This document shows positions 1 through 64,000 of a stretch of DNA of 64,000 nucleotides, piece by piece (position 1 is the first letter of the stretch; each line of letters starts with the position of its first letter). The stretch is taken from positions 8,246,001 to 8,310,000 of the forward strand of contig NZ_JADBEK010000001.1 of assembly GCF_014873145.1 (NCBI RefSeq), read 5' to 3'. The notes beneath the pieces were generated by a model. It saw nothing but the letters and a program-made list of their open reading frames with translations. It did not search any database and was not told the DNA's origin. This DNA comes from Nonomuraea angiospora. Its GTDB lineage: Bacteria > Actinomycetota > Actinomycetes > Streptosporangiales > Streptosporangiaceae. Made by a program: the position numbers and the translations under genes.

Positions 1-180
1 CGCGGGCTCCAGCGTCCTGGGCGCGGACAGGTCGCCGCGCACCACCTCCACGCGCTCGGGCAGCCTCGCCCGCCCCGGGTCCCTGACGAGGGCCCGCACC
101 TCCAGCCCCGCTCCCGCGAGCTGGGACACCACATGCCTGCCAACATTGCCGGTCGCGCCGGTCACCAGAATCGTGCTCAT
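1..180 (-). CDS. NAD(P)-binding (NmrA/SDR-type) protein, N-terminal part
   Basis: The first 60 residues are present; the rest lies beyond the window edge. The N-terminus reads MSTILVTGATGNVGRHV, a Rossmann nucleotide-binding motif (TGATGNVG), followed by a predicted second strand and acidic/basic region (ALVRDP), typical of atypical SDR/NmrA-like proteins. The ATG lies about 30 bp from the stop of the Rieske gene, which is on the same strand upstream. Family assignment is good, but the substrate cannot be told from this fragment. Confidence 0.75.
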   Translation of the reverse strand, partial: MSTILVTGATGNVGRHVVSQLAGAGLEVRALVRDPGRARLPERVEVVRGDLSAPRTLEPA

Positions 181-209
181 GGGGCCGACGGTAGAACCTC
201 AAGCGAACT

Positions 210-1121
210 TCAGGTCAACCCCGGCCGCACCTGGAGCGTGCCGTCACGACGGATCCGCGTCTCGAACATGGGCGCGGGGGCGGTCGCCGGACCGTGCCGC
301 ACCGAGCCGTCGGCCAGCCTGAACGTGCTGCCGTGCCACGGGCAGACCACGCACGCCTCGCCGTTCTCCATGACCAGCCTGCCCTGGTGCAGCGGGCCGG
401 CCAGGTGCGGGCAGCGGTCGGCGAGCACGGTGACGGCCTCGCCCTGGCGCAGCACGAAGAGCTGGATGTAGCCGAGCCGCCGCGCGACGGGCCGGCCCTC
501 CGGCAGGTCCCTGAGCAGGCACAGGTCGTGCCAGCCCAGCGGCACCAGGTGGGCGATCTGCGGGGCGTGGTTGGCCCCGGCCGCCTGCCGGTAGGCCATG
601 TGGCCGCCGAGATAGCCGCCGAGCCCGGCCAGGCCGAGCCCGGCCAGGGTCAGGGTGCGGCCCAGCTGCTCGCGCCCGCGTACCCGGGCCAGCAAGGAGC
701 CGGAGAACAGGCCCAGCGCGGCCACGTTCGACACCATGTGGACGAAGCCCACGCGCTGCTGCTCGCGGTGGAGAGAGGACCAGTCGGTCAGCCCGGCCGC
801 CGCCGTGGGCAGCGCGTTGGCGATGCCCGTGGCCAGCAGCACGCGCGAGGCCCGCGGGTCGCCGTCGGTCAGGTCCAGCACCGCCGCCGACAGCCAGCAG
901 CCCAGGCTGACCGTGGCCAGCGGCGGGTGCAGCGGCTTGCCCGTGGGCACGCCGTGCAGCAGGTCACGCAGCCGGCCGGGGCGGATGCGCTGGCGTACGG
1001 TCTTGGCCAGCACTCTGATCGGCGTGTCCAGGGCCTTGGACTTCTCCAGCCGGTCGGCGAGAGCAACCGGCCCGGCCAAACCCCGCAACGGCCGACGTTT
1101 CGCTCGCACTTCCTCTTTCAC
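210..1121 (-). CDS. Rieske (2Fe-2S) protein with N-terminal DUF2231-like membrane domain
   Basis: 303 residues in two parts. Residues about 60-190 hold a membrane region with several hydrophobic helices and the LHPPLA start typical of DUF2231. Residues about 200-300 are a Rieske domain with both cluster-binding boxes, CPHLAGPL and CPWHGS, each supplying one Cys and one His. It is probably a membrane-anchored electron-transfer protein; the redox partner is unknown. It is followed on the same strand by the NAD(P)-binding protein and preceded by an HD-domain gene. Family is clear, role is inferred. Confidence 0.8.
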   Translation of the reverse strand: MKEEVRAKRRPLRGLAGPVALADRLEKSKALDTPIRVLAKTVRQRIRPGRLRDLLHGVPTGKPLHPPLATVSLGCWLSAAVLDLTDGDPRASRVLLATGIANALPTAAAGLTDWSSLHREQQRVGFVHMVSNVAALGLFSGSLLARVRGREQLGRTLTLAGLGLAGLGGYLGGHMAYRQAAGANHAPQIAHLVPLGWHDLCLLRDLPEGRPVARRLGYIQLFVLRQGEAVTVLADRCPHLAGPLHQGRLVMENGEACVVCPWHGSTFRLADGSVRHGPATAPAPMFETRIRRDGTLQVRPGLT

Positions 1122-1151
1122 GACAAGTCCCCTACCCCGCCCATGTGGGGA

Positions 1152-1763
1152 TCACTCGGACAGGTGTCCCCTGGCCACCGAGAGTTCGACCAGCTCCAGC
1201 GCGTACGCGCCGAGGGACGGCGAACCCTCCTCGATGATCCGCACTTTCTCCCTGACCTGCGCGGCCTTGACCTTGAACAGCGGCCACGTGCCACCTTCGG
1301 TGAGGTGGTTGGCGAGGATCGGGGAGAAACGGTCGAGCGCCTTGGCGAACCTGGCCTCCGGCGTCTTCCTGGCCTCGAACTCGTCCCACAGCTCCCGCAG
1401 CCACTGCCCCTGGTCGGCGGGCAGCAGGCCGAAGATGCGGTCGGCGGCGGCGCGCTCGGCGCCGGCCTGCGCGGCCACCTCCACGGGGTCATAGATGAAC
1501 GTGTCGCCGGCGTCGATCTCGACCAGGTCGTGCACGAGCAACATGGCCACCACCCGTTGGAGGTCCGTTCCAGGTGGGGCATGCTCGCCGAGGATCATCG
1601 CCAACGTGCCCACGTACCAGGAGTGCTCGGCGGTGTTCTCCCGCCGCGAGCCGTCCATCAAATGGTTGCGGCGGATGATCCGCTTCAACTTGTCGATCTC
1701 GATGGCGAAGGCGATCTGGGCGTTCAGGCGGTCCTCTTCTGGCGCGATAGTCACGCGCGACAC
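1152..1763 (-). CDS. HD-domain phosphohydrolase (HDDC2/YfbR-like 5'-nucleotidase family)
   Basis: 203 residues with the HD-superfamily metal ligands: the ENTAEHSW segment (His), the LLVHDLVE segment (His-Asp), and a later conserved Asp region. The E-N-T-A-E-H pattern and the length of about 200 residues match the HDDC2/YfbR group, some of which dephosphorylate deoxynucleoside monophosphates. The stop of the upstream molybdopterin oxidoreductase lies 1-2 bp before this start, so the two are probably co-transcribed. Substrate is inferred from family only. Confidence 0.8.
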   Translation of the reverse strand: MSRVTIAPEEDRLNAQIAFAIEIDKLKRIIRRNHLMDGSRRENTAEHSWYVGTLAMILGEHAPPGTDLQRVVAMLLVHDLVEIDAGDTFIYDPVEVAAQAGAERAAADRIFGLLPADQGQWLRELWDEFEARKTPEARFAKALDRFSPILANHLTEGGTWPLFKVKAAQVREKVRIIEEGSPSLGAYALELVELSVARGHLSE

Positions 1764-1764
1764 C

Positions 1765-4056
1765 CTATTGTGCGGTGATCACCCCGGTTGGTGAAATCGT
1801 GACCGGAACTCCGTTGAACACTGCGTTACCACTCAGTACGTCGATGGTGGATTCGTCCGTGAGCGTGTTGACGCTGACCCCCGCGTGCTCGGCCGCCACG
1901 CTCTGTGAGCTGCCCGCGTGGCCCCAGCCGTGCGGCAGGCTGACCACGCCCGGCATGATCGTGTCGGTGGGTTCGAGCGGCACCGTGAGCTGCCCCTTCG
2001 CGGAGCGGACCACCGCCTCGCCGTCGAGCCCGAGCCTGGTCACGTCGGCCGGGTTGATCTGCAGGGTGCAGGTGTTGCTGCCGCCGACCAGCGGGCCCAC
2101 GTTGTGCAGCCAGCTGTTGTTGGAGCGCAGGTGGCGCCGCCCGATCAGGACGATCTCCGGCGGGTCCTCCTCCAGCCTGCCGCGCAGCCGTTCCACGTCC
2201 TCGATGATCTGCGGCGGCGCCAGCTCGATCAGGCCCGAGGCCGTCTTCAGCACCTCGCCGAGCCGGGGCTCCAGCGGGCCGAGGTCCAGGCCGTGCGGGT
2301 GGTCGAGCAGCTTGCGCAGCGACAGGTCGCCCTTGCCGGCCCACTCGCCGTAGGGGCCGAGCTTGAGCATGAGGTCCAGCCGGCGCTCGCCGCCCGTCTC
2401 GCCCTCCAGCTCGGCGCGCAGCCCGGCCACGTCCCGCCCCTCGACCCCGGAGCCGGGCGTCTCGGTGGCCTTGCGCAGCATCTCGCCGATCACGAACTCG
2501 TCCAGGTCCCCCTCCAGGCCCGAGGCGATCATGGCCAGCCTGGCCAGGATCTGGGCCTCGGAGGGCCGCCCGTCCAGCGGCAGCAGCGGCGGCGAGTAGC
2601 GGGCGTAGTTGCGGACCGCGAACCCGAGCAGCGCGAAGTCGTAGTGGCCCGACTGCAGCATCCGCGGCGGCGGGAGGATGACGTTCGCGTGCCTGGTGGT
2701 CTCGTTGAGGTACGGGTCCACGCTCACCATGAAGTCGAGCCGCCCGAAGGCCGCGTCGAGCCTGGCCCCGTGGGGCGCCGACAGCACGGGGTTGCCCGCC
2801 ACCGTGATCAGGAACGTGACCTGCCCCTCGCCGGGCGTCTCGATCTCGTCGGCGAGCGTGGCCACCGGCAGCTCGCCGTTGCTCTCCGGCAACCCTCTGA
2901 CGCGGCTCCTCCACCTGCCCACCTGGTACGGCCGCGTGTTCATGGCCTCACTTCGTGAGGCGGGCTCGGTCGCCCGGATGCCGCCGCCTTCCCCCGCTCT
3001 GGTCGCTTCGCTCCCGCCGCTCCTCCAGGCGGCGGCACTCCCTCGCCGCGCGCCGAACTCGGTCGCGGGCTTGGGGAACATGGCGCCGCCCGGCCGGTCG
3101 AGGTTGCCGGTGAGCACGTTGAGGACGTCCACGAGCCACTGCGCCAGCGTGCCGAACTCGGCCGTGCAGGTGCCGATCCTGGCGTAGACGGCGGCCGTAC
3201 GGGCTCCCGCCAGCTCCCTGGCCAGCCGCACGATCACCTCGGCGGGCACGCCGGTGCGCCCGGAGACCGCCTCCGGCGGGAAGTGCTTGGCCGCCTCGCG
3301 CACCTCGGCGACCCCGTTGACCTGGTGCGACAGTGTCACGAGGTCCTCGGCGAACAACGTGTGGACGATCCCGAACAGCAAGTAGGCGTCCGTCCCCGGG
3401 CGGACGAAGACGTGCTCGTCGGCCAGCGCGGCGGTGCGCGTACGCCGCGGGTCGACCACGACGAGCCGGCCGCCGCGGCCGCGCAGGGCCTTCAGCCGCC
3501 CGGGGAAGTCCGGCGCCGTGCAGAGCGAGCCGTTGGACTCCAGCGGGTTGGCCCCGAGCATCAGCAGGTAGTCGGTCCTGTCCAGGTCGGGGACCGGGAT
3601 GGCCAGCGGGTGCCCGAACATGAGCCCGCTCGCGACGTGCTTGGGCATCTGGTCGGCGGTGCTGGCGGAGTAGACGTTGCGGGTGCCGAGCGCCTTGATC
3701 AGGGGCGCGCCGTACAGGGCGCCCGCCATGCTGTGGGCGTTCGGGTTGCCGAGGTAGATCGCGGCGGACCGGCGGTCGGCGACCCGGTCGAGGCCCTCCT
3801 TGACGGCGGCGAACGCCTCCTCCCAGCCGACCTCGCGCCACAGGTCGCCCTCCCTGATCAGCGGCTTGCGCAGCCGGTCGGGGTCCTCGTCGAGCCGGCC
3901 GAGGCTGGCCCCCTTCGGGCAGATGAACCCCTTGCTGAACGGATCGTCCTTGTCACCGCGGACGCTGGTCACGTGCCCGCCCTCGTCGAGGGTGAGCGTC
4001 AGGCCGCAGACGGCCTCGCAGAGGGGACAGGTCCGGTGGACGGTCGACGTCATCAC
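1765..4056 (-). CDS. Molybdopterin-dependent oxidoreductase (formate dehydrogenase/nitrate reductase-like) with an in-frame repeat insertion
   Basis: 763 residues. The N-terminus carries a 4Fe-4S motif (CPLCEAVCG, then ICPKG), followed by the molybdopterin oxidoreductase fold and a C-terminal molydopterin-dinucleotide-binding domain (SNNSWLHN, LPHGWGH). It is probably cytoplasmic, since no Tat signal is visible. Residues about 337-374 are unusual: rich in Gly, Arg, Ser and Glu and ending EAMNTR. They are encoded by an in-frame copy of the dispersed structured repeat (2936-3046) seen three more times in this window. The segment falls between the conserved NLDRPGGAMF and GRWRSRVRGLPE motifs, a likely surface loop. 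Whether the enzyme is still active is unknown. Confidence 0.85.
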   Translation of the reverse strand: MMTSTVHRTCPLCEAVCGLTLTLDEGGHVTSVRGDKDDPFSKGFICPKGASLGRLDEDPDRLRKPLIREGDLWREVGWEEAFAAVKEGLDRVADRRSAAIYLGNPNAHSMAGALYGAPLIKALGTRNVYSASTADQMPKHVASGLMFGHPLAIPVPDLDRTDYLLMLGANPLESNGSLCTAPDFPGRLKALRGRGGRLVVVDPRRTRTAALADEHVFVRPGTDAYLLFGIVHTLFAEDLVTLSHQVNGVAEVREAAKHFPPEAVSGRTGVPAEVIVRLARELAGARTAAVYARIGTCTAEFGTLAQWLVDVLNVLTGNLDRPGGAMFPKPATEFGARRGSAAAWRSGGSEATRAGEGGGIRATEPASRSEAMNTRPYQVGRWRSRVRGLPESNGELPVATLADEIETPGEGQVTFLITVAGNPVLSAPHGARLDAAFGRLDFMVSVDPYLNETTRHANVILPPPRMLQSGHYDFALLGFAVRNYARYSPPLLPLDGRPSEAQILARLAMIASGLEGDLDEFVIGEMLRKATETPGSGVEGRDVAGLRAELEGETGGERRLDLMLKLGPYGEWAGKGDLSLRKLLDHPHGLDLGPLEPRLGEVLKTASGLIELAPPQIIEDVERLRGRLEEDPPEIVLIGRRHLRSNNSWLHNVGPLVGGSNTCTLQINPADVTRLGLDGEAVVRSAKGQLTVPLEPTDTIMPGVVSLPHGWGHAGSSQSVAAEHAGVSVNTLTDESTIDVLSGNAVFNGVPVTISPTGVITAQ
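2936..3046 (-). repeat. Structured dispersed repeat, copy 1 (inside a coding sequence)
   Basis: 111 bp, minus strand. The left stem arm GCCGCCGCCT pairs with AGGCGGCGGC. An inner GGGAGC-GAA-GCGACC hairpin follows, then a terminal hairpin GCCTCAC-GAA-GTGAGGC, then C and ATGAACAC. It lacks short segments (4 bp and about 3 bp) present in the other copies. It is read in frame by the molybdopterin oxidoreductase gene on the same strand. Confidence 0.85.
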
Positions 4057-4106
4057 GACTCCTGAGTTCGCCAGCTGAACTCATCTTGGCCCGTACCGCG
4101 CGCATG

Positions 4107-4144
4107 GGGAAGCCCCGGAGCCCCCGCGGTCTCCGGGGCTTCCC
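4107..4144 (-). terminator. Rho-independent-like hairpin after the 4.2-5.0 kb genes
   Basis: Perfect 14-bp inverted repeat (GGGAAGCCCCGGAG and its complement) with a 10-nt loop. It lies between the stop of the minus-strand membrane protein (4178) and the next minus-strand start (4056). No T-tract is seen, as is common in actinobacteria. Confidence 0.75.
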
Positions 4145-4177
4145 ACCCGGGGAAATGTCCCGGATTCCCCCAGGTCC

Positions 4178-4825
4178 TCAGCCCGCCTTCGCCAGCGCGA
4201 CCGGTGCGCGCAGATCAGGCGGCTCCTCGAGGTCGGGTCTCAGCGAGATCCAGGCCCGTCTGCCGTACAGCCGGTCGAGTCCGGGAGAGGTCGCCCCCGG
4301 GACCTCGTCGCGCCTGACGATCTCCACGATCACGAACTGCGCCCGGCGCCGGTGCCGGTAGACGTTCGCGCTCCTGGCCCAGCAGGCGGCCGCGATCTCC
4401 TCGCTGTACGCCTCGAACTCCTCGGCCGAGATGCCGGCCCTGGTCATGATCAGGGCCTTCTCGCCCGTGGTGGTCGGCGTGATCCAGAGCACCAGCGGGA
4501 TCCGCCCGGCCCTGGTGTGCATCGTGGTCTCCAGGCAGACCCGGTGCAGGCGGTGCCTGGAGACCACGCACCAGAAGTGCGCGCTCACCCAGTTGCGCCC
4601 GCTTCTGGTGGCGGCCGGCACCGAGACGGCGCTCGTCAGCAGGACGAACGGCCACCACCGGCCCTCCTGGGTGGCCTCCAGCAGGGTGAGCGTGAGCAGC
4701 GCCAGCGCGGCGAGCAGCATCAGCTCGGTACGGATCCGCCACAGCCTGACCAGCGGCCCGCCGCGCCCGGCGCCGGGAAGGTCCTCGTTGGCGGGGTAGA
4801 TCTGGTTGCGCGGGTTCCTCGGCAC
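4178..4825 (-). CDS. Conserved two-TM membrane protein of integrative-element type
   Basis: 215 residues; GTG start chosen because it follows the upstream stop by 1 bp. Two hydrophobic helices (about residues 34-50 and 58-72) are followed by a soluble domain with HRLHRVCLETTMHTRAGR and PLVLWITPTTTGEKALI. This layout (short TM pair, then a basic/LPLVLWI domain with AGIS.E....E and ACWAR) recalls a protein often found beside the FtsK-like TraSA gene of actinomycete integrative conjugative elements. No tra, rep or integrase gene is present here, so it may be a relic or a domesticated gene. Function unknown. Confidence 0.6.
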   Translation of the reverse strand: MPRNPRNQIYPANEDLPGAGRGGPLVRLWRIRTELMLLAALALLTLTLLEATQEGRWWPFVLLTSAVSVPAATRSGRNWVSAHFWCVVSRHRLHRVCLETTMHTRAGRIPLVLWITPTTTGEKALIMTRAGISAEEFEAYSEEIAAACWARSANVYRHRRRAQFVIVEIVRRDEVPGATSPGLDRLYGRRAWISLRPDLEEPPDLRAPVALAKAG

Positions 4826-4826
4826 G

Positions 4827-5042
4827 TCAGGACACCTCCTCGGTCACGCGGTGTGGCACGCTGAGCTGGTCGAAGCGTGGGTCGCGGTAGCGACGCGAGC
4901 CGAACCCGGTCCTGCTCACGGTCCATCCGACGTGGTGGGCGAACTCGTCGGGCTCCATGCAGATCTCGCGATCGGCCCAAGCCATAAGCTCTCGGATCCG
5001 GCACTTGATTCGGGCGAGTCCCTTGGTACCTTGTGAGTACAT
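4827..5042 (-). CDS. Small hypothetical protein
   Basis: 71 residues (starts MYSQGTKGL, ends TEEVS), basic with an acidic middle and no transmembrane segment. The stop lies 1 bp before the start of the membrane protein downstream, so the two form a tight pair. An AAAGGGG sequence precedes the ATG. I do not recognise the family. Its position next to an integrative-element-like gene suggests it belongs to the same relic. Confidence 0.55.
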   Translation of the reverse strand: MYSQGTKGLARIKCRIRELMAWADREICMEPDEFAHHVGWTVSRTGFGSRRYRDPRFDQLSVPHRVTEEVS

Positions 5043-5203
5043 GAGAAGACCCCTTTCGCGGCATTTTCAGAGGTGGCTTCTTCGCCGGACCGACGGCTGA
5101 TGACCGGTCTCGCCGCAGGGTGGCAGCCCGAATGCGGCGCGCTGGTGGTCAGCCGCGGCCCGGTTTTTTCCAGGCTCGAATGAGCGGACTCTCGCTGAGT
5201 TCT

Positions 5204-5347
5204 TCAGGCGATTCCGAAGTCCTTCCGGCAAGTGGCCTCCCTGGGGCGGAGTTTCGTATCCGGGGCGGCGACGTTGCCGGAGAGGCGACCCGGGCGGGGC
5301 CGCGCGATCGAGGGCGGAAGGTTCAGTGCGTACGGCCGTGTCGTCAT
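5204..5347 (-). CDS. Possible small protein (47 aa)
   Basis: A short reading frame starting MTTRPYALNL, rich in Pro and Arg, with a strong GAGGAGG ribosome-binding sequence 7 nt before the ATG. It lies divergent from the Scr1-type regulator. The good RBS is the main support; no family is recognised. The rest of 5043-5203 shows no convincing gene. Confidence 0.3.
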   Translation of the reverse strand: MTTRPYALNLPPSIARPRPGRLSGNVAAPDTKLRPREATCRKDFGIA

Positions 5348-5456
5348 GTCCGGCCTCCTCACACTCGAGAACCCTCCTGTAACCGATCGTCCCCCGAGGT
5401 CCTCGATGCTGCAAGGCATTCAGCAAGGGAAGATTTAATTTTCTTCACGATTGCTG

Positions 5457-5467
5457 TGCAACTTGCA
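5457..5467. promoter_or_regulatory. Palindromic operator candidate, site 1
   Basis: TGCAACTTGCA, two 5-bp half-sites (TGCAA / TTGCA) around one base. The same 11-mer recurs at 5594. It lies in the gap between the small minus-strand frame and the Scr1-type regulator, so it may be bound by that regulator. Confidence 0.45.
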
Positions 5468-5593
5468 CCGGAACTGTCGTGCCGACCCCCTGGCAGGAGA
5501 AGTTCCGCCCGCATCCCACCCCTACGTGGAGTTTGTCTTGCCCCTAGGCTCTCCCCGTGAAAGCCTTCTGGCAAGGCTGTGCGACAGGCCGCG

Positions 5594-5604
5594 TGCAACT
5601 TGCA
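5594..5604. promoter_or_regulatory. Palindromic operator candidate, site 2
   Basis: Second exact copy of TGCAACTTGCA. It lies just upstream of a -10-like TAAGAT (5608-5613) and 90 bp before the regulator start at 5694, a position fitting autoregulation. Confidence 0.45.
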
Positions 5605-5693
5605 GTGTAAGATTGAGCGCGAACGGCCCCAGAAAGCCGGGCCCAAACGCCCCCTTCCCGCTACACCTTCATTCCCGACAAGGAGAGTGGACG

Positions 5694-6557
5694 GTGCCAT
5701 CGCAGCAGGGCAGTCCGACAGTACGCAGGCTCCGGCTGGGCCAGGAGCTGCGCCTTCTCCGGGAGCGACGATCGCTCACCGGTGCCAGAGCGGCCAAGGA
5801 GCTCGGCTGGTCCGCCAGCAAGGTCAGCCGCATCGAGGCGGCCAAGACCATGCCGAGCGCCGACGACATCAAGGCCATGGCGGGGCTCTACCATCTCGAT
5901 GGGCCGAAACTTGACGAGCTCTTCGGCCTGTTGCGGGACGCGGAGCAGCGCGGGTGGTGGGAAGATTACGAAGACGCCCTGCCTGAGGAGTACACAAGAT
6001 TCCTCGGGCTGGAGGCAGAGGCCACGCACCAGCGCAACTGGGAACCCCAGGTCGTGCCCGGCCTGCTGCAGACCGAGGACTACGCCAGAGAAGTGATCCT
6101 GGCGACTCGCGGCATCGCGCGCATCACGCACAGCGGTGTCAGGAGCCGGGTCGAGGCCCGGCTGGACAGACAGCAACGTGTGCTTCACAGGGCCGACGCG
6201 TGCATTCTCAATGTGGTGCTCGACGAGTCGGCGCTTACGCGGAAGTTCGGTGAGCCGGCGGTGATGCGTGAGCAGATGGAGCATCTTCTGGAGGTCTCAC
6301 TTCTGCCGCACGTCAGTGTCCAAGTCCTCACCATGGACTCGCTTCATCCGGTTAACACCGGTGCGTTTATCCATCTGAAGTTTTCCGCATTTGATGATGT
6401 TGTATACCTGGAACAGCTGTATACTGCTCACTTCGTCGAAGACCTCGAACGAGTAGCTGGATACGAGACGGCCTTCGACCACATCCGGTCGGAAGCCTTG
6501 GATGAGGACGAATCACGAGTCCTTATACAACGTAAAGCTATGCTTTGGCGACGTTGA
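5694..6557 (+). CDS. Scr1-type helix-turn-helix regulator (XRE HTH + DUF5753)
   Basis: 287 residues from a GTG start with AGGAGAG 7 nt upstream; a longer frame reaches back to 5451 but lacks such a site and family members are about 280-290 aa. Residues about 10-65 form an XRE-type helix-turn-helix (TGARAAKELGWSASKVSRIE). Residues about 100-285 match DUF5753 (WEPQVVPGLLQTEDYAR). Such proteins pair with a DUF397 gene, here directly downstream, and act as antitoxin-like or developmental regulators. The 3' half is notably AT-rich compared with neighbours, suggesting horizontal gain. Confidence 0.85.
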   Translation: MPSQQGSPTVRRLRLGQELRLLRERRSLTGARAAKELGWSASKVSRIEAAKTMPSADDIKAMAGLYHLDGPKLDELFGLLRDAEQRGWWEDYEDALPEEYTRFLGLEAEATHQRNWEPQVVPGLLQTEDYAREVILATRGIARITHSGVRSRVEARLDRQQRVLHRADACILNVVLDESALTRKFGEPAVMREQMEHLLEVSLLPHVSVQVLTMDSLHPVNTGAFIHLKFSAFDDVVYLEQLYTAHFVEDLERVAGYETAFDHIRSEALDEDESRVLIQRKAMLWRR

Positions 6558-6610
6558 CGATGAAACTCCAAAGGGGGCAATGGGGCCCCTTTTGCGCATT
6601 TGGGGAGAAA

Positions 6611-6835
6611 ATGTACATCCACACTACGACGGCAGCCTGGCGGAAGAGCACCTTCTGCAACGGTGCGGCGACGTGCGTTGAGGTTGCCCCCTTGGCCGAC
6701 GGCAACGTCGCGCTGAGGGACAGCAAGGAGCAGGACGGGCCCGTCCTGGTCTTCACTCCGGCCGAGTGGGCCGCCTTCACGGCCGGCGTCCGCGAGGGCG
6801 AGTTCGACCTGACCGCCTTGGCGGCCGGCGCATGA
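6611..6835 (+). CDS. DUF397 domain protein
   Basis: 74 residues. Start at the ATG after GGGGAGAAA. It has the DUF397 pattern: W.KSTFCN..ATCVEVA, then NVALRDSKEQDGPVLVFTPAEWAAF. Such proteins are encoded directly after Scr1/DUF5753 regulators, as here (53 bp gap), and in Streptomyces are linked to development and toxin-antitoxin-like control. The exact role is unknown. Confidence 0.85.
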   Translation: MYIHTTTAAWRKSTFCNGAATCVEVAPLADGNVALRDSKEQDGPVLVFTPAEWAAFTAGVREGEFDLTALAAGA

Positions 6836-6973
6836 CGAACGGCCCTGCGGGTTGGTAGCAGCAACACTCAGGGCCGTTCGAGTGGAGGCGCGACCTCCGG
6901 AGACTTTCCAGCTCTCCCTGCAGGATCGAGCACGGAAGACCCGCACATCATGGCACACTCCCCGCCATGTTGA

Positions 6974-7687
6974 TCAACCGGTGTCGCGCCTCTTTCTCCC
7001 CAAGATGAGCCAGGCGATCCCCGCCCCGACGACCGCCACCGCGGCGGCTGCGCCCACCGCGATCGGGCGGGGTGAGGAGCCTCGCACCGGCGTCTCCGCT
7101 GAGCCGCTCTGCTGCCACGCGAGGTCGATTATCGAGACGAATCGCTCGGCCTGCCGGCTTTTCGCCACCAGGCGCCGGTGCTCGCGGGTGCCCTCCCAGA
7201 AATTCTTCCCGGCCTGCGTGCCGAAGAATTCCGCGCGCGCGTATTGCACCAGGACGGACTCCGGCATCTCGCCCGTGATGAAAAGCATCTCCCAGTAGGA
7301 CAGCAACAAATTGAGATAGACGTGCACCTGAGGATCGAGCCCGGTTCGGGGGATGCCGAGCCCGCGGCTCAGCGCAGGATTCTCTATCAGCAGCTGCATG
7401 AGCTGGAAATGATGGGAACGTTCCGCGTCCTGGCGGGAAAATCGCATTTCTCTGGCCTGCAGAAAAAGAGACAGGCCGATGGCCACGAGCGCGAAGGCGG
7501 AGAGCACCGCGGACGCCGCCCCGTATGTCTGGCCGATGTCACTCAATTGCTGCCATCGCGAGCCCGCGGGCACGAGGAGGTCCAGCAGAAGAGGCGAGAG
7601 CAGCGTCGCGGCGGCGCAGGCCAGCGCGATCAGGATCAGCAGTAACGCCAGGAAGCGTGACGTGCGCTGTTGGTCACGGGGGGCCAT
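6974..7687 (-). CDS. DUF6082-like membrane protein
   Basis: 237 residues from MAPRDQ; an in-frame ATG 60 bp earlier overlaps the hairpin region and is less likely. Two N-terminal transmembrane helices (about residues 13-35 and 58-75) precede a soluble helical domain with HFQLMQLLIENPALSRGLG and LNLLLSYWEMLFITGEM. A C-terminal hydrophobic segment (AVGAAAAVAVVGAGIAWLIL) ends in Arg/Lys. It resembles the DUF6082 family, common in actinobacteria and of unknown function. Convergent with the DUF397 gene. Confidence 0.65.
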   Translation of the reverse strand: MAPRDQQRTSRFLALLLILIALACAAATLLSPLLLDLLVPAGSRWQQLSDIGQTYGAASAVLSAFALVAIGLSLFLQAREMRFSRQDAERSHHFQLMQLLIENPALSRGLGIPRTGLDPQVHVYLNLLLSYWEMLFITGEMPESVLVQYARAEFFGTQAGKNFWEGTREHRRLVAKSRQAERFVSIIDLAWQQSGSAETPVRGSSPRPIAVGAAAAVAVVGAGIAWLILGRKRRDTG

Positions 7688-7709
7688 GCGCCTACGGTGA
7701 CACGCGAAC

Positions 7710-7736
7710 GGCCCGCGTCCCAGAAGGACGCGGGCC
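7710..7736 (-). terminator. Terminator hairpin of the MFS gene
   Basis: Perfect 11-bp stem GGCCCGCGTCC / GGACGCGGGCC with a 5-nt loop, 12 bp after the stop of the minus-strand MFS gene. Confidence 0.75.
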
Positions 7737-7747
7737 GCCGGAAGCAC

Positions 7748-9163
7748 TCAGGCGCGGGCCGGCACGCGGCGTCGTACGAGGAAGAGCGAGCTCAGCCCCG
7801 CGACCACGGCGAGGCCCGCCATGGCGATGGAGGAGACCAGCGAGGCGGACACCGTGCCGTGGCCCTGGCTCAGCGTGATGAACAGCGTTCCGACCGTGGA
7901 GACGCCGATCACCTGGCCGAGCTGCATCACGGTGAGCAGCGCGCCGCTCGCGTCCGCCGCGTAGGCGTCGTCGACCTGCTCGGTCGCCATGTTCGTCACC
8001 GCGACCTGCACGCCGAGCCCGGCGCCGACGAGGGCGCTCATGACCGCGTACGGGAGGCCGCCGCCGGCGGCGAGGCCCAGTCCGAGGTAGGCGGGCGCGG
8101 CCACCACGTAGCCGAAGGGCACCAGCGGGCGCTGCAGGCGGAGCGGCAGGCGCGGCCAGAGGAGCCCGACGAGGCCGAAGGCCAGCGCGCACGGCACCAG
8201 CATCATGCCGGAGGCCAGCGGCGTCAGGTGCAGCTCACCCTGCAGGTGCAGGGCCGAGGTGAACAGGAACGCGCCCCAGGTCGCCGGGCCGAACAGCAGG
8301 ATCGCCAGCCCCGGCCGCATGCCGGGCGCGCGCAGCACCCGCGCGTCCACCAGGGGACGCCCGCCGCGGGCCGTCACCCAGCGCTCGATGCGGACGAACG
8401 CGAAGAACGTCACCACGCTCAGCGCCATCGAGATCCAGCCCCACGCCGGCCAGCCGAGCTCGCGGCCCAGGACCAGCGGCACGACGAGCAGGAGCACGGC
8501 CGCGGACAGGGACACCAGGCCCCACGGGTCGAGGCCCGTCCGGCCTCCGCCCTGGTCGGCGGGCAGCACCTTCATCCCGGCCGCCAGCAGCAGCGCGCCG
8601 ATCGGCACCAGCACCAGGAACACCACGCGCCAGCCCGCGCCGAGGCCCAGCAGGATCCCGCCGAAAGCCTGGCCGATCACGATGCCACCGCTGATCACCA
8701 GCGACCACAGACCCATCGCCCGGCCTCGGGCCGCGCCGTGGTAGTTGCGCTGGATCAACGTCAGGACCTGCGGCATCATCATCGCCGCCCCGGCGCCCTG
8801 CAGCAGGCGGGCGGCCACCAGCCAGCCCGTCGAGGGCGCCAGGCCCGCGCCGAGCGTGGTCACCGTGAACAGCGCCAGCCCGCCCAAGAACGCGTTGCGG
8901 TAGCCGAACAGGTCGCCGACCCTGGCTCCGGTGATCAACAGGACGGCATAGACAATGGTGTATCCGGCGACGATCATCTGCAGCCCGGCGCCTGAGGAGT
9001 GCAGGTCGGACTCGATGGTCGGGGTGGCCACGTTGACGATGTTGACGTTCAGGATGGCCAGGAACTGCCCCACGAGGATGATCGCAAGGAGCAGGCCGCT
9101 GGCCCGGGTCCCTTCCTGTGGTTTGGTGTCCACAGAGGGGGAAATAGCGGCAGTTTGCGTCAT
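7748..9163 (-). CDS. MFS transporter, DHA2 family drug exporter
   Basis: 471 residues, about 14 hydrophobic segments. The frame extends back to 9208, but MTQTAAIS (9163) leaves room for the operator region and gives normal family length. Motif A-like GARVGDLFGYRN and motif C-like GGIVIGQAFGGILLG support proton-driven drug efflux of the EmrB/QacA type. It is divergent from a MerR-unrelated HTH regulator at 9258, and the shared 94-bp gap carries inverted repeats, so the regulator probably controls it. Substrate unknown. Confidence 0.85.
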   Translation of the reverse strand: MTQTAAISPSVDTKPQEGTRASGLLLAIILVGQFLAILNVNIVNVATPTIESDLHSSGAGLQMIVAGYTIVYAVLLITGARVGDLFGYRNAFLGGLALFTVTTLGAGLAPSTGWLVAARLLQGAGAAMMMPQVLTLIQRNYHGAARGRAMGLWSLVISGGIVIGQAFGGILLGLGAGWRVVFLVLVPIGALLLAAGMKVLPADQGGGRTGLDPWGLVSLSAAVLLLVVPLVLGRELGWPAWGWISMALSVVTFFAFVRIERWVTARGGRPLVDARVLRAPGMRPGLAILLFGPATWGAFLFTSALHLQGELHLTPLASGMMLVPCALAFGLVGLLWPRLPLRLQRPLVPFGYVVAAPAYLGLGLAAGGGLPYAVMSALVGAGLGVQVAVTNMATEQVDDAYAADASGALLTVMQLGQVIGVSTVGTLFITLSQGHGTVSASLVSSIAMAGLAVVAGLSSLFLVRRRVPARA

Positions 9164-9188
9164 GTCTAGCAGTCTGCCGGGGATCCAG

Positions 9189-9219
9189 TACCAGTAACGA
9201 GAGCCCACTTATACTGGTA
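9189..9219. promoter_or_regulatory. Inverted repeat in the divergent MFS/regulator promoter
   Basis: TACCAGTA (9189-9196) and TACTGGTA (9212-9219) are perfect inverted half-sites 15 bp apart. A TATACT -10-like hexamer (9210-9215) for the regulator overlaps the second half-site. Further CCAGT/ACTGG words flank it. Confidence 0.5.
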
Positions 9220-9257
9220 TTGGTGGTAACTGGCTAAGCCGTCCCCATGGTGGAGAT

Positions 9258-10094
9258 ATGAGTGTGGCAGAGGCAAAGCGCGCCGACCTGTCGGCGTTCC
9301 TGCGTACGCGTCGCGAGCGGATCACCCCCGAGATGGTCGACCTCGCGCCGGGACCGCGCAGGCGGACGCCCGGCCTGCGGCGCGAGGAGGTCGCCCAGCT
9401 CGCGGGCGTCGGCGTGACCTGGTACACGTGGCTGGAGCAGGGCCGCCCGATCAACGCCAGCACCCAGGTGCTGGACGCGATCGCCCGTACGCTCAGGCTC
9501 GACGCCGCCGAGCGCCAGCACCTCTACCGGCTGGCGGGGCAGGCGCAGACCCCGGCCGACACCGACTCCGGCCAGGTGACGCCCGAGATGCGGCAGATCC
9601 TCGACCGGCTCGGCGACATGCCCGCCGTCGTGACCAACAGCCGGTGCGACGCCCTGGCCTGGAACGCCGCCTACGCCGCCCTGTTCCCCGAGATGGTCAG
9701 CGCGCCGGAGGGCGAGCGGAACTCGCTCTGGCACACCTGCCTCACCCCCACCGCCACGACCCTGCTGCTCAACCGCGACCAGGAGCTCGCGCGGGCCGTG
9801 GCGGTGTTCAGAGGCGCCTACAGCCGCCACGTGGACGACCCGTGCTGGCAGGACTTCGTACGCCGGCTCAGCTCGGAGAGCGCCGAGTTCGCGCGGTTGT
9901 GGGCCAGGCAGGACGTGGCGGAGCCGGGGCCGAGGGTGAAGCGGTTCAAGCACGTGGAGCTGGGGGAGCTGCGCTTCAGCACGACCAGCCTCACGGCCGT
10001 GGCCGAGATCCGGTTGGTCGTGTACACGCCGATGGACGACGCGACCCGGGAGGCGATGCGCACGTTGCTGGAGAAGGGGGAGCCTGCGCGGTAA
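9258..10094 (+). CDS. Helix-turn-helix regulator with MmyB-like ligand-binding domain
   Basis: 278 residues. The N-terminal HTH has the typical ...LRTRRERI.PE, RRRTPGLRREEVAQLAGVGVTWYTWLEQGR pattern. The C-terminal domain (about 105-275) matches the MmyB-like PAS-type ligand-binding domain, with VVTNSRCDALAWNAAYAALF. Proteins of this kind control nearby enzymes or exporters. Here the divergent MFS exporter is the obvious target. Ligand unknown. Confidence 0.85.
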   Translation: MSVAEAKRADLSAFLRTRRERITPEMVDLAPGPRRRTPGLRREEVAQLAGVGVTWYTWLEQGRPINASTQVLDAIARTLRLDAAERQHLYRLAGQAQTPADTDSGQVTPEMRQILDRLGDMPAVVTNSRCDALAWNAAYAALFPEMVSAPEGERNSLWHTCLTPTATTLLLNRDQELARAVAVFRGAYSRHVDDPCWQDFVRRLSSESAEFARLWARQDVAEPGPRVKRFKHVELGELRFSTTSLTAVAEIRLVVYTPMDDATREAMRTLLEKGEPAR

Positions 10095-10154
10095 TCCGCC
10101 CTACATGGCATGCTCAATCCCTAAAAGACCGGATTCGAGCGGAAGTGGCGGCAG

Positions 10155-11228
10155 ATGAGACTCCCCCGTGCCCTCCCGTTGTTCGCTGTCGCCGCGTCCT
10201 TGGTGGCCTGCTCATCGGCCCCCGAGAAAGTGCCGCAGAGCAAGCCGGCGGAGCAGCAGGTGGCCGAGTCGCCGACGGCCAAGCCCAAGCCGAAGCGGCA
10301 GCCGTTCACGATCTCTTTCGGTGGGGACGTGCACTTCGAGGGGATGCTGCGGGGACGGCTGGCCAGCCCGCGCACGGCGCTCGGGCCGATCGCGAGCGTG
10401 CTGCGCAAGTCCGACTTATCCATGGTGAACCTGGAGACGGCGATCACCACCGGCGGGACGCCCGCGCCGGGGAAGCAGTTCACCTTCCGGGCGCCGCCGA
10501 CCGCCTTCACCGCGTTGAAGGCCGCCGGGGTCGACGTCGTCTCCATGGCCAACAACCACGGCATGGACTACATGGAGACCGGGCTGACGGACACGCTGGA
10601 GGCGATCAGGAGCAGCAAGTTCCCCGTGGTGGGGATCGGGAAGGACGCGGCGCAGGCGTACAAGCCGTTCCGCAGGACCGTGAACGGCAACCGCGTGGCC
10701 ATCATCGGGGCCACGCAGGTGCTGGACGCGGAGTTCATCCAGTCGTGGACGGCCACCGCCGACCAGGGCGGACTGGCCTCGGCCAAGGACGAGGCCAGCC
10801 TGCTGCGGGCCGTGCGGCAGGCGCGGAAGAACTCCGACACCGTGATCGTCCACCTGCACTGGGGTACCGAGATGCAGAAGTGCCCGAACCCGGCGCAGCT
10901 CTCGCTGGCCCCCAAACTGGTCAAGGCGGGCGCCGATGTGGTGGTCGGCGGGCACGCGCACATCCTGCTCGGATCCGGGTACCTGGACAACGCGTACGTC
11001 AACTACGGCATGGGCAACTTCGTCTTCTACAACTCCACCCCCGGCACCACGGGCCGGACCGGCGTCCTGACGCTGACCATCAACGGACGGAAGGTGCTCA
11101 AGGACAGCTGGACCCCGGCCACCATCCAAGGGGGTGTGCCCGTCCCCATGACGGGGCCCGCGCGGACCCAGGCGGTCGCGGACTGGAAGGCGCTGCGCTC
11201 CTGCGCCGGGCTGGCCGCACGCCCCTGA
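10155..11228 (+). CDS. CapA-family lipoprotein (metallophosphatase-like)
   Basis: 357 residues. A lipoprotein signal peptide (LVAC lipobox, Cys about 19) is followed by a Pro/Lys-rich linker, then a CapA/PGA_cap domain. Expected metal-site motifs are present: GGDVHFEG, NLETAI, ANNHGMDY, HWGTE and GGHAH. CapA proteins are linked to poly-gamma-glutamate export or attachment, but no capB, capC or pgs genes are near, so this is probably a stand-alone surface phosphoesterase-like protein of unknown substrate. Confidence 0.85.
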   Translation: MRLPRALPLFAVAASLVACSSAPEKVPQSKPAEQQVAESPTAKPKPKRQPFTISFGGDVHFEGMLRGRLASPRTALGPIASVLRKSDLSMVNLETAITTGGTPAPGKQFTFRAPPTAFTALKAAGVDVVSMANNHGMDYMETGLTDTLEAIRSSKFPVVGIGKDAAQAYKPFRRTVNGNRVAIIGATQVLDAEFIQSWTATADQGGLASAKDEASLLRAVRQARKNSDTVIVHLHWGTEMQKCPNPAQLSLAPKLVKAGADVVVGGHAHILLGSGYLDNAYVNYGMGNFVFYNSTPGTTGRTGVLTLTINGRKVLKDSWTPATIQGGVPVPMTGPARTQAVADWKALRSCAGLAARP

Positions 11229-11239
11229 GGGATCTAAGC

Positions 11240-11260
11240 TATTTGACGATCCGTCCAATA
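11240..11260. promoter_or_regulatory. TetR-type operator candidate before the EphD-like gene
   Basis: TATTTGACG-ATC-CGTCCAATA, 9-bp arms with one mismatch, directly before the AGGAGG ribosome-binding site of the gene at 11271. The TetR gene at 13124 is the likely binder. Confidence 0.45.
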
Positions 11261-11270
11261 GGAGGTCGCG

Positions 11271-13094
11271 ATGCGATGGGTCGAGTCCGGTGACGTGCGC
11301 CTGGCGGTCTTCGAGGAAGGCGACCCGGCGAACCCGACAGTGCTGCTCCTCCACGGCTACCCCGACACGCACCGCGTCTGGAACGAGGTGGCCACGCTCC
11401 TGCGCGACCGCTACCACGTCGTCCGGTACGACGTGCGCGGGGCGGGGGAGTCCACGGCGCCGCGCGACCGCCGCGACTACGGCTTCGACCACCTGGTCGC
11501 CGACCTCGGCGCGGTGATCGACGCCCAGGGTGCTTCTCGGGTGCATCTCGTGGGGCACGACTGGGGGTCGCTCCAGGGCTGGGAGGCTCTCGGGCGGGCC
11601 GGGCTCCGGGAACGGATCGCGTCCTTCACGAGCCTGGGCGGGCCGGGGCTGCGGCAGACCGCTCATTTCCTGCGGCACGGGCGGCGGCGGGACGTCGCGG
11701 TGCAGCGCATCAAGTCCTGGTATATCGGGGCATTTCAGGTTCCGGTGGTGCCGGAGCTGGCGTGGGGCTCGGTCATGCCGGGGGTCATCTCCCGTACGCT
11801 GCGGCGCGAGGGCATCTCGCCCCGGCCCGGGCATCCGGCGCCGACGCTGGCCAGGGACGGGCGCAACGGGCTCTGGATGTACCGGCGGAACATGGGCACG
11901 GACGGCGATCCGGGCGTCGGCGACGTGCCTGTGCAGATCATCGAGGCCACGCGGGACGCCTTCGTGACCCCGGCGCTGCTGGCGTCGATCGGGCAGTGGG
12001 TGCCCAGGCTCCGGCACCGCAAGGTGGCGGCCGGGCACTGGGCGCACCGGAGCCGTCCCGAGGTGGTGGCCCGCCTGATAGCCGAGTTCGCCCAGTCCGC
12101 CGAGCCCGCCCCCGCCGCGCCCACCACCTCAGCGACCTTCGCCGCCTCCAACGCGCCCGCCGCCGCTTCCGCTGCGTCCGCCGCCTCCAACGCCCCCGCC
12201 GCACCCGAGTCCGCCGCCGGGTCCGCTGTCTCCGCCACGTCCGCTGCCCCGGCCGTGCGATGGGAGCGGCGGGCCTTCGAGGGGCAGTTGGTGGTGGTCA
12301 CCGGGGCGGGGTCCGGGATCGGGCTGGCGACGGCGCGGGCGTTCGCGGCCCATGGCGCCGAGGTGGTGTGCGCGGACATCGACGCCGACGCCGCGGGGCG
12401 GGCCGCCGACGCCATTGCCAAGGACCTCGGGGGTACGGGGCACGCCGCGCAGGTCGATGTATCGAATATCGACCAAATGGAAGATTTCTCGCGAAATATC
12501 ATCGCTCAATATGGAGTGCCGGACATTGTGGTGAACAATGCCGGGATCGTCATCGCTGGGTCTTTTCTTGATCATACGGTGGACGACTGGCGCAGGACCA
12601 TCGACGTCAATCTGTGGGGCGTCATCCACGGATGCCGGCTCTTCTGCGCCGCCATGGTCGAACGCGGCGAAGGCGGACACATCGTCAACGTCGCCTCTCT
12701 GGCCGCGTTCGCGCCGTCCCGGCTGCTGCCCGCGTACTCGGCCTCCAAGGCGGCCGTGAAGATGCTCAGCGACTGCCTCAGGGCCGAGCTGGCCGGGCAT
12801 GGGATCGGGGTGAGCGCCGTCTGCCCGGGGTTCGTCTCGACGCCGATCGCGCGCAACGCCACGTACGTGGGCGCTGACCTGCGCGAGGAGGCCGTACGGG
12901 GCCTGGCGCGGCGCGGTTATCCCGCCGAGCGGGTGGCCGCCCACATTCTGCGGGCCGTGCATCGGAATCAGGCCGTCGTGCCGGTCAACCTGGAGGGGAA
13001 AATCGGGTATGCCCTTTCCAGGATTTCGCCTGGAACGATGCGCGCGCTCGCACGTTGGAGCGGAACCATAAGAAATCCAGGAATTGGCAGGTAA
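11271..13094 (+). CDS. EphD-like fusion: alpha/beta-hydrolase plus short-chain dehydrogenase
   Basis: 607 residues, with AGGAGG before the ATG. Residues 1-275 are an alpha/beta-hydrolase: oxyanion region LLLHGYPDTHRVW, nucleophile VGHDWGS (Asp, epoxide-hydrolase type), and late His in AAGHWAH. Residues about 275-330 are an Ala/Ser-rich low-complexity linker. Residues 330-600 are a classical SDR: TGAGSGIG, NNAG, catalytic YSASK. This domain order matches mycobacterial EphD. The SDR part alone also resembles oxidoreductases acting on lipids. Partner TetR gene lies downstream. Confidence 0.85.
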   Translation: MRWVESGDVRLAVFEEGDPANPTVLLLHGYPDTHRVWNEVATLLRDRYHVVRYDVRGAGESTAPRDRRDYGFDHLVADLGAVIDAQGASRVHLVGHDWGSLQGWEALGRAGLRERIASFTSLGGPGLRQTAHFLRHGRRRDVAVQRIKSWYIGAFQVPVVPELAWGSVMPGVISRTLRREGISPRPGHPAPTLARDGRNGLWMYRRNMGTDGDPGVGDVPVQIIEATRDAFVTPALLASIGQWVPRLRHRKVAAGHWAHRSRPEVVARLIAEFAQSAEPAPAAPTTSATFAASNAPAAASAASAASNAPAAPESAAGSAVSATSAAPAVRWERRAFEGQLVVVTGAGSGIGLATARAFAAHGAEVVCADIDADAAGRAADAIAKDLGGTGHAAQVDVSNIDQMEDFSRNIIAQYGVPDIVVNNAGIVIAGSFLDHTVDDWRRTIDVNLWGVIHGCRLFCAAMVERGEGGHIVNVASLAAFAPSRLLPAYSASKAAVKMLSDCLRAELAGHGIGVSAVCPGFVSTPIARNATYVGADLREEAVRGLARRGYPAERVAAHILRAVHRNQAVVPVNLEGKIGYALSRISPGTMRALARWSGTIRNPGIGR

Positions 13095-13123
13095 CGATCG
13101 CCCATCCGGGAGAAGATGATTGC

Positions 13124-13780
13124 GTGTCCTCGCCGCAACTCGATGATGATTGTGCCCAGTCCAGAGCACTCAGGCGCCAGCCGGCTCAGCGCCGCAGCGC
13201 ACGCCGCGTGGAGCGGATGCTCGACGCGTGCGCCGAGCTACTCGACGAGACCGGATACGAGGCCCTGTCCACCACTCGCATCGCCGAGCGGGCAGGGGTC
13301 GCGATCGGGTCGATCTACCAGTTCTTCCCCGACAAGCGGGCCGTCACGCAGGAGCTCACCCGGCGCAACGTCGAGGAGTTCGTGCGCAGGGTCGATCGCA
13401 GGTTCCTGACGGAGGAATATCGCGGCTGGTGGGAGGCCATCGACGCGATCATCGACGAGTACGTCGACATGCACAGGACGGTCCCCGGCTTCAAGAGCCT
13501 CCACTTCGGCGACGCCGTCGACCTCAACCTGCTCGACTCCGACTCCGACAACAACACCGTGATCGCGGGTCGGTTGCGGGGGTTGCTGCTCAAGGAGTTC
13601 GGGCTGGCCGACAGCCCGGAGCTCGACCTGGCCGTGCTGGTGGCGGTCGAGGCGGGCGACGCCGTGCTCAAGCTGGCCTTCCGCCGCGATCCCAAGGGCT
13701 CGCCGGAGATCGTCGACGCGGCCAAACAGCTGATCCGGGGCTTCCTGCTGCGCCAGCTGCGGTCCTGGCCGGTCCGCTAG
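13124..13780 (+). CDS. TetR/AcrR-family repressor
   Basis: 218 residues from GTG; the ribosome-binding site GGGAGAAG lies about 9 nt upstream, and the longer frame from 13055 overlaps the EphD-like gene. The N-terminal HTH reads LDETGYEALSTTRIAERAGVAIGSIYQFFPDKRAV, written here as its two halves TTRIAERAGVAIG and SIYQFFPDKR. The C-terminal ligand domain is family-typical. It sits 30 bp after the EphD-like gene and probably represses it through the palindrome at 11240. Confidence 0.85.
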   Translation: MSSPQLDDDCAQSRALRRQPAQRRSARRVERMLDACAELLDETGYEALSTTRIAERAGVAIGSIYQFFPDKRAVTQELTRRNVEEFVRRVDRRFLTEEYRGWWEAIDAIIDEYVDMHRTVPGFKSLHFGDAVDLNLLDSDSDNNTVIAGRLRGLLLKEFGLADSPELDLAVLVAVEAGDAVLKLAFRRDPKGSPEIVDAAKQLIRGFLLRQLRSWPVR

Positions 13781-13795
13781 GTCCTGGCCGGTCCG

Positions 13796-13875
13796 CTGGT
13801 CCGGCCTGAAGCTGGTCCGGCCTGAAGCTGGTCCGGCCCGCAGCTGGTCCGGCCCGCAGCTGGTCCGGCCCGCAG
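13796..13875. repeat. Five tandem 16-bp repeats
   Basis: Two copies of CTGGTCCGGCCTGAAG followed by three of CTGGTCCGGCCCGCAG, directly after the TetR stop. Degenerate versions (tccggactggagtcagtccgg) continue to about 13945. No gene; this fills most of the gap to the next coding region. Confidence 0.9.
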
Positions 13876-13928
13876 GCCTGGAGCTAATCGGCCTGAGGTC
13901 AGTCAGGCCAAGTCGATCCGGACTGGAG

Positions 13929-14252
13929 TCAGTCCGGTCTGAAGTCCGCCACTTCCTTGATCAGGCCCTCCAGCCAGGCAGGCACCCGCTTCCCGCGTTC
14001 GCCGAGGGCGATCGCGGGCACCTGCTGGAACCGCGGGGTGGCCGGCGTCCGCAGGCACGGTGACGACAGCGAGGCGGGACGGGCTTCCCTTGCCTCGCGG
14101 ATATGCAACCTTGCCTCCAGGGCATGCAAGTTGCGCTCCGCGGATTCGATGGCCTCCAATCGGGCCGACAAATAGCCCGCCACACCGGGGACGAGGGCCG
14201 CCAGCACGACGACGCAGGCCAGCGTGAAGGTCATCTGCTTGGACACGCCCAT
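13929..14252 (-). CDS. Small membrane-anchored hypothetical protein
   Basis: 107 residues from MGVSKQMT, with GGGGG ahead of the ATG; the longer frame to 14390 covers the promoter region. One N-terminal TM helix (about 9-30, ACVVVLAALVPGVAGYL) is followed by a short coiled stretch (LEAIESAERNLHALEARL) and a C-terminal tail. The end of the gene is Arg/Pro rich and merges with the tandem-repeat region. No family recognised. Confidence 0.55.
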   Translation of the reverse strand: MGVSKQMTFTLACVVVLAALVPGVAGYLSARLEAIESAERNLHALEARLHIREAREARPASLSSPCLRTPATPRFQQVPAIALGERGKRVPAWLEGLIKEVADFRPD

Positions 14253-14419
14253 CACAGCCCCCTTGCTCGCGTAAGCAGCAAAGCGACCCGTATATGCCCT
14301 GTCACCTGGGTGAACACGCTCAGAGTCAGCACTATTGGACGCGGCGTTACCGAATTTGTGACTGACCGGCGATGCGCATTGACCGGGCAAAGCGCCGACC
14401 GGCTCGGTAGTCTCGCGGT

Positions 14420-14950
14420 GTGGCGCATGTGACCCGTGAGCACCTTGATCGTCTGCTTGAGCAGGCCCTATTGGCCGACGACCACAGTTCCTTGGCCAGT
14501 CGGCTATACGACGTCGCCCTCGGCTATTCGTCGGGCGACGTCTCCAGGGCGTCCATCCTGGTCCTCGCTGCCGAAGAATGGCGGGCGGCAGGCCAGCCGG
14601 CGCGCGCTATGGAGTGTTTCCAGCGCGCGGTCGAGGACGGTGGCGAGGCGGGCTTCGACCCCCGCGCCGGCATCGCCGACACGCTCTTCGAACTCGACCG
14701 GCCCGATGAGGCCAGGGAGGTCATCGAGACGATACGCGCGGAGGGCGGCGTCTCCACGGCGACCGCTCACACGATCGCCGAGACGCTGGTCGCCTACGGG
14801 GACCTCCAGGGAGGGCTCGAATGGGCCACCCAGGCGGTCCTGGGATGCGACGAGAACGATCCGGAGCAGGGGGCGCTCCTGCGCACCCGCTACCGCATCC
14901 GGGTCGACCTCGGGCTCCCTGAGGACGAACTGGACGCCCTCGCCCGCTGA
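14420..14950 (+). CDS. TPR-like repeat protein
   Basis: 176 residues, GTG start. Helical repeats with TPR spacing are visible: WRAAGQPARAMECFQRAVEDGG, then ADTLFELDRPDEAREVIETI, then AYGDLQGGLEWATQAV. It is probably a cytoplasmic scaffold protein; no enzymatic motif is seen. It is divergent from the small membrane protein, with 168 bp between. Function unknown. Confidence 0.65.
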   Translation: MAHVTREHLDRLLEQALLADDHSSLASRLYDVALGYSSGDVSRASILVLAAEEWRAAGQPARAMECFQRAVEDGGEAGFDPRAGIADTLFELDRPDEAREVIETIRAEGGVSTATAHTIAETLVAYGDLQGGLEWATQAVLGCDENDPEQGALLRTRYRIRVDLGLPEDELDALAR

Positions 14951-15506
14951 CCACCCGACCCACCGGCCCACCCGGAGCCTTCCCGGCTCTCAGGACGGCT
15001 CAGGGCCCCCTGAGACGCCTCTGCAGCCGGCCCGGTCCGCCTCCCGGGCCGCTTCGACTCCCCGGAGCGGCCCAGGTCCTTGGGGCGACTTAAGGCGCGG
15101 GTCGGAGGTGCGGCGCTGCAGGGCCGCCAGGCTCCTCGGCCGGCACGGGTCGGTGGCGCGGTGCTTGGGGCGGCCAGGCTCCTCGGCCGGCGCGGCTCCT
15201 GGGCTGGCAAGGCTCCTCGGCTCGCGGGGCCCCTGGGCTGGCTCGGTTCCCGGTCCGCTTCGACCCTCGGGGCGGCCCAGAGCCTTGGGGCGACTGAGGC
15301 GCGGCTTGGTGGCGTGGCGCAGGGCGGCTCGGCCGAGTCTGCGAGCGACTCGCGTCCCGTGGGTCGCGTCTCCGGCTGACCCGGTCAGGGGTGCGACGCC
15401 TGTGGGTGGCCGGGCGGGACGACGGCTTCGTCGTGCCCGGGGAGGGAGGTGGAGAGGCCGCGGTGGGTACGATCCGCGGCCCCTCCGGTCAGGGGACCGG
15501 GTGGAA
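14951..15506. repeat. Gene-free, repeat-rich GC region
   Basis: No gene is convincing in these 556 bp. Two long imperfect direct repeats are seen: about 15043-15110 matches about 15249-15320 (shared core CTTGGGGCGACT, GGCGCGG). A 19-bp exact repeat (GCCAGGCTCCTCGGCCGGC) occurs at 15126 and 15173, with a degenerate third copy near 15209. It looks like a decayed minisatellite. Confidence 0.7.
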
Positions 15507-16214
15507 TCAGCGCAGCCCCAGCTCCCGCGCCAGCCCCGTGAACCCGTCCACCGCGGGCTGCCCGCCCGGCAGCATCGAGGTGCCCTCGACGCTCTGCACC
15601 GCCTTGGGCAGCAGGATGTCGACCACCTGGGACCCGACCTCCGCGACCGGCTCCTTCAGGTCCAGCGGCGACTCGACGGGGGAGCCCGCGATGCGGTTCT
15701 GGTACGGAGCGGCGTTCCCGAGCGGCATCTCGGCGGGCAGCTTGGCCACCAGCGGCGTCTGCGGCAGCTCAGGGAGGGCGGGCAGCGCGGGCACCGCGGC
15801 CATGGTCGCCAGATCCTTCATCGAGCCCGTACGCGGCACCACGGGGTACGGCGCGGGCGAGGCCGAGAACAGCGCGGGCATGCCCCAGTTCGCCGCCAGC
15901 CCGCCCAGGTCGGCGATGCCGAGCGCCTCGCGGCCGGTGGCCAGCCCGGTCAGGCCGAGCCGGCGGGCCATCTCCCCGGCCGCCATGGCGAGCTTGTTGC
16001 TCTCGGTGGTGACCAGCTTGCCGCCGCGGGAGCCGGCGTCCTCCAGGCGGACCTGGGCGCGCTCCTCACAGTACGTGGCGACCGACTTGGGTGACAGCAG
16101 GGCGGGCTCCCCGCCGTTGCAGGAGCCGGCCGTCGAGGGGGTCGCGGCCAGCCAGGTGATGCCCGCGGTCAGAGTGGCCACCGCGAGGATGCTCCGGATC
16201 TTCTGAGATGACAC
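15507..16214 (-). CDS. Secreted hypothetical protein
   Basis: 235 residues from a GTG start (AGGGA about 10 nt upstream); the longer frame to 16268 lacks a site. It has a signal peptide (about 1-30, ILAVATLTAGITWLAATPSTA) with a likely cut after TAG. The mature part holds a few Cys, Ala/Pro-rich segments (AAVPALPALPELPQTP) and no recognised domain. It is exported by the Sec path by inference. It lies alone between the repeat-rich region and an orphan hairpin. Confidence 0.6.
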   Translation of the reverse strand: MSSQKIRSILAVATLTAGITWLAATPSTAGSCNGGEPALLSPKSVATYCEERAQVRLEDAGSRGGKLVTTESNKLAMAAGEMARRLGLTGLATGREALGIADLGGLAANWGMPALFSASPAPYPVVPRTGSMKDLATMAAVPALPALPELPQTPLVAKLPAEMPLGNAAPYQNRIAGSPVESPLDLKEPVAEVGSQVVDILLPKAVQSVEGTSMLPGGQPAVDGFTGLARELGLR

Positions 16215-16332
16215 TTCACGTCCCTGATCGTTTCGGTGATCCGACGAACGCTGAACGTAGTCACACATTCGGCCCTAGGAATGCGGCTTGCCCGAAGAGT
16301 GGACCGGACCTTACCAAAGGATCCGTAGAAAG

Positions 16333-16352
16333 CCGTGGTCTTCAGGCCACGG
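16333..16352 (+). mobile_element. Orphan hairpin resembling an IS200/IS605 right end
   Basis: CCGTGGTC-TTCA-GGCCACGG, an 8-bp stem with one G-T wobble and a TTCA loop, preceded by GAAAG and followed by ATGGATG. This layout recalls the 3' end hairpin of TnpB-type IS200/IS605 elements. No tnpA or tnpB remains nearby. It lies in a 334-bp gap (16215-16548) that otherwise holds only promoter-like DNA and a terminator. A chance RNA hairpin in the 5' leader of the gene at 16214 is the alternative. Confidence 0.4.
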
Positions 16353-16500
16353 ATGGATGCGGTGACGGGGACCGGAACCTTAGCTATCCTGAACACAGAC
16401 GATAACCAAGCCTGTACACAGCGGCATCACAAGGCGGCCGGGCCGGGGCCATGACACGCCGGCCAGGGCCACCACGTGCCGCAAGCACAACGAAAGACGA

Positions 16501-16537
16501 CGGAGCCCGGGGACCCGCGCAGGGTCCCCGGGCTCCG
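16501..16537 (-). terminator. Terminator of the heat-shock operon
   Basis: Perfect 16-bp stem (CGGAGCCCGGGGACCC and complement) with a 5-nt loop, 11 bp after the clpB stop. Confidence 0.85.
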
Positions 16538-16548
16538 AAGGAACGCCG

Positions 16549-19119
<2,571 letters not shown>

Positions 19120-19124
19120 TCTTT

Positions 19125-19475
19125 CTATGCCCCCGGTGGCAGCTCATATCGGATCAACGCTCTGACCATGCGCATCTCGGCACGCAGGCGGTGAACCTCC
19201 TCACGCAGCCGCAGAGCTTCGTTCTCGAGTTCGAGGATCCGCTTGATGCCCGCGAGGTTGATGCCCTCCTCCTGGGAGAGCCGCTGCACCTCGCGCAGCT
19301 GGATGATGTCGCGGGTCGAATAGAGGCGGCCGCGCCCCGCCGTGCGGCCAGGACTGACCAGGCCCAGCCGGTCGTACTGGCGCAGCGTCTGCGGGTGGAG
19401 CCCCGACAGCTGCGCGGCCACCGAGATCACGTAAACAGGTGTGTCATCTGACAGGTCGAAATAGTTGGCGTCCAT
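19125..19475 (-). CDS. hspR: Heat-shock repressor HspR (MerR family)
   Basis: 116 residues. MerR-type [40 protein letters not shown]. It is followed by a wing and coiled-coil helix (about 65-100). HspR represses the dnaK operon by binding HAIR boxes, with DnaK acting as co-repressor in Streptomyces. Two HAIR boxes are present before dnaK (23162 and 23213). The gene lies 3 bp after dnaJ and is translationally linked to clpB. Confidence 0.95.
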
Positions 19476-19478
19476 CGG

Positions 19479-20654
19479 CTACTCGCTTCTGGCTCGCTGA
19501 ATCAGCTCAGCGCGCGGGTCTTCGCCCGCGGTCGCGGTGTTGAACTCGCTGAGGAGCTCACGTGACTTGTCGTCGAGCGTCTTCGGCACCACCACCTCGA
19601 CCGTGGCCAGCAGGTCTCCCTTGGTGCCGTCTTTGCGGGTCACGCCCCTGCCGCGCACGCGGAACGTGCGCCCGTTGGGCGTGCCCGTGGGAATGCGCAG
19701 CGTGACCGGCATGCCCTTGAGGGTCGGCACCTTGATCTCCGCGCCGAGCGCCGCCTCGGTGAACGTCACCGGCACGGTGATCGTCAGGTTGTCACCCGAC
19801 CGTCCGAAGACGGCGTGCGGCTTGACGTGCGTGAGGATGTAGAGGTCGCCGGCGGGTCCGCCGTTCTCGCCCGGCGCACCCTTGGCCTTGAGCTTGACCC
19901 GCTGGCCGTCGGCCACGCCGGCGGGGATGCGGGCCTGGATGGTGCGGGTGCTCTTGGCCCGGCCGCTGCCCTCGCACACGGGGCAGGGGTCGTCCACGAT
20001 CAGCCCGCGGCCCTTGCAGTCGCGGCAGGGTTCGGAGAAGGCGAAGTTGCCCAGGTTTCGGCTGGCCGCGCCCGTGCCCTCGCAGGTCGGGCAGACCCTG
20101 GGGGTCGTGCCCGCCTTGGCGCCGGTGCCGGTGCACGCGGCGCAGGCGGCCGAGCTGGTCAGCCTGAGCGACACCGTGGTGCCCTCGACCGCCTCGGTGA
20201 ACGTCAGCGTGACCTCGGACTCGATGTCCTGGCCACGCCTCGGCCTGGTCGTGGTGGTCGTACGGGTGGTGCCGCCGCTGCGGTTGAACAGCCCGCCGAA
20301 CAGGTCGCCGAGCCGCTCGCCCGCACCGCCTCCGGTGCTCTGCCCGGTGCCCCCGAACAGGTCGCCGAAGTCGAACGGGAAACCGCCACCACCGGGCCGC
20401 TGGCCGCCCACCCCGGACCCGAACAGCGTGCGCGCCTCGTCGTATTCCTTGCGGCGCTTGGTGTCGGACAGGACGTCGTAAGCCTCGGAGACCTCCTTGA
20501 ACTTGGTCTCCTTGGTCACGTCACCCTGGTTGGTGTCGGGGTGGTACTGCCTGGCCAGCTTCCGGTAGGCCTTCTTGATCTCTTCGGCGGTGGCGGTCTT
20601 GGGCACACCAAGGACGGCGTAGTAGTCCTTCTCCAGGTAGTCCTTGGTGCTCAT
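19479..20654 (-). CDS. dnaJ: Chaperone DnaJ
   Basis: 391 residues: J domain with HPD (YHPDTNQGD) at about residues 38-40, then a Gly/Phe-rich region, then a zinc-binding cysteine domain with four C-x-x-C-type repeats ([32 protein letters not shown]), then the C-terminal substrate-binding domain. The J-domain protein stimulates DnaK ATPase. Operon position after grpE is normal for actinobacteria. Confidence 0.96.
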
Positions 20655-20675
20655 CTACGGCCCTTCGTCCTCTTG

Positions 20676-23338
<2,663 letters not shown>

Positions 23339-23806
23339 CTACCTGGCGCCGTCGACGACCTGGCGCTTGCCGAGCGGCTTCTTGAGCGTGACCGTCGTGG
23401 TCTTCTCGATCGCGATCATGATGCAGGACACGTTCCTGGCCTTGGGCGCGGTGCCCTCGTACAGGGTGATCGTGACGCGCTTGGAGGTCTCCTTGACCTT
23501 GACGCGGTCCAGCACCGTGCACGGGGCGACGCCCGACCACCAGGTGAGCTGGACCTTCCGCTTGGACACCGCCTTGGCCTTGGTCCAGCGGACCTTGTGG
23601 ACGTTGATGGCGTTGCCGGTCGGCTTGACCGGCTGGGGGCCCTGCTTGGGGCTCGTCGTGGGGGTGGTGGTGACCGGCTCGGCCACGGCGGGCGGTTTGG
23701 CCGGGACCGCCGTGGAGGCCCGCTCGGCGGGCGCCGCCCCGCCGCAACTCGTCGCGAGCACCAGACAACCGGCCAGGAGAGTCGCAGTCATTGCACGCAT
23801 ACCCAT
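23339..23806 (-). CDS. Small secreted lipoprotein
   Basis: 155 residues. The N-terminus MGMRAMTATLLAGC and LATSCGG hold a lipobox-like Cys at about 21; a second ATG two codons on is possible. A Pro/Thr-rich linker (about 35-62) leads to a C-terminal beta-rich domain with two Cys (CTVLDRV, VSCIMI) that could form a disulphide. No family recognised. It is divergent from the proline dehydrogenase gene. Confidence 0.7.
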   Translation of the reverse strand: MGMRAMTATLLAGCLVLATSCGGAAPAERASTAVPAKPPAVAEPVTTTPTTSPKQGPQPVKPTGNAINVHKVRWTKAKAVSKRKVQLTWWSGVAPCTVLDRVKVKETSKRVTITLYEGTAPKARNVSCIMIAIEKTTTVTLKKPLGKRQVVDGAR

Positions 23807-23860
23807 TCGACGGACAAGAGTGTTCCGCGGTTCATCATGCCCCGGTCTAGTGTGGTTCAC

Positions 23861-24742
23861 GTGCTTCGTCAGGCCCTTTTGGCCATCTCCAAGAGCGAAC
23901 GTGCCGAGCGCCTCATCTCGACGTCGCCGCTGACCGCGGGCGTGGTCGGGCGCTATGTCGCCGACGACGTGGGCGAGGTGATCGGCGAGCTGACCCGCAA
24001 GGGGCTGCTGGTCACCGTCGACCATCTCGGCGAGGAGGTGACCGACCAGAGGCAGGCCGAGGAGGGGGTCGCCGAGTATTTGCGGCTGCTGGCCCTGCTG
24101 CCCGCCGGCGCCGACGTGTCGGTCAAGCTGACGGCGCTCGGGCTGCGGCTGTCGGAGCCGCTCGCGCTCGACCACGCCGCCGCGATCTGCCGGGCCGCCG
24201 CGGCCGCGAACGTCACGGTGACGCTCGACGCCGAGGAGCACGACACGATCCCGGGCCTGCACTCCGTGCACGCCGCGCTGCGCAAGGACCATCCCGACGT
24301 GGGCGTGGTGGTGCAGGCGTACCTGCCGGACTCGCTGGATCGCTGCGAGAAGCTCGGCGGGGTCCGGGTGCGCCTGTGCAAGGGCGCGTACACCGCTCCG
24401 GGGGCCTACACCAGGCCCGCCGACATCGACCGCTCCTTCGTACGGTGCCTGCGGGTCCTGATGGCCGGCACCGGCTACCCCATGGTCGCCACCCACGACC
24501 CCAGGCTCGTGCGGATCGCCTCCACGCTGGCCGTCCTGGAGGGCCGCGACGCGACCGGCTTCGAGCACCAGATGCTCTACGGAGTGCGCCCCGACGAGCA
24601 GCTCCGCCTGGCCGGGCAGGGCGCCAGGATGCGCGTCTACCTCCCCTACGGCTCCGACTGGTACCCCTACCTCATGCGCCGCCTGGCCGAGCGCCCCCGC
24701 AACCTGGCCTTCTTCCTCAGGTCGCTGGTGAGCCGACGGTAA
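23861..24742 (+). CDS. Proline dehydrogenase (monofunctional)
   Basis: 293 residues from GTG; a TAGTGT -10-like element 6 nt upstream suggests a leaderless transcript. An in-frame ATG at 23837 is the alternative. The TIM-barrel fold shows family motifs VSVKLTALG, VTLDAEEH, RLCKGAY and YGSDWYPYLMRRLAERP, the last forming the FAD/proline site. It oxidises proline to P5C with FAD and feeds electrons to quinone. No P5C dehydrogenase lies nearby; proC follows 9 bp later. Confidence 0.9.
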   Translation: MLRQALLAISKSERAERLISTSPLTAGVVGRYVADDVGEVIGELTRKGLLVTVDHLGEEVTDQRQAEEGVAEYLRLLALLPAGADVSVKLTALGLRLSEPLALDHAAAICRAAAAANVTVTLDAEEHDTIPGLHSVHAALRKDHPDVGVVVQAYLPDSLDRCEKLGGVRVRLCKGAYTAPGAYTRPADIDRSFVRCLRVLMAGTGYPMVATHDPRLVRIASTLAVLEGRDATGFEHQMLYGVRPDEQLRLAGQGARMRVYLPYGSDWYPYLMRRLAERPRNLAFFLRSLVSRR

Positions 24743-24751
24743 GCTGCCCCA

Positions 24752-25546
24752 ATGATTGCGATTCTGGGCACGGGCAAGATGGGCGAGGCCCTGCTGTCCG
24801 GTCTGCTGCGCGCCGGGTTCAAGCCCGGCGACATCATGGCGACCAGCCGCCGGGCCGAGCGGGCGCAGGCGCTGCGCGAGACGTACGGCGTGCGCACCGT
24901 CTCCAACTCCGAGGCCGCCAAGGTCGCCGACACCCTCATCCTGGCCGTCAAGCCGCAGGACATGGCCACCCTGCTGGCCGAGATCGCCCCGTACGTGCCC
25001 GCCGACCGGCTCGTGATCACCGCCGCGGCGGGCATCACGACGGCGTTCGTGGAGCAGCGGCTCGGGGTGGACGTGCCCGTGGTCCGGGTGATGTCCAACA
25101 CGCCGATCAGGTTCGACGAGGCGATGAGCGTGATCTCGGCGGGCGCCCACGCGGGCGAGGAGCACCTCAAGCGCACCGAGGGCCTGCTCAGCCCGGTCGG
25201 CAAGGTGCTGCGCATCCCCGAGTCCCAGCAGGACGCCGCCACCGCCCTGTCCGGCAGCGGCCCGGCCTACTTCTTCTACCTGGTCGAGGCCATGGTCGAC
25301 GCGGGCATCCTGCTCGGCATGCCGCGGGCCGCCGCGCTCGACATGGTCACCCAGTCGATCGTCGGGGCCGCCGTGATGCTGCGCGACTCGGGTGAGCACC
25401 CGGTGATCCTGCGCGAGGCCGTCACCTCGCCGGGCGGCACGACCATCGCCGCCATCGCGGAGCTGGAGCGGCACAGCGTGCGGGCCGCGTTCCTGGCCGC
25501 GATCGAGGCCGCCCGCGACCGGGGGCGCCAGCTCGCCTCCGGCTGA
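24752..25546 (+). CDS. proC: Pyrroline-5-carboxylate reductase
   Basis: 264 residues. N-terminal Rossmann motif ILGTGKMGEALL for NAD(P)H, central VKPQDM, RVMSNTP and C-terminal ALSGSGPAYFFYLVEAM and TSPGGTTIAA, all diagnostic for ProC. It converts P5C to proline. Placing it directly behind the catabolic proline dehydrogenase is odd, as the pair would form a futile cycle unless differently regulated. Confidence 0.93.
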   Translation: MIAILGTGKMGEALLSGLLRAGFKPGDIMATSRRAERAQALRETYGVRTVSNSEAAKVADTLILAVKPQDMATLLAEIAPYVPADRLVITAAAGITTAFVEQRLGVDVPVVRVMSNTPIRFDEAMSVISAGAHAGEEHLKRTEGLLSPVGKVLRIPESQQDAATALSGSGPAYFFYLVEAMVDAGILLGMPRAAALDMVTQSIVGAAVMLRDSGEHPVILREAVTSPGGTTIAAIAELERHSVRAAFLAAIEAARDRGRQLASG

Positions 25547-25571
25547 GAGATCGGCCGGCCTCGCTCCTACG

Positions 25572-26932
25572 ATGGGTCGGGTGACGTTACGTCGCGGCAT
25601 CGCGCCGCTGCTCGTCCTTTTCGCACTGGCCGGCTGCACCTCCGAGAAGCCGTCCGCGGTCCAGGTCGGCGAGGTCGGCCGGGGCCCGGTCACGGAGGTC
25701 GTGGAGGCCCCCGCCACGATCGGCGCGCGTGCCTCCGCGACACTGCGCTCGCCCGCCCAGGGCACGATCGCCAAGCTGTACGTCCGCGAGGGCGACCGCG
25801 TGCGCAAGGGCCAGATCCTGGTCAGGATCAGCTCGCCCCAGGCGCGGAGCCAGCTCAGGCAGGCCCGCCAGGCCGCCGAGGCGGCCACCCCCGCGAGCTT
25901 CGGCACGCCGGAGGTCCGGCTCCCGTCGTTCGACACCCGGGCGTTCGACCGCAAGGTGGCCGCCCACTTCGCCAGGGCCCGCAAGGAGGCGAAGAAGGTC
26001 GATGACGCGAGGACGCGCCGGCAGCTCCTGAACGCCATCGACCTCGCCCAGGCCCAGCACAAGGCGCAGACCAGGGCCCTGGCCTCGATCACCGCCCAGC
26101 TCAACCGCTCCATCAGCGGCGTGCTGTCCGGCGTGACCGGCGGGCTGTCCCGCTCCATGGCCTCGCTGCAGGCGGCCTCGAAGTCGCAGGCCAAGGCCGC
26201 GGTCAAGGCGGCGGAGAGCACGGTCAGGTCGCTCACGATCAAGGCGCCGTTCGGCGGCGTCGTCACGCTCGGCCGCGCCTCGGGCGGCGGCGGGGCCGGG
26301 GCCGGCGTCGAAGGGCTGCTCAGCCGGCTCCCCGGCGGCGGGCAGCAGCTCCCGTCCCTGCCCTCGACGGGCGGCTCCACCTCCGGCAGCCCGGTCGCGG
26401 CGGGCGTCCCCGTCTCGGCGGGCGACGCCGTCGTCACCGTCACCGACGTCTCCGAGCTCACCCTGGACGCCGACGTCGACGAGACCGACGTGCTGCTGGT
26501 CAAGAAGGGCGTGCGGGCGGGCGTCGAGCTGGACGCGGTGCCGGGTGCCACGTACACGGCCGTGGTGACCGGCATCGGCGTCACCCCCATGGAGGGCACC
26601 ACGGGCGGCGTCAGCTACCCGGTGCGGCTCACGCTCGGGCCCGGCGCCTTCGACGACGGCTCCAAGGCGCCCACGCCCAAGCCGGGCATGAGCGCCGTCA
26701 CGCGGCTGACCGTGCGCGAGTCGCCCTCCGCCGTCTCGGCCCCGGCCTCGGCGATCGTCTCCAGCGGGCGCGAGAGCGTGGTCTGGGCGATCAGGAACGG
26801 CGCGGCGGAGCGCCGCGTGGTCAAGCTGGGGGCCCAGGGGGACGCGGTGGTCGAGGTGCTGAGCGGGCTGTCCGTGGGCGACCGGATCGTGGTCAAGGGC
26901 GCGGACTCCGTACGGCAAGGGCAGCGGATCCC

Positions 26933-26936
<4 letters not shown>
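25572..26936 (+). CDS. Periplasmic-adaptor-like lipoprotein (HlyD/MacA type)
   Basis: 454 residues. Lipobox ALAGC (Cys about 19). A biotinyl-lipoyl half (SPAQGTIAKLYVREGDRVRKGQIL), an alpha-hairpin region with long Ala/Lys-rich helices (about 95-215), the second lipoyl half (IKAPFGGVVTLG) and beta-barrel plus membrane-proximal domains. A Gly-rich loop (about 236-280) interrupts the second lipoyl half. In a Gram-positive cell it sits outside the membrane. It overlaps the ABC ATPase gene by 4 bp, forming a MacAB-like exporter. Confidence 0.85.
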
Positions 26937-27616
<680 letters not shown>

Positions 27617-27620
27617 GGCC

Positions 27621-27738
27621 GCGAGGGAGCGCCGCCGCCTGGACTGAGGAGCGCAGGGAGCGAAGCGACCGGAGCGACGAGGGAAGGCGGCGGCACGAAG
27701 GCGACCGAGCGCGCCGAACGGAGTGAGGCCATGAACAC
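27621..27738 (+). repeat. Structured dispersed repeat, copy 2
   Basis: 118 bp filling the gap between the ABC ATPase and permease genes. Long stem GCCGCCGCCT / AGGCGGCGGC; inner GGGAGC-GAA-GCGACC; the terminal hairpin is decayed. It ends in GGAGTGAGGCCATGAACAC, whose ATG is the start of the permease. Confidence 0.88.
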
Positions 27739-28915
27739 AGGTGAGGCGCTGGCGATGGCGCTCGAAGCGCTGCGGGTGAACCGGCTGCGCAGCGCGCTGA
27801 CCATGCTGGGCGTGATCATCGGCGTGCTGGCCGTGGTGATCCTGGTGGCCATCGGCACGGGGGCGAAGGACGAGATCGAGAAGCAGATCTCGGGCCTCGG
27901 CACGAACATCATCCTCGTCGTCCCCGGCCGCATCAGCCTCGGCGCCGCCCCGACACAGAGCAAGCTGGGCCTGGCCGACGTCGCCTACCTGCGGCGCGTG
28001 GTGGGCGACCCGTCGAAGGTGACGGTCTCGCTGCAGTCGGGCGAGACCGTACGCGTCGGCCGGGCCGAGGCGTTCGTCACGGTGATCGGCACCGACCAGA
28101 ACCTCGTCAACATCTTCGACCGCCCCCTGGACAAGGGCCGTCCGCTGAGCGAGACCGACGTGGACACCCGGCGCAGGGTGGCGGTGCTCGGCTCGGAGGT
28201 GGCCGACCGGCTGTTCGGCGACCTGGACCCGATCGGGCGGCAGGTGACGGTGGCCGGGGCCAGGTTCCGGGTGGTGGGCGTGTACGCCGAGATCGGGCAG
28301 ACGTTCGGGCTCTCGCGCGACCAGGAGATCCACATCCCGGTGACGACGGCGCAGCGGCTGCTCGGGATCGAGCGGATCAACGGGCTGGCGGTCGGCGCGT
28401 CCGGGCCCGACGAGATCGATCCGCTGTCGGAGAAGGTGACCGCGGCGCTGCGGGCGCGGTATCCGGGCGAGCAGTTCTCGGCGGTCACGCAGACCGCGCT
28501 GCTCGGCACGATCGGCAGCGTGCTCGGCATGCTCACCGGCGTGCTGGCCGCCATCGCGGGCATCTCGCTGCTGGTCGGCGGCGTGGGCGTGTCGAACATC
28601 ATGCTGGTCAGCGTCCGCGAGCGCACCCGGGAGATCGGGCTGCGCAAGGCGCTGGGGGCCAGGCAGCGCGACATCCTGGCCCAGTTCCTCATCGAGGCGG
28701 TGCTGCTGACCACGATCGGCGGGCTCGCCGGGATCGTGCTCGGGGTGGGCGGCGCGCTGGGCATCGCGGCGTTCACCGAGGTGCCGGCGTCGATCACGTG
28801 GTGGTCGATCGCGCTGGCGTTCGGGGTGTCGGCGGTGGTCGGGGTGTTCTTCGGCGTGGCGCCGGCGCGGAGGGCGGGCCGGCTGGACCCCGTGGTCGCC
28901 CTCCGTGCCGAGTGA
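27731..28915 (+). CDS. ABC transporter permease (MacB/FtsX type)
   Basis: 394 residues. One TM helix near residue 20-45 (TMLGVIIGVLAVVILVAIG), a large extracellular MacB_PCD domain, then three C-terminal helices of the FtsX fold (SLLVGGVGVSNIMLVSVRERTREIGLRKALGA marks the start, given here in part as GGVGVSNIML and REIGLRKALGA). The start codon and ribosome-binding site GGAGTGAGG lie inside repeat copy 2, so the repeat provides the translation start. Works with the adaptor and ATPase. Confidence 0.9.
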   Translation: MNTGEALAMALEALRVNRLRSALTMLGVIIGVLAVVILVAIGTGAKDEIEKQISGLGTNIILVVPGRISLGAAPTQSKLGLADVAYLRRVVGDPSKVTVSLQSGETVRVGRAEAFVTVIGTDQNLVNIFDRPLDKGRPLSETDVDTRRRVAVLGSEVADRLFGDLDPIGRQVTVAGARFRVVGVYAEIGQTFGLSRDQEIHIPVTTAQRLLGIERINGLAVGASGPDEIDPLSEKVTAALRARYPGEQFSAVTQTALLGTIGSVLGMLTGVLAAIAGISLLVGGVGVSNIMLVSVRERTREIGLRKALGARQRDILAQFLIEAVLLTTIGGLAGIVLGVGGALGIAAFTEVPASITWWSIALAFGVSAVVGVFFGVAPARRAGRLDPVVALRAE

Positions 28916-28917
28916 TC

Positions 28918-29658
28918 TCAGGCGTCCCGCTTCTGCATCAGGACGGCCCCCGCGATCATGGCGATCACGACCCAGGCGAGGTAGACGCCGAGCCCGTCCC
29001 ACGGGCCGAGCGAGCTGCCGCCCCGGGGCATCACGATCTGGGAGCCCGCGTTGGTGGTGAAGTAGTCGGACACGGTCTTGCCCCACTGGCCGGGCAGCAT
29101 GGTCGTCACCTGCGGCAGGACCAGCATCAGCGCGATGGCCGAGACGATCGCGCCGGGCGTGTGCCGGACGAGCGTGCCCAGCCCCAGCCCGAACAGCCCG
29201 CACGCGGTCAGGTAGAGGCCGCCCCCGAGCACGGCCTGCGCCACCTGGCCCGTCTCCAGCGACAGCGGCTGGGTGACCATCAGGCTGACGAGGAGCGAGG
29301 CCGCCGAGGCGACCGTGGTGACGACCAGGGACACTGCCGTGAACACCACGATCTTGCCGGTCAGCAGGCTCATGCGCTTGGGCACGGCCATCAGCGACGT
29401 GCGGATGCCGCCCGTGCGGTATTCGCTGGAGATGACCAGCACGCCCAGCGTGGCCATGGACACCGAGGCGAACATGGTGCCGACCAGCCCCATCATGATC
29501 GCCGCCGATGCGGGGATCGGCCCGTCGCCCGAGTTCTTCGCGGCCACGCTCATGAGCGTGGCCATGCCCAGCATCAGCAGCGCGGTGATGGCCAGCGTCC
29601 ACACCGTGGAGCGGACCGAGCGGATCTTGGTCCATTCGGACCTGAGGATGTCGATCAT
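28918..29658 (-). CDS. ABC-2 type permease
   Basis: 246 residues from MIDILRSEWTKIRSVRSTVW, a start typical of actinobacterial ABC-2 permeases. Six hydrophobic segments. The start overlaps the stop of its ATPase gene by 4 bp (ATGA). It ends 2 bp from the convergent MacB permease. Together with the ATPase it forms an exporter, probably controlled by the neighbouring two-component system. Confidence 0.88.
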   Translation of the reverse strand: MIDILRSEWTKIRSVRSTVWTLAITALLMLGMATLMSVAAKNSGDGPIPASAAIMMGLVGTMFASVSMATLGVLVISSEYRTGGIRTSLMAVPKRMSLLTGKIVVFTAVSLVVTTVASAASLLVSLMVTQPLSLETGQVAQAVLGGGLYLTACGLFGLGLGTLVRHTPGAIVSAIALMLVLPQVTTMLPGQWGKTVSDYFTTNAGSQIVMPRGGSSLGPWDGLGVYLAWVVIAMIAGAVLMQKRDA

Positions 29659-30545
29659 GACGAGAACTCCAGGCTGTCCTTGGTGAGCTCCATGTAGGCC
29701 GCTTCGAGCGAGGGCTGCACGAACGTCAGCTCCTCCAGCGGGATGCCGGCCCGCGCGGTGACGGTGCCGATCTCGAGCGTGCTCATCGCGGTCACGCGCA
29801 GGTGGTCGGGGTGCAGCTCGCCGACCTTGACCAGCTCGGCCACCTCGGCCAGGCGGGGCGAGCGGACCCGTACGTACCCCTGCGAGCTGCGCCCGATGAA
29901 CTCCTGCACGCTCGTGTCGGCGATGAGCCGCCCCCTGCCGATCACGATCAGGTGGTCGGCCGTCTGCGCCATCTCGCTCATGAGGTGGCTGGAGACGAAC
30001 ACGGTCCTGCCCTCGGCGGCCAGCTTGCGCATGAACGTGCGGATCCACAGGATGCCGTCCGGGTCGAGCCCGTTGACCGGCTCGTCGAAGATCAGGATCT
30101 CCGGGTCGCCGAGCAGCGCCGCGGCGATGCCCAGCCGCTGCGACATGCCCAGCGAGAAGCCGCCGACCCGCCGCCTGGCCACCTCGCGCAGGCCCACCGC
30201 CTCCAGCACCTCGTTGACGCGGCTCGCGGGGATGCCGTTGCTCTGCGCGATGGCCAGCAGGTGGTTGTGCGCGCTGCGCCCGCCGTGCACGGCCTTGGCG
30301 TCCAGCAGCGCGCCCACCTTGCGCAGCGGATGTCTCAGCTCCCCGTACGACCGGCCGTCCACGAGCACCGAGCCGCCGGAAGGCCGGTCGAGCCCGAGGA
30401 TCATGCGCATGGTCGTCGATTTGCCGGCCCCGTTCGGCCCCAGGAAGCCGGTCACCTGGCCCGGCTCGACGTCGAAGGACAGGTCTGAGACGGCCGCGGT
30501 GCCGCCGTAGCGCTTGCTCAGGTTCGTGGCTCGTATCGCGCTCAT
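29655..30545 (-). CDS. ABC transporter ATPase
   Basis: 296 residues. Walker A GPNGAGKST, signature LGMSQRLGIAAALLG, Walker B ILIFDEPVNGLDPDG, H-loop SSHLMSEMA; C-terminal extension of the drug-exporter (CcmA/NatA) type. Coupled to the ABC-2 permease. The response-regulator gene lies 80 bp away on the same strand. Confidence 0.93.
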   Translation of the reverse strand: MSAIRATNLSKRYGGTAAVSDLSFDVEPGQVTGFLGPNGAGKSTTMRMILGLDRPSGGSVLVDGRSYGELRHPLRKVGALLDAKAVHGGRSAHNHLLAIAQSNGIPASRVNEVLEAVGLREVARRRVGGFSLGMSQRLGIAAALLGDPEILIFDEPVNGLDPDGILWIRTFMRKLAAEGRTVFVSSHLMSEMAQTADHLIVIGRGRLIADTSVQEFIGRSSQGYVRVRSPRLAEVAELVKVGELHPDHLRVTAMSTLEIGTVTARAGIPLEELTFVQPSLEAAYMELTKDSLEFSS

Positions 30546-30625
30546 GATCCCAGCGTGCCGTCGCCCGCGCCCGGTTTCCTCCTGCCCGGGAACCGTCTGC
30601 GGCGAGGGGGTCTGGGAGCGTGGTC

Positions 30626-31282
30626 CTACTCTCCTGGGCGGATCAGCGCCGCCTCATATGCCACGATCACGGCCTGCGCCCGGTCCCTGACGCCGATCTT
30701 GGCGAACAGGCTCGTCACGTGGTTCTTGACGGTCGAGGGGGAGACGGACAGGCCCTGGGCGATCTCGGAGTTGGACCTGCCGCGGGCGATCAGCACGAGG
30801 ACCTCCCGCTCGCGATCGGTCAGCCCGTCCAGCTCGGCGGGGACCGGCCTCGGCCGGGACGCGTGGACGAACGTGCCGATCAAGCGGGTCAGCAGGCGCG
30901 GCGCGACGGCCGACTCGCCCCGGTGCACCACGCGTACGCCCTCGATGAGCTCCTCGGGGGAGACGTCCTTGGGCAGGAACCCGCCGGCGCCCGCCCTGAG
31001 CGCCGCGACCACGTTCTCGTCCAGGTCGAACGTGCTCAGCGCGAGCACCCGCACCTCCGGCAGCTCCGCGGTGATCAGCTCGGTCGCGCGCACCCCGTCG
31101 AGGCCCGGCATGTGCAGGTCCATCAGCACCACGTCGGGCCGCAGCCGTCGGCACAGCTCCACCGCCTCGGCCCCGTCCGCGGCCTCGCCGACCACGCCGA
31201 GGTCGGGCTGCGCGTCGAGCATCAGCCGGAAGCCCTTGCGGACCAGCTCGTGGTCGTCGGCCAGCAGTACCTTGATCTTCAC
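30626..31282 (-). CDS. NarL/FixJ-type response regulator
   Basis: 218 residues, GTG start overlapping the kinase stop (GTGA). Receiver domain with acidic pocket LLADDHELVRKG and phospho-acceptor region VVLMDLHMPGLDG; C-terminal LuxR HTH (LTDREREVLVLIARGRSNSE). It pairs with the kinase upstream and probably regulates the adjacent ABC-2 exporter. Confidence 0.93.
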   Translation of the reverse strand: MKIKVLLADDHELVRKGFRLMLDAQPDLGVVGEAADGAEAVELCRRLRPDVVLMDLHMPGLDGVRATELITAELPEVRVLALSTFDLDENVVAALRAGAGGFLPKDVSPEELIEGVRVVHRGESAVAPRLLTRLIGTFVHASRPRPVPAELDGLTDREREVLVLIARGRSNSEIAQGLSVSPSTVKNHVTSLFAKIGVRDRAQAVIVAYEAALIRPGE

Positions 31283-32400
31283 GGCGTCTCCAGGGGGATG
31301 CGGGCGTGCACGCGGAAGCCTCCTTCTGGGCGGGGCCCGGTCGAGAGCTGGCCGCCGCATAACGCCACCCGCTCGGCCATGCCGCCCAGCCCGAAGCCCG
31401 GCGTGCCGCCGCCGGCCGCCAGTCCGTCGTCCACCACCTCGACCTCCACGGCCCGGGGCTCGTACACCAGCCGCACGCTCGCCCTGGCGCTGGTCGCGTG
31501 CTTGCGGGTGTTGGTCAGCGCCTCCTGCACGATCCGGTAGACGGCGTGGTCGACGGTCGCGGGCAGGGCGACGGGCTCACCCGTCACGACCAGGATGGCG
31601 GGCAGCCCCGCCGACTTCGCCTCCTTGATCAAGGAGGGTAGCCGGTCCGCTCCCACCCCCGTCGCGGCGTCCGGGCCCTCGCTGCCGTCGGCCCTGAGCA
31701 CGTCCAGCAGGCGGCGCATCTCCGACATCGCCTGCCGGGCGGTCTGCTCGGCGCTCTCCAGCGCGTTCCTGGTGACCTCCTGCTCGGGCGGCAGCGTCGC
31801 CCGCGCGCCGCCGACCAGGGCGTTGATGACGGTGATGTGGTGGGCGACCACGTCGTGCAGCTCCCTGGCGATGCGCCGCCGCTCGGCGTGCACGGCCGCG
31901 TCGGCGGCCTCGCGCCGGCCGCGCTCGGCGAGCTCGGTCCTGAGCCGGACGATCAGCCCGATCCCCACGGGCACGCCGACGGAGAACAGGGAGATCACCC
32001 AGCCGCCGGTGAGCTGCCTGAGCACTTCCGCCGCCGTCGAATACCCGGCGAACACCGCCACCGTCGCGATCGCGGTCGTGCGGCCGGCGGTGTAGCGGCC
32101 CACGCTGTAGAGCGCGATGGACGAGGCCACGCCGGTGTTCAGGGACGTTCCGGTCGCGATGCTCACGACGTCCACCACGGTCACCAGGGCGACGGTGAGG
32201 AGCGGCCTGCGGCGGCGCATGAGCAGGAGCGGCATGCCCGCCAGGTAGGACGCCACGCCCCGGACGGTTTCCAGGTCGCCCCGGGGCAGCGTGTAGAGCA
32301 GCGCGATCAGACCGGGAAGGGAGAGCACCACCACCAGCGTCGTGTCGAAGACCCTGGGACGTCTGAAGAAGCGCACGATCTTGAGGAAGGTTCGCCGCAC
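31279..32400 (-). CDS. Membrane sensor histidine kinase (HisKA_3/NarX type)
   Basis: 373 residues from GTG (a TTG 6 bp earlier is possible). A TAGTGT -10-like element lies 7 nt ahead, hinting at a leaderless transcript. Several hydrophobic helices fill about 15-165, then a coiled linker. The phospho-acceptor His is in RRRIARELHDVVAHH. The ATPase part has NTRKHATSA and GFGLGGMAERV. No large extracellular sensor domain, so it probably senses within the membrane. Confidence 0.9.
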   Translation of the reverse strand: MRRTFLKIVRFFRRPRVFDTTLVVVLSLPGLIALLYTLPRGDLETVRGVASYLAGMPLLLMRRRRPLLTVALVTVVDVVSIATGTSLNTGVASSIALYSVGRYTAGRTTAIATVAVFAGYSTAAEVLRQLTGGWVISLFSVGVPVGIGLIVRLRTELAERGRREAADAAVHAERRRIARELHDVVAHHITVINALVGGARATLPPEQEVTRNALESAEQTARQAMSEMRRLLDVLRADGSEGPDAATGVGADRLPSLIKEAKSAGLPAILVVTGEPVALPATVDHAVYRIVQEALTNTRKHATSARASVRLVYEPRAVEVEVVDDGLAAGGGTPGFGLGGMAERVALCGGQLSTGPRPEGGFRVHARIPLETP

Positions 32401-32482
32401 GCTCAAGACACTAAGTCACGAAATTTGCGGATCACTGCCTACAGCGACGCGTCTGCGCTGCGGTAACGTCGGCCCCTAGGAT

Positions 32483-32600
32483 GCGAGGGAGCGCCGTCGC
32501 CTGGACTGAGGAGCGGCGGGAGCGCAGCGACCAGAGCGACGAGGGAAGGCGACGGCTCCCCAGCGACCGAGCCGCCTCCACGAAGTGGAGGCCATGAACA
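32483..32600 (+). repeat. Structured dispersed repeat, copy 3 (tandem with copy 4)
   Basis: 118 bp. Long stem GCCGTCGCCT / AGGCGACGGC; inner GGGAGC-GCA-GCGACC; terminal hairpin GCCTCCAC-GAA-GTGGAGGC; ends in ATGAACA, after which the frame stops at once (AGG TGA). One base separates it from copy 4. Confidence 0.9.
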
Positions 32601-32601
32601 G

Positions 32602-32720
32602 GTGAGGGAGCGCCGTTGCCTGGACTGAGGAGTGGCGGGAGCGCAGCGACCAGAGCGACGAGGGAAGGCAACGGCTCGGAGCGACCGAGCCCGCCTCTGC
32701 GGAGCAGAGGCCATGAACAC
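32602..32720 (+). repeat. Structured dispersed repeat, copy 4
   Basis: 119 bp. Long stem GCCGTTGCCT / AGGCAACGGC; inner GGGAGC-GCA-GCGACC; terminal hairpin GCCTCTGC-GGA-GCAGAGGC; ends in ATGAACAC 12 bp before the acuC ATG, in another frame. Confidence 0.9.
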
Positions 32721-32731
32721 GAGGGGTTGGG

Positions 32732-33895
32732 ATGAGCCGGTCGGCGCGGGTGATCTGGGACGACGCTCTCACCTCCTACAACTTCGGCCCGAGCCACCCG
32801 CTCGCCCCCGTGCGCGTCGAGCTGACCATGGCGCTCGCCCGCTCGCTCGGCGTGCTCGACAAGGTCGAGCTGGCCGGCTGCGAGCCCGCGACGGACGCCG
32901 AGCTGGCCATGGTCCACACGAGCGGCTACATCGAGGCGGTCAAGCGCGTCTCCGCCGCCGGGCGGCCCGACCTCGCCGCCGGGCTCGGCACGTCGGACAA
33001 CCCCGCGTTCCAGGGCGTGCACGAAGCCTCCGCGCTGATCGCCGGCGCCTCACTGGCCGCCGCCCGCGCGGTCTGGGAGGGGACGGCCGAGCACGCGGTC
33101 AACGTCGCGGGCGGCCTGCACCACGCGATGGCGGCCTCGGCCAGCGGCTTCTGCGTCTACAACGACCCAGCGCTGGCCATCGCGTGGCTGCTCAGGCAGG
33201 GGGCCGGCCGGATCGCGTACGTGGACGTGGACGTCCACCACGGCGACGGTGTCCAGGCTGCCTTCTACGACGACCCCAGGGTCCTGACGATCAGCCTGCA
33301 CGAGAGCCCGCGCACGCTGTTCCCCGGCACCGGCTTCCCGGAGGAGACAGGGGCGGAGGGCACGTCCGTCAACGTCGCCCTCCCGGCGGGGACCGGCGAC
33401 TCGGGGTGGCTGCGGGCCTTCCACGCGGTCGTGCCGCCGCTGCTGCGCGAGTTCAGGCCGGAGATCCTGGTCACCCAGCACGGCTGCGACAGCCACGCGC
33501 TCGACCCCCTGGCCAACCTGATGCTCAGCGTCGACGGCCAGCGGGCCGCGTACGCCGCCCTGCACCGCCTGGCCCACGAGTGCGCCGGCGGCCGGTGGAT
33601 CGCCACCGGCGGCGGCGGTTACGAGCTGGTGCAGGTGGTGCCGCGGGCGTGGACCCACCTCATCGCCGAGCTGGCCGGTCATCCGGTCGATCCGGCCACG
33701 CCGACGAGCGAGAGCTGGCGCCAGTTCGTCAGGGAACGTACGGGCGAGACGCCACCGCTCACGATGACCGATGGTCGCAATCCGGAATTTCGTGACATCT
33801 CCGGTGGTTATGACCCAGCGGACCCCATTGACCGTGCTGTCATGGCGACCCGACATGCGGTGTTCCCCCTGCACGGCCTCGATCCGATGCCCTAA
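32732..33895 (+). CDS. acuC: Histone-deacetylase-family protein (AcuC)
   Basis: 387 residues. Class I HDAC-like fold: active-site GGLHHAM, zinc-ligand region YVDVDVHHGDGVQ, later Asp in TQHGCDSH, and the GGGGYE motif. AcuC in Bacillus deacetylates acetyl-CoA synthetase. The ATG lies 12 bp past repeat copy 4, with AGGGGTTGGG as a weak ribosome-binding site. A phosphatase-like gene follows. Confidence 0.9.
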   Translation: MSRSARVIWDDALTSYNFGPSHPLAPVRVELTMALARSLGVLDKVELAGCEPATDAELAMVHTSGYIEAVKRVSAAGRPDLAAGLGTSDNPAFQGVHEASALIAGASLAAARAVWEGTAEHAVNVAGGLHHAMAASASGFCVYNDPALAIAWLLRQGAGRIAYVDVDVHHGDGVQAAFYDDPRVLTISLHESPRTLFPGTGFPEETGAEGTSVNVALPAGTGDSGWLRAFHAVVPPLLREFRPEILVTQHGCDSHALDPLANLMLSVDGQRAAYAALHRLAHECAGGRWIATGGGGYELVQVVPRAWTHLIAELAGHPVDPATPTSESWRQFVRERTGETPPLTMTDGRNPEFRDISGGYDPADPIDRAVMATRHAVFPLHGLDPMP

Positions 33896-33908
33896 CGAGG
33901 AAATTGCT

Positions 33909-34691
33909 GTGCTTAGCCGCGACCAACTACGAGAGCACCTTGTCCAGACTCGAATAGCCGGCGACGTCGCGACCCCCCGAGAGAACAACCTCGACCACTA
34001 CAGTTCGCTCGCCAACGGCGACCCGCACTACAAGCTGGGCCTGACCTTCGACCAGCCGTGGTCGTACCGCGACATCCTGGCGCTGATGGCCAAGTCGGCC
34101 GGCGTGGTCCCCGACCCCGACCACCGCTGGGGCCAGGACACCATCGACCCCGACCTGACGATCGACGCGCTCGACGACATGGCCGAGTCCATCGCCGCCG
34201 TGCTGTCCCGGGAGAACCCGCGCGTCCTGCTCGCCACCGGGCACCCGACCGGGCTGCTCGCCGTGCACCTGCCGCTGGCGCGGCTGTGCGCCGAGCGCGG
34301 GGCCGAGCTGATCGCGCCGGGCGAGGGATGGTCGTACTCCGGGGCCAATTTCGGGCGTCGGCGGAAGATCCGCTACTTGCAGGACGTCGCCATGCTCGAC
34401 GACCGGGGCGCGTTCGTGCACACCCACGACGCCACGCCCATGTGTCACATGATCGACGAGCTCGGCGGGGAGCTTCCGGACCTCGTGATCGCCGACCACG
34501 GCTGGGCGGGAGCGGCGGGAGAGGCCGGTGCGCACACGGTGGCGTTCGCCGACAGCAACGACCCCGGACTCTTCCTCGGCGAGGCCGAAGGAAAGATTGA
34601 CGTGGTCGTACCGCTCGATGACAATGTGCTACCGCGCTTTTACGCTCCGCTTACGGAGCGGATCGTCACTCAGGTCTCACGAGCCCTTTGA
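33909..34691 (+). CDS. Phosphatase-family protein of unknown substrate
   Basis: 260 residues from GTG, with GAGG 8 nt upstream; 13 bp after acuC, likely co-transcribed. Sequence matches the actinobacterial group annotated as phosphatase, found beside acuC in many genomes: ATGHPTGLLAVHLPLARL, THDATPM and VIADHGWAGAAGEAG. No HAD or PTP signature is obvious to me. Function rests on family naming only. Confidence 0.65.
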   Translation: MLSRDQLREHLVQTRIAGDVATPRENNLDHYSSLANGDPHYKLGLTFDQPWSYRDILALMAKSAGVVPDPDHRWGQDTIDPDLTIDALDDMAESIAAVLSRENPRVLLATGHPTGLLAVHLPLARLCAERGAELIAPGEGWSYSGANFGRRRKIRYLQDVAMLDDRGAFVHTHDATPMCHMIDELGGELPDLVIADHGWAGAAGEAGAHTVAFADSNDPGLFLGEAEGKIDVVVPLDDNVLPRFYAPLTERIVTQVSRAL

Positions 34692-34844
34692 GTCGAATTC
34701 GGCCCTCCCGATACCGTCTTTTCGCGCCTGCATTCCAAGAGGCTCGCTGTCCCTTTGCCAACTTTTGATGGGGCTCCGGCGACTCTTATGTGTGGCAACT
34801 TGGACAGTTCCAACGTCCAGGTGAGGTGCTCTGCCCGGCTGCTC

Positions 34845-34862
34845 ACCAGCGATTTCGCTGGT
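34845..34862 (+). terminator. Perfect inverted repeat downstream of the phosphatase gene
   Basis: ACCAGCGA-TT-TCGCTGGT, 8-bp arms. It lies in the 312-bp gap (34692-35003) before the small HTH gene, which otherwise shows only a promoter-like TTACGCT. It could be a terminator or a protein-binding palindrome. Confidence 0.4.
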
Positions 34863-35003
34863 TCGGCTGACAGGCGGCTCCGGCGACTGAGAAACTAGGG
34901 GGTTTGCGCACCCGGAGTCCCGACTTACGCTGACGGCAGTACACGTGCGTGAGCAATGGCACCAGTGGGGATAACCCGGAAACACGTGCGGAAGAGGCGT
35001 CCG

Positions 35004-35207
35004 ATGGGTGCAGGCGAAAGACCTCTCAGCGAGGTGAAGTTCCTGACCGTCGCGGAAGTGGCGACGGTCATGAGGGTGTCCAAGATGACGGTGTACCGGC
35101 TCGTCCACTCTGGCGAGTTGCCGGCCATCCGTGTCGGCCGGTCGTTCAGGGTGCCTGAGCAGGCGGTACACGACTATCTGCGGGAGGCCTACATCGAGGC
35201 AGGCTGA
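35004..35207 (+). CDS. Small excisionase/BldC-like HTH regulator (BdtA / Rv0500A type)
   Basis: 67 residues from the ATG behind GAAGAGG; the longer frame from 34956 is less likely. A single winged HTH: LTVAEVATVMRVSKMTVYRL, VHSGELPAIRVGRSFRVP. It matches the small regulator placed directly before bS22 in Streptomyces and Mycobacterium. Related to BldC but distinct from the true BldC copy at 61006. A developmental role is inferred. Confidence 0.85.
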   Translation: MGAGERPLSEVKFLTVAEVATVMRVSKMTVYRLVHSGELPAIRVGRSFRVPEQAVHDYLREAYIEAG

Positions 35208-35391
35208 AGTAGCGATGTGACCCGTCATGTCGTGAATGTCGTGAAAGCTGTCCCGGGAGGGGCCCGGCCGCCGGAAGGCGCGACCGGGCTCTCACCCCCC
35301 GGTGGGGCGATCCACCGTCGATCGCCGGTAGTCTGTGAGCCGGTGTGCGCTCGCACTCCGGTCAGACTTGCTATCAGTACCTGGGGGTCCC

Positions 35392-35490
35392 GTGGGCTCT
35401 GTGATCAAGAAGCGCCGCAAGCGGATGGCTAAGAAGAAGCACCGCAAGCTGCTCAAGAAGACGCGCATCCAGCGGCGTAACAAGAAGTAA
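35392..35490 (+). CDS. Small ribosomal subunit protein bS22 (AURKAIP1/COX24-like)
   Basis: 32 residues, GTG start, GGGGG at -8. Almost half are Lys or Arg: [20 protein letters not shown] and so on. Matches the mycobacterial bS22 located between the small HTH gene and the galE2-like gene, in the same order as here. It is a ribosome-bound peptide. Confidence 0.92.
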
Positions 35491-35512
35491 CTTACGCAGC
35501 TGCGAGGCGCTG

Positions 35513-36508
35513 ATGACCCACACCGTGCTGGTCACCGGGGTCTCGCGCCATATCGGCGCCCGGGTGGCGAGCCTACTTTCGTCCGACCCGGACATCAGCC
35601 GCGTCATTGGAGTTGACACCGTGCCGCCCCCCCGGCTCACGCGGGACGGCGGCATCTCTCTCGGCCGGACTGAGTTCGTCCGGGTGGATTTGCGCAGCCC
35701 TGACATCGCTCAGGTGATCGCGGCTGCCGACATCGACACCGTTGTGCACATGAGCCTGGTCAGCGCTCCCTCGAGGAGCGGTGGCAGGGCCGCCATGAAA
35801 GAGCACAACGTGATCGGCACCATGCAACTGCTCGGTGCCTGCCAGCGGTCGGCGACCGTGCGGCGCGTGGTGGTCCGCTCCACCACCGCCGTCTACGGCT
35901 CGTCGCCGCGGGATCCCGCGGTGTTCACCGAGGACCTGGAGCCCCACGACGGCCCCACCCACGGCTACGCCAAGGACGCGGTCGAGGTCGAGGGCTACGT
36001 CCGGGGCTTCGCCCGGCGACGTCCCGACGTGACGGTGTCGATGCTGCGCTTCGCCAACTTCATGGGTCCCGGCGTCGACTCGCCGCTGACCCGTTACTTC
36101 ACCCAGCCGGTGCTGCCGACCGTGTTCGGCTTCGACCCGCGACTGCAGTTCATCCACGAGGACGACGCGGTCGAGGTGTTGCGCCGGATGGCGACGGAAG
36201 ACCACCCCGGCACGTTCAACGTGGCCGGGGCAGGCGTGCTGCTGCTGTCGCAGTGCGCCAGGCGGGCGGGCCGGCCCTCGATGCCGCTGCCCTCGCCCGC
36301 GTTCAAGGTGCTGGGCAACGCCGTACGCAGGATCGGGCTGGTCGAATACTCGCCCGAGCAGGTCAGGCTGATGTGCCATGGCCGCGCGGTCGACACCTCC
36401 GCGCTGGAGGCGGCGCTCGGATGGAAGCCCAAGTTCACGACCGGGGCGGCGTTCGACGACTTCTTGCGCTCGCACGGCCTGCACCCGCTCGGAGGTGTGC
36501 TGAGTTGA
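35513..36508 (+). CDS. NAD-dependent epimerase/dehydratase (GalE2-like)
   Basis: 331 residues. Extended SDR: LVTGVSRHIGARVASLLSS at the N-terminus (nucleotide motif partly divergent from GxxGxxG) and a late YAKDAVE in place of the usual YxxxK, so the catalytic Tyr-Lys is present as Y-A-K-D. It matches the Rv0501-like epimerase conserved after bS22. Substrate is unknown. Confidence 0.85.
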   Translation: MTHTVLVTGVSRHIGARVASLLSSDPDISRVIGVDTVPPPRLTRDGGISLGRTEFVRVDLRSPDIAQVIAAADIDTVVHMSLVSAPSRSGGRAAMKEHNVIGTMQLLGACQRSATVRRVVVRSTTAVYGSSPRDPAVFTEDLEPHDGPTHGYAKDAVEVEGYVRGFARRRPDVTVSMLRFANFMGPGVDSPLTRYFTQPVLPTVFGFDPRLQFIHEDDAVEVLRRMATEDHPGTFNVAGAGVLLLSQCARRAGRPSMPLPSPAFKVLGNAVRRIGLVEYSPEQVRLMCHGRAVDTSALEAALGWKPKFTTGAAFDDFLRSHGLHPLGGVLS

Positions 36509-37407
36509 GCGTTCCCCAGGAGCATGAGGACGCCGTGGTGATCCCGATCAGCGCGGCGCCGTCGTTCGAGGAGCCCGATCGGGTGGCCAGGCTGCTGGCC
36601 TTCCTGCGCAGGCGCGTCGAGGGCGACTACGAGGTCGACGAGTTCGGCTACGACGCCGAGCTGACCGACAAGGTGGTCCTGGAGCTGATCAGGCCGCTCT
36701 ACACCGACTGGTTCAGGGTGGAGACGGTCGAGCTGAAGAACATCCCCGACGAGGGCGGGGCGCTGGTCGTCGCCAACCACTCGGGCACGCTGCCGCTCGA
36801 CGCGCTGATGCTGCAGGTGGCCCTGCACGACGAGGCGCGCCGGCCGCTGCGGCTGCTCGGCGCCGACCTGGTCTACCAGCTCCCGGTGCTCAGCCACCTG
36901 GCCCGCAAGACCGGCCACACGCTGGCCTGCCCCGAGGACGCCGACCGGCTGCTGCGCAAGGGCGAGCTGGTCGGGGTGTTCCCCGAGGGCTTCAAGGGCG
37001 TCGGCAAGTCGTTCGGCGACCGCTACCGGCTGCAGCGGTTCGGCCGCGGCGGCTTCGTGGCCTCGGCCATCCGCGCGGGGGTGCCGATCGTGCCCACCGC
37101 GATCGTCGGGGCCGAGGAGATCTATCCCAAGGTCGGCGACCTGAAGTTCCTGGCCAGGATGCTCGGGCTGCCCTACCTGCCGATCACGCCGTTCTTCCCG
37201 CTGCTCGGGCCGCTCGGGCTGGTGCCGCTGCCGTCCAAGTGGATGATCGAGTTCGGCGAGCCGATCCGCACCGACGAGTACGAGCCGTCCGCGGCCGACG
37301 ACCCGATGCTGGTCTTCAACCTCACCGACCACGTACGCGAGGTCATCCAGCAGCTGCTCAACGAGCTGCGGCTGCGCCGGGGACACGCCTTTCCGCCCTT
37401 CGTGTGA
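36505..37407 (+). CDS. PlsC-type acyltransferase (Rv0502-like)
   Basis: 300 residues, TTG start overlapping the epimerase stop, with GGAGG 9 nt upstream. Acyltransferase motif NHSGTLPLD and FPEGFKG are seen; the former is spaced a little wider than the usual HX4D. No TM. It probably acylates a glycerophosphate or a related lipid precursor. Coupled to the epimerase, as in mycobacteria. Confidence 0.85.
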   Translation: MSVPQEHEDAVVIPISAAPSFEEPDRVARLLAFLRRRVEGDYEVDEFGYDAELTDKVVLELIRPLYTDWFRVETVELKNIPDEGGALVVANHSGTLPLDALMLQVALHDEARRPLRLLGADLVYQLPVLSHLARKTGHTLACPEDADRLLRKGELVGVFPEGFKGVGKSFGDRYRLQRFGRGGFVASAIRAGVPIVPTAIVGAEEIYPKVGDLKFLARMLGLPYLPITPFFPLLGPLGLVPLPSKWMIEFGEPIRTDEYEPSAADDPMLVFNLTDHVREVIQQLLNELRLRRGHAFPPFV

Positions 37408-37482
37408 AACCTGCTGTGCAACCCACGGGGCGCCTCCGGTGTTCGACGGACGACAAAGTCACCGAACATCGTGAGGAATCCC

Positions 37483-38277
37483 ATGGATCTTCAGCTTTCC
37501 GGCCGCGTCGCCGTCGTCACCGGCGCGTCCAAGGGCATCGGACTGGCCGTGGCCACCACCCTGGCCGAGGAGGGCGCCCACGTCGTGGCGGCCTCGCGGA
37601 CCCGTGCGGACGAGTGGCCCGACAAGGTCGTGCACGTGCCCGTCGACCTGATGGACCCCGAGGCGCCCGCGCGGGTCGTGGCGCGGGCCGTGGAGGAGTT
37701 CGGCGGGGTGGACATCCTGGTCAACAACGCCGGCGGCCCGCCGCCCGGGGCGACGCTGCCGCGTGCCGGGTTCCTGACGCCCTCCGACGAGGACTGGGCG
37801 GCCATGTTCGAGTTCAACCTGTTCGCGGTCGTACGCATGATCCGGGCGGCCCTGCCCGTCATGCAGGAGCGGGGCGCAGGCTCGATCGTCAACGTGTCCT
37901 CCACCATGAGCAGGCAGGCCGGCCCCGTGAACGTCGACTACGGCGCCGCCAAGGCGGCCATCAACCAGCTCACCAAGTCCCTCTCGGAGGAGTACGGGCC
38001 CCAGGGCGTCAGGGTCAACACGGTGATGCCCGGCGCGGTGCTGACGGACTGGTGGACCAAGGAGGGCGGCGCGGCCGAGGTCTTCGCGGGGATGGCGGGC
38101 TCCGACAAGGAGAGCGTGATCAACGAGGTCGCGCCGGCCTCGATGAAGATGGTCACGGGGCGGCTCATCCACCCGCAGGAGATCGCCGACGCGGTCGCCC
38201 TGCTCGCGTCGCCGCGCTCCGGCAGCACCACCGGCGCCGAGTTCGTGATCGACGGCGGTCAGCTCAAAGAAGTGTGA
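37483..38277 (+). CDS. Short-chain dehydrogenase/reductase
   Basis: 264 residues from MDLQLSG, the ATG with TGAGGAA ahead; a GTG 12 bp upstream is possible. TGASKGIGLAVA, NNAGGPPPGA and catalytic YGAAKAA with Ser in VSSTMSR. C-terminal GGQLKEV. An NAD(P)-dependent oxidoreductase of unknown substrate. Unrelated to the SDR half of the EphD-like protein. Confidence 0.88.
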   Translation: MDLQLSGRVAVVTGASKGIGLAVATTLAEEGAHVVAASRTRADEWPDKVVHVPVDLMDPEAPARVVARAVEEFGGVDILVNNAGGPPPGATLPRAGFLTPSDEDWAAMFEFNLFAVVRMIRAALPVMQERGAGSIVNVSSTMSRQAGPVNVDYGAAKAAINQLTKSLSEEYGPQGVRVNTVMPGAVLTDWWTKEGGAAEVFAGMAGSDKESVINEVAPASMKMVTGRLIHPQEIADAVALLASPRSGSTTGAEFVIDGGQLKEV

Positions 38278-38315
38278 GCGCGAGATCGCTGCTTGCGGCG
38301 GACCGCTGAACGCGG

Positions 38316-38339
38316 CCCGCCGTGAACCCTTCAGGCGGG
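38316..38339 (+). terminator. Possible terminator hairpin
   Basis: CCCGCC / GGCGGG with a 12-nt loop, 40-60 bp after the SDR stop and before the ECF sigma gene. Short stem, so weak. Confidence 0.35.
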
Positions 38340-38383
38340 TTGTGGCGAGACATCCGTGACCGATCCCCCACAGAAGGGCGGAG

Positions 38384-38962
38384 ATGATCACTCAACCCGC
38401 CACCAGGGGAGCGGATGCGGAGCTCGTGAGCGCCTCGTGGACCGAACCTGAGGCGTTCGCCGAGCTCTTCGACCGCTACTCCGCGATGCTCTACCGGTAC
38501 GTCTCCAAACGCCTCGGCCCCGAGCCGGCTGAGGACCTCGTCGGTGAGACGTTCCTGGTCGCCTTCTCCCGCAGGAAGAGCTACGACCTGGCGTACCCGG
38601 ACGCCCGGCCGTGGCTCTTCGGCATCCTCACCAAGCTCATCTCCCGCCACCACCGCAAGGAGGCGGCCCGCTACCGGGCCCTCCTGCGCGCCCCTGTCGA
38701 CTCCCACGTGGAGTCGCCCGCGGACCGGGTGGCCGCCGGGGTCACCGCCCAGGCCGTCCGCGCCGAACTGGCCGGGGCCCTCGCGGCGCTGCCCGCCAAA
38801 GATCGGGACGTGCTGCTGCTCATCGCCTGGGGCGATCTCACGTACGAGGAGGTCGGGCGGGCGCTCGGCATCCCCATCGGGACCGTGCGCTCCCGCCTCA
38901 ACAGGGGCAGGCGGAAGGTGCGGGCCGCGCTCGGCGACACCAACCCCATGGAGGAGGAGTGA
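38384..38962 (+). CDS. ECF RNA polymerase sigma factor
   Basis: 192 residues. Sigma-2 region (FAELFDRYSAMLYRYVSKR, GETFLVAFSRR, and DARPWLFGILTKLISRHHR) and sigma-4 HTH (LTYEEVGRALGIPIGTVRSR). The stop lies 2 bp before the LCP gene, so the pair is likely co-transcribed and co-regulated. Anti-sigma partner is not obvious apart from that gene. Confidence 0.93.
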   Translation: MITQPATRGADAELVSASWTEPEAFAELFDRYSAMLYRYVSKRLGPEPAEDLVGETFLVAFSRRKSYDLAYPDARPWLFGILTKLISRHHRKEAARYRALLRAPVDSHVESPADRVAAGVTAQAVRAELAGALAALPAKDRDVLLLIAWGDLTYEEVGRALGIPIGTVRSRLNRGRRKVRAALGDTNPMEEE

Positions 38963-38964
38963 CG

Positions 38965-39981
38965 ATGGACGACCTGAAGCTGCTCCGGGACCTCGGGGAG
39001 AGGATCGGGCACGAGCCGCCCGCGACGCTCGTCCGCCAGCGCGAGCGCCTGCTGCGCGCGCGTCCCCGCCGCCGGTGGGCCGGCTGGTGGACGGCGGGGC
39101 TCGTCGCGGTGGCCACGGCCGGCGCCGTCGCCGTGCCCGCCGTGCTCGTCAGCGGCCGCCACACGGCCGCGCCGCCCGCCGGTTCGCAGGCCGTGGACAT
39201 GAGCGGCACGCGGAACGTGCTGGTGATCGGCTCCGATACCCGCCAGGGCGACGGCAACGCCAAGTACGGCCCCCAGTTGGCCAGGCAGGACGGCGGCGGC
39301 GGCAAGCGCTCCGACACCATCATGATCGTCAACGTCCCGGCCGACCGCGGCCGCGCCACCGTCGTCAGCGTCCCGCGCGACTCGATGGTCCAGATCCCGC
39401 GCTGCGGCTCGTCGCCCGCGAGGTTCGGCCAGATCAACTCCGCGTACGACACCGGCGGGGCCGGCTGTCTCAAGCGCACTCTGGAATCTCTGACCGGGCT
39501 GCGGATCCAGCACTCGGTGGAGGTGGACTTCGCGGGCTTCAAGGGCATGGTGGACGCGCTGGGGGGCGTCGAGGTCTCGCTGCCCAGGCCCGTGGACGAC
39601 AAGGCGTCCAAGCTCAGGCTGCCGGCCGGCAAGCACCTGCTGAACGGGGAGAAGGCGCTGGGCTACGTGCGGCTGCGGCGCTACGGCGACGGGTCGGACG
39701 TCCAGCGGATGCAGCGGCAGCAGACCCTCGTGCTGGCGATGTTGAAGAAGGCCCGGTCGGGGTTGTCCTCACCCGAGCGGCTCAAGCCGTTCCTGGAGGA
39801 GGTGCGCAGGTCGGTCAAGACCGATCTGAACCTGGAGTCGATGTACGAGCTGGCCACCGAGTTGTCGGGCACCAAGCTGGACTTCACGACGGTCCCATGG
39901 GAGCCGCATCCGGAGGACAAGAACCGCCTGCAGTGGAAACAACCGGACGCGGCCAAGCTCTTCAAGCGCCTCGGAGGGTAA
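38965..39981 (+). CDS. LytR-CpsA-Psr protein with a CU044_5270-like N-terminal segment
   Basis: 338 residues. Cytoplasmic N-terminus (about 1-35) starts MDDLKLLRDLGERIG and PPATLVRQRERLL, the same pattern seen in proteins encoded behind many actinobacterial ECF sigma factors. A TM helix follows (about 42-62), then an extracellular LCP domain with DSMVQIPRCG-type core, RSDTIMIVNV and a later RLRRYGDGSDVQRMQRQQ. LCP proteins transfer wall teichoic acid or arabinogalactan to peptidoglycan. The fusion may also sense the wall for the sigma factor. Confidence 0.85.
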   Translation: MDDLKLLRDLGERIGHEPPATLVRQRERLLRARPRRRWAGWWTAGLVAVATAGAVAVPAVLVSGRHTAAPPAGSQAVDMSGTRNVLVIGSDTRQGDGNAKYGPQLARQDGGGGKRSDTIMIVNVPADRGRATVVSVPRDSMVQIPRCGSSPARFGQINSAYDTGGAGCLKRTLESLTGLRIQHSVEVDFAGFKGMVDALGGVEVSLPRPVDDKASKLRLPAGKHLLNGEKALGYVRLRRYGDGSDVQRMQRQQTLVLAMLKKARSGLSSPERLKPFLEEVRRSVKTDLNLESMYELATELSGTKLDFTTVPWEPHPEDKNRLQWKQPDAAKLFKRLGG

Positions 39982-40088
39982 CGACTCGCCGTAACGGCGC
40001 CCGGCCCCGCACACCTCGTAAGCGTCCCCCTGGACAGGGGCCGACCCCGTGCGGCGGGTGGAGCCGCCCGTGCTCCGCCGTAAAAGAA

Positions 40089-40964
40089 CTAGATCGAGTT
40101 GCGATAGTGGCGGCGGAGCGCGATGCCGGCGGCGATGCCGCCGGCTATGGCGCCCACGCCGGCCGCGATGGGCAGGGCCGTCAGGGTCGCCTTGCGGCCG
40201 GTGCGGAAGTCCTTGATGGGCCAGTCGTGCTTCCTGGCGTGCTCGCGCAGCTCGCTGTCCGGGTTGATGGCCACCGCCGAGCCCACCAGCGACAGCATGG
40301 GCAGGTCGTTGGCCGAGTCGCTGTAGGCCGTGCAGCGGGTCAGGTCGAGCCCCTCGCGGCGGGCCAGGGCCCGCACCGCCTCCGCCTTGGCGGGGCCGTG
40401 CAGGAGGTCGCCCACCAGGCGCCCCGTGTAGATCCCGTCGCGGGTCTCCGCGACCGTGCCGAGGGCGCCGGTCAGGCCGAGCCGCTGCGCGATGACGCGG
40501 GCCAGCTCCACGGGGGTGGCGGTGACGAGCCAGACGCGCTGGCCCGCGTCCAGGTGGCTCTGGGCGAGGGAACGGGTGCCGCCCCAGATGCGGTCGGCCA
40601 TGACCTCGTCGTAGATCTCCTCGCCGAGGTGTACGACGTCGTCGACCTTGGCCCCCGCCACGAACGCCAGCGCCGTCTCCCTGGCGACCGCGATGTGCTC
40701 GGGGTTCTCGTTGCCGCGCAGCCTGAACACGGCCTGCCCGACTGCGAACTTCATCAGGTCGGACGTCGTGAACATGCCCCGCGTCGCCAGCCCCCTGGCG
40801 AAGTGGTAGATCGAGGCCCCGCGCATCATCGTGTTGTCGACGTCGAAGAACGCCGCCGCCTGCAGGTCCGGCTCGACCGGGGCGACGGTGGCCGCCGCCT
40901 GCGCCGCGGCCTCGCCGGCGACCTCGGGCGCCACCTCGTGTCCTCGTCGAATTAGCCGCCACAT
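40089..40964 (-). CDS. HAD-IB phosphatase (SerB1-like)
   Basis: 291 residues. HAD motifs [31 protein letters not shown] and [15 protein letters not shown]-terminal TM-like segment ([20 protein letters not shown]) and basic tail suggest membrane attachment. It matches Rv0505c, placed near the hem genes in mycobacteria. It may dephosphorylate phosphoserine or a lipid precursor. Confidence 0.87.
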
Positions 40965-40982
40965 GGCGCTCAGCTTACTTTC

Positions 40983-41615
40983 CTAGTCAGGCGCGACCAG
41001 ACCCTCGATGTAGTCAAGGTATCCCTCCGCCTGGGCAAGTTGTGAGTCGTCGAGCTGCTTGAGTATCGGCCCGACCACCTTCTTCTGGTCGCGGGCGAAG
41101 GTCTTGATCTTAGGGGAGCGCGGCTCCGCCCGCTCCAGCCTGCTGATGCCCGAGCGCGTCGACTCCTCCATGTCCTTCAGCGTCCTGCCGACCAGCGGGC
41201 CGCCCTCGGCCGAGCCGAGCAGGGTGGCGACCTCCTGGGCCCGGGTCTTGGCCGAGGCGAGCTCGCGCTCGCCGCGTTCGGCGTCGTCGCTGCTGAGGCG
41301 TACGAGGGTGCTCTCCGCGGCGCGCTTGAGCGGGTAGAGGGAGTCTCCCGGCACCGACTGGTACGTGGCGAAGGAGGAGATCATCATGACCGCCGCCAGC
41401 CCCAGCGTGGCCAGCTGCGACAGCAGCGGCCGCCGGCGCGCCGGACGGCGGCGGGCGGGCGCCTGCGGCTCGGGCGTGTCCAGGAGCGCGCCGGACAGGA
41501 GCTCCGCGCGCAGCCGCTCGCGGAAGGCGGGCTCGGGCATGCCCCCGAGCGGCAGGGTGCGCAGCTCCGCGAGATGCTCGAGCACGAGCTCCCGCTCCCT
41601 GCGCGCCCTACCCAT
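40983..41615 (-). CDS. DUF5667 membrane protein, probable anti-sigma factor RsbN
   Basis: 210 residues. The cytoplasmic N-terminus (about 1-65) has a basic Arg/Pro-rich stretch (ARRRPARRRPLL), then one TM helix (about 68-85, LATLGLAAVMMISSFATYQ), then DUF5667: SVPGDSLYPLKRAAESTLV. It lies downstream of bldN in the same orientation, as rsbN does in Streptomyces, where it holds BldN inactive at the membrane. Assignment is by position and topology. Confidence 0.82.
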   Translation of the reverse strand: MGRARRERELVLEHLAELRTLPLGGMPEPAFRERLRAELLSGALLDTPEPQAPARRRPARRRPLLSQLATLGLAAVMMISSFATYQSVPGDSLYPLKRAAESTLVRLSSDDAERGERELASAKTRAQEVATLLGSAEGGPLVGRTLKDMEESTRSGISRLERAEPRSPKIKTFARDQKKVVGPILKQLDDSQLAQAEGYLDYIEGLVAPD

Positions 41616-41674
41616 GACAGCTCCCTGACTGATCCGGCAGTGACATCTGACTAACGAGGTGCGGATGGGGGAAG

Positions 41675-42313
41675 TTACGCCAGGTCGTGCTTAAGTGCCC
41701 TGGCCAGCGCCCGGACGGCGCGGAACTGCAGCGCTTTGATCGCTCCACTCTTCTTCCCCATGATCAGCGCGGTTTCCGCGAGCGAGAGGCCGTGCAAGAA
41801 GCGCAGGACCACACACTCCTGCTGCTCGGGATTGAGATCTCGTACGGCACGCAGCACCCTGTCGTTGATGATGGCGTTGACCACGGCGTTCTCAGGGATG
41901 TGCGAGCCGTCGAGAGGCACGTCGACGATCTCGCCCGTCGGGATCTCCAGCCGGTAGCGACCGGACTTGAAGTGGTCGGTGACCAGATTTCTGGCGATGG
42001 TCACGAGCCACGCGCCGAAGTCGCGTCCCTGCCACGTGAAATCGCCGATCCTGCGCAGCGCGCGCAGGAAGGTTTCGCTGGTGAGGTCCTCGGCTAATTG
42101 GTGCGATCCCACCCGGAAGTAGATGTAGCGATAGACGAGATCCACATACCGGTCGTAGAGCGTGCCAAAGGAATCGGTGCAGCCACTTTTGGCATGCAGC
42201 ACCAGCGTGCGGATGTCGTCGGGCACTTCTTCGCGCACGGCGGGCTCGCCCGTCCGGGCAGGCACAGCGACCGCTGGCGCAAGCAGCCCGGCGAACGGTG
42301 ACGAGTCAGGCAT
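41675..42313 (-). CDS. bldN: ECF sigma factor BldN
   Basis: 212 residues with a leading unstructured N-terminus of about 30 residues. Sigma-2 (DSFGTLYDRYVDLVYRYIYF and DLTSETFLRALRRI) and sigma-4 (ECVVLRFLHGLSLAETALIM) regions match BldN, needed for aerial growth in Streptomyces. In that genus BldN is a pro-sigma cleaved at its N-terminus; whether that holds here is not visible. Followed by the DUF5667 anti-sigma candidate. Confidence 0.88.
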   Translation of the reverse strand: MPDSSPFAGLLAPAVAVPARTGEPAVREEVPDDIRTLVLHAKSGCTDSFGTLYDRYVDLVYRYIYFRVGSHQLAEDLTSETFLRALRRIGDFTWQGRDFGAWLVTIARNLVTDHFKSGRYRLEIPTGEIVDVPLDGSHIPENAVVNAIINDRVLRAVRDLNPEQQECVVLRFLHGLSLAETALIMGKKSGAIKALQFRAVRALARALKHDLA

Positions 42314-42491
42314 CCGGTATCCCTAGGGGTAAGGGGTGCGGCGTGCTCGAACACTCTAGAAATCAACCGGAAATTCCACAATCCACAGCTTGCTGGCATG
42401 ACTAGGCGTAATCGGCAGATACCGTGTCTCCCGACCCGTTCCCTCTTCGGCTACCGGTCTGGGAGGTTCGTCCGGCAGCATTGGAGTCATC

Positions 42492-43961
42492 ATGGAGATC
42501 CTCGTTGCCGTCATAGCCTTCGCCGGTGCGCTCCTGGCCGCGATCGCGGTGGGCGCCCTGATTCAACGACTTCGCGACGAGCCCGAGGGGTGGTTGATCG
42601 CCTGGACCGTTGCAGTCGTGTCTCTTTGCCTGTCACTGGCCGTGATCGGCATCGGCTACGTCTTCGGGTTCGGCTCGGTCACGTTCCGGATCTACCAGAT
42701 CACCGGATCGCTGCTGGCGCCGCTCTGGCTGGCCGTCGGCATGGTCCAGCTGCTGGCGGAGAAGGTGCCGCCGAGGTTCCTCGCATGGCTGGGCGGCATC
42801 GCCCTGACGATCGTGTCGGTGGCCATCCTCGTCTTCGACCCGCTCAAGAGCGAGGACCTGGGCAAGTCGCTGCCGCCGGCCGCCAACTTCTGGGCGATCA
42901 TCCCCGACAAGCTGCTGCTCGGCGTACACGTCGTCGACGTCCTGATCATGCTCGGCATGCTCGTGGTGGCGGGCCTCAAGTGGCGCCAGGGCGACGAGTA
43001 CGACACCGACAACCTGCACGCGGCGGCGGTCATCGTCCCCTCGGGGATGGCGCTCGTGGGCGCGATGAGGTTCACGGTGCCGGCGCTGTTCACCACGGCG
43101 CTGCTCGCCGTCGCCGCCGCGGCCGTCTGGTACACCGTGCTGCGGCCCCTGGCGCCGTACGAGGACGACGACGAGGACGACTTCGACTCCGACCGCGACG
43201 AGCGCCCTTCGCGCCGGGACGAGCGCTCTCAGCGCCGCGAGGAGCGCGCGCAGCACCACGACGAGCGCCCCATGTTCCGCGACGAGGCGCCCATGCCGCC
43301 CCCGCCGGGTCCCAGGGGCGTGCCTGAGCCCGTTCCCGGCGGTCCCGGGCTTCCGCCCTCCCCCCCGCGCAGGTCGTCGGGCCTGGGCGATCTGGTGGCC
43401 GAATACCGGGCGGGCGACCAGGGGGTCGACTACGCCGCGCGGATGGCGCCGCCGCCCGACTCGGGGCCCTCGACCGGCTACATCATGAACGGCGCGCCGC
43501 CCGCCGCGCCGCCCCAGCGCCCCGACTTCGCGATGCCGGGGACCGGCGCGGTCTACCCGGGCGCCGAGCTGTTCTCGCCCGCCCCACAGCAACAACAGCA
43601 GCAGCAACAGCAGCCCGGCTCCGGCAAGCTCTCACCGACCATCTACGGTCTGCTCACCGTCTTCACGATCATGGACGGGGCCGGGGAGGCGTTCGACCGG
43701 CTGGCCGAGGCGACCGTCGAGGCCGTGCGCCGCGGCGAGCCCGACACGCTCGTGTACGCCTGCCACGCGGTCAAGTCGGCCCCCCTGCAGCGCATCGTCT
43801 ACGAGCTCTACCGCGACGAGGTCGCCTACCGCGACCACCAGCGCCAGCCCCACGTCGAGAGGTTCCTCAACGAGCGGCAGGCGATGGTGCTGGCCACCAA
43901 CGTCATCGAGCTCAACGTCAACGCCGCGAAGGTGGTGCCGCTCCCGACGGCTATGTACTGA
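42492..43961 (+). CDS. Multi-domain membrane protein: TM bundle, charged and Pro/Gln-rich linker, ABM-like domain
   Basis: 489 residues. Six or seven hydrophobic helices occupy about 1-220. A highly charged stretch (DDEDDFDSDRDERPSRRDER) and Pro-rich segments follow, ending in a run of nine Gln at about 365. Residues about 380-489 form a compact domain (SPTIYGLLTVFTIMDGAGE and EAFDRLAEATVEAVRRGEPD) resembling antibiotic-biosynthesis-monooxygenase (ferredoxin-fold) domains. Divergent from bldN, convergent with the glutaredoxin gene (11-bp overlap). Function unknown; a membrane-tethered sensor is one idea. Confidence 0.75.
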   Translation: MEILVAVIAFAGALLAAIAVGALIQRLRDEPEGWLIAWTVAVVSLCLSLAVIGIGYVFGFGSVTFRIYQITGSLLAPLWLAVGMVQLLAEKVPPRFLAWLGGIALTIVSVAILVFDPLKSEDLGKSLPPAANFWAIIPDKLLLGVHVVDVLIMLGMLVVAGLKWRQGDEYDTDNLHAAAVIVPSGMALVGAMRFTVPALFTTALLAVAAAAVWYTVLRPLAPYEDDDEDDFDSDRDERPSRRDERSQRREERAQHHDERPMFRDEAPMPPPPGPRGVPEPVPGGPGLPPSPPRRSSGLGDLVAEYRAGDQGVDYAARMAPPPDSGPSTGYIMNGAPPAAPPQRPDFAMPGTGAVYPGAELFSPAPQQQQQQQQQPGSGKLSPTIYGLLTVFTIMDGAGEAFDRLAEATVEAVRRGEPDTLVYACHAVKSAPLQRIVYELYRDEVAYRDHQRQPHVERFLNERQAMVLATNVIELNVNAAKVVPLPTAMY

Positions 43962-44187
43962 GGGCCGCCCGCAGCCGGGTCTCGTCGACCCGCCAGAAGT
44001 CGTGCTGCACGCCGTCGATCAGCGTGACCGGGATCATCTCCCAGTACTTCTCCTGAAGCTCCTCGGAGGACTCGATGCTGATCTCCTCCCACGGCACCCC
44101 GAGCTCGCCCGCCACCTTGGCGATGATCTCTCGCGCGTCCTCACACAGGTGACAGCCGGGCTTCCCGAGCAACGTGATGCGATGCAT
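43951..44187 (-). CDS. Glutaredoxin-like protein (DUF836 / Rv0508 type)
   Basis: 78 residues from MHRITLLGK; a GTG two codons earlier is possible. The thioredoxin-fold motif CHLC is at about residues 11-14 (GKPGCHLCEDA), and a cis-Pro is in IPVTLIDG. The C-terminus overlaps the membrane-ABM gene by 11 bp. Divergent from rex across the Rex operator. Probable small redox protein with unknown partner. Confidence 0.85.
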   Translation of the reverse strand: MHRITLLGKPGCHLCEDAREIIAKVAGELGVPWEEISIESSEELQEKYWEMIPVTLIDGVQHDFWRVDETRLRAALST

Positions 44188-44210
44188 AGGCACACGCTAC
44201 CGTCGCGACT

Positions 44211-44228
44211 TTGTGCATCGGTTCACAA
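44211..44228. promoter_or_regulatory. Rex operator (ROP) before rex-hemACD
   Basis: TTGTGCATCGGTTCACAA, one mismatch from the consensus TTGTGAA-N4-TTCACAA. It overlaps a plausible -35/spacer with a -10-like TAACCT at 44235-44240, 75 bp before the rex start. Suggests autoregulation by Rex. Confidence 0.88.
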
Positions 44229-44302
44229 AGGGATTAACCTGAAAGACGGTTCGATTCCGTTCACGCGGTCCCCACACCGCCCGTCCCCTGGAGCTCCGGC
44301 AC

Positions 44303-44980
44303 GTGAAGAGCCCGTCCCAGCCCCGTGACCGCGGCATTCCCGAGGCGACGGTCGCCAGGCTTCCGTTGTACCTCCGGGCGCTGCACGGGATGGCCGAGCG
44401 GGGCATCGCGACCGTCAGCTCCGAGGACCTGGCCGTCGCCGCCGGCGTCAACTCGGCCAAGCTCCGCAAGGATCTGTCACACCTCGGCTCGTACGGCACG
44501 CGCGGCGTAGGCTATGACGTCGAGTACCTCGTCTACCAGATCTCCCGCGAGCTCGGCCTGACGCAAGACTGGGCGGTCGCGATCGTCGGAGTCGGTAACC
44601 TCGGCCGCGCGCTGGCCAACTACGGCGGTTTCGTCTCCAGGGGCTTCCGGGTCGCGGCGCTCGTGGACGCCGACCCCGAAGTCGTGGGCGACACCATCGC
44701 GGGGTTGAATGTTGAGCACATCGACGAACTGGAAGCCGTCATCAAACGGCGTGGAGTCTCGATCGTGGTACTGGCGACACCGGCGGCAGCGGCGCAGGAA
44801 GTGTGCGATCGTGTGATTTCCGTGGGTGTGACCAGCATCCTGAACTTCGCCCCAGTTGTGCTTTCCGTCCCGGACAGCGTCGATGTCCGTAAGGTCGACC
44901 TATCTATCGAACTGCAGATTCTCGCGTTCCACGAGCAACGCAAGGCTGGGGGGCCACTCATGGCGGTGGACAGTCAATGA
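44303..44980 (+). CDS. rex: Redox-sensing repressor Rex
   Basis: 225 residues, GTG start. N-terminal winged helix (PEATVARLPLYLRALHGMAE, VNSAKLRKDLSHLGSYGTRG) and Rossmann domain (VAIVGVGNLGRALANY). Rex releases DNA when NADH rises. In Streptomyces it controls cydABCD, nuo and rex-hemACD; the two ROPs here fit. It overlaps hemA by 4 bp. Confidence 0.96.
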   Translation: MKSPSQPRDRGIPEATVARLPLYLRALHGMAERGIATVSSEDLAVAAGVNSAKLRKDLSHLGSYGTRGVGYDVEYLVYQISRELGLTQDWAVAIVGVGNLGRALANYGGFVSRGFRVAALVDADPEVVGDTIAGLNVEHIDELEAVIKRRGVSIVVLATPAAAAQEVCDRVISVGVTSILNFAPVVLSVPDSVDVRKVDLSIELQILAFHEQRKAGGPLMAVDSQ

Positions 44981-46233
44981 GTGTTCTGGCTATCGGACTC
45001 AGCCACCGGACCGCTCCGGTGGCGCTTTTGGAGCGCGTCTCGGTCACGGGCGACGCGCTCGCCAAACTCCTGTACGACGTGCAGCAGGATCCCTGCGTCG
45101 CGGAGGCCATGGTGGTCTCGACCTGCAACAGGGTCGAGGTCTACGTCACGGTCGACCGCTTCCACGCCGCCGTCACCGCCGTCACCGGCCTGCTCGGCGT
45201 CCACTCGGGGGTCCCGGTCGAGGAGCTGACCCCGCACCTCTACGTGCACTACGAGGAGCGGGCCGTCGAGCACCTGTTCTCCATGGTGTGCGGGCTCGAC
45301 TCCATGGTCGTGGGCGAAGGCCAGATCCTCGGCCAGGTCCGCCAGGCGCTCAAGCTGGGTCAGCGCCACGGCACCGTCGGCGCCACCCTCAACGAGCTGG
45401 TCCAGCAGGCGCTGCGGGTCGGCAAGCGGGCGCACCACGAGACCGGCATCGACAAGGCGGGCGCCTCCCTCGTCTCCGCCGGCCTGGCGCTGGCGGGCGA
45501 CCTGGCCGGGCGGCGGGCGCTGGTGGTCGGGGCCGGCTCCATGAGCTCGCTGGCCGCCGTCACGCTGGCGCGCGCCGGGGTCACCGACATCGTCGTGGCC
45601 AACCGTACGTACGAGCGCGGCGCGCGGCTGGCCGAGTCCGTCGGCGGCCGGGCGGTGGGCTTCGCCGCCGTGGCCGACGAGCTGGCCGAGGCCGACATCG
45701 TCATCACCTGCACGGGCGCCGGGCGGCACGTCATCACCCCCGGCATGCTGAGCCGGCCCGCGTTCCTGCTGGACCTGGCCCTGCCGCACGACATCGACCC
45801 GGGCGTGCGGGCCGTGCCCGGCGTCACGCTGGTGGATCTGGAGACCATCCAGGAGTCCGGGATCGGCTCCCGCGGCGGCGACGCCGTCGAGTCCGTCCGC
45901 GCGCTCGTGGCCGAGGAGCTGCGCGCCTACCTCGACGCGGAGCGGGCCGCCAGGGTCACCCCGACCGTGGTGGCGCTGCGCAGCAAGGCGGCGAGCGTGG
46001 TCGAGTCGGAGCTCGGCCGCCTGCTCATGCGGGTGCCCGACCTCGACGAGAAGGCGCGCGACGAGGTCGCCATGACCGTGCAGCGGGTCGTCGACAAGCT
46101 GCTCCACGAGCCCACCGTGCGTGTCAAGCAACTCGCCACCTGCCCAGGCGGCGATCATTACGCGGAAGCGCTGCGTGAGCTGTTCAATCTCGATCCGAAG
46201 ATGCCCGAGGCCGTGAGGGAGGTGGAGCTGTGA
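44977..46233 (+). CDS. hemA: Glutamyl-tRNA reductase
   Basis: 418 residues. The catalytic Cys is in VVSTCNRVEVY, the allosteric/tRNA segment in VVGEGQILGQVR, and the NADPH motif in LVVGAGSMSSLAA. First step of 5-aminolevulinate synthesis by the C5 path. Overlaps rex by 4 bp and hemC by 4 bp, so a translationally coupled rex-hemA-hemC-hemD block. Confidence 0.97.
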   Translation: MSVLAIGLSHRTAPVALLERVSVTGDALAKLLYDVQQDPCVAEAMVVSTCNRVEVYVTVDRFHAAVTAVTGLLGVHSGVPVEELTPHLYVHYEERAVEHLFSMVCGLDSMVVGEGQILGQVRQALKLGQRHGTVGATLNELVQQALRVGKRAHHETGIDKAGASLVSAGLALAGDLAGRRALVVGAGSMSSLAAVTLARAGVTDIVVANRTYERGARLAESVGGRAVGFAAVADELAEADIVITCTGAGRHVITPGMLSRPAFLLDLALPHDIDPGVRAVPGVTLVDLETIQESGIGSRGGDAVESVRALVAEELRAYLDAERAARVTPTVVALRSKAASVVESELGRLLMRVPDLDEKARDEVAMTVQRVVDKLLHEPTVRVKQLATCPGGDHYAEALRELFNLDPKMPEAVREVEL

Positions 46234-47144
46234 TGTCGGGAGCTCTGCGGCTGGGGACGCGCCGGAGCCTGATGGCCACCACGCAGTCCCAGATGGTGGC
46301 CGACGACTACACGCGCCTCACCGGGCGCGCGGTCGAACTGGTGGGCGTCACGACGTTCGGCGACGTCACCAAGGCGCACCTCGCGCAGCTCGGCGGCACG
46401 GGAGTGTTCGTCAGCGCGCTGCGCGACAAGCTCATGGAGGACGAGGTCGACTTCGCCGTCCACTCGCTGAAGGACCTGCCGACCAAGCAGGACCCGCGCT
46501 TCACGCTGGCGGCGATCCCGGCCCGGCACGACCACCGCGACGCCCTGGTCGGCCCGCACAAGTTCGCCGACCTCGCGCCCGGCGCCCGGGTCGGCACCGG
46601 ATCGCCGCGCCGGATCGCCATGCTGAGCGCCCTCCGGCCCGACCTGGAGTACGTCCCGATCCGCGGCAACGCCGACACGCGTATCGGCAAGGTAACCTCA
46701 GGTGAGCTCGACGCGGTCGTGCTGGCCTCGGCCGGCCTGACCAGGATCGGCCGCGACGCCGAAATCGCACAGATCTTCGAGGTGGAGGAGTTGCTGCCGG
46801 CTCCCGGTCAGGGCGCGCTGGCCGTGGAGTGCAGGTCCGACAGGACCGACCTCATCGAGTTCCTGAGTGTTCTCGACGACCCGCGCACGCGCTCCGCGGT
46901 GGCCGCCGAGCGAGCCGTGCTGGCGGCTCTCGAGGCTGGTTGCGCCGCACCGGTGGGTGCTTTCGCGGCCGATGACGGGCACACTCTGAACCTGACCGCC
47001 GTGGTCGTCTCCATCGACGGCCGCGAGGCGGTCCGCAAGTCCGCCGCCGGATCTCCTTCGGAGGCCGCGAACCTGGGCCGCCTCCTGGCGGCCGAGATGA
47101 TCGCCGAAGGAGCCGACAGATTGATGGGGGAGCATTCCCATTGA
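46230..47144 (+). CDS. hemC: Porphobilinogen deaminase (hydroxymethylbilane synthase)
   Basis: 304 residues, GTG start. Motifs: FAVHSLKDLPT, GTGSPRRIAML, IRGNADTRIGK, and the dipyrromethane cofactor Cys in LEAGCAAPVGA. Joins four porphobilinogen units into hydroxymethylbilane. Coupled to hemA and hemD. Confidence 0.97.
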   Translation: MMSGALRLGTRRSLMATTQSQMVADDYTRLTGRAVELVGVTTFGDVTKAHLAQLGGTGVFVSALRDKLMEDEVDFAVHSLKDLPTKQDPRFTLAAIPARHDHRDALVGPHKFADLAPGARVGTGSPRRIAMLSALRPDLEYVPIRGNADTRIGKVTSGELDAVVLASAGLTRIGRDAEIAQIFEVEELLPAPGQGALAVECRSDRTDLIEFLSVLDDPRTRSAVAAERAVLAALEAGCAAPVGAFAADDGHTLNLTAVVVSIDGREAVRKSAAGSPSEAANLGRLLAAEMIAEGADRLMGEHSH

Positions 47145-48688
47145 GCTCCGATAGTCCAACCTCCGGATTCGTCGCCTTCGTGGGCGCGGGACCCGGCGAT
47201 CCCAACCTGCTCACGCTCCGCGCCGCCGAGTTGCTAGCCAAGGCCGACGCCGTGGTGCTCGGCGACGACGAAGCACACCGCCCGCTGCTGCGCCACTGCC
47301 GCGAAGGCGTCGAGGTCGTGGAGGACGACCTGGTCAAGCGGGCCAAACACGGGCAGCTCGTCGTGCGCCTGTGCGAGGGCGACCCGATGCTGTTCTCCTC
47401 GATCACCGAGGAGGTCGCGGCCTGCGCCGCGGCGGAGGTGGACTTCGAGATCGTTCCCGGCGTGCCGCCCGCGACCGCCGTGCTCACCTACGCGGGCATC
47501 CCGGCCGCGAGCTCCGTCCCCGAGTTCCGGATCGTGGACGCCGCGCAGGAGCAGGACTGGGCCTCGCACGCCGCCTGCCCCGGCACTCTGGTGATCTACA
47601 ACGGCATCGGCGACGCGGTGGCCATCGGCAAGGCGCTCATCGCGGGCGGCAAGCCCGACACCACGCCCGTCGCGGTCAGCAGCGCCGGCACCACCACCGA
47701 GCAGTACACCGTCGTGTCCTCGCTCGGCCGGCTCCAGCCCGACCTCAAGCACGCCGGGTTCACCGAGCCGGCGCTCATCGTGGTCGGCGAGGCCGTGGGC
47801 CTGCGTGACAAGCTGTCGTGGTTCGAGACCAAGCCGCTGTTCGGCTGGCGGGTGCTGGTGCCCCGCACCAAGGAGCAGTCGCGCAGCCTGTCCGAGCAGC
47901 TCGTCGCCTACGGCGCGGTGCCCGAGGAGGTGCCGACCATCTCTGTCGAGCCGCCCCGCACGCCGCAGCAGATGGACCGCGCCATCAAGGGGCTCGTCAC
48001 GGGCCGCTACGAGTGGGTGGCCTTCACCAGCGCCAACGCGGTCAAGGCGGTGCGCGAGAAGTTCGAGGAATACGGCCTCGACGCGCGGGCCTTCGCCGGG
48101 CTCAAGGTGGCGGCCGTGGGCGACGCGACCGCGCTGGCCCTGGTCGAGTTCGGGGTCAAGCCCGACCTGCTGCCGTCGGGGGAGCAGTCCTCCGAGGGGC
48201 TGGTGGCCGAGTGGCCGCCGTACGACTCGATGCTCGACCCGATCAACCGGGTGCTGCTGCCGCGGGCCGACATCTCCACCGACACGCTGGTGGCCGGGCT
48301 CACCGAGCTGGGCTGGGAGTGCGACGACGTCACCGCGTACCGCACCGTGCGGGCCGCGCCGCCGCCCGCGCCCATCCGCGAGGCGATCAAGGGCGGCGGC
48401 TTCGACGCCGTGCTCTTCACGTCCTCCTCCACCGTGCGCAACCTGGTGGGCATCGCGGGCAAGCCGCACAACGTCACGGTGATCGCGGTCATCGGGCCGC
48501 AGACGGCCAAGACGGCCGAGGAGTTCGGGCTCCGGGTGGACGTGATGGCCGACAAGCCGTCGGCCTCCGCCCTGGCCGCCGCGGTGGCCGAATACGGGGC
48601 CAAGCAGCGCCAGGCGGCGCTGGCGGCGGGCGACACCCCGCGCCGGCCGTCGCAGAACCGCCGGGGCGCCAGGAGAAGAGCCAGGTGA
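47141..48688 (+). CDS. hemD: Fusion of uroporphyrin-III C-methyltransferase-like domain and uroporphyrinogen-III synthase
   Basis: 515 residues, TTG start overlapping hemC. Residues 1-250 resemble SUMT/CobA (GAGPGDPNLLTL, LCEGDPMLFSS, EIVPGVPPA); the usual KGGDP is replaced by CEGDP, so methyltransferase activity is uncertain. Residues 255-500 are uroporphyrinogen-III synthase (LVPRTKEQSRSLSEQLVAYG). Such fusions are common in actinobacteria. The tail is basic (RRPSQNRRGARRRAR). Confidence 0.92.
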   Translation: MSSDSPTSGFVAFVGAGPGDPNLLTLRAAELLAKADAVVLGDDEAHRPLLRHCREGVEVVEDDLVKRAKHGQLVVRLCEGDPMLFSSITEEVAACAAAEVDFEIVPGVPPATAVLTYAGIPAASSVPEFRIVDAAQEQDWASHAACPGTLVIYNGIGDAVAIGKALIAGGKPDTTPVAVSSAGTTTEQYTVVSSLGRLQPDLKHAGFTEPALIVVGEAVGLRDKLSWFETKPLFGWRVLVPRTKEQSRSLSEQLVAYGAVPEEVPTISVEPPRTPQQMDRAIKGLVTGRYEWVAFTSANAVKAVREKFEEYGLDARAFAGLKVAAVGDATALALVEFGVKPDLLPSGEQSSEGLVAEWPPYDSMLDPINRVLLPRADISTDTLVAGLTELGWECDDVTAYRTVRAAPPPAPIREAIKGGGFDAVLFTSSSTVRNLVGIAGKPHNVTVIAVIGPQTAKTAEEFGLRVDVMADKPSASALAAAVAEYGAKQRQAALAAGDTPRRPSQNRRGARRRAR

Positions 48689-48727
48689 ATTCCTAGTCTT
48701 CGCGTTCTCGCGATTGAGGAGTGGCGT

Positions 48728-49711
48728 ATGACCGCGCAGTACCCTGTGGCCCGGCCGCGGCGGCTGCGTCGCAGCCCCGCCCTGCGTCGGATGGTGGCGG
48801 GCACCAGGTTGCACGCCGCTGACCTGATCCTGCCCGCGTTCGTCAAGGAGGGCATCGCCGAGCCGCACCCCGTGGCCTCGATGCCGGGCGTCTTCCAGCA
48901 CACCCGCGACTCGCTGCGCAAGGCCGCGCACGAGGCGGCGGAGGCGGGCGTCGGCGGGATCATCCTGTTCGGGATCCCCGCGGTGAAGGACGCGCGGGGC
49001 TCGGCCGCCGACGATCCCGACGGGATCCTGCAGGTGGCGTTGCGTGAGGTGAACGCCGAGGTCGGCGACGCGGTCGTGGTCATGGCCGACACCTGCCTCG
49101 ACGAGTTCACCGACCACGGGCACTGCGGGATCCTCACCCCGTCCGGCGACGTGGACAACGACGCCACGCTGGAGCGCTACGCCTCGATCGCGGTGGCCCA
49201 GGCCGCCGCGGGGGCGCAGATGGTGGCGCCGAGCGGGATGATGGACGGCCAGGTGGGAGCGATCCGCTCGGCCCTGGACGGGGCCGGCTATGGAAACGTC
49301 CCGATCTTGGCCTATTCGGTGAAGTACGCGTCCGCCTTCTTCGGGCCGTTCCGCGAGGCCGCCGAGTGCGCGCCGCAGTTCGGTGACCGCAGCACCCACC
49401 AGCAGGACCCCGCCGGGCTGGTGGAGGAGGCGCTGCGCGAGGTCCGGCTCGACCTGGCCGAGGGCGCCGACGCCGTCATGGTCAAGCCGGCGCTGGCCTA
49501 CCTCGACGTCATCACCCGCGTGCGTGACGAGGTGGACGTCCCGGTGGCGGCGTACCAGGTGAGCGGCGAGTACGCCATGATCGAGGCGGCCGCCGCCAAC
49601 GGCTGGGTGGACCGGGACCGCATGATCACGGAATCGCTGGTCGCGATCAAGCGCGCCGGGGCCGACCAGATCCTCACGTACTGGGCGACGGAAGTGGCAC
49701 GGAGGCTCTAA
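48728..49711 (+). CDS. hemB: 5-aminolevulinate dehydratase (porphobilinogen synthase)
   Basis: 327 residues. Active-site lysines are in YSVKYAS and [12 protein letters not shown] metal region reads [15 protein letters not shown], with Cys residues fitting a zinc type. Condenses two aminolevulinates to porphobilinogen. It follows hemD by 40 bp. Confidence 0.96.
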
Positions 49712-49846
49712 CGAGGGGGTTTCCCGTCAACTCCTGAGGCCTGTGCGTTAGAGTGCGATAACAAGTGCTGGTGTGTCCCGCGTGGCGCGTATGACTGCCC
49801 GGAGCCGGGACCTCTTCAGGCACTGGGGACTCGACGGGAGACACCA

Positions 49847-50476
49847 ATGGTGGGGGTACCACTGGCTCGGCGTACCAGAAAACGGTCGCGGCCGACGCGC
49901 ATCGGCACCGTGCTCGAATACGCCGCCATGGGCTGGCCCGTCGTGCCGGGCGCCTATCCGCTGCGTCACGGGCCGCGCGCCTGCTCCTGCGACCGCCTCG
50001 GCTGTCCCGACCCGGGTGCCCATCCGCTCTCGCCCGCCTGGAATCTGCAGGCCACGACGGACACGGCGCTGCTGACGCGCTGGTGGCAGGCCGAGCCCGA
50101 GGCCAACGTGATCCTGCCCACCGGACGCGTGTTCGACGTCTTCGACGTACCGCTCGCCCTCGGCCTGTCGGCCCTCACCAGGATCGACAACGCCGGAGCA
50201 CACCCGGGCCCGGTCGCCGCCAACGGCGACCGGGTCTTGTTTTACGTGGCCACGCGGGGCAACCCGGAGGACGAGGACGAGTGGTGGTCGTGCCAGCTCG
50301 ACTGCGACCCCGCCACGATCGACGACACGCCGGGGCTGAGGTGGCACTGCCGCGACAGCTACGTCCTCGCGCCCCCGTCGACCCTCCCCACGGGGCAGCC
50401 CGTCTCCTGGCTCCGGCCCCCGAACGGCCAGCCGCTGCCGGACCCGCTGCGCATCCTGGAGTGGCTGGCCGACTGA
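49847..50476 (+). CDS. Primase/polymerase (Prim-Pol)-like protein, probably inactive
   Basis: 209 residues, GGGAG before the ATG. The N-terminal half recalls the bifunctional primase/polymerase domain (LEYAAMGWPVVPGAYPL, TTDTALLTRWW, ANVILPTGRVFDV). The expected catalytic DxD reads DVFD, and a Cys cluster (CSCDRLGC) sits in the insert, so catalysis is doubtful. The C-terminus has two Cys and many Trp. Proteins of this kind are conserved near hem genes in related genera. Role unknown. Confidence 0.65.
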   Translation: MVGVPLARRTRKRSRPTRIGTVLEYAAMGWPVVPGAYPLRHGPRACSCDRLGCPDPGAHPLSPAWNLQATTDTALLTRWWQAEPEANVILPTGRVFDVFDVPLALGLSALTRIDNAGAHPGPVAANGDRVLFYVATRGNPEDEDEWWSCQLDCDPATIDDTPGLRWHCRDSYVLAPPSTLPTGQPVSWLRPPNGQPLPDPLRILEWLAD

Positions 50477-50478
50477 GA

Positions 50479-50883
50479 TCAGAACCGGCGGATGTCGCGC
50501 TGGTCCACTTCCGCCATGACCTTCGCCACCGTGGCGAAGTCATCGTCGACGTGCAGCACCGTGAGCCCGTGGTGCACGGCGGTGGCGCACAAAAGCAGAT
50601 CGACTACTCCCGCCGAGCGGTGTTGGCCGTGCTGTGTCAGCTTGTACTGCGCGTTCTCCACCCACCGCCAGGCGGATTTCGGGACGGGCGCGAGCTCGCA
50701 GAGGGAGTTGAGGTCCTCCTCCAGTTCGTCCCTGTGGGCAGGGCCGGTGGCCGAGTAGAGAAACTCCGTTCTGGTCGGCTCGCAGATCCGCAGCGGCTGC
50801 GTGGTGATGCGGTCGCCCCACTTCTCGAGCACGTCTGCGTTTCGCAGGATGTACCACAGCGCCGAGGTGTCGATGAGATACAT
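50479..50883 (-). CDS. vapC: VapC-type PIN-domain toxin
   Basis: 134 residues. PIN fold: N-terminal acidic MYLIDTSALWY, middle Glu in RTEFLYSA, and VDLLLCATAVHH, then HVDDDFATVA, giving the four acidic residues of a Mg-dependent RNase. Starts at the ATG overlapping the vapB stop. Likely cleaves RNA, held in check by VapB. Confidence 0.88.
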   Translation of the reverse strand: MYLIDTSALWYILRNADVLEKWGDRITTQPLRICEPTRTEFLYSATGPAHRDELEEDLNSLCELAPVPKSAWRWVENAQYKLTQHGQHRSAGVVDLLLCATAVHHGLTVLHVDDDFATVAKVMAEVDQRDIRRF

Positions 50884-51116
50884 CAGGTGATGGCCTGTTT
50901 CCAGGCCGCCTTCGCCGCCTGGTGAGCGGCCGCGGCCTCGTCGAACTCGCCACGCTGGGCGCGGGCGGCGAGCCTCTCCAGCGCCTCGATCCGCTTTACC
51001 CGTGCGACATACTCCCGGAGGGCGAGGTTGACGGTGTCCTTCTTCGTCGTCGTCCCCATCATGCGCATGGCCTCTTTGAGGGCGTTGTCATCAATGTCGA
51101 TCTGGGTGACTGACAC
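50883..51116 (-). CDS. vapB: VapB-type antitoxin
   Basis: 77 residues. N-terminal ribbon-helix-helix (VTQIDIDDNALKEAMRMMG, KKDTVNLALREYVARV) and an acidic/helical tail. Operon with vapC. Promoter region carries the near-palindrome AACCCTTAAAGGTT (51136-51149), a probable autoregulatory site. The gene block between hemB and hemL lies in the opposite direction, so it is an insertion in the tetrapyrrole cluster. Confidence 0.87.
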   Translation of the reverse strand: MSVTQIDIDDNALKEAMRMMGTTTKKDTVNLALREYVARVKRIEALERLAARAQRGEFDEAAAAHQAAKAAWKQAIT

Positions 51117-51135
51117 GCTTCCTCCTAATGTTGAT

Positions 51136-51149
51136 AACCCTTAAAGGTT
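51136..51149. promoter_or_regulatory. VapB operator candidate
   Basis: AACCCTTAAAGGTT, palindromic apart from one pair, 20 bp before the vapB start. Fits autoregulation, which is usual for toxin-antitoxin pairs. Confidence 0.45.
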
Positions 51150-51213
51150 TCATACATGGCCACTATAACTCCCGGCCGGGGAGCCGGGGGCTGTCCCGGC
51201 TAACCTGGGTCGG

Positions 51214-52503
51214 GTGAGCCGTACACAGAACTCCGAGGACCTGTTCGCCCGCGCCCGCCGGATCGTGCCCGGGGGTGTCAACTCGCCGGTGCGTGCGTTC
51301 GGCGCGGTCGGCGGGACGCCGCGCTTCATGGTCTCCGGCCAGGGCCCCTACATCACCGACGCCGACGGCAACCGGTACGTCGACCTGGTGTGCTCCTGGG
51401 GCCCCATGATCCTCGGGCACCGGCACCCCGCGGTCGTCGAGGCCGTGTCCGGGGCGGTGGCCAACGGGTTCTCCTACGGCACCGCCACCCCCGGCGAGGT
51501 GGAGCTGGCCGAGGAGATCGTGGCCAGGGTGGCGCCGGTCGAGAAGGTGCGGCTGGTCAGCTCGGGCACCGAGGCGACGATGAGCGCGGTGCGGCTGGCC
51601 AGGGGGTTCACCGGGCGGTCGAAGGTGATCAAGTTCGCCGGGTGCTACCACGGGCACGTCGACGCGCTGCTGGCCGCGGCCGGGTCCGGGGTGGCGACGT
51701 TCGGGCTGCCCGACACGCCGGGCGTGACCGGGGCGTCGGCGGCGGACACGATCGTGCTGCCGTACAACTCGATCGAGGCCGTCGAGGCGGCTTTCGCCGA
51801 GGTCGAGGTCGCGTGCGTGATCACGGAGGCCTGCCCGGCGAACATGGGGATCGTCCCGCCGAAGGACGGGTTCAACGCGCGCCTGCGCGAGCTGTGCACG
51901 GCCCACGGCGCGCTGCTCATCGTCGACGAGGTGCTGACGGGGTTCCGCGTCTCGCCCGCGGGCTGGTACGGCCTGCAGCCGGTGGAGGCCGACCTGATGA
52001 CGTTCGGGAAGGTCATGGGCGGCGGCCTGCCCGCCGCGGCCTTCGGCGGACGGGCCGAGGTGATGGCCCTGCTCGCGCCCGAGGGGCCCGTCTACCAGGC
52101 GGGCACGCTGTCGGGTAACCCGCTGGCCTGCGCGGCCGGCCTGGCCACGCTGCGCGCCCTGGACGACGTGGCCTACGAGCGGGTGGACGCCGCAGCCCTC
52201 GCCGTCGGCGACGCGGCCTCGGAGGCGCTGTCGGCCGCCGGGGTGCCGCACCGGCTGCAGCGGGCGGGCAACCTGTTCTCGATCTTCTTCACGGACGCCG
52301 AGGTGACGAACTTCGCCGAGGCCAAGACGCAGAACACCGCCGCGTTCACCGCGTTCTTCCACGCGATGCTCGACCAGGGCGTCTATCTGCCGCCGTCGGC
52401 GTACGAGGCCTGGTTCCTGTCGGCCTCCCACGACGAGGAGGCGCTGGGCCGCGTGGCCGAGGCGCTGCCGGCGGCGGCGAAGGCGGCTGCCGCCGCGCTC
52501 TAA
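51214..52503 (+). CDS. hemL: Glutamate-1-semialdehyde 2,1-aminomutase
   Basis: 429 residues, GTG start. PLP aminotransferase fold [12 protein letters not shown] at the N-terminus, catalytic Lys in [13 protein letters not shown], and DEVLTGFR before it. Makes 5-aminolevulinate from the HemA product. Overlaps the convergent EamA gene end by 4 bp. Confidence 0.96.
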
Positions 52504-53450
52504 GGGGTGGTGGCGGCGAGTGCCCGGCGGGGCTTCGTGCCCGCGTACAGGACGCCCGAGATGACCAGGGCCGCCGCCACCAGCTTCAGCCAGGAGATCG
52601 GCTCGCCGGTCACCAGCGCCGCCGACGACATGCCGAACACCGGCACCAGCAGCGTGTACGGCGCCACCGTGGAGGCGTCGTACCGGCGCAGGAGCCAGCC
52701 CCAGACGCCGAAGCCGCCGAGCGTGGAGACGAACGCCACGTACAGCAGCGAGAGCCACCCCTCAGCGGCCGGGTCCAGCACCGGCGCGCCCTCCAGCCAG
52801 AGGGACAGGAGCAGGAGCGGGATCGCGGAGAAGGCGCTCACCCAGACCATGAAGCGGAACGAGTCGGGCGGCGCGGCCTTGCGCTGAACCACGTTGCCGA
52901 GGCCCCAGGCGGCCGCCGCGGCCAGACAGAGGGCGAAGGCCCCGAAGGGGCCCGACACTCCGAAGTCGAGCGCGACCAGGGCCAGGCCGCCGAAGGCGAC
53001 GCCCAGCCCGAGCACGCGGCGGGCGGTGAGCCGCTCCTTGAGCAGCGTCACCGCGAACAACACGGTGAAGATGGCCTGACAATGGGAAATCTGCGAAATG
53101 GACTGCCGCTACGGCCTTGACCAGGCGCGACGGTAGGGCGGCAGGCTGATGAGCAGGTTTCCCATTGGGTTGCTAATTAGTGAGGTCAGTCCGGCCGGCA
53201 TGCCCGCTCGCATGCCCACGAGCAGGAATCCGAACTGGCCGACCCCGATGGTGGCCGCCACCCCCGCGACCCAGCGCCACGGGACTCCCGGGCGGCCGGC
53301 GAACAGCAGGGCGGGGAACGCCGCGAGGGCGAACCTGATGCCCGCGTACAGCAGCGGCGGGAAGTGCCGCAGGCCGGCCTGCATCACTACGAAGTTGAAG
53401 CCCCACACGGCTGCCAAGCCGATGGCGAGGGCGAGGTGGCGGGGTCTCAC
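52500..53450 (-). pseudogene. EamA/DMT-family exporter, broken by an 88-bp inverted-repeat element
   Basis: Two open pieces in the same reading frame: 53109-53450 (113 aa) and 52500-53063 (187 aa), separated by a TAG at 53109-53111. The parts are the N- and C-terminal halves of a ten-TM EamA transporter (AIGLAAVWGFNFVVMQAGLR and TVLFAVTLLKERL). Between conserved GLTSLI and QAIFTVLF sits the extra DNA 53080-53167 with terminal inverted repeats. Taking out 90 bp (88 plus 2) gives the continuous TSLISNQAIFTVLF, a normal EamA loop. GTG start immediately follows a 36-aa frame. Confidence 0.8.
53080..53167. mobile_element. MITE-like 88-bp element with 15-bp terminal inverted repeats
   Basis: Ends are CAATGGGAAATCTGC and (reverse) CAATGGGAAACCTGC, one mismatch in 15. 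Inside, CTGCCGC / GCGGCAG pairs and a GCCT-AGGC hairpin give a long imperfect foldback. No coding capacity. It lies inside the EamA gene and brings its in-frame TAG. No second copy was seen in this window. Confidence 0.7.
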
Positions 53451-53561
53451 TCAGCGAGCGGGCTTCTGGTAGCGGATGCGCTGCTCGCGCGCCTGCTCGG
53501 CCAGCACCTTGAGGTAGGACGCGGAGCTCGGCTGCTGCTTCTTCGTCTTAAGGATTCTCAT
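53451..53561 (-). CDS. Possible 36-aa peptide upstream of the EamA gene
   Basis: MRILKTKKQQPSSASYLKVL and then a basic helix to QKPAR, stop TGA abutting the EamA GTG (TGAGTG). Basic and charged, with a plausible helix. No clear ribosome-binding site. It may be a short real gene coupled to EamA or a random frame; no family known. Confidence 0.35.
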   Translation of the reverse strand: MRILKTKKQQPSSASYLKVLAEQAREQRIRYQKPAR

Positions 53562-53634
53562 GCATCTATTTTCATCCGCTACACATTCAACGACAAGCGA
53601 GACTTTCTACGCTAAACCATTTAGGATGACTTAC

Positions 53635-54555
53635 ATGTTGGACTTGAACCGGCTCAAGGCCCTTCATGCGGTGCATGTCTACGGGTCGGTCGGCGCGGCG
53701 GCCGACGCCCTCATGGTCACGCCCTCGGCGGTCTCCCAGCAGATCGCCAAGCTGGAGCGCGAGACCGGCGCCCGGCTCATGGAGCGCAACGGGCGCGGCG
53801 TGCGCCTCACGGACGCGGCCGGCCTCCTGGCCGAGCACGCCGAGCGCATCCTCGCCCTGGTCGAGACCGCCGAGGCGGACTTCGAGGCGCTGCGCGGCGA
53901 GGTCGTCGGCCGGCTGAACATCGCGGCCTTCCCCACCGCCGCCCGCGGCCTCATGCCCGGCGCGCTCGTCTCGCTCCGGGAGCGCCACCCCGACCTGTGG
54001 GTCCAGCTCAGCGAGCGCGAGCCGGAGCGGGTGGTGCGCGAGGTGTCCAGGGGCGAGCTGGACCTGGGCGTCATCCAGGACTGGCTCAACCGGCCCATGG
54101 CCCTGCCCGAGGGCCTGTCCAGGGCCACGCTGCTCGACGACGTGGCCGACATCGCGGTGCCCGCCGACCACCCGCTGGCCCACGGCAGGGAGCTGGAGCT
54201 CGCCCAGCTACGCGACGACCATTGGATCAGCGGCTCGCCCGGCACCGTCTGCCACGACTGGCTCGTCTTCACCCTGCGCAACGCCTCGGTTGAGCCCGTG
54301 ATCGCGTGCATGGCCGACGAGTACCCGACCCAGCTCGCGCTGGTGGCGGGCGGGCTGGGGTGCGCGATCGTGCCGCGGCTCGGCCGGGACTGCGTGCCGG
54401 ACGGCGTGCGGCTCGTGCCGATCAGGCCACGCCAGACGCGGCGCATCTACGCCGTGTGGCGCACGGACGCGGCCCGCCGTCCCGCGATCAGGGCCATGGT
54501 GGAGGCGCTGGCCGAGGCGAGCAGGAAGCAGGAGAACGCCTGGGCCGTCAACTGA
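53635..54555 (+). CDS. LysR-family transcriptional regulator
   Basis: 306 residues from MLDLNRLKALHAVHVYGSVG, the ATG with AGGA 8 nt upstream. LysR HTH (AAADALMVTPSAVSQQIAKLE) and a substrate-binding domain. Divergent from the EamA gene, which it probably regulated; that target is now disrupted. Ligand unknown. Confidence 0.9.
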   Translation: MLDLNRLKALHAVHVYGSVGAAADALMVTPSAVSQQIAKLERETGARLMERNGRGVRLTDAAGLLAEHAERILALVETAEADFEALRGEVVGRLNIAAFPTAARGLMPGALVSLRERHPDLWVQLSEREPERVVREVSRGELDLGVIQDWLNRPMALPEGLSRATLLDDVADIAVPADHPLAHGRELELAQLRDDHWISGSPGTVCHDWLVFTLRNASVEPVIACMADEYPTQLALVAGGLGCAIVPRLGRDCVPDGVRLVPIRPRQTRRIYAVWRTDAARRPAIRAMVEALAEASRKQENAWAVN

Positions 54556-54609
54556 GCCGCCGGGCCTCACGCTGCTCATAGAGGGGGAGCGGATAGGCTG
54601 TGGCACACC

Positions 54610-55248
54610 ATGGCAGAATCCACCGTCGTCCACCTGCTGCGCCACGGCGAGGTGCACAATCCCGCCGGCGTCCTGTACGGCAGGCTCCCGGGCTACCACC
54701 TGTCCGAGACGGGAAAGCTCATGGCCGAGACGGTCGCCAAGGCCGTGGGCGGCCGCGACATCGTCGCCATCTACAGCTCCCCGCTCGAGCGCGCCCTCGA
54801 GACCGCGGCGCCCCTCGCCGAGAAGCTCGGCCTCGACATCGTCCAGGACGAGCGCCTGATCGAGGCGGGCAACCTGCTCCAGGGCCGCCCGGTCGGCCAG
54901 GGCCTGGCAATCCTGCGAAACCCGCGCAACTACCGCTATTTCTGGAACCCGCTGCGCCCGTCCTGGGGCGAGGCGTACCCGTCGATCGTCCGGCGCATGA
55001 AGTCGGTGATCGACGACGCCAGGGCGGCGGCGCGCGGGCACGAGGTGGTGCTCGTCAGCCACCAGCTCCCCATCTGGACGATCAGGTCGGCCGCCGAGGG
55101 CCGCCGGCTCTGGCACGACCCGCGGCGCAGGCAGTGCGCGCTGGCCAGCCTCACCACGCTCTCCTTCGACGGCGACCGCCTCGTGAGCATCGGCTACAGC
55201 GAGCCCGCCGGGTCGCTTCAGTCCGGTCCGTCCGTTCCCGGGGCCTGA
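54610..55248 (+). CDS. Histidine phosphatase (phosphoglycerate-mutase-like)
   Basis: 212 residues. RHGE box LLRHGEVHNPAG at the N-terminus, LPGYHLSETGK, a YSSPLERALETA block and a second catalytic His in LVSHQLPIW. It belongs to the branch found beside cytochrome c biogenesis genes in actinobacteria. It directly precedes the ResA-like gene. Confidence 0.9.
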   Translation: MAESTVVHLLRHGEVHNPAGVLYGRLPGYHLSETGKLMAETVAKAVGGRDIVAIYSSPLERALETAAPLAEKLGLDIVQDERLIEAGNLLQGRPVGQGLAILRNPRNYRYFWNPLRPSWGEAYPSIVRRMKSVIDDARAAARGHEVVLVSHQLPIWTIRSAAEGRRLWHDPRRRQCALASLTTLSFDGDRLVSIGYSEPAGSLQSGPSVPGA

Positions 55249-55269
55249 TGTCCGGAGCGAGGGGGCTCG

Positions 55270-55294
55270 CCGGTAGAGTTGCAAGCTCTACCGG
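55270..55294. promoter_or_regulatory. Perfect palindrome upstream of the ResA-like gene
   Basis: CCGGTAGAG-N7-CTCTACCGG, 9-bp perfect arms, directly after the phosphatase stop and 26 bp before the ResA GTG. A second palindrome TTGTAGTACAA follows at about 55295-55305. Could be a regulator site or a terminator. Confidence 0.5.
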
Positions 55295-55319
55295 TTGTAG
55301 TACAAGGAGATCTTCCTCC

Positions 55320-55886
55320 GTGCGCGCCAAGTCCATCTCTCTCCTCCTCCTGGGCCTGCTGGTCGCCGGCTGCGCGGGCAACCAGGGCGGCCAGCCGCAG
55401 GCCGGCGACACCCGTTTCGTCGCCGGTGACGGGAAGATGCAGGTGTTCGACGCCGGAGAGCGCAAGGCCGCGCCCGCGGTCGAGGGGCCGACCCTCGACG
55501 GGTCCACCGCCTCGCTGGCCGCGCACAAGGGCAAGGTCGTGGTGATCAACTTCTGGGCGTCGTGGTGCGGGCCGTGCCGGGCGGAGGCGCCGGTGCTCAA
55601 GGAGGTCGCGGCCAAGACCAAGGCCGGCGGCGTGGAGTTCATCGGCGTCGACTTCAAGGACCGCCAGGCCGACGCGCTGGCGTTCGAGCGCACCGAGAAG
55701 ACCGGCTACCCGCACATCTTCGACCAGCCGGGCAAGGTCGCGCTGGCCTTCCAGGGCACGGTGCCGCCCGCGGCCATCCCGTCCACGCTGATCATCGACA
55801 AGCAGGGCAGGATCGCCGCCAGGGCGCTCGGCGCGGTCAAGTACACCGACCTGCTCAACACCGTGACCAAGGTGCGCGATGAGTGA
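55320..55886 (+). CDS. resA: ResA-like thiol-disulfide oxidoreductase (lipoprotein)
   Basis: 188 residues, GTG start with AAGGAGA 9 nt upstream. Lipobox LVAGC and thioredoxin fold with active site WASWCGPC; cis-Pro in AAIPSTLII. Reduces the apocytochrome c CxxCH cysteines at the outer face of the membrane. Overlaps ccdA by 8 bp. Confidence 0.93.
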
Positions 55887-56601
55887 CGTCGTGGCCTCGG
55901 GCTCGCTGCTGCTCGCGGTGCCGATCGCGGTGCTGGCCGGGGTCGTGTCGTTCCTGTCGCCGTGCGTGCTGCCGCTGGTGCCGGGCTACCTGTCGTACGT
56001 GACCGGCATGAGCGCCGACCCGAAGCGGGGGCGGCTGGTGCTGGGGGCGGTGCTGTTCGTGGCCGGGTTCGGGCTGGTGTTCGTGCTCAGCGGGGCGCTG
56101 TTCGGCGGGCTCGGCTCGGTCGTGCTGGGCCACGTCGAGATCATCACCCGGGTGCTCGGGGTGCTGACCATCCTGCTCGGGCTCGCGTTCCTGGGGCTCG
56201 TCCCCGGGCTGATGCGTGACGTGCGCATCCACAAGGTGCCCGCGGCGGGCCTCGCCGGGGCGCCGCTGCTCGGCGTGGTGTTCGGGCTGGGGTGGACGCC
56301 GTGCATCGGGCCCACGCTGGCCGTCGTGCTGGCGCTCGGGCTCAACGAGGGCAGCGCCGCGCGTGGCGCCCTCCTGGCCGTCGCGTACGCGCTCGGCCTC
56401 GGGCTGCCGTTCGTGGTGGCGGCGCTCGCGTACAGCAGGGCCCTGCGCACGTTCCGGGCCATCCGCAAGCACTCGCGCCTGATCACCAGGATCGGCGGCG
56501 GCATGATGGTGGCCGTCGGGGTGCTGCTCGTGACCGGGCTGTGGGGAGAGATGATCGCTGCCATGCAGGGCCTCATCGGCGGATTCGTGCCGGTGATCTG
56601 A
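55879..56601 (+). CDS. ccdA: Cytochrome c biogenesis protein CcdA
   Basis: 240 residues, six TM helices. Cys pair motifs [14 protein letters not shown] and [14 protein letters not shown], which transfer electrons from cytoplasmic thioredoxin to ResA. Overlaps resB by 1 bp (TGATG). Confidence 0.94.
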
Positions 56602-58160
56602 TGAGCGTCAAGGAGCTGGAGAAGGAGCGGACGCCGCAGCAGGCGGGGTTCGGGCCGGTCGCCTGGCTGCGGTGGGGCTGGCGCACGCTCACCTCGATGA
56701 AGACGGCGCTGATCCTGCTCTTCCTGCTCGCGCTCGCCTCGGTGCCGGGCTCGCTGGTGCCGCAGCGCGGCGTCGACCCCGACAAGGTGGCACAGCTCTA
56801 CCAGCAGAGCCCCACGCTGGCCGAGTGGTACGACAGGTTCCAGCTCTTCGAGGTGTTCACCTCGGTCTGGTTCGCGGCGATCTACCTGCTGCTGTTCACC
56901 TCGCTGATCGGCTGCGTCGTCCCGCGCGCCGCCACCTACGTGCGCGAGCTGCGCCGCAAGCCGCCGGCCGCGCCCAAGCGCCTGTCGCGCCTGCCCCACT
57001 CCGCCTCGTTCGAGAGCGACCTGGACGCCGGCGAGGCCGCCGCGCGGCTGCGCAAGCTGCGCTTCCGCGTCGTGACCGGCGACGGGTGGGTGTCGGCCGA
57101 GAAAGGCTATCTGCGCGAGACCGGAAACCTCTTCTTCCACGTCGCCCTGCTGGCCATCCTGCTCGCGGTCGGCTTCGGCTCCCTGTTCGGCTACCGCGGC
57201 AACGTCCTGGTCGTCGAGGGCGACGGGTTCGCCAACACGGTGGCCGCCTACGACCGGTTCATCCCCGGCAGCCAGGTCTCGGCCGAGTCGCTGGAGCCGT
57301 TCTCCTTCCAGCTGGAGGACTTCAAGGTCGCCTACCAGGTGACGGGGGAGAAGCGGGGCCAGGCGCTCGACTACACGGCCCGCCTGAAGGTCAACGACTC
57401 GCCGGGGTCGCCCGCCCGCGCGTACGACCTCAAGGTCAACGACCCGCTGGAGATCAACGGCACGCAGACCTACCTGATCGGCAACGGCTACGCCCCCGTC
57501 TTCAAGGTCACCGACGGCAAGGGGCAGGTCGCCTTCGAGGGCCCGGTGCCGTGCCTCATCGAGGCCAAGGCCACGATGACCTCGGGATGCGTGGTCAAGG
57601 TGCCCGACGCGCAGCCGTCGCAGCTCGGGTTCCTGCTGCAGTTCCTGCCCACCAGCGTGCCGCTCACGGACGGCACGTACGCCTCGGCCTTCCCCGGCGA
57701 GCTGAACCCCGAGGTGCAGCTCATAGGGGCCTTCACCGGCGACCTGGGGCTGCGCTCCGGCCAGCCGCGGTCGGTCTACGAGCTCGCGCCGCCCGAGCTC
57801 ATGAAGAAGCTCACCCCGCTGATCATGGGCAAGAGCGTGCCCAAGCCGCTCGCCGTCGGCCAGTCGATCGACCTGCCCAAGGGGGCGGGCAAGCTGGAGT
57901 TCACCGGGGTCAAGCAGTGGATCACGCTTCAGACGGCCTACGACCCCGGTCGCATGCCGGTGCTGTTCGCCGCTGCCACGGCCGTCGTCGCCATCGCGCT
58001 GTCCCTGATGATCCGCCGCCGCAGGGTGTTCGTGCGGATCGGGAGCGGCGTGGTCGAGGTGGGCGGCCTGACCCGTACAGAAGGCTCCGCGGCGGGCTTC
58101 GCCGAGGAGTTCGCCGAGATCGTCAAGGTTCTATCCGCAGGAGAAAAGGATGTCCGCTGA
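56601..58160 (+). CDS. resB: Cytochrome c biogenesis protein ResB (Ccs1-like)
   Basis: 519 residues. Four TM helices (three near the N-terminus at about 35-150, one near about 440-460) and a large extracellular ResB domain. With CcsB it forms the System II haem ligase. Overlaps the CcsB gene by 11 bp. Confidence 0.92.
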   Translation: MSVKELEKERTPQQAGFGPVAWLRWGWRTLTSMKTALILLFLLALASVPGSLVPQRGVDPDKVAQLYQQSPTLAEWYDRFQLFEVFTSVWFAAIYLLLFTSLIGCVVPRAATYVRELRRKPPAAPKRLSRLPHSASFESDLDAGEAAARLRKLRFRVVTGDGWVSAEKGYLRETGNLFFHVALLAILLAVGFGSLFGYRGNVLVVEGDGFANTVAAYDRFIPGSQVSAESLEPFSFQLEDFKVAYQVTGEKRGQALDYTARLKVNDSPGSPARAYDLKVNDPLEINGTQTYLIGNGYAPVFKVTDGKGQVAFEGPVPCLIEAKATMTSGCVVKVPDAQPSQLGFLLQFLPTSVPLTDGTYASAFPGELNPEVQLIGAFTGDLGLRSGQPRSVYELAPPELMKKLTPLIMGKSVPKPLAVGQSIDLPKGAGKLEFTGVKQWITLQTAYDPGRMPVLFAAATAVVAIALSLMIRRRRVFVRIGSGVVEVGGLTRTEGSAAGFAEEFAEIVKVLSAGEKDVR

Positions 58161-59124
58161 GCAACTCGCGGAGCTGAGCGACCTTTTCGTCGTCGCCGCC
58201 GTTGTGCTGTACTTCCTCGCCATGGTCGGGTTCGCGATCGAGCTGGCCTTCGGCAGGTCCCGGCCGGACAGGGCGGCCGCCGTCGAGCGGTCCGAGGCCA
58301 AGCAGCCGGTCGCGGTCGGAGCGGGCGGGGCCGACGCGGCGCCCCCGGTCGACGGCCCAGTCGATGACACTGTCGCCAGCCCGCAGACCAAGGAGCCGTC
58401 GGGCGGGGGGCTCAGGGCCGGCAAGGTGGCCCTGGTGCTCGCCTGGGTCGGCTGGGCGGCCAACTTCGCCGCCATCGCCACCCGCGGCATGGCCGTGGAC
58501 CGGTGGCCGTGGGGCAACATGTACGAGTTCGTGGTGGCCATCTGCTTCGCCGCCGTGACCGCGTTCCTCGGCACCCAGATCCGCTACAACGTGCGCTTCC
58601 TCGGCGCCTTCGTGATGATCACGGCGGCGCTCGGGCTCGGCATGGCGGTCAAGTTCTTCTACACGGCGGCCGGGCCCGTCGTGCCCGCGCTGGACTCGTA
58701 CTGGATCGCCATCCACGTCACCGCCGCGATCATCGCCAGCGGCCTGTTCACGCTGGCCGGCGTCGCCGGGGTCCTCTACCTGGTGCGCGGCGACGGGATG
58801 TCACGCCTGCCCTCGCGGGCCGACCTGGAGCGGGTGGCGCACCGGGCGATCGTGTTCTCGTTCCCGCTGTGGACGTTCGCGGTGATCGCGGGCGCGCTCT
58901 GGGCCGACCGGGCGTGGGGCCGCTACTGGGGCTGGGACCCCAAGGAGGTCTGGTCGTTCATCACCTGGGTGGCCTACGCCGCCTACCTGCACGCCAAGGT
59001 GACGGCCGGCTGGCGGGGCAGGGCCGCGACGATCGTGCAGCTCGTGGCGTTCGCCTGCCTGATGTTCAACCTGATCGGCGTCAACATCTTCATCAGCGGC
59101 CTGCACAGCTACGCCGACGTCTGA
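58150..59124 (+). CDS. ccsB: Cytochrome c biogenesis protein CcsB (ResC)
   Basis: 324 residues, about eight TM helices, with the WWD-like haem motif WGWDPKEVWS. The N-terminal loop (about 40-90) is charged. Haem carrier/attachment partner of ResB. Overlaps resB by 11 bp and ends the resA-ccdA-resB-ccsB operon. Confidence 0.94.
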   Translation: MSAEQLAELSDLFVVAAVVLYFLAMVGFAIELAFGRSRPDRAAAVERSEAKQPVAVGAGGADAAPPVDGPVDDTVASPQTKEPSGGGLRAGKVALVLAWVGWAANFAAIATRGMAVDRWPWGNMYEFVVAICFAAVTAFLGTQIRYNVRFLGAFVMITAALGLGMAVKFFYTAAGPVVPALDSYWIAIHVTAAIIASGLFTLAGVAGVLYLVRGDGMSRLPSRADLERVAHRAIVFSFPLWTFAVIAGALWADRAWGRYWGWDPKEVWSFITWVAYAAYLHAKVTAGWRGRAATIVQLVAFACLMFNLIGVNIFISGLHSYADV

Positions 59125-59129
59125 TCGGC

Positions 59130-59438
59130 TCAGACGTCGTCGCCGCGCATGCGGCGGTCGAGGTCGCGCAGGAAGTCGGGGTCGTCGTCCGGCCCCTTCG
59201 GCATGCCCGGACCCGGGGGCACCGGCCACGCGGCGCGCGGGGCCCGCGGGCGGCCGCGCGCCATCCACACCAGACCGCCGAGCACCGGGATCAGGACGAC
59301 GATCAGGATCCACAGGGCCTTTGGTACGTTCCGAACCTCATCTTCCGGTGCGGTGACCACGTCGAACAGCGAGAAGAGCCAGAAGACCAGCAGCGCCAGG
59401 CCGATCAGTACACCTGCCATTCCTGAACTGTAAGCCAT
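59130..59438 (-). CDS. PLD nuclease N-terminal-like small membrane protein
   Basis: 102 residues. Two TM helices (MAGVLIGLALLVFWLFSLFD and ALWILIVVLIPVLGGLVWM) separated by a short VTAPEDEVRN loop, then an Arg/Pro-rich tail. The pair of helices matches the PLDc_N family (cardiolipin-synthase type anchor). An ATG at 59420 is also possible. Convergent with ccsB, 5 bp apart. Confidence 0.72.
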   Translation of the reverse strand: MAYSSGMAGVLIGLALLVFWLFSLFDVVTAPEDEVRNVPKALWILIVVLIPVLGGLVWMARGRPRAPRAAWPVPPGPGMPKGPDDDPDFLRDLDRRMRGDDV

Positions 59439-59555
59439 CCGCGACGTGATCGTGCTTCCCGATGTCCCATTTCAGGTGACTAGGGGAAGACATGCGTCGT
59501 ACCGTGGAGGCCGATGCGGCGAAGCAGCCGGACTCCACGGGCGTTGAGAGGTGCG

Positions 59556-60617
59556 ATGGCCTTTTCTGACTCCAAGGCGTCTGGTGACAAGGGCCGGCAT
59601 CGGCGCGGCCGTTGGTGGCGGCGCGGGTCGTACCTTTTCTCGCGGCGCGGCGAGGCTCCCCCCGACGCGGAGCGCTCCGTCTGGTTCAACGCCCGTGAGA
59701 AGCCCTTTGAGAGCCGCGCGGACGCCAAGGCACGCAAGAACAGGGGGCGGGGGCCCGACATGCCCAGAGGCCGGCCTGGGCGAGCCGCAGAGCGCGAGGG
59801 GACGAGATGGCCGGGTGACGAGCGAGGTGAGCGGATGGCGTGGCCGGGCGACGAGGTACGACGGCCCTCCGAGACGAGCTGGGACGGGTTCTCGTTGCGC
59901 GAGCGTGGCGAGCGACTCCCCGCGGCCGTGGTCGAACGCCCCCGCTACACCTGGTACGACTTCGAGCTCGACGACCAGCCCAGGGCCCAGCCCAACCGGC
60001 CCGGCATCCCGTCCATGGGCGACGGCCTGCGCCACTGCGGCAAGCTGGAGTCCATCCTGCACCGCCAGTGGGACGCCAGGCAGGGCCCGCCGTCGGCGGA
60101 CGTCGTACGCGCCGTGGAGAGCCTCGCCCGCCTGCCGGAGCGGCTGAAGGAGAAGCTCGCGGCCGGGCTGGAGGGCATCTACGTCGGCCGCGGCGGCGTC
60201 CCGGACCTCGACGACATGGGCTACTTACGCGGCGCCCCGCTCCCGTCGGGCCGCGCCACCTGGGACATCTGCGCGGGCGCGTACGGCGACCGCAAGATCG
60301 TCGTGGGTGACCGCCCGTCACCGACCCCGGACGTGATGATGCACGAGGTCGGCCACGCCATCGACGACATCGACTCGGCGTACGGCGGCTGGGTCTCCGA
60401 CTCCCCCGAGTTCGTCCGCCTCTACGACACGGCCATGCCGCTGCTGGCCTCGACCTTCCACCGCCAGGGCGGAGGGCTCGGCCGCAAGGAGTTCTTCGCC
60501 GACGCCTTCGCCGCCATCGCCTCCCGCCAGCGTCCGGCCCTCGTGGACATGCTCGGGGGAGACACGCGGATGGCGCTGGACATCATGCTCTTCTTCAACC
60601 GGCGCTACGGAATCTAG
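59556..60617 (+). CDS. Putative HExxH metallopeptidase (ATLF-like)
   Basis: 353 residues from MAFSDSKASG, GAGAGG 5 nt upstream. A highly basic, disordered N-terminus (about 1-135) leads to a C-terminal domain with HEVGHAIDDI, the HExxH zinc motif with a following Asp, and the downstream EFFADAFAA that could give the third ligand. The layout recalls anthrax-lethal-factor-like (ATLF) protease domains. No signal peptide. A small gene follows 10 bp later and may be its partner. Substrate unknown. Confidence 0.7.
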   Translation: MAFSDSKASGDKGRHRRGRWWRRGSYLFSRRGEAPPDAERSVWFNAREKPFESRADAKARKNRGRGPDMPRGRPGRAAEREGTRWPGDERGERMAWPGDEVRRPSETSWDGFSLRERGERLPAAVVERPRYTWYDFELDDQPRAQPNRPGIPSMGDGLRHCGKLESILHRQWDARQGPPSADVVRAVESLARLPERLKEKLAAGLEGIYVGRGGVPDLDDMGYLRGAPLPSGRATWDICAGAYGDRKIVVGDRPSPTPDVMMHEVGHAIDDIDSAYGGWVSDSPEFVRLYDTAMPLLASTFHRQGGGLGRKEFFADAFAAIASRQRPALVDMLGGDTRMALDIMLFFNRRYGI

Positions 60618-60627
60618 GTGATCGGAC

Positions 60628-60870
60628 ATGTACGTCATCCGGCTCGCGGACGGGACCCTGCGCGTGCCGCAGAGCCTGACCAGCGAAGACGGGCGTCTGA
60701 TCGGGAACGCGTACGTCGAGGTGCAGCCCGGTGATCCCGACTACGACCAGTGGTTGCCGGAGGCGCTGACGGAGGAGGAGCTGGCCGAGCGCCGCAACCA
60801 GTGGGAGAAGGAGAACGACGAACTGGAGCGTGAGTTCCTGGCCTTCAAGGCGCGGCAGGAGGACGCCTGA
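60628..60870 (+). CDS. Small acidic/coiled-coil protein next to the metallopeptidase
   Basis: 80 residues, AGGTGAT at -9. The first half is beta-like (MYVIRLADGTLRVPQSLTS); the second is a strongly charged helix (TEEELAERRNQWEKENDELE). It is 10 bp behind the metallopeptidase gene and probably co-transcribed, which suggests an inhibitor or immunity role by analogy only. No family recognised. Confidence 0.6.
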   Translation: MYVIRLADGTLRVPQSLTSEDGRLIGNAYVEVQPGDPDYDQWLPEALTEEELAERRNQWEKENDELEREFLAFKARQEDA

Positions 60871-60881
60871 GCGACCAGACA

Positions 60882-60910
60882 GGCGCCAACCACGGTCGGC
60901 GGTTGGCGCC
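60882..60910 (+). terminator. Terminator after the metallopeptidase pair
   Basis: Perfect 10-bp stem GGCGCCAACC / GGTTGGCGCC with a 9-nt loop, 12 bp after the stop at 60870. Confidence 0.75.
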
Positions 60911-60970
60911 GCCTCATGCTGCCGGACGGAAGTGTGGGCCGAAAGCACGCGAACAGTGGTCGCGCCGGCG

Positions 60971-60994
60971 GTGATCCTGCCGTCGCAGGATCAC
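60971..60994 (-). terminator. Terminator of bldC
   Basis: Perfect 10-bp stem GTGATCCTGC / GCAGGATCAC with CGTC loop, 12 bp after the bldC stop. Works in either direction. Confidence 0.78.
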
Positions 60995-61005
60995 CGTCTG
61001 CACGG

Positions 61006-61227
61006 TCAGACGCGCGGGGACTCACCTGCCGGCCTGTCGGCCGTCAAAACGTCCTCGCCACGTAGAAGGGCGTGCACTTCCGACTCGCGGAACCGCCGGT
61101 GCCCTCCGGGGGTGCGGATACTGCTGATGCGGCCTGCCGCAGCCCAGCGTGTAACCGTCTTTGGGTCTACCCGGAAGAGGGCGGCAACCTCTCCTGGGGT
61201 CAGCAGACGCTCGCTGCTACTCTCCAC
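61006..61227 (-). CDS. bldC: Developmental regulator BldC
   Basis: 73 residues from GTG (a TTG one codon earlier is possible), behind AGGGGGAGA. One MerR-like winged helix: LLTPGEVAALFRVDPKTVTR, then WAAAGRISSIRTPGG and HRRFRESEVHALL. It matches Streptomyces BldC, which binds direct repeats to hold back sporulation. A Ser-rich start and Asp/Pro tail are normal. Its promoter lies in the AT-rich 61228-61484 gap. Confidence 0.93.
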   Translation of the reverse strand: MESSSERLLTPGEVAALFRVDPKTVTRWAAAGRISSIRTPGGHRRFRESEVHALLRGEDVLTADRPAGESPRV

Positions 61228-61484
61228 CAATCTCTCCCCCTCGCATCCCGCTTCCTGCCAGCGGGCGGACAGGTAACCAGTGTGTCGAGCGAAGCCTGAT
61301 TTATCCGTGGTTTTCTGCAAAGATCACGGGTTGTTATCAGCTGACTGCCCGATTGTTATATGATAGAGCCTCTTTGGGGCTCTCGTGGGTGTTTCTTTAC
61401 GAAACTCCCTGACTGGGAACAGTAGCATCGCTCGCGTTCGATGCGAAGAGCGACCGGTCCACGGGTCCGAGTAACCTCGAACCT

Positions 61485-61703
61485 GTGCCTCCTGTTCTCG
61501 TTTACACACTGTCGCGCATCGGCATCTTTGTGGTCACTCTCGGGGTGCTGTGGCTGCTCGGCCTGCAAAACCCGCTGGCGCTGATCGCCGCGTCTTTCTT
61601 GATCAGCGGCATAGCGAGCTACGTCCTGCTCAGCAAGCAGCGTGATGCCGTGAGTGAGCGCATCAGCAACAAGATCGACCGGCCGAAGCCGCAAGACGAC
61701 TAG
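61485..61703 (+). CDS. DUF4229-type small membrane protein
   Basis: 72 residues, GTG start with a TAACCT -10-like hexamer 7 nt upstream, suggesting a leaderless transcript. Two TM helices (VLVYTLSRIGIFVVTLGVLW and ALIAASFLISGIASYVLL) and a basic tail (SKQRDAVSERISNKI). Matches DUF4229, conserved in actinobacteria, function unknown. Overlaps the convergent beta-propeller gene by 4 bp. Confidence 0.8.
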   Translation: MPPVLVYTLSRIGIFVVTLGVLWLLGLQNPLALIAASFLISGIASYVLLSKQRDAVSERISNKIDRPKPQDD

Positions 61704-62905
61704 GGCAGGGGGAACATGCCAATCCGGGCATGGTACTCCCGTCCGAGTCGGGTTGTGTCGCTACCGACAAGTAGTCCACTGCGATGCGCGTAAAACGCCT
61801 TCACGCCGATGCCGCGCTCCCGTGTGGGATTCCAACTGAGGGCCATTCCCGTAGTCGGATGAATGGCGCCGATCCCCGGGCGTGAGACCGCTCCGGGGCC
61901 GGCGGAGTCCCGCCCCTGCGGATTGTTCAGCCAGCGCTGATGCCCGCCGACGTAGACCGCCGCGCCCGTCACGGAAACCGCGTAGAGCGAGTCGCCTCCG
62001 GTGGCGTTCACCCAGGTCGGCTTGATGGTGGCGCCCTTGGTGTAGGTCTCGAACCTGGCGGCCGTGTCGCACATCCCGCCCTTGGGCCCGCCGGTGGTGA
62101 CGACCGCGAAATAGCGGCCGTCGGGTGAGAAGTCCAGGCCGCGCACGTACGAGGGGAACGCGCTCATGCACGGGCGCGCGTACGCCTCGGTCCGCCACGG
62201 TGCGAGCCTGGCGGTGGGGCCGCTGATGTCGATGAGCCCGAGCTGCGGCCTGGACCGGCCGTCGAGCGTGGTGAACGAGCCGTCCACGAGGAGCCGGTAG
62301 CGGGTGGCGGCGATCGCGTAGACCTTCACGCTGGGCGTGAGCGAGCCGCCGGGCGTGATGCCGAACGCCGGGTCGGCCGCGCCCGTCGTCGCGTCGATCC
62401 TGGCCAGCGCGGTGCGCGGGCTGGTGAAGTCGCCGCCCACGTAGAGCTTGGAGCCCTGCCTGGCCAGCGTCGAGACCATGCCGCCGCCGATGCGCGGCGC
62501 GAAGCCGGTCACCAGCGAGCCGTCGGAGAGCTTGAGCCTGGCCAGCGACCTGGCGGGCGAGTCGTTGACGCCGATGAACTCGCCGCCGACGTAGACGGTG
62601 CCCTGGTCGCCGGCGGCCAGGCCGTACACGGGGCCCGGGACGACCGGCGCGAAGTCCGGCAGGACCCGTCCCGTGGTCAGGCTGTAGGCGAAGAGGTTGG
62701 AGCGCGGGTAGGCGGTGGTGCGGGCGGCGTCGCTCACCTCGCTGAAGGAGCCGCCGACCACGACGGTGTCGCCGACGACCGTGATCGCGTTGACGATGCC
62801 GTCGAGCACGTGGGGAGTGCTGTCTACCGGGTCGGCCGAGACGACGCGGAAATGCGCCGTGGGAGCCGAGGCGATGAGCGCCGCAAGGGCGACACGGGCA
62901 AGCAT
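61700..62905 (-). CDS. Secreted beta-propeller-like protein
   Basis: 401 residues. Signal peptide (about 1-17, MLARVALAALIASAPTA). Repeating blades of the form VVVGGSFSEVSD, VYVGGEFIGVND, LYVGGDFTSP, VDGSFTTLDG and VYVGGHQ, the delta-60/PQQ-like spacing. Probably an extracellular binding protein. Divergent from menG. No ligand predicted. Confidence 0.8.
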   Translation of the reverse strand: MLARVALAALIASAPTAHFRVVSADPVDSTPHVLDGIVNAITVVGDTVVVGGSFSEVSDAARTTAYPRSNLFAYSLTTGRVLPDFAPVVPGPVYGLAAGDQGTVYVGGEFIGVNDSPARSLARLKLSDGSLVTGFAPRIGGGMVSTLARQGSKLYVGGDFTSPRTALARIDATTGAADPAFGITPGGSLTPSVKVYAIAATRYRLLVDGSFTTLDGRSRPQLGLIDISGPTARLAPWRTEAYARPCMSAFPSYVRGLDFSPDGRYFAVVTTGGPKGGMCDTAARFETYTKGATIKPTWVNATGGDSLYAVSVTGAAVYVGGHQRWLNNPQGRDSAGPGAVSRPGIGAIHPTTGMALSWNPTRERGIGVKAFYAHRSGLLVGSDTTRLGREYHARIGMFPLP

Positions 62906-63011
62906 TCGCCAAGTTTTAGCAGACGTTCAGTAGTCTCGCTGCTACTTTCCGTTAAATGTCGTGTTCATGGCCCCGGGTATGGGCCTGGAAGGCACCCCAT
63001 AGTCTTGGGCT

Positions 63012-63728
63012 ATGACGCGCGCTCAGTTGGACAAACAGCCGGACGAGGTCGCCGCGATGTTCGATCGCACCGCCCGGCGCTACGACCTGGTCAATGACGT
63101 GATCTCCCTCGGGCAGGTCAGGATGTGGCGCAAGGCGGTGGCCGCGGCCGTCGACGCGGGCCCCGGGGAGCTCGTGCTCGACCTGGGCGCCGGCACCGGC
63201 ACGTCCACCGACGCGTTCACCACGCTGGGCGCGCGGGCCATCGCGTCCGACTTCTCGCTGGGCATGCTCCGCACCGGCGTGCGCCGCCACGGCGGCAACG
63301 CGCTGTCGGGTGACGGGGTGCCCTTCATCGCGGGCGACGCGCTGCGGCTGCCGTTCGCCGACGACGTGTTCGACGCGGTGACGATCTCGGTGGCGCTGCG
63401 CAACGTCCACGACACCGAGCAGGCGCTGCGGGAGATGCTGCGCGTGACCAGGCCGGGCGGCCGGTTGGTGATCTTGGAGTTCTCCCACGTGAAGTACGGG
63501 CCCTTCGATCTCGTCTACCGCGAATATCTGATGAAGCTGCTGCCAAAAGTGGCCAAGGTGTTCGGCTCGAATGACGATTCCTATGAATATCTGGCGGAGT
63601 CGATCCGGGATTGGCCCGACCAGCGCACGCTGGCCCGGACCATTCAGGACGCCGGCTGGGAGCGGGTCGCCTGGCGCAATCTCACGATGGGCATCGTCGC
63701 CCTGCACAGAGGGTTCAAGCCGGCGTGA
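63012..63728 (+). CDS. menG: Demethylmenaquinone methyltransferase (MenG/UbiE)
   Basis: 238 residues. SAM-binding motif [15 protein letters not shown], motif II region [19 protein letters not shown], and [19 protein letters not shown], all diagnostic of UbiE/MenG. Last methylation of menaquinone, the respiratory quinone. It stands 164 bp before the FAD-binding gene and its Rex operator. Confidence 0.93.
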
Positions 63729-63822
63729 GACCACACGCGACACACCGTTCCTCTTGGATCACAGAACAGCACCCCGACTGCCACTATGTACTGGAAAAGC
63801 AGTAGACTGCGGGCCGACAAGT

Positions 63823-63840
63823 TTGTGAAGGGGTTCACAA
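63823..63840. promoter_or_regulatory. Rex operator (ROP) before the last gene
   Basis: TTGTGAAGGGGTTCACAA, a perfect TTGTGAA-N4-TTCACAA. It lies 15 bp past a -10-like TAGACT (63803-63808) and 51 bp before the GTG start, a good place for repression. Confidence 0.9.
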
Positions 63841-63891
63841 AGGAACGAAGGCAGCACACCCCCGAGGCCTTCGAGCGTGTAGGACAGGACA

Positions 63892-64000
63892 GTGACCGTG
63901 CCAACAGCCACGAAGGCTGACGCTGACGTCATCGTCGTCGGCGCCGGTCCCGCCGGTTCCGCAGCCGCCTTTTACCTCGCTCAGGCCGGGCTCGACGTGC
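63892..64000 (+). CDS. Geranylgeranyl-reductase-family flavoprotein, N-terminal part
   Basis: 36 residues seen; the rest is outside the window. GTG start. Starts VTVPTATKADADVIVVGAG and continues PAGSAAAFYLAQAGLDV, giving the FAD dinucleotide motif GAGPAGSAAA. In actinobacteria this family is encoded just before nuo and after menG; some members saturate a menaquinone isoprene unit. The perfect ROP ahead implies Rex control. Confidence 0.8.
   Translation, partial: MTVPTATKADADVIVVGAGPAGSAAAFYLAQAGLDV

Follow-up and report, generated by a model that had tools for sequence, protein, structure and literature searches.

The four repeats in the window (the whole 64,000-nt stretch of Nonomuraea angiospora DNA analysed here) are probably MIRU-like, two-hairpin, non-autonomous mobile elements of ~110–120 nt, in which a folded single strand, most likely of DNA, is selected for propagation. 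They are best read as a new element family that resembles the known MIRUs.

Four copies of a two-hairpin repeat

The repeats lie where the first-pass annotation had placed them, with ends shifted by 1–2 nt, and a search of the window with covariance model R1, built from 13 copies of which two were window copies, returned exactly these four at E ≤ 1e−4. Copy 1 (2937–3046, minus strand), a short variant of 110 nt, lies inside a molybdopterin oxidoreductase reading frame (1765–4056, minus; Pfam PF00384/PF01568/PF04879) that stays open across the element; it is an in-frame insertion of +108 nt (36 codons), and the site is empty, with a length difference of 108 nt, in the orthologues L229 and L240. 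Copy 2 (27621–27737, plus) sits between an ABC-transporter ATPase gene, whose TGA stop codon occupies 27614–27616, and a MacB/FtsX-type permease gene, the predicted start codon of which is the ATG in the tail of the copy (27731); this site is empty, with overlapping RTGA, in L171, L173 and L179. Copies 3 and 4 (32483–32600 and 32602–32719, both plus) stand in tandem, as first and second unit of one array, in the leader of a gene with a histone-deacetylase domain (32732–33895). At this site the relative G022 carries a single copy (L169), and in nine relatives the leader is short and lacks the element.

The fold can be followed in copy 2. Its outer G-A helix, formed by GCGAGGGAGC (27621–27630, plus) and GCGACCGAGC (27701–27710), has a fully Watson-Crick counterpart in other genera; next come a variable 10-bp Watson-Crick stem (5' arm 27631–27640, plus, pairing with 27685–27694) and an inner tandem-G-A helix, CTGAGGAGC/GCGACGAGG (27644–27682, plus), which encloses the core GGGAGC-GAA-GCGACC (27656–27670, plus). 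A terminal hairpin with a GNA loop and tandem G-A, GCC-GA-AC-GGA-GT-GA-GGC (27713–27729, plus), is followed by the tail CATGAACA (27730–27737, plus). In general the outer helix is followed by the variable stem, by the inner tandem-G-A helix with the GNA-loop core, and then by the terminal GNA hairpin and the tail CATNARYAS. Terminal inverted repeats were not found, the element ends, GYGAGG and CATRARCAS, not being inverted copies of each other.

The GNA loops described earlier recur in 108/120 copies in the core, where in the source genome they are fixed by the search pattern itself, and in 102/120 in the terminal loop; a core GNA was also present in 76 of 86 distinct copies missed by the pattern, themselves found by a model made from pattern-found copies. 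A common ending in ATGAACA holds within the window and fails elsewhere in the genome, where ATAAGCA, ATGAGCA, ATAGACA and others occur.

Covariation and strand specificity of the fold

The proposed covariation of the stem and terminal hairpin is real: across 88 distinct copies, 96.9% of cells were paired and both sides had changed in 23 of 32 pairs. The covariation score of 0.352 in the same copies, from an alignment fitted to the model and so biased towards it, compares with 0.118 for shuffles and ≤0.079 for slid controls, and supports the earlier argument from covariation to selection on folding. Across genera, the replacement of tandem G-A by Watson-Crick pairs and the reverse can be seen directly in the raw sequences.

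Pairing was strongly strand-biased, with 134 G-T vs 8 A-C cells and 50 G-A vs 0 C-T cells; a second count of G-T vs A-C gave 52:5. With RNA parameters the top strand was the better folder in 88/88 and 32/32 copies; with DNA parameters it was so in 86/88 and 31/32. Fold z-scores ranged from −2.4 to −6.3 (six copies) with RNA parameters and from −4.5 to +1.1 with DNA parameters; since the RNA values are the clearer, the fold alone does not point to DNA specifically.

Distribution across genomes

Extending the covariance-model search to the whole source genome (13.1 Mb), as the first-pass annotation had proposed, gave 31 matches, and the core pattern matched 24 times there vs once for a reversed control. 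The element was present in 39/54 genomes of the same genus and 99/200 of the same family, and also in Kribbella (37 copies in Kribbella rubisoli). It forms tandem arrays that differ in their number of units, L147 having four. A loose core pattern applied to wider genome contigs marked at least 116 stretches, 91 of which were scanned with R1; among the matches listed, 12 reached E ≤ 0.1, and convincing ones fell only in Nonomuraea, Acrocarpospora, Thermocatellispora and Kribbella (one, L067, is cut by a contig end). Rfam gave 0 matches in the window at the curated gathering level, and plasmid and phage collections queried with copies 3–4 gave none.

Empty sites and insertion targets

Orthologous sites without the element in relatives bear out the mobile-unit option of the earlier annotation. 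A clean empty site in a relative was found at 10 loci, copy 1 included; the joined-flank search took 23 of the 24 source-genome copies (L004 was omitted). Taken together, the empty sites show insertion into start/stop overlaps (copy 2, L012, L017), leaders and, with the frame kept, coding sequence. The reading frame also continues in frame through the element at L002 and L003. At three shortened or internally deleted copies (L234, L237, L183), a relative has a full copy at the same site.

In Kribbella the copies occupy RTGA overlaps, with RTGA doubled around the element; a single RTGA stood in 12/12 fetched empty sites, selected from copies with TCAY on both sides. TCAY, which is RTGA reversed, adjoined the left end of 28/29 Kribbella copies and the right end of 22/29 (background 4.6%; 3 of 32 matches omitted as partial). 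In Streptosporangiaceae, DTGA occurred ≤10 nt upstream in only 19/101 non-tandem copies (background 5.1%), a count that omits 11 tandem followers and the element's own GTGA start. A conserved target sought beside the Streptosporangiaceae copies yielded no strong motif, and RTGA was absent at some empty sites (L014, L016).

Orientation and a proposed mode of spread

All four window copies run in the sense of the gene they touch, as first remarked. Not every copy in the genome does so: L007 is antisense within a reading frame that stays open across the element. Among co-directional arrays (n = 50), 41 were sense and 9 antisense. In Kribbella the orientation is reversed (0 sense, 24 antisense to the operon) with the strand-biased fold unchanged, so that folding there is of no service to the mRNA of the host.

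We propose that a trans-acting enzyme would recognise the folded strand during spread, which would place that strand under selection. The recognised form is most likely single-stranded DNA, because the loops obey the GNA rule established for mini-hairpins in DNA and because which strand folds does not depend on the direction in which the site is transcribed. That rule, as worded in the relevant part of its source, calls for a GNA loop and at least two G-C pairs (PMC4686876). The core complies, and the terminal hairpin often has a closing C-G pair only, its second pair being A-T in 46/88; a terminal hairpin with one C-G pair counts against the DNA reading. Doubling of RTGA would preserve the stop codon of the upstream gene as well as the start codon of the downstream one, so that such insertions would be tolerated.

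In Kribbella, a function of the fold in propagation can thus be told apart from one in host mRNA. The family in soil actinomycetes, which has many filled and empty sites, a fold specific to one strand and the target also used by MIRUs, offers a tractable system for the mechanism.

Relation to MIRUs and alternative explanations

MIRU loci underlie mycobacterial VNTR typing, and a passage of a recent review still goes no further than to say that these units 'appear to be mobile' (PMC12548453). Like them, the present elements are short, protein-less and both dispersed and tandem; they share the core GA-GC-GNA-GC-GA with more tandem G-A modules, the RTGA start/stop overlap as target (here in Kribbella and at part of the Streptosporangiaceae sites) and a prevailing sense orientation (in mycobacteria and Streptosporangiaceae). 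Unlike MIRUs, they are about twice as long, add an outer helix, a second (terminal) hairpin and the tail CATNARYAS, have the two strands of their inner G-A helix in exchanged order, occupy many non-RTGA sites in Streptosporangiaceae and are antisense in Kribbella, departing there from the common orientation.

This likeness could nearly as well reflect convergence, with unrelated repeats settling in the same type of site. Neither model detects the other family significantly: R1 gave E 0.08–5.5 on MIRUs, and a MIRU model matched this family only locally in the core (E 1.2–7.4), no better than unrelated places in the window. The swapped strand order of the inner helix points the same way. Against convergence stand the common core (tandem G-A, GC, GNA, GC, tandem G-A), tandem habit and RTGA target, as well as a sub-threshold R1 match on the MIRU, and on its strand, in 19/20 loci, a count that is partly circular as these loci were picked by a core-like pattern. 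Of 44 distinct MIRU copies, six whose arms were longer or divergent (L280, L293, L311, L313, L314, L319) were removed from the alignment before counting, and two more had been set aside as duplicates; the invariance of the core columns is in part built in, the copies having been found via that pattern. It is conceivable, if doubtful, that MIRUs and the two-hairpin elements make up one actinomycete superfamily. Its members would spread as one strand of DNA, kept in its fold by GNA mini-hairpins and tandem sheared G-A pairs; a trans-acting enzyme, neither Y1_Tnp nor element-encoded, would move them and aim them at RTGA start/stop overlaps with an orientation set by lineage.

Spread through an RNA intermediate, in which a reverse transcriptase would use top-strand RNA in trans as for SINEs, seems unlikely, although it would suit the strand-specific fold with its many G-U pairs, the better RNA than DNA folding scores and the mostly gene-sense insertion in Streptosporangiaceae and MIRUs. 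No 5'-truncated new insertion was seen, the three shortened or internally deleted copies noted above sitting where a relative has a full one, and in Kribbella the doubled target is both short and regular.

It is improbable that these are REP-type elements moved by a resident Y1 (TnpA-REP/IS200-like) transposase, another suggestion of the first-pass annotation. One-strand hairpins, together with the tetranucleotide that flanks both sides in Kribbella and MIRUs, are reminiscent of single-strand transposition. Within the genus, copy number also tracks the number of Y1 genes (rho 0.42, p = 0.0017), as does presence with presence (Fisher p = 0.010), both figures ignoring kinship; the association argues for either a connection with Y1 elements or a common host trait. 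However, the two Y1 transposases of the source genome, which by appearance we take to be IS605-type pairs, have no copy nearby, and 10 of 39 element-bearing genomes of the genus have no Y1_Tnp match. Y1_Tnp (PF01797) had no match in 7/10 MIRU-rich genomes, nor in Kribbella rubisoli with its 37 copies (genome completeness unstated).

Translation control, also put forward earlier, is a by-product at most. A cis-acting leader kept for its effect on translation or mRNA stability of the neighbouring gene is very improbable: the element supplies, with its ATG, the predicted start of the next gene in 13/68 arrays, and MIRUs are placed in mapped 5' UTRs in the pertinent part of one study (PMC4128351), but copies are missing from relatives, and Kribbella copies lie antisense to the operon yet keep the fold bias on the top strand. 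A double-stranded cruciform, the remaining early suggestion, is rejected as unlikely on the strand bias of pairing and folding, because the pairing belongs to one strand.

Comparison with other known repeats

Rickettsia palindromic elements (RPE) are described, in the section of the source concerned, as long stem-loops of about 100–150 bp lying in-frame within protein genes (PMC2229807). Copy 1 is likewise an in-frame insertion into a conserved protein gene, and L002 and L003 are read through. Unlike RPE, and unlike other MITEs of bacteria that contain open reading frames, the present elements have ends that are not inverted copies, a conserved tandem-G-A/GNA architecture and, in Kribbella, an overlap target.

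REPs bear a GTAG or CGTC tag, according to the relevant part of one report (PMC3733652); no tag of this type was seen at the ends of these elements. With REPs and their TnpA-REP (RAYT) partners they share short hairpins under one-strand selection and a large number of copies, and differ in that no Y1 gene lies near the source-genome copies or is needed elsewhere. Compared, from general knowledge, with non-autonomous elements derived from IS200/IS605, they differ in that no transposase was found and that Streptosporangiaceae copies have no conserved adjoining tetranucleotide. The likeness to such elements lies in the folded top strand and the flanking tetranucleotide (TCAY in Kribbella, RTGA in MIRUs), and the outer stem holds an internal complement of TCAY.

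Copies and anatomy of the element

The window holds four copies of a two-hairpin repeat of about 110–120 nt, at 2937–3046 (minus strand), 27621–27737, 32483–32600 and 32602–32719 (all plus strand; copies 1 to 4), confirming the four repeats of the first-pass annotation. The window occupies positions 8246001–8310000 of contig C1 in the source genome G000 (13.09 Mb, single contig). Across this genome, the core GGGAGCGNAGCGACC occurs 24 times and its reversed control once, and all 24 sites fall within element copies on read-out, one of them (L004) with divergent outer arms. A covariance model trained on 13 of these 24 copies gave 31 matches in the genome (E ≤ 0.001); its window matches at E ≤ 1e-4 were precisely the four places noted earlier. 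In the same genome, a second copy reduced to linker and terminal hairpin comes immediately after a full copy at locus L006 (position 377 onward), and the upstream flank of L001 resembles a degenerate copy. ARAGORN also called an 83-nt tRNA-Ala (TGC) at window 8273–8355 (minus strand), amid long ORFs; given its odd length and place, it is possibly spurious.

Based on RNA folds and alignments, and with the element strand read from 5′ to 3′ and [GA] denoting tandem G-A mismatches, the element comprises an outer helix (GC[GA]GG[GA]GC paired with GC[GA]CC[GA]GC), a 10-bp stem whose sequence varies, an inner helix (CT[GA]G[GA]GC paired with GC[GA]C[GA]GG), the core GG[GA]GC-GNA-GC[GA]CC, a terminal GNA-loop hairpin, and the tail CATRARCAS. 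Other genera carry full Watson-Crick pairs in place of the outer G-A helix, e.g. GCTTGGCCGC with GCGGCCAAGC, and in one G000 copy (L008) the inner G-A modules are exchanged as well. Loci L251, L253 and L254 have another hairpin (CGAGGAACGAG type) instead of the core, which can again be read as tandem G-A about a GAA loop. On a Nonomuraea indica contig (L039:3093–3420), the core segment is expanded to five tandem repeats at 28-bp spacing, beside a full element.

Empty sites and insertion

Empty orthologous sites show insertion of the element. The joined flanks of 19 loci, copy 1 included, were searched against five relatives; among the matches listed, the join was crossed in at least one relative at ≥16 of the 19 sites, with differing length at L003, L005, L006, L008 and L018, while L001, L013 and L019 had no join-crossing hit. 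Twenty of the join-crossing places were fetched and aligned. At ten loci (L002, L007, L009, L010, L012, L014, L015, L016, L017 and copy 1) a relative has a clean empty site, bearing out the mobile unit that the first-pass annotation had listed as one option. Of the other aligned places, some held remnants, L234 and L237 held shortened copies, the junctions were unclear at L231, L233, L235 and L239, and copies were present at L236 and L238. Both shortened copies belong to the relative G022 and lack the main hairpin or its 5′ portion; G000 carries the complete element at these sites.

With copy 1 inserted, a molybdopterin oxidoreductase gene is 108 nt longer and stays in frame; the reading frame likewise continues through L002 and L003, and L007 sits in antisense orientation within an open frame. 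At the copy 2 site, an ABC-transporter junction, empty relatives have the start/stop overlap RTGA, and in G000 the order is GTGA, element, in-frame ATGA start; this junction is also occupied by elements in relatives L172 and L183 and in G022. The leader of the histone-deacetylase-domain gene that holds tandem copies 3 and 4 is short and element-free in nine relatives, and carries one copy in G022 versus two in G000.

Taxonomic spread

Matches were found in 39 of 54 genomes of the same genus (0 to 51 copies each, E ≤ 0.001). At E ≤ 1e-4 they were found in 99 of 200 genomes and 37 of 68 genera of the family, and the class-wide search gave 20 carriers among 394 genomes, three of which belong to other families; these counts are lower bounds because only 68, 18 and 9 candidates per genome, respectively, were scored, under stricter filters. 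Carriers include Nonomuraea rhizosphaerae, N. indica, two Acrocarpospora, Thermocatellispora tengchongensis, Kribbella soli and K. rubisoli, the last with 37 copies (E ≤ 0.01); one Mycobacterium MAG and one Nocardia genome searched alongside it had none. The plasmid and phage collections searched gave no match to copies 3 and 4. Other repeat families in Enhygromyxa salina (L034, L046) and a Betaproteobacteria assembly (L024) share the GGGAGCGNAGCGACC core without the rest of the element. Among the papers listed from the literature searched, which lies mostly outside subscription journals, no title or abstract describes this family, which is weak evidence of absence.

Gene context and insertion target

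Outside Kribbella, a simple gene caller was applied to 68 arrays (65 from the same family, three from other families): flanking genes, relative to the element, were ++ in 41, −− in 9, +− in 10 and −+ in 8, and the tail ATG was the predicted start codon in 13. Of 32 Kribbella copies, 24 have opposite-strand genes on both sides and none has sense genes on both; the remaining eight have other or missing neighbours. With three partial matches excluded, TCAY marks the left end of 28 of 29 Kribbella copies and the right flank of 22 of 29 (background 4.6%). The pairing partner of the left TCAY is an internal RTGA downstream: GTGA for TCAC in all four cases, and mostly ATGA for TCAT. For 12 sites with TCAY on both sides, the flanks were joined around one TCAY; these sequences match other Kribbella genomes, in many cases ungapped, and the one empty site fetched per locus has a single RTGA at the junction in 12 of 12, including L331 with its weak flank match (42/60). 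The Kribbella target is therefore the stop/start overlap of adjacent genes, with RTGA on both sides after insertion. The overlap rule is weaker in Streptosporangiaceae, where DTGA lies ≤10 nt upstream of 19 of 101 non-tandem copies (5.1% expected) and no strong motif was found in the flanks. Four K. rubisoli copies (L272, L336, L339, L346) are nested in another copy's core loop, with outer stems GTCCTGGGG or GCCCTGGGG, not GTCAYGGGG.

Covariation, strand bias and mode of spread

The stem covariation first read from the four window copies also holds in a larger set. The 77 loci searched gave 94 matches, of which 88 are distinct, and 96.9% of cells are paired; among the distinct copies, both partners vary at 23 of 32 pairs, and covariation scores 0.352 versus 0.118 for shuffles and ≤0.079 for slid structures. 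Kribbella copies alone give 98.3% paired cells, both-side changes in 15 of 32 pairs, and a score of 0.233 (shuffles 0.079, slid ≤0.052). Both alignments were fitted to the model and thus lean towards it.

Nominal pairs include 134 G-T versus 8 A-C and 50 G-A versus 0 C-T (Kribbella: 52 versus 5, and 5 versus 2). With RNA parameters, the top strand gives a better fold than the complementary strand in 88 of 88 copies; with DNA parameters it does so in 86 of 88 (Kribbella: 32/32 and 31/32). Selection therefore acts on a single strand of the element, and these biases make unlikely the double-stranded cruciform that the first-pass annotation had also proposed. Since the same fold and strand bias persist in Kribbella, antisense to the host operon, they are best explained by selection on the fold during spread.

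Two forms remain for the molecule that would fold during spread: single-stranded DNA and an RNA intermediate. In favour of DNA, the tetranucleotides on either flank and their internal complement resemble single-strand transposition of the IS200/IS605 kind. The loops also obey the GNA rule (108 of 120 cores and 102 of 120 terminal loops, with GNNA in two more), which describes extraordinarily stable DNA mini-hairpins that need a second G-C pair (PMC4686876). However, the terminal hairpin often has no such second pair, RNA folding scores are clearer than DNA scores, and no enzyme was found. Y1_Tnp (PF01797), the kind of partner gene suggested earlier, is correlated with element copy number among genomes of the genus (rho 0.42, p = 0.0017), but it has no match in K. 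rubisoli or in 7 of 10 genomes rich in mycobacterial interspersed repetitive units (MIRUs). The two Y1 genes of G000 adjoin TnpB-like ORFs, with no element copy nearby.

Comparison with MIRUs

A MIRU core pattern matched 29 of 60 genomes of one Mycobacterium record's genus (reversed control 0). These MIRU copies are tandem at 50–55 bp spacing, mostly flanked by RTGA, and have sense genes on both sides in 16 of 20 loci; their outer stem covaries modestly (4 of 12 pairs; 0.131 versus 0.091 for shuffles and ≤0.071 for slid structures). MIRUs are described at start codons (PMC12548453), in 5′ UTRs (PMC4128351) and among the members of an M. tuberculosis stem-loop family (PMC2267715). The inner-helix strands are swapped between MIRU and element, and neither model significantly detected the other, so common descent is possible rather than shown. 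Both have the core GA-GC-GNA-GC-GA and the same folding grammar, and MIRUs keep further tandem G-A modules in 36–37 of 38 copies, also beyond the search pattern.
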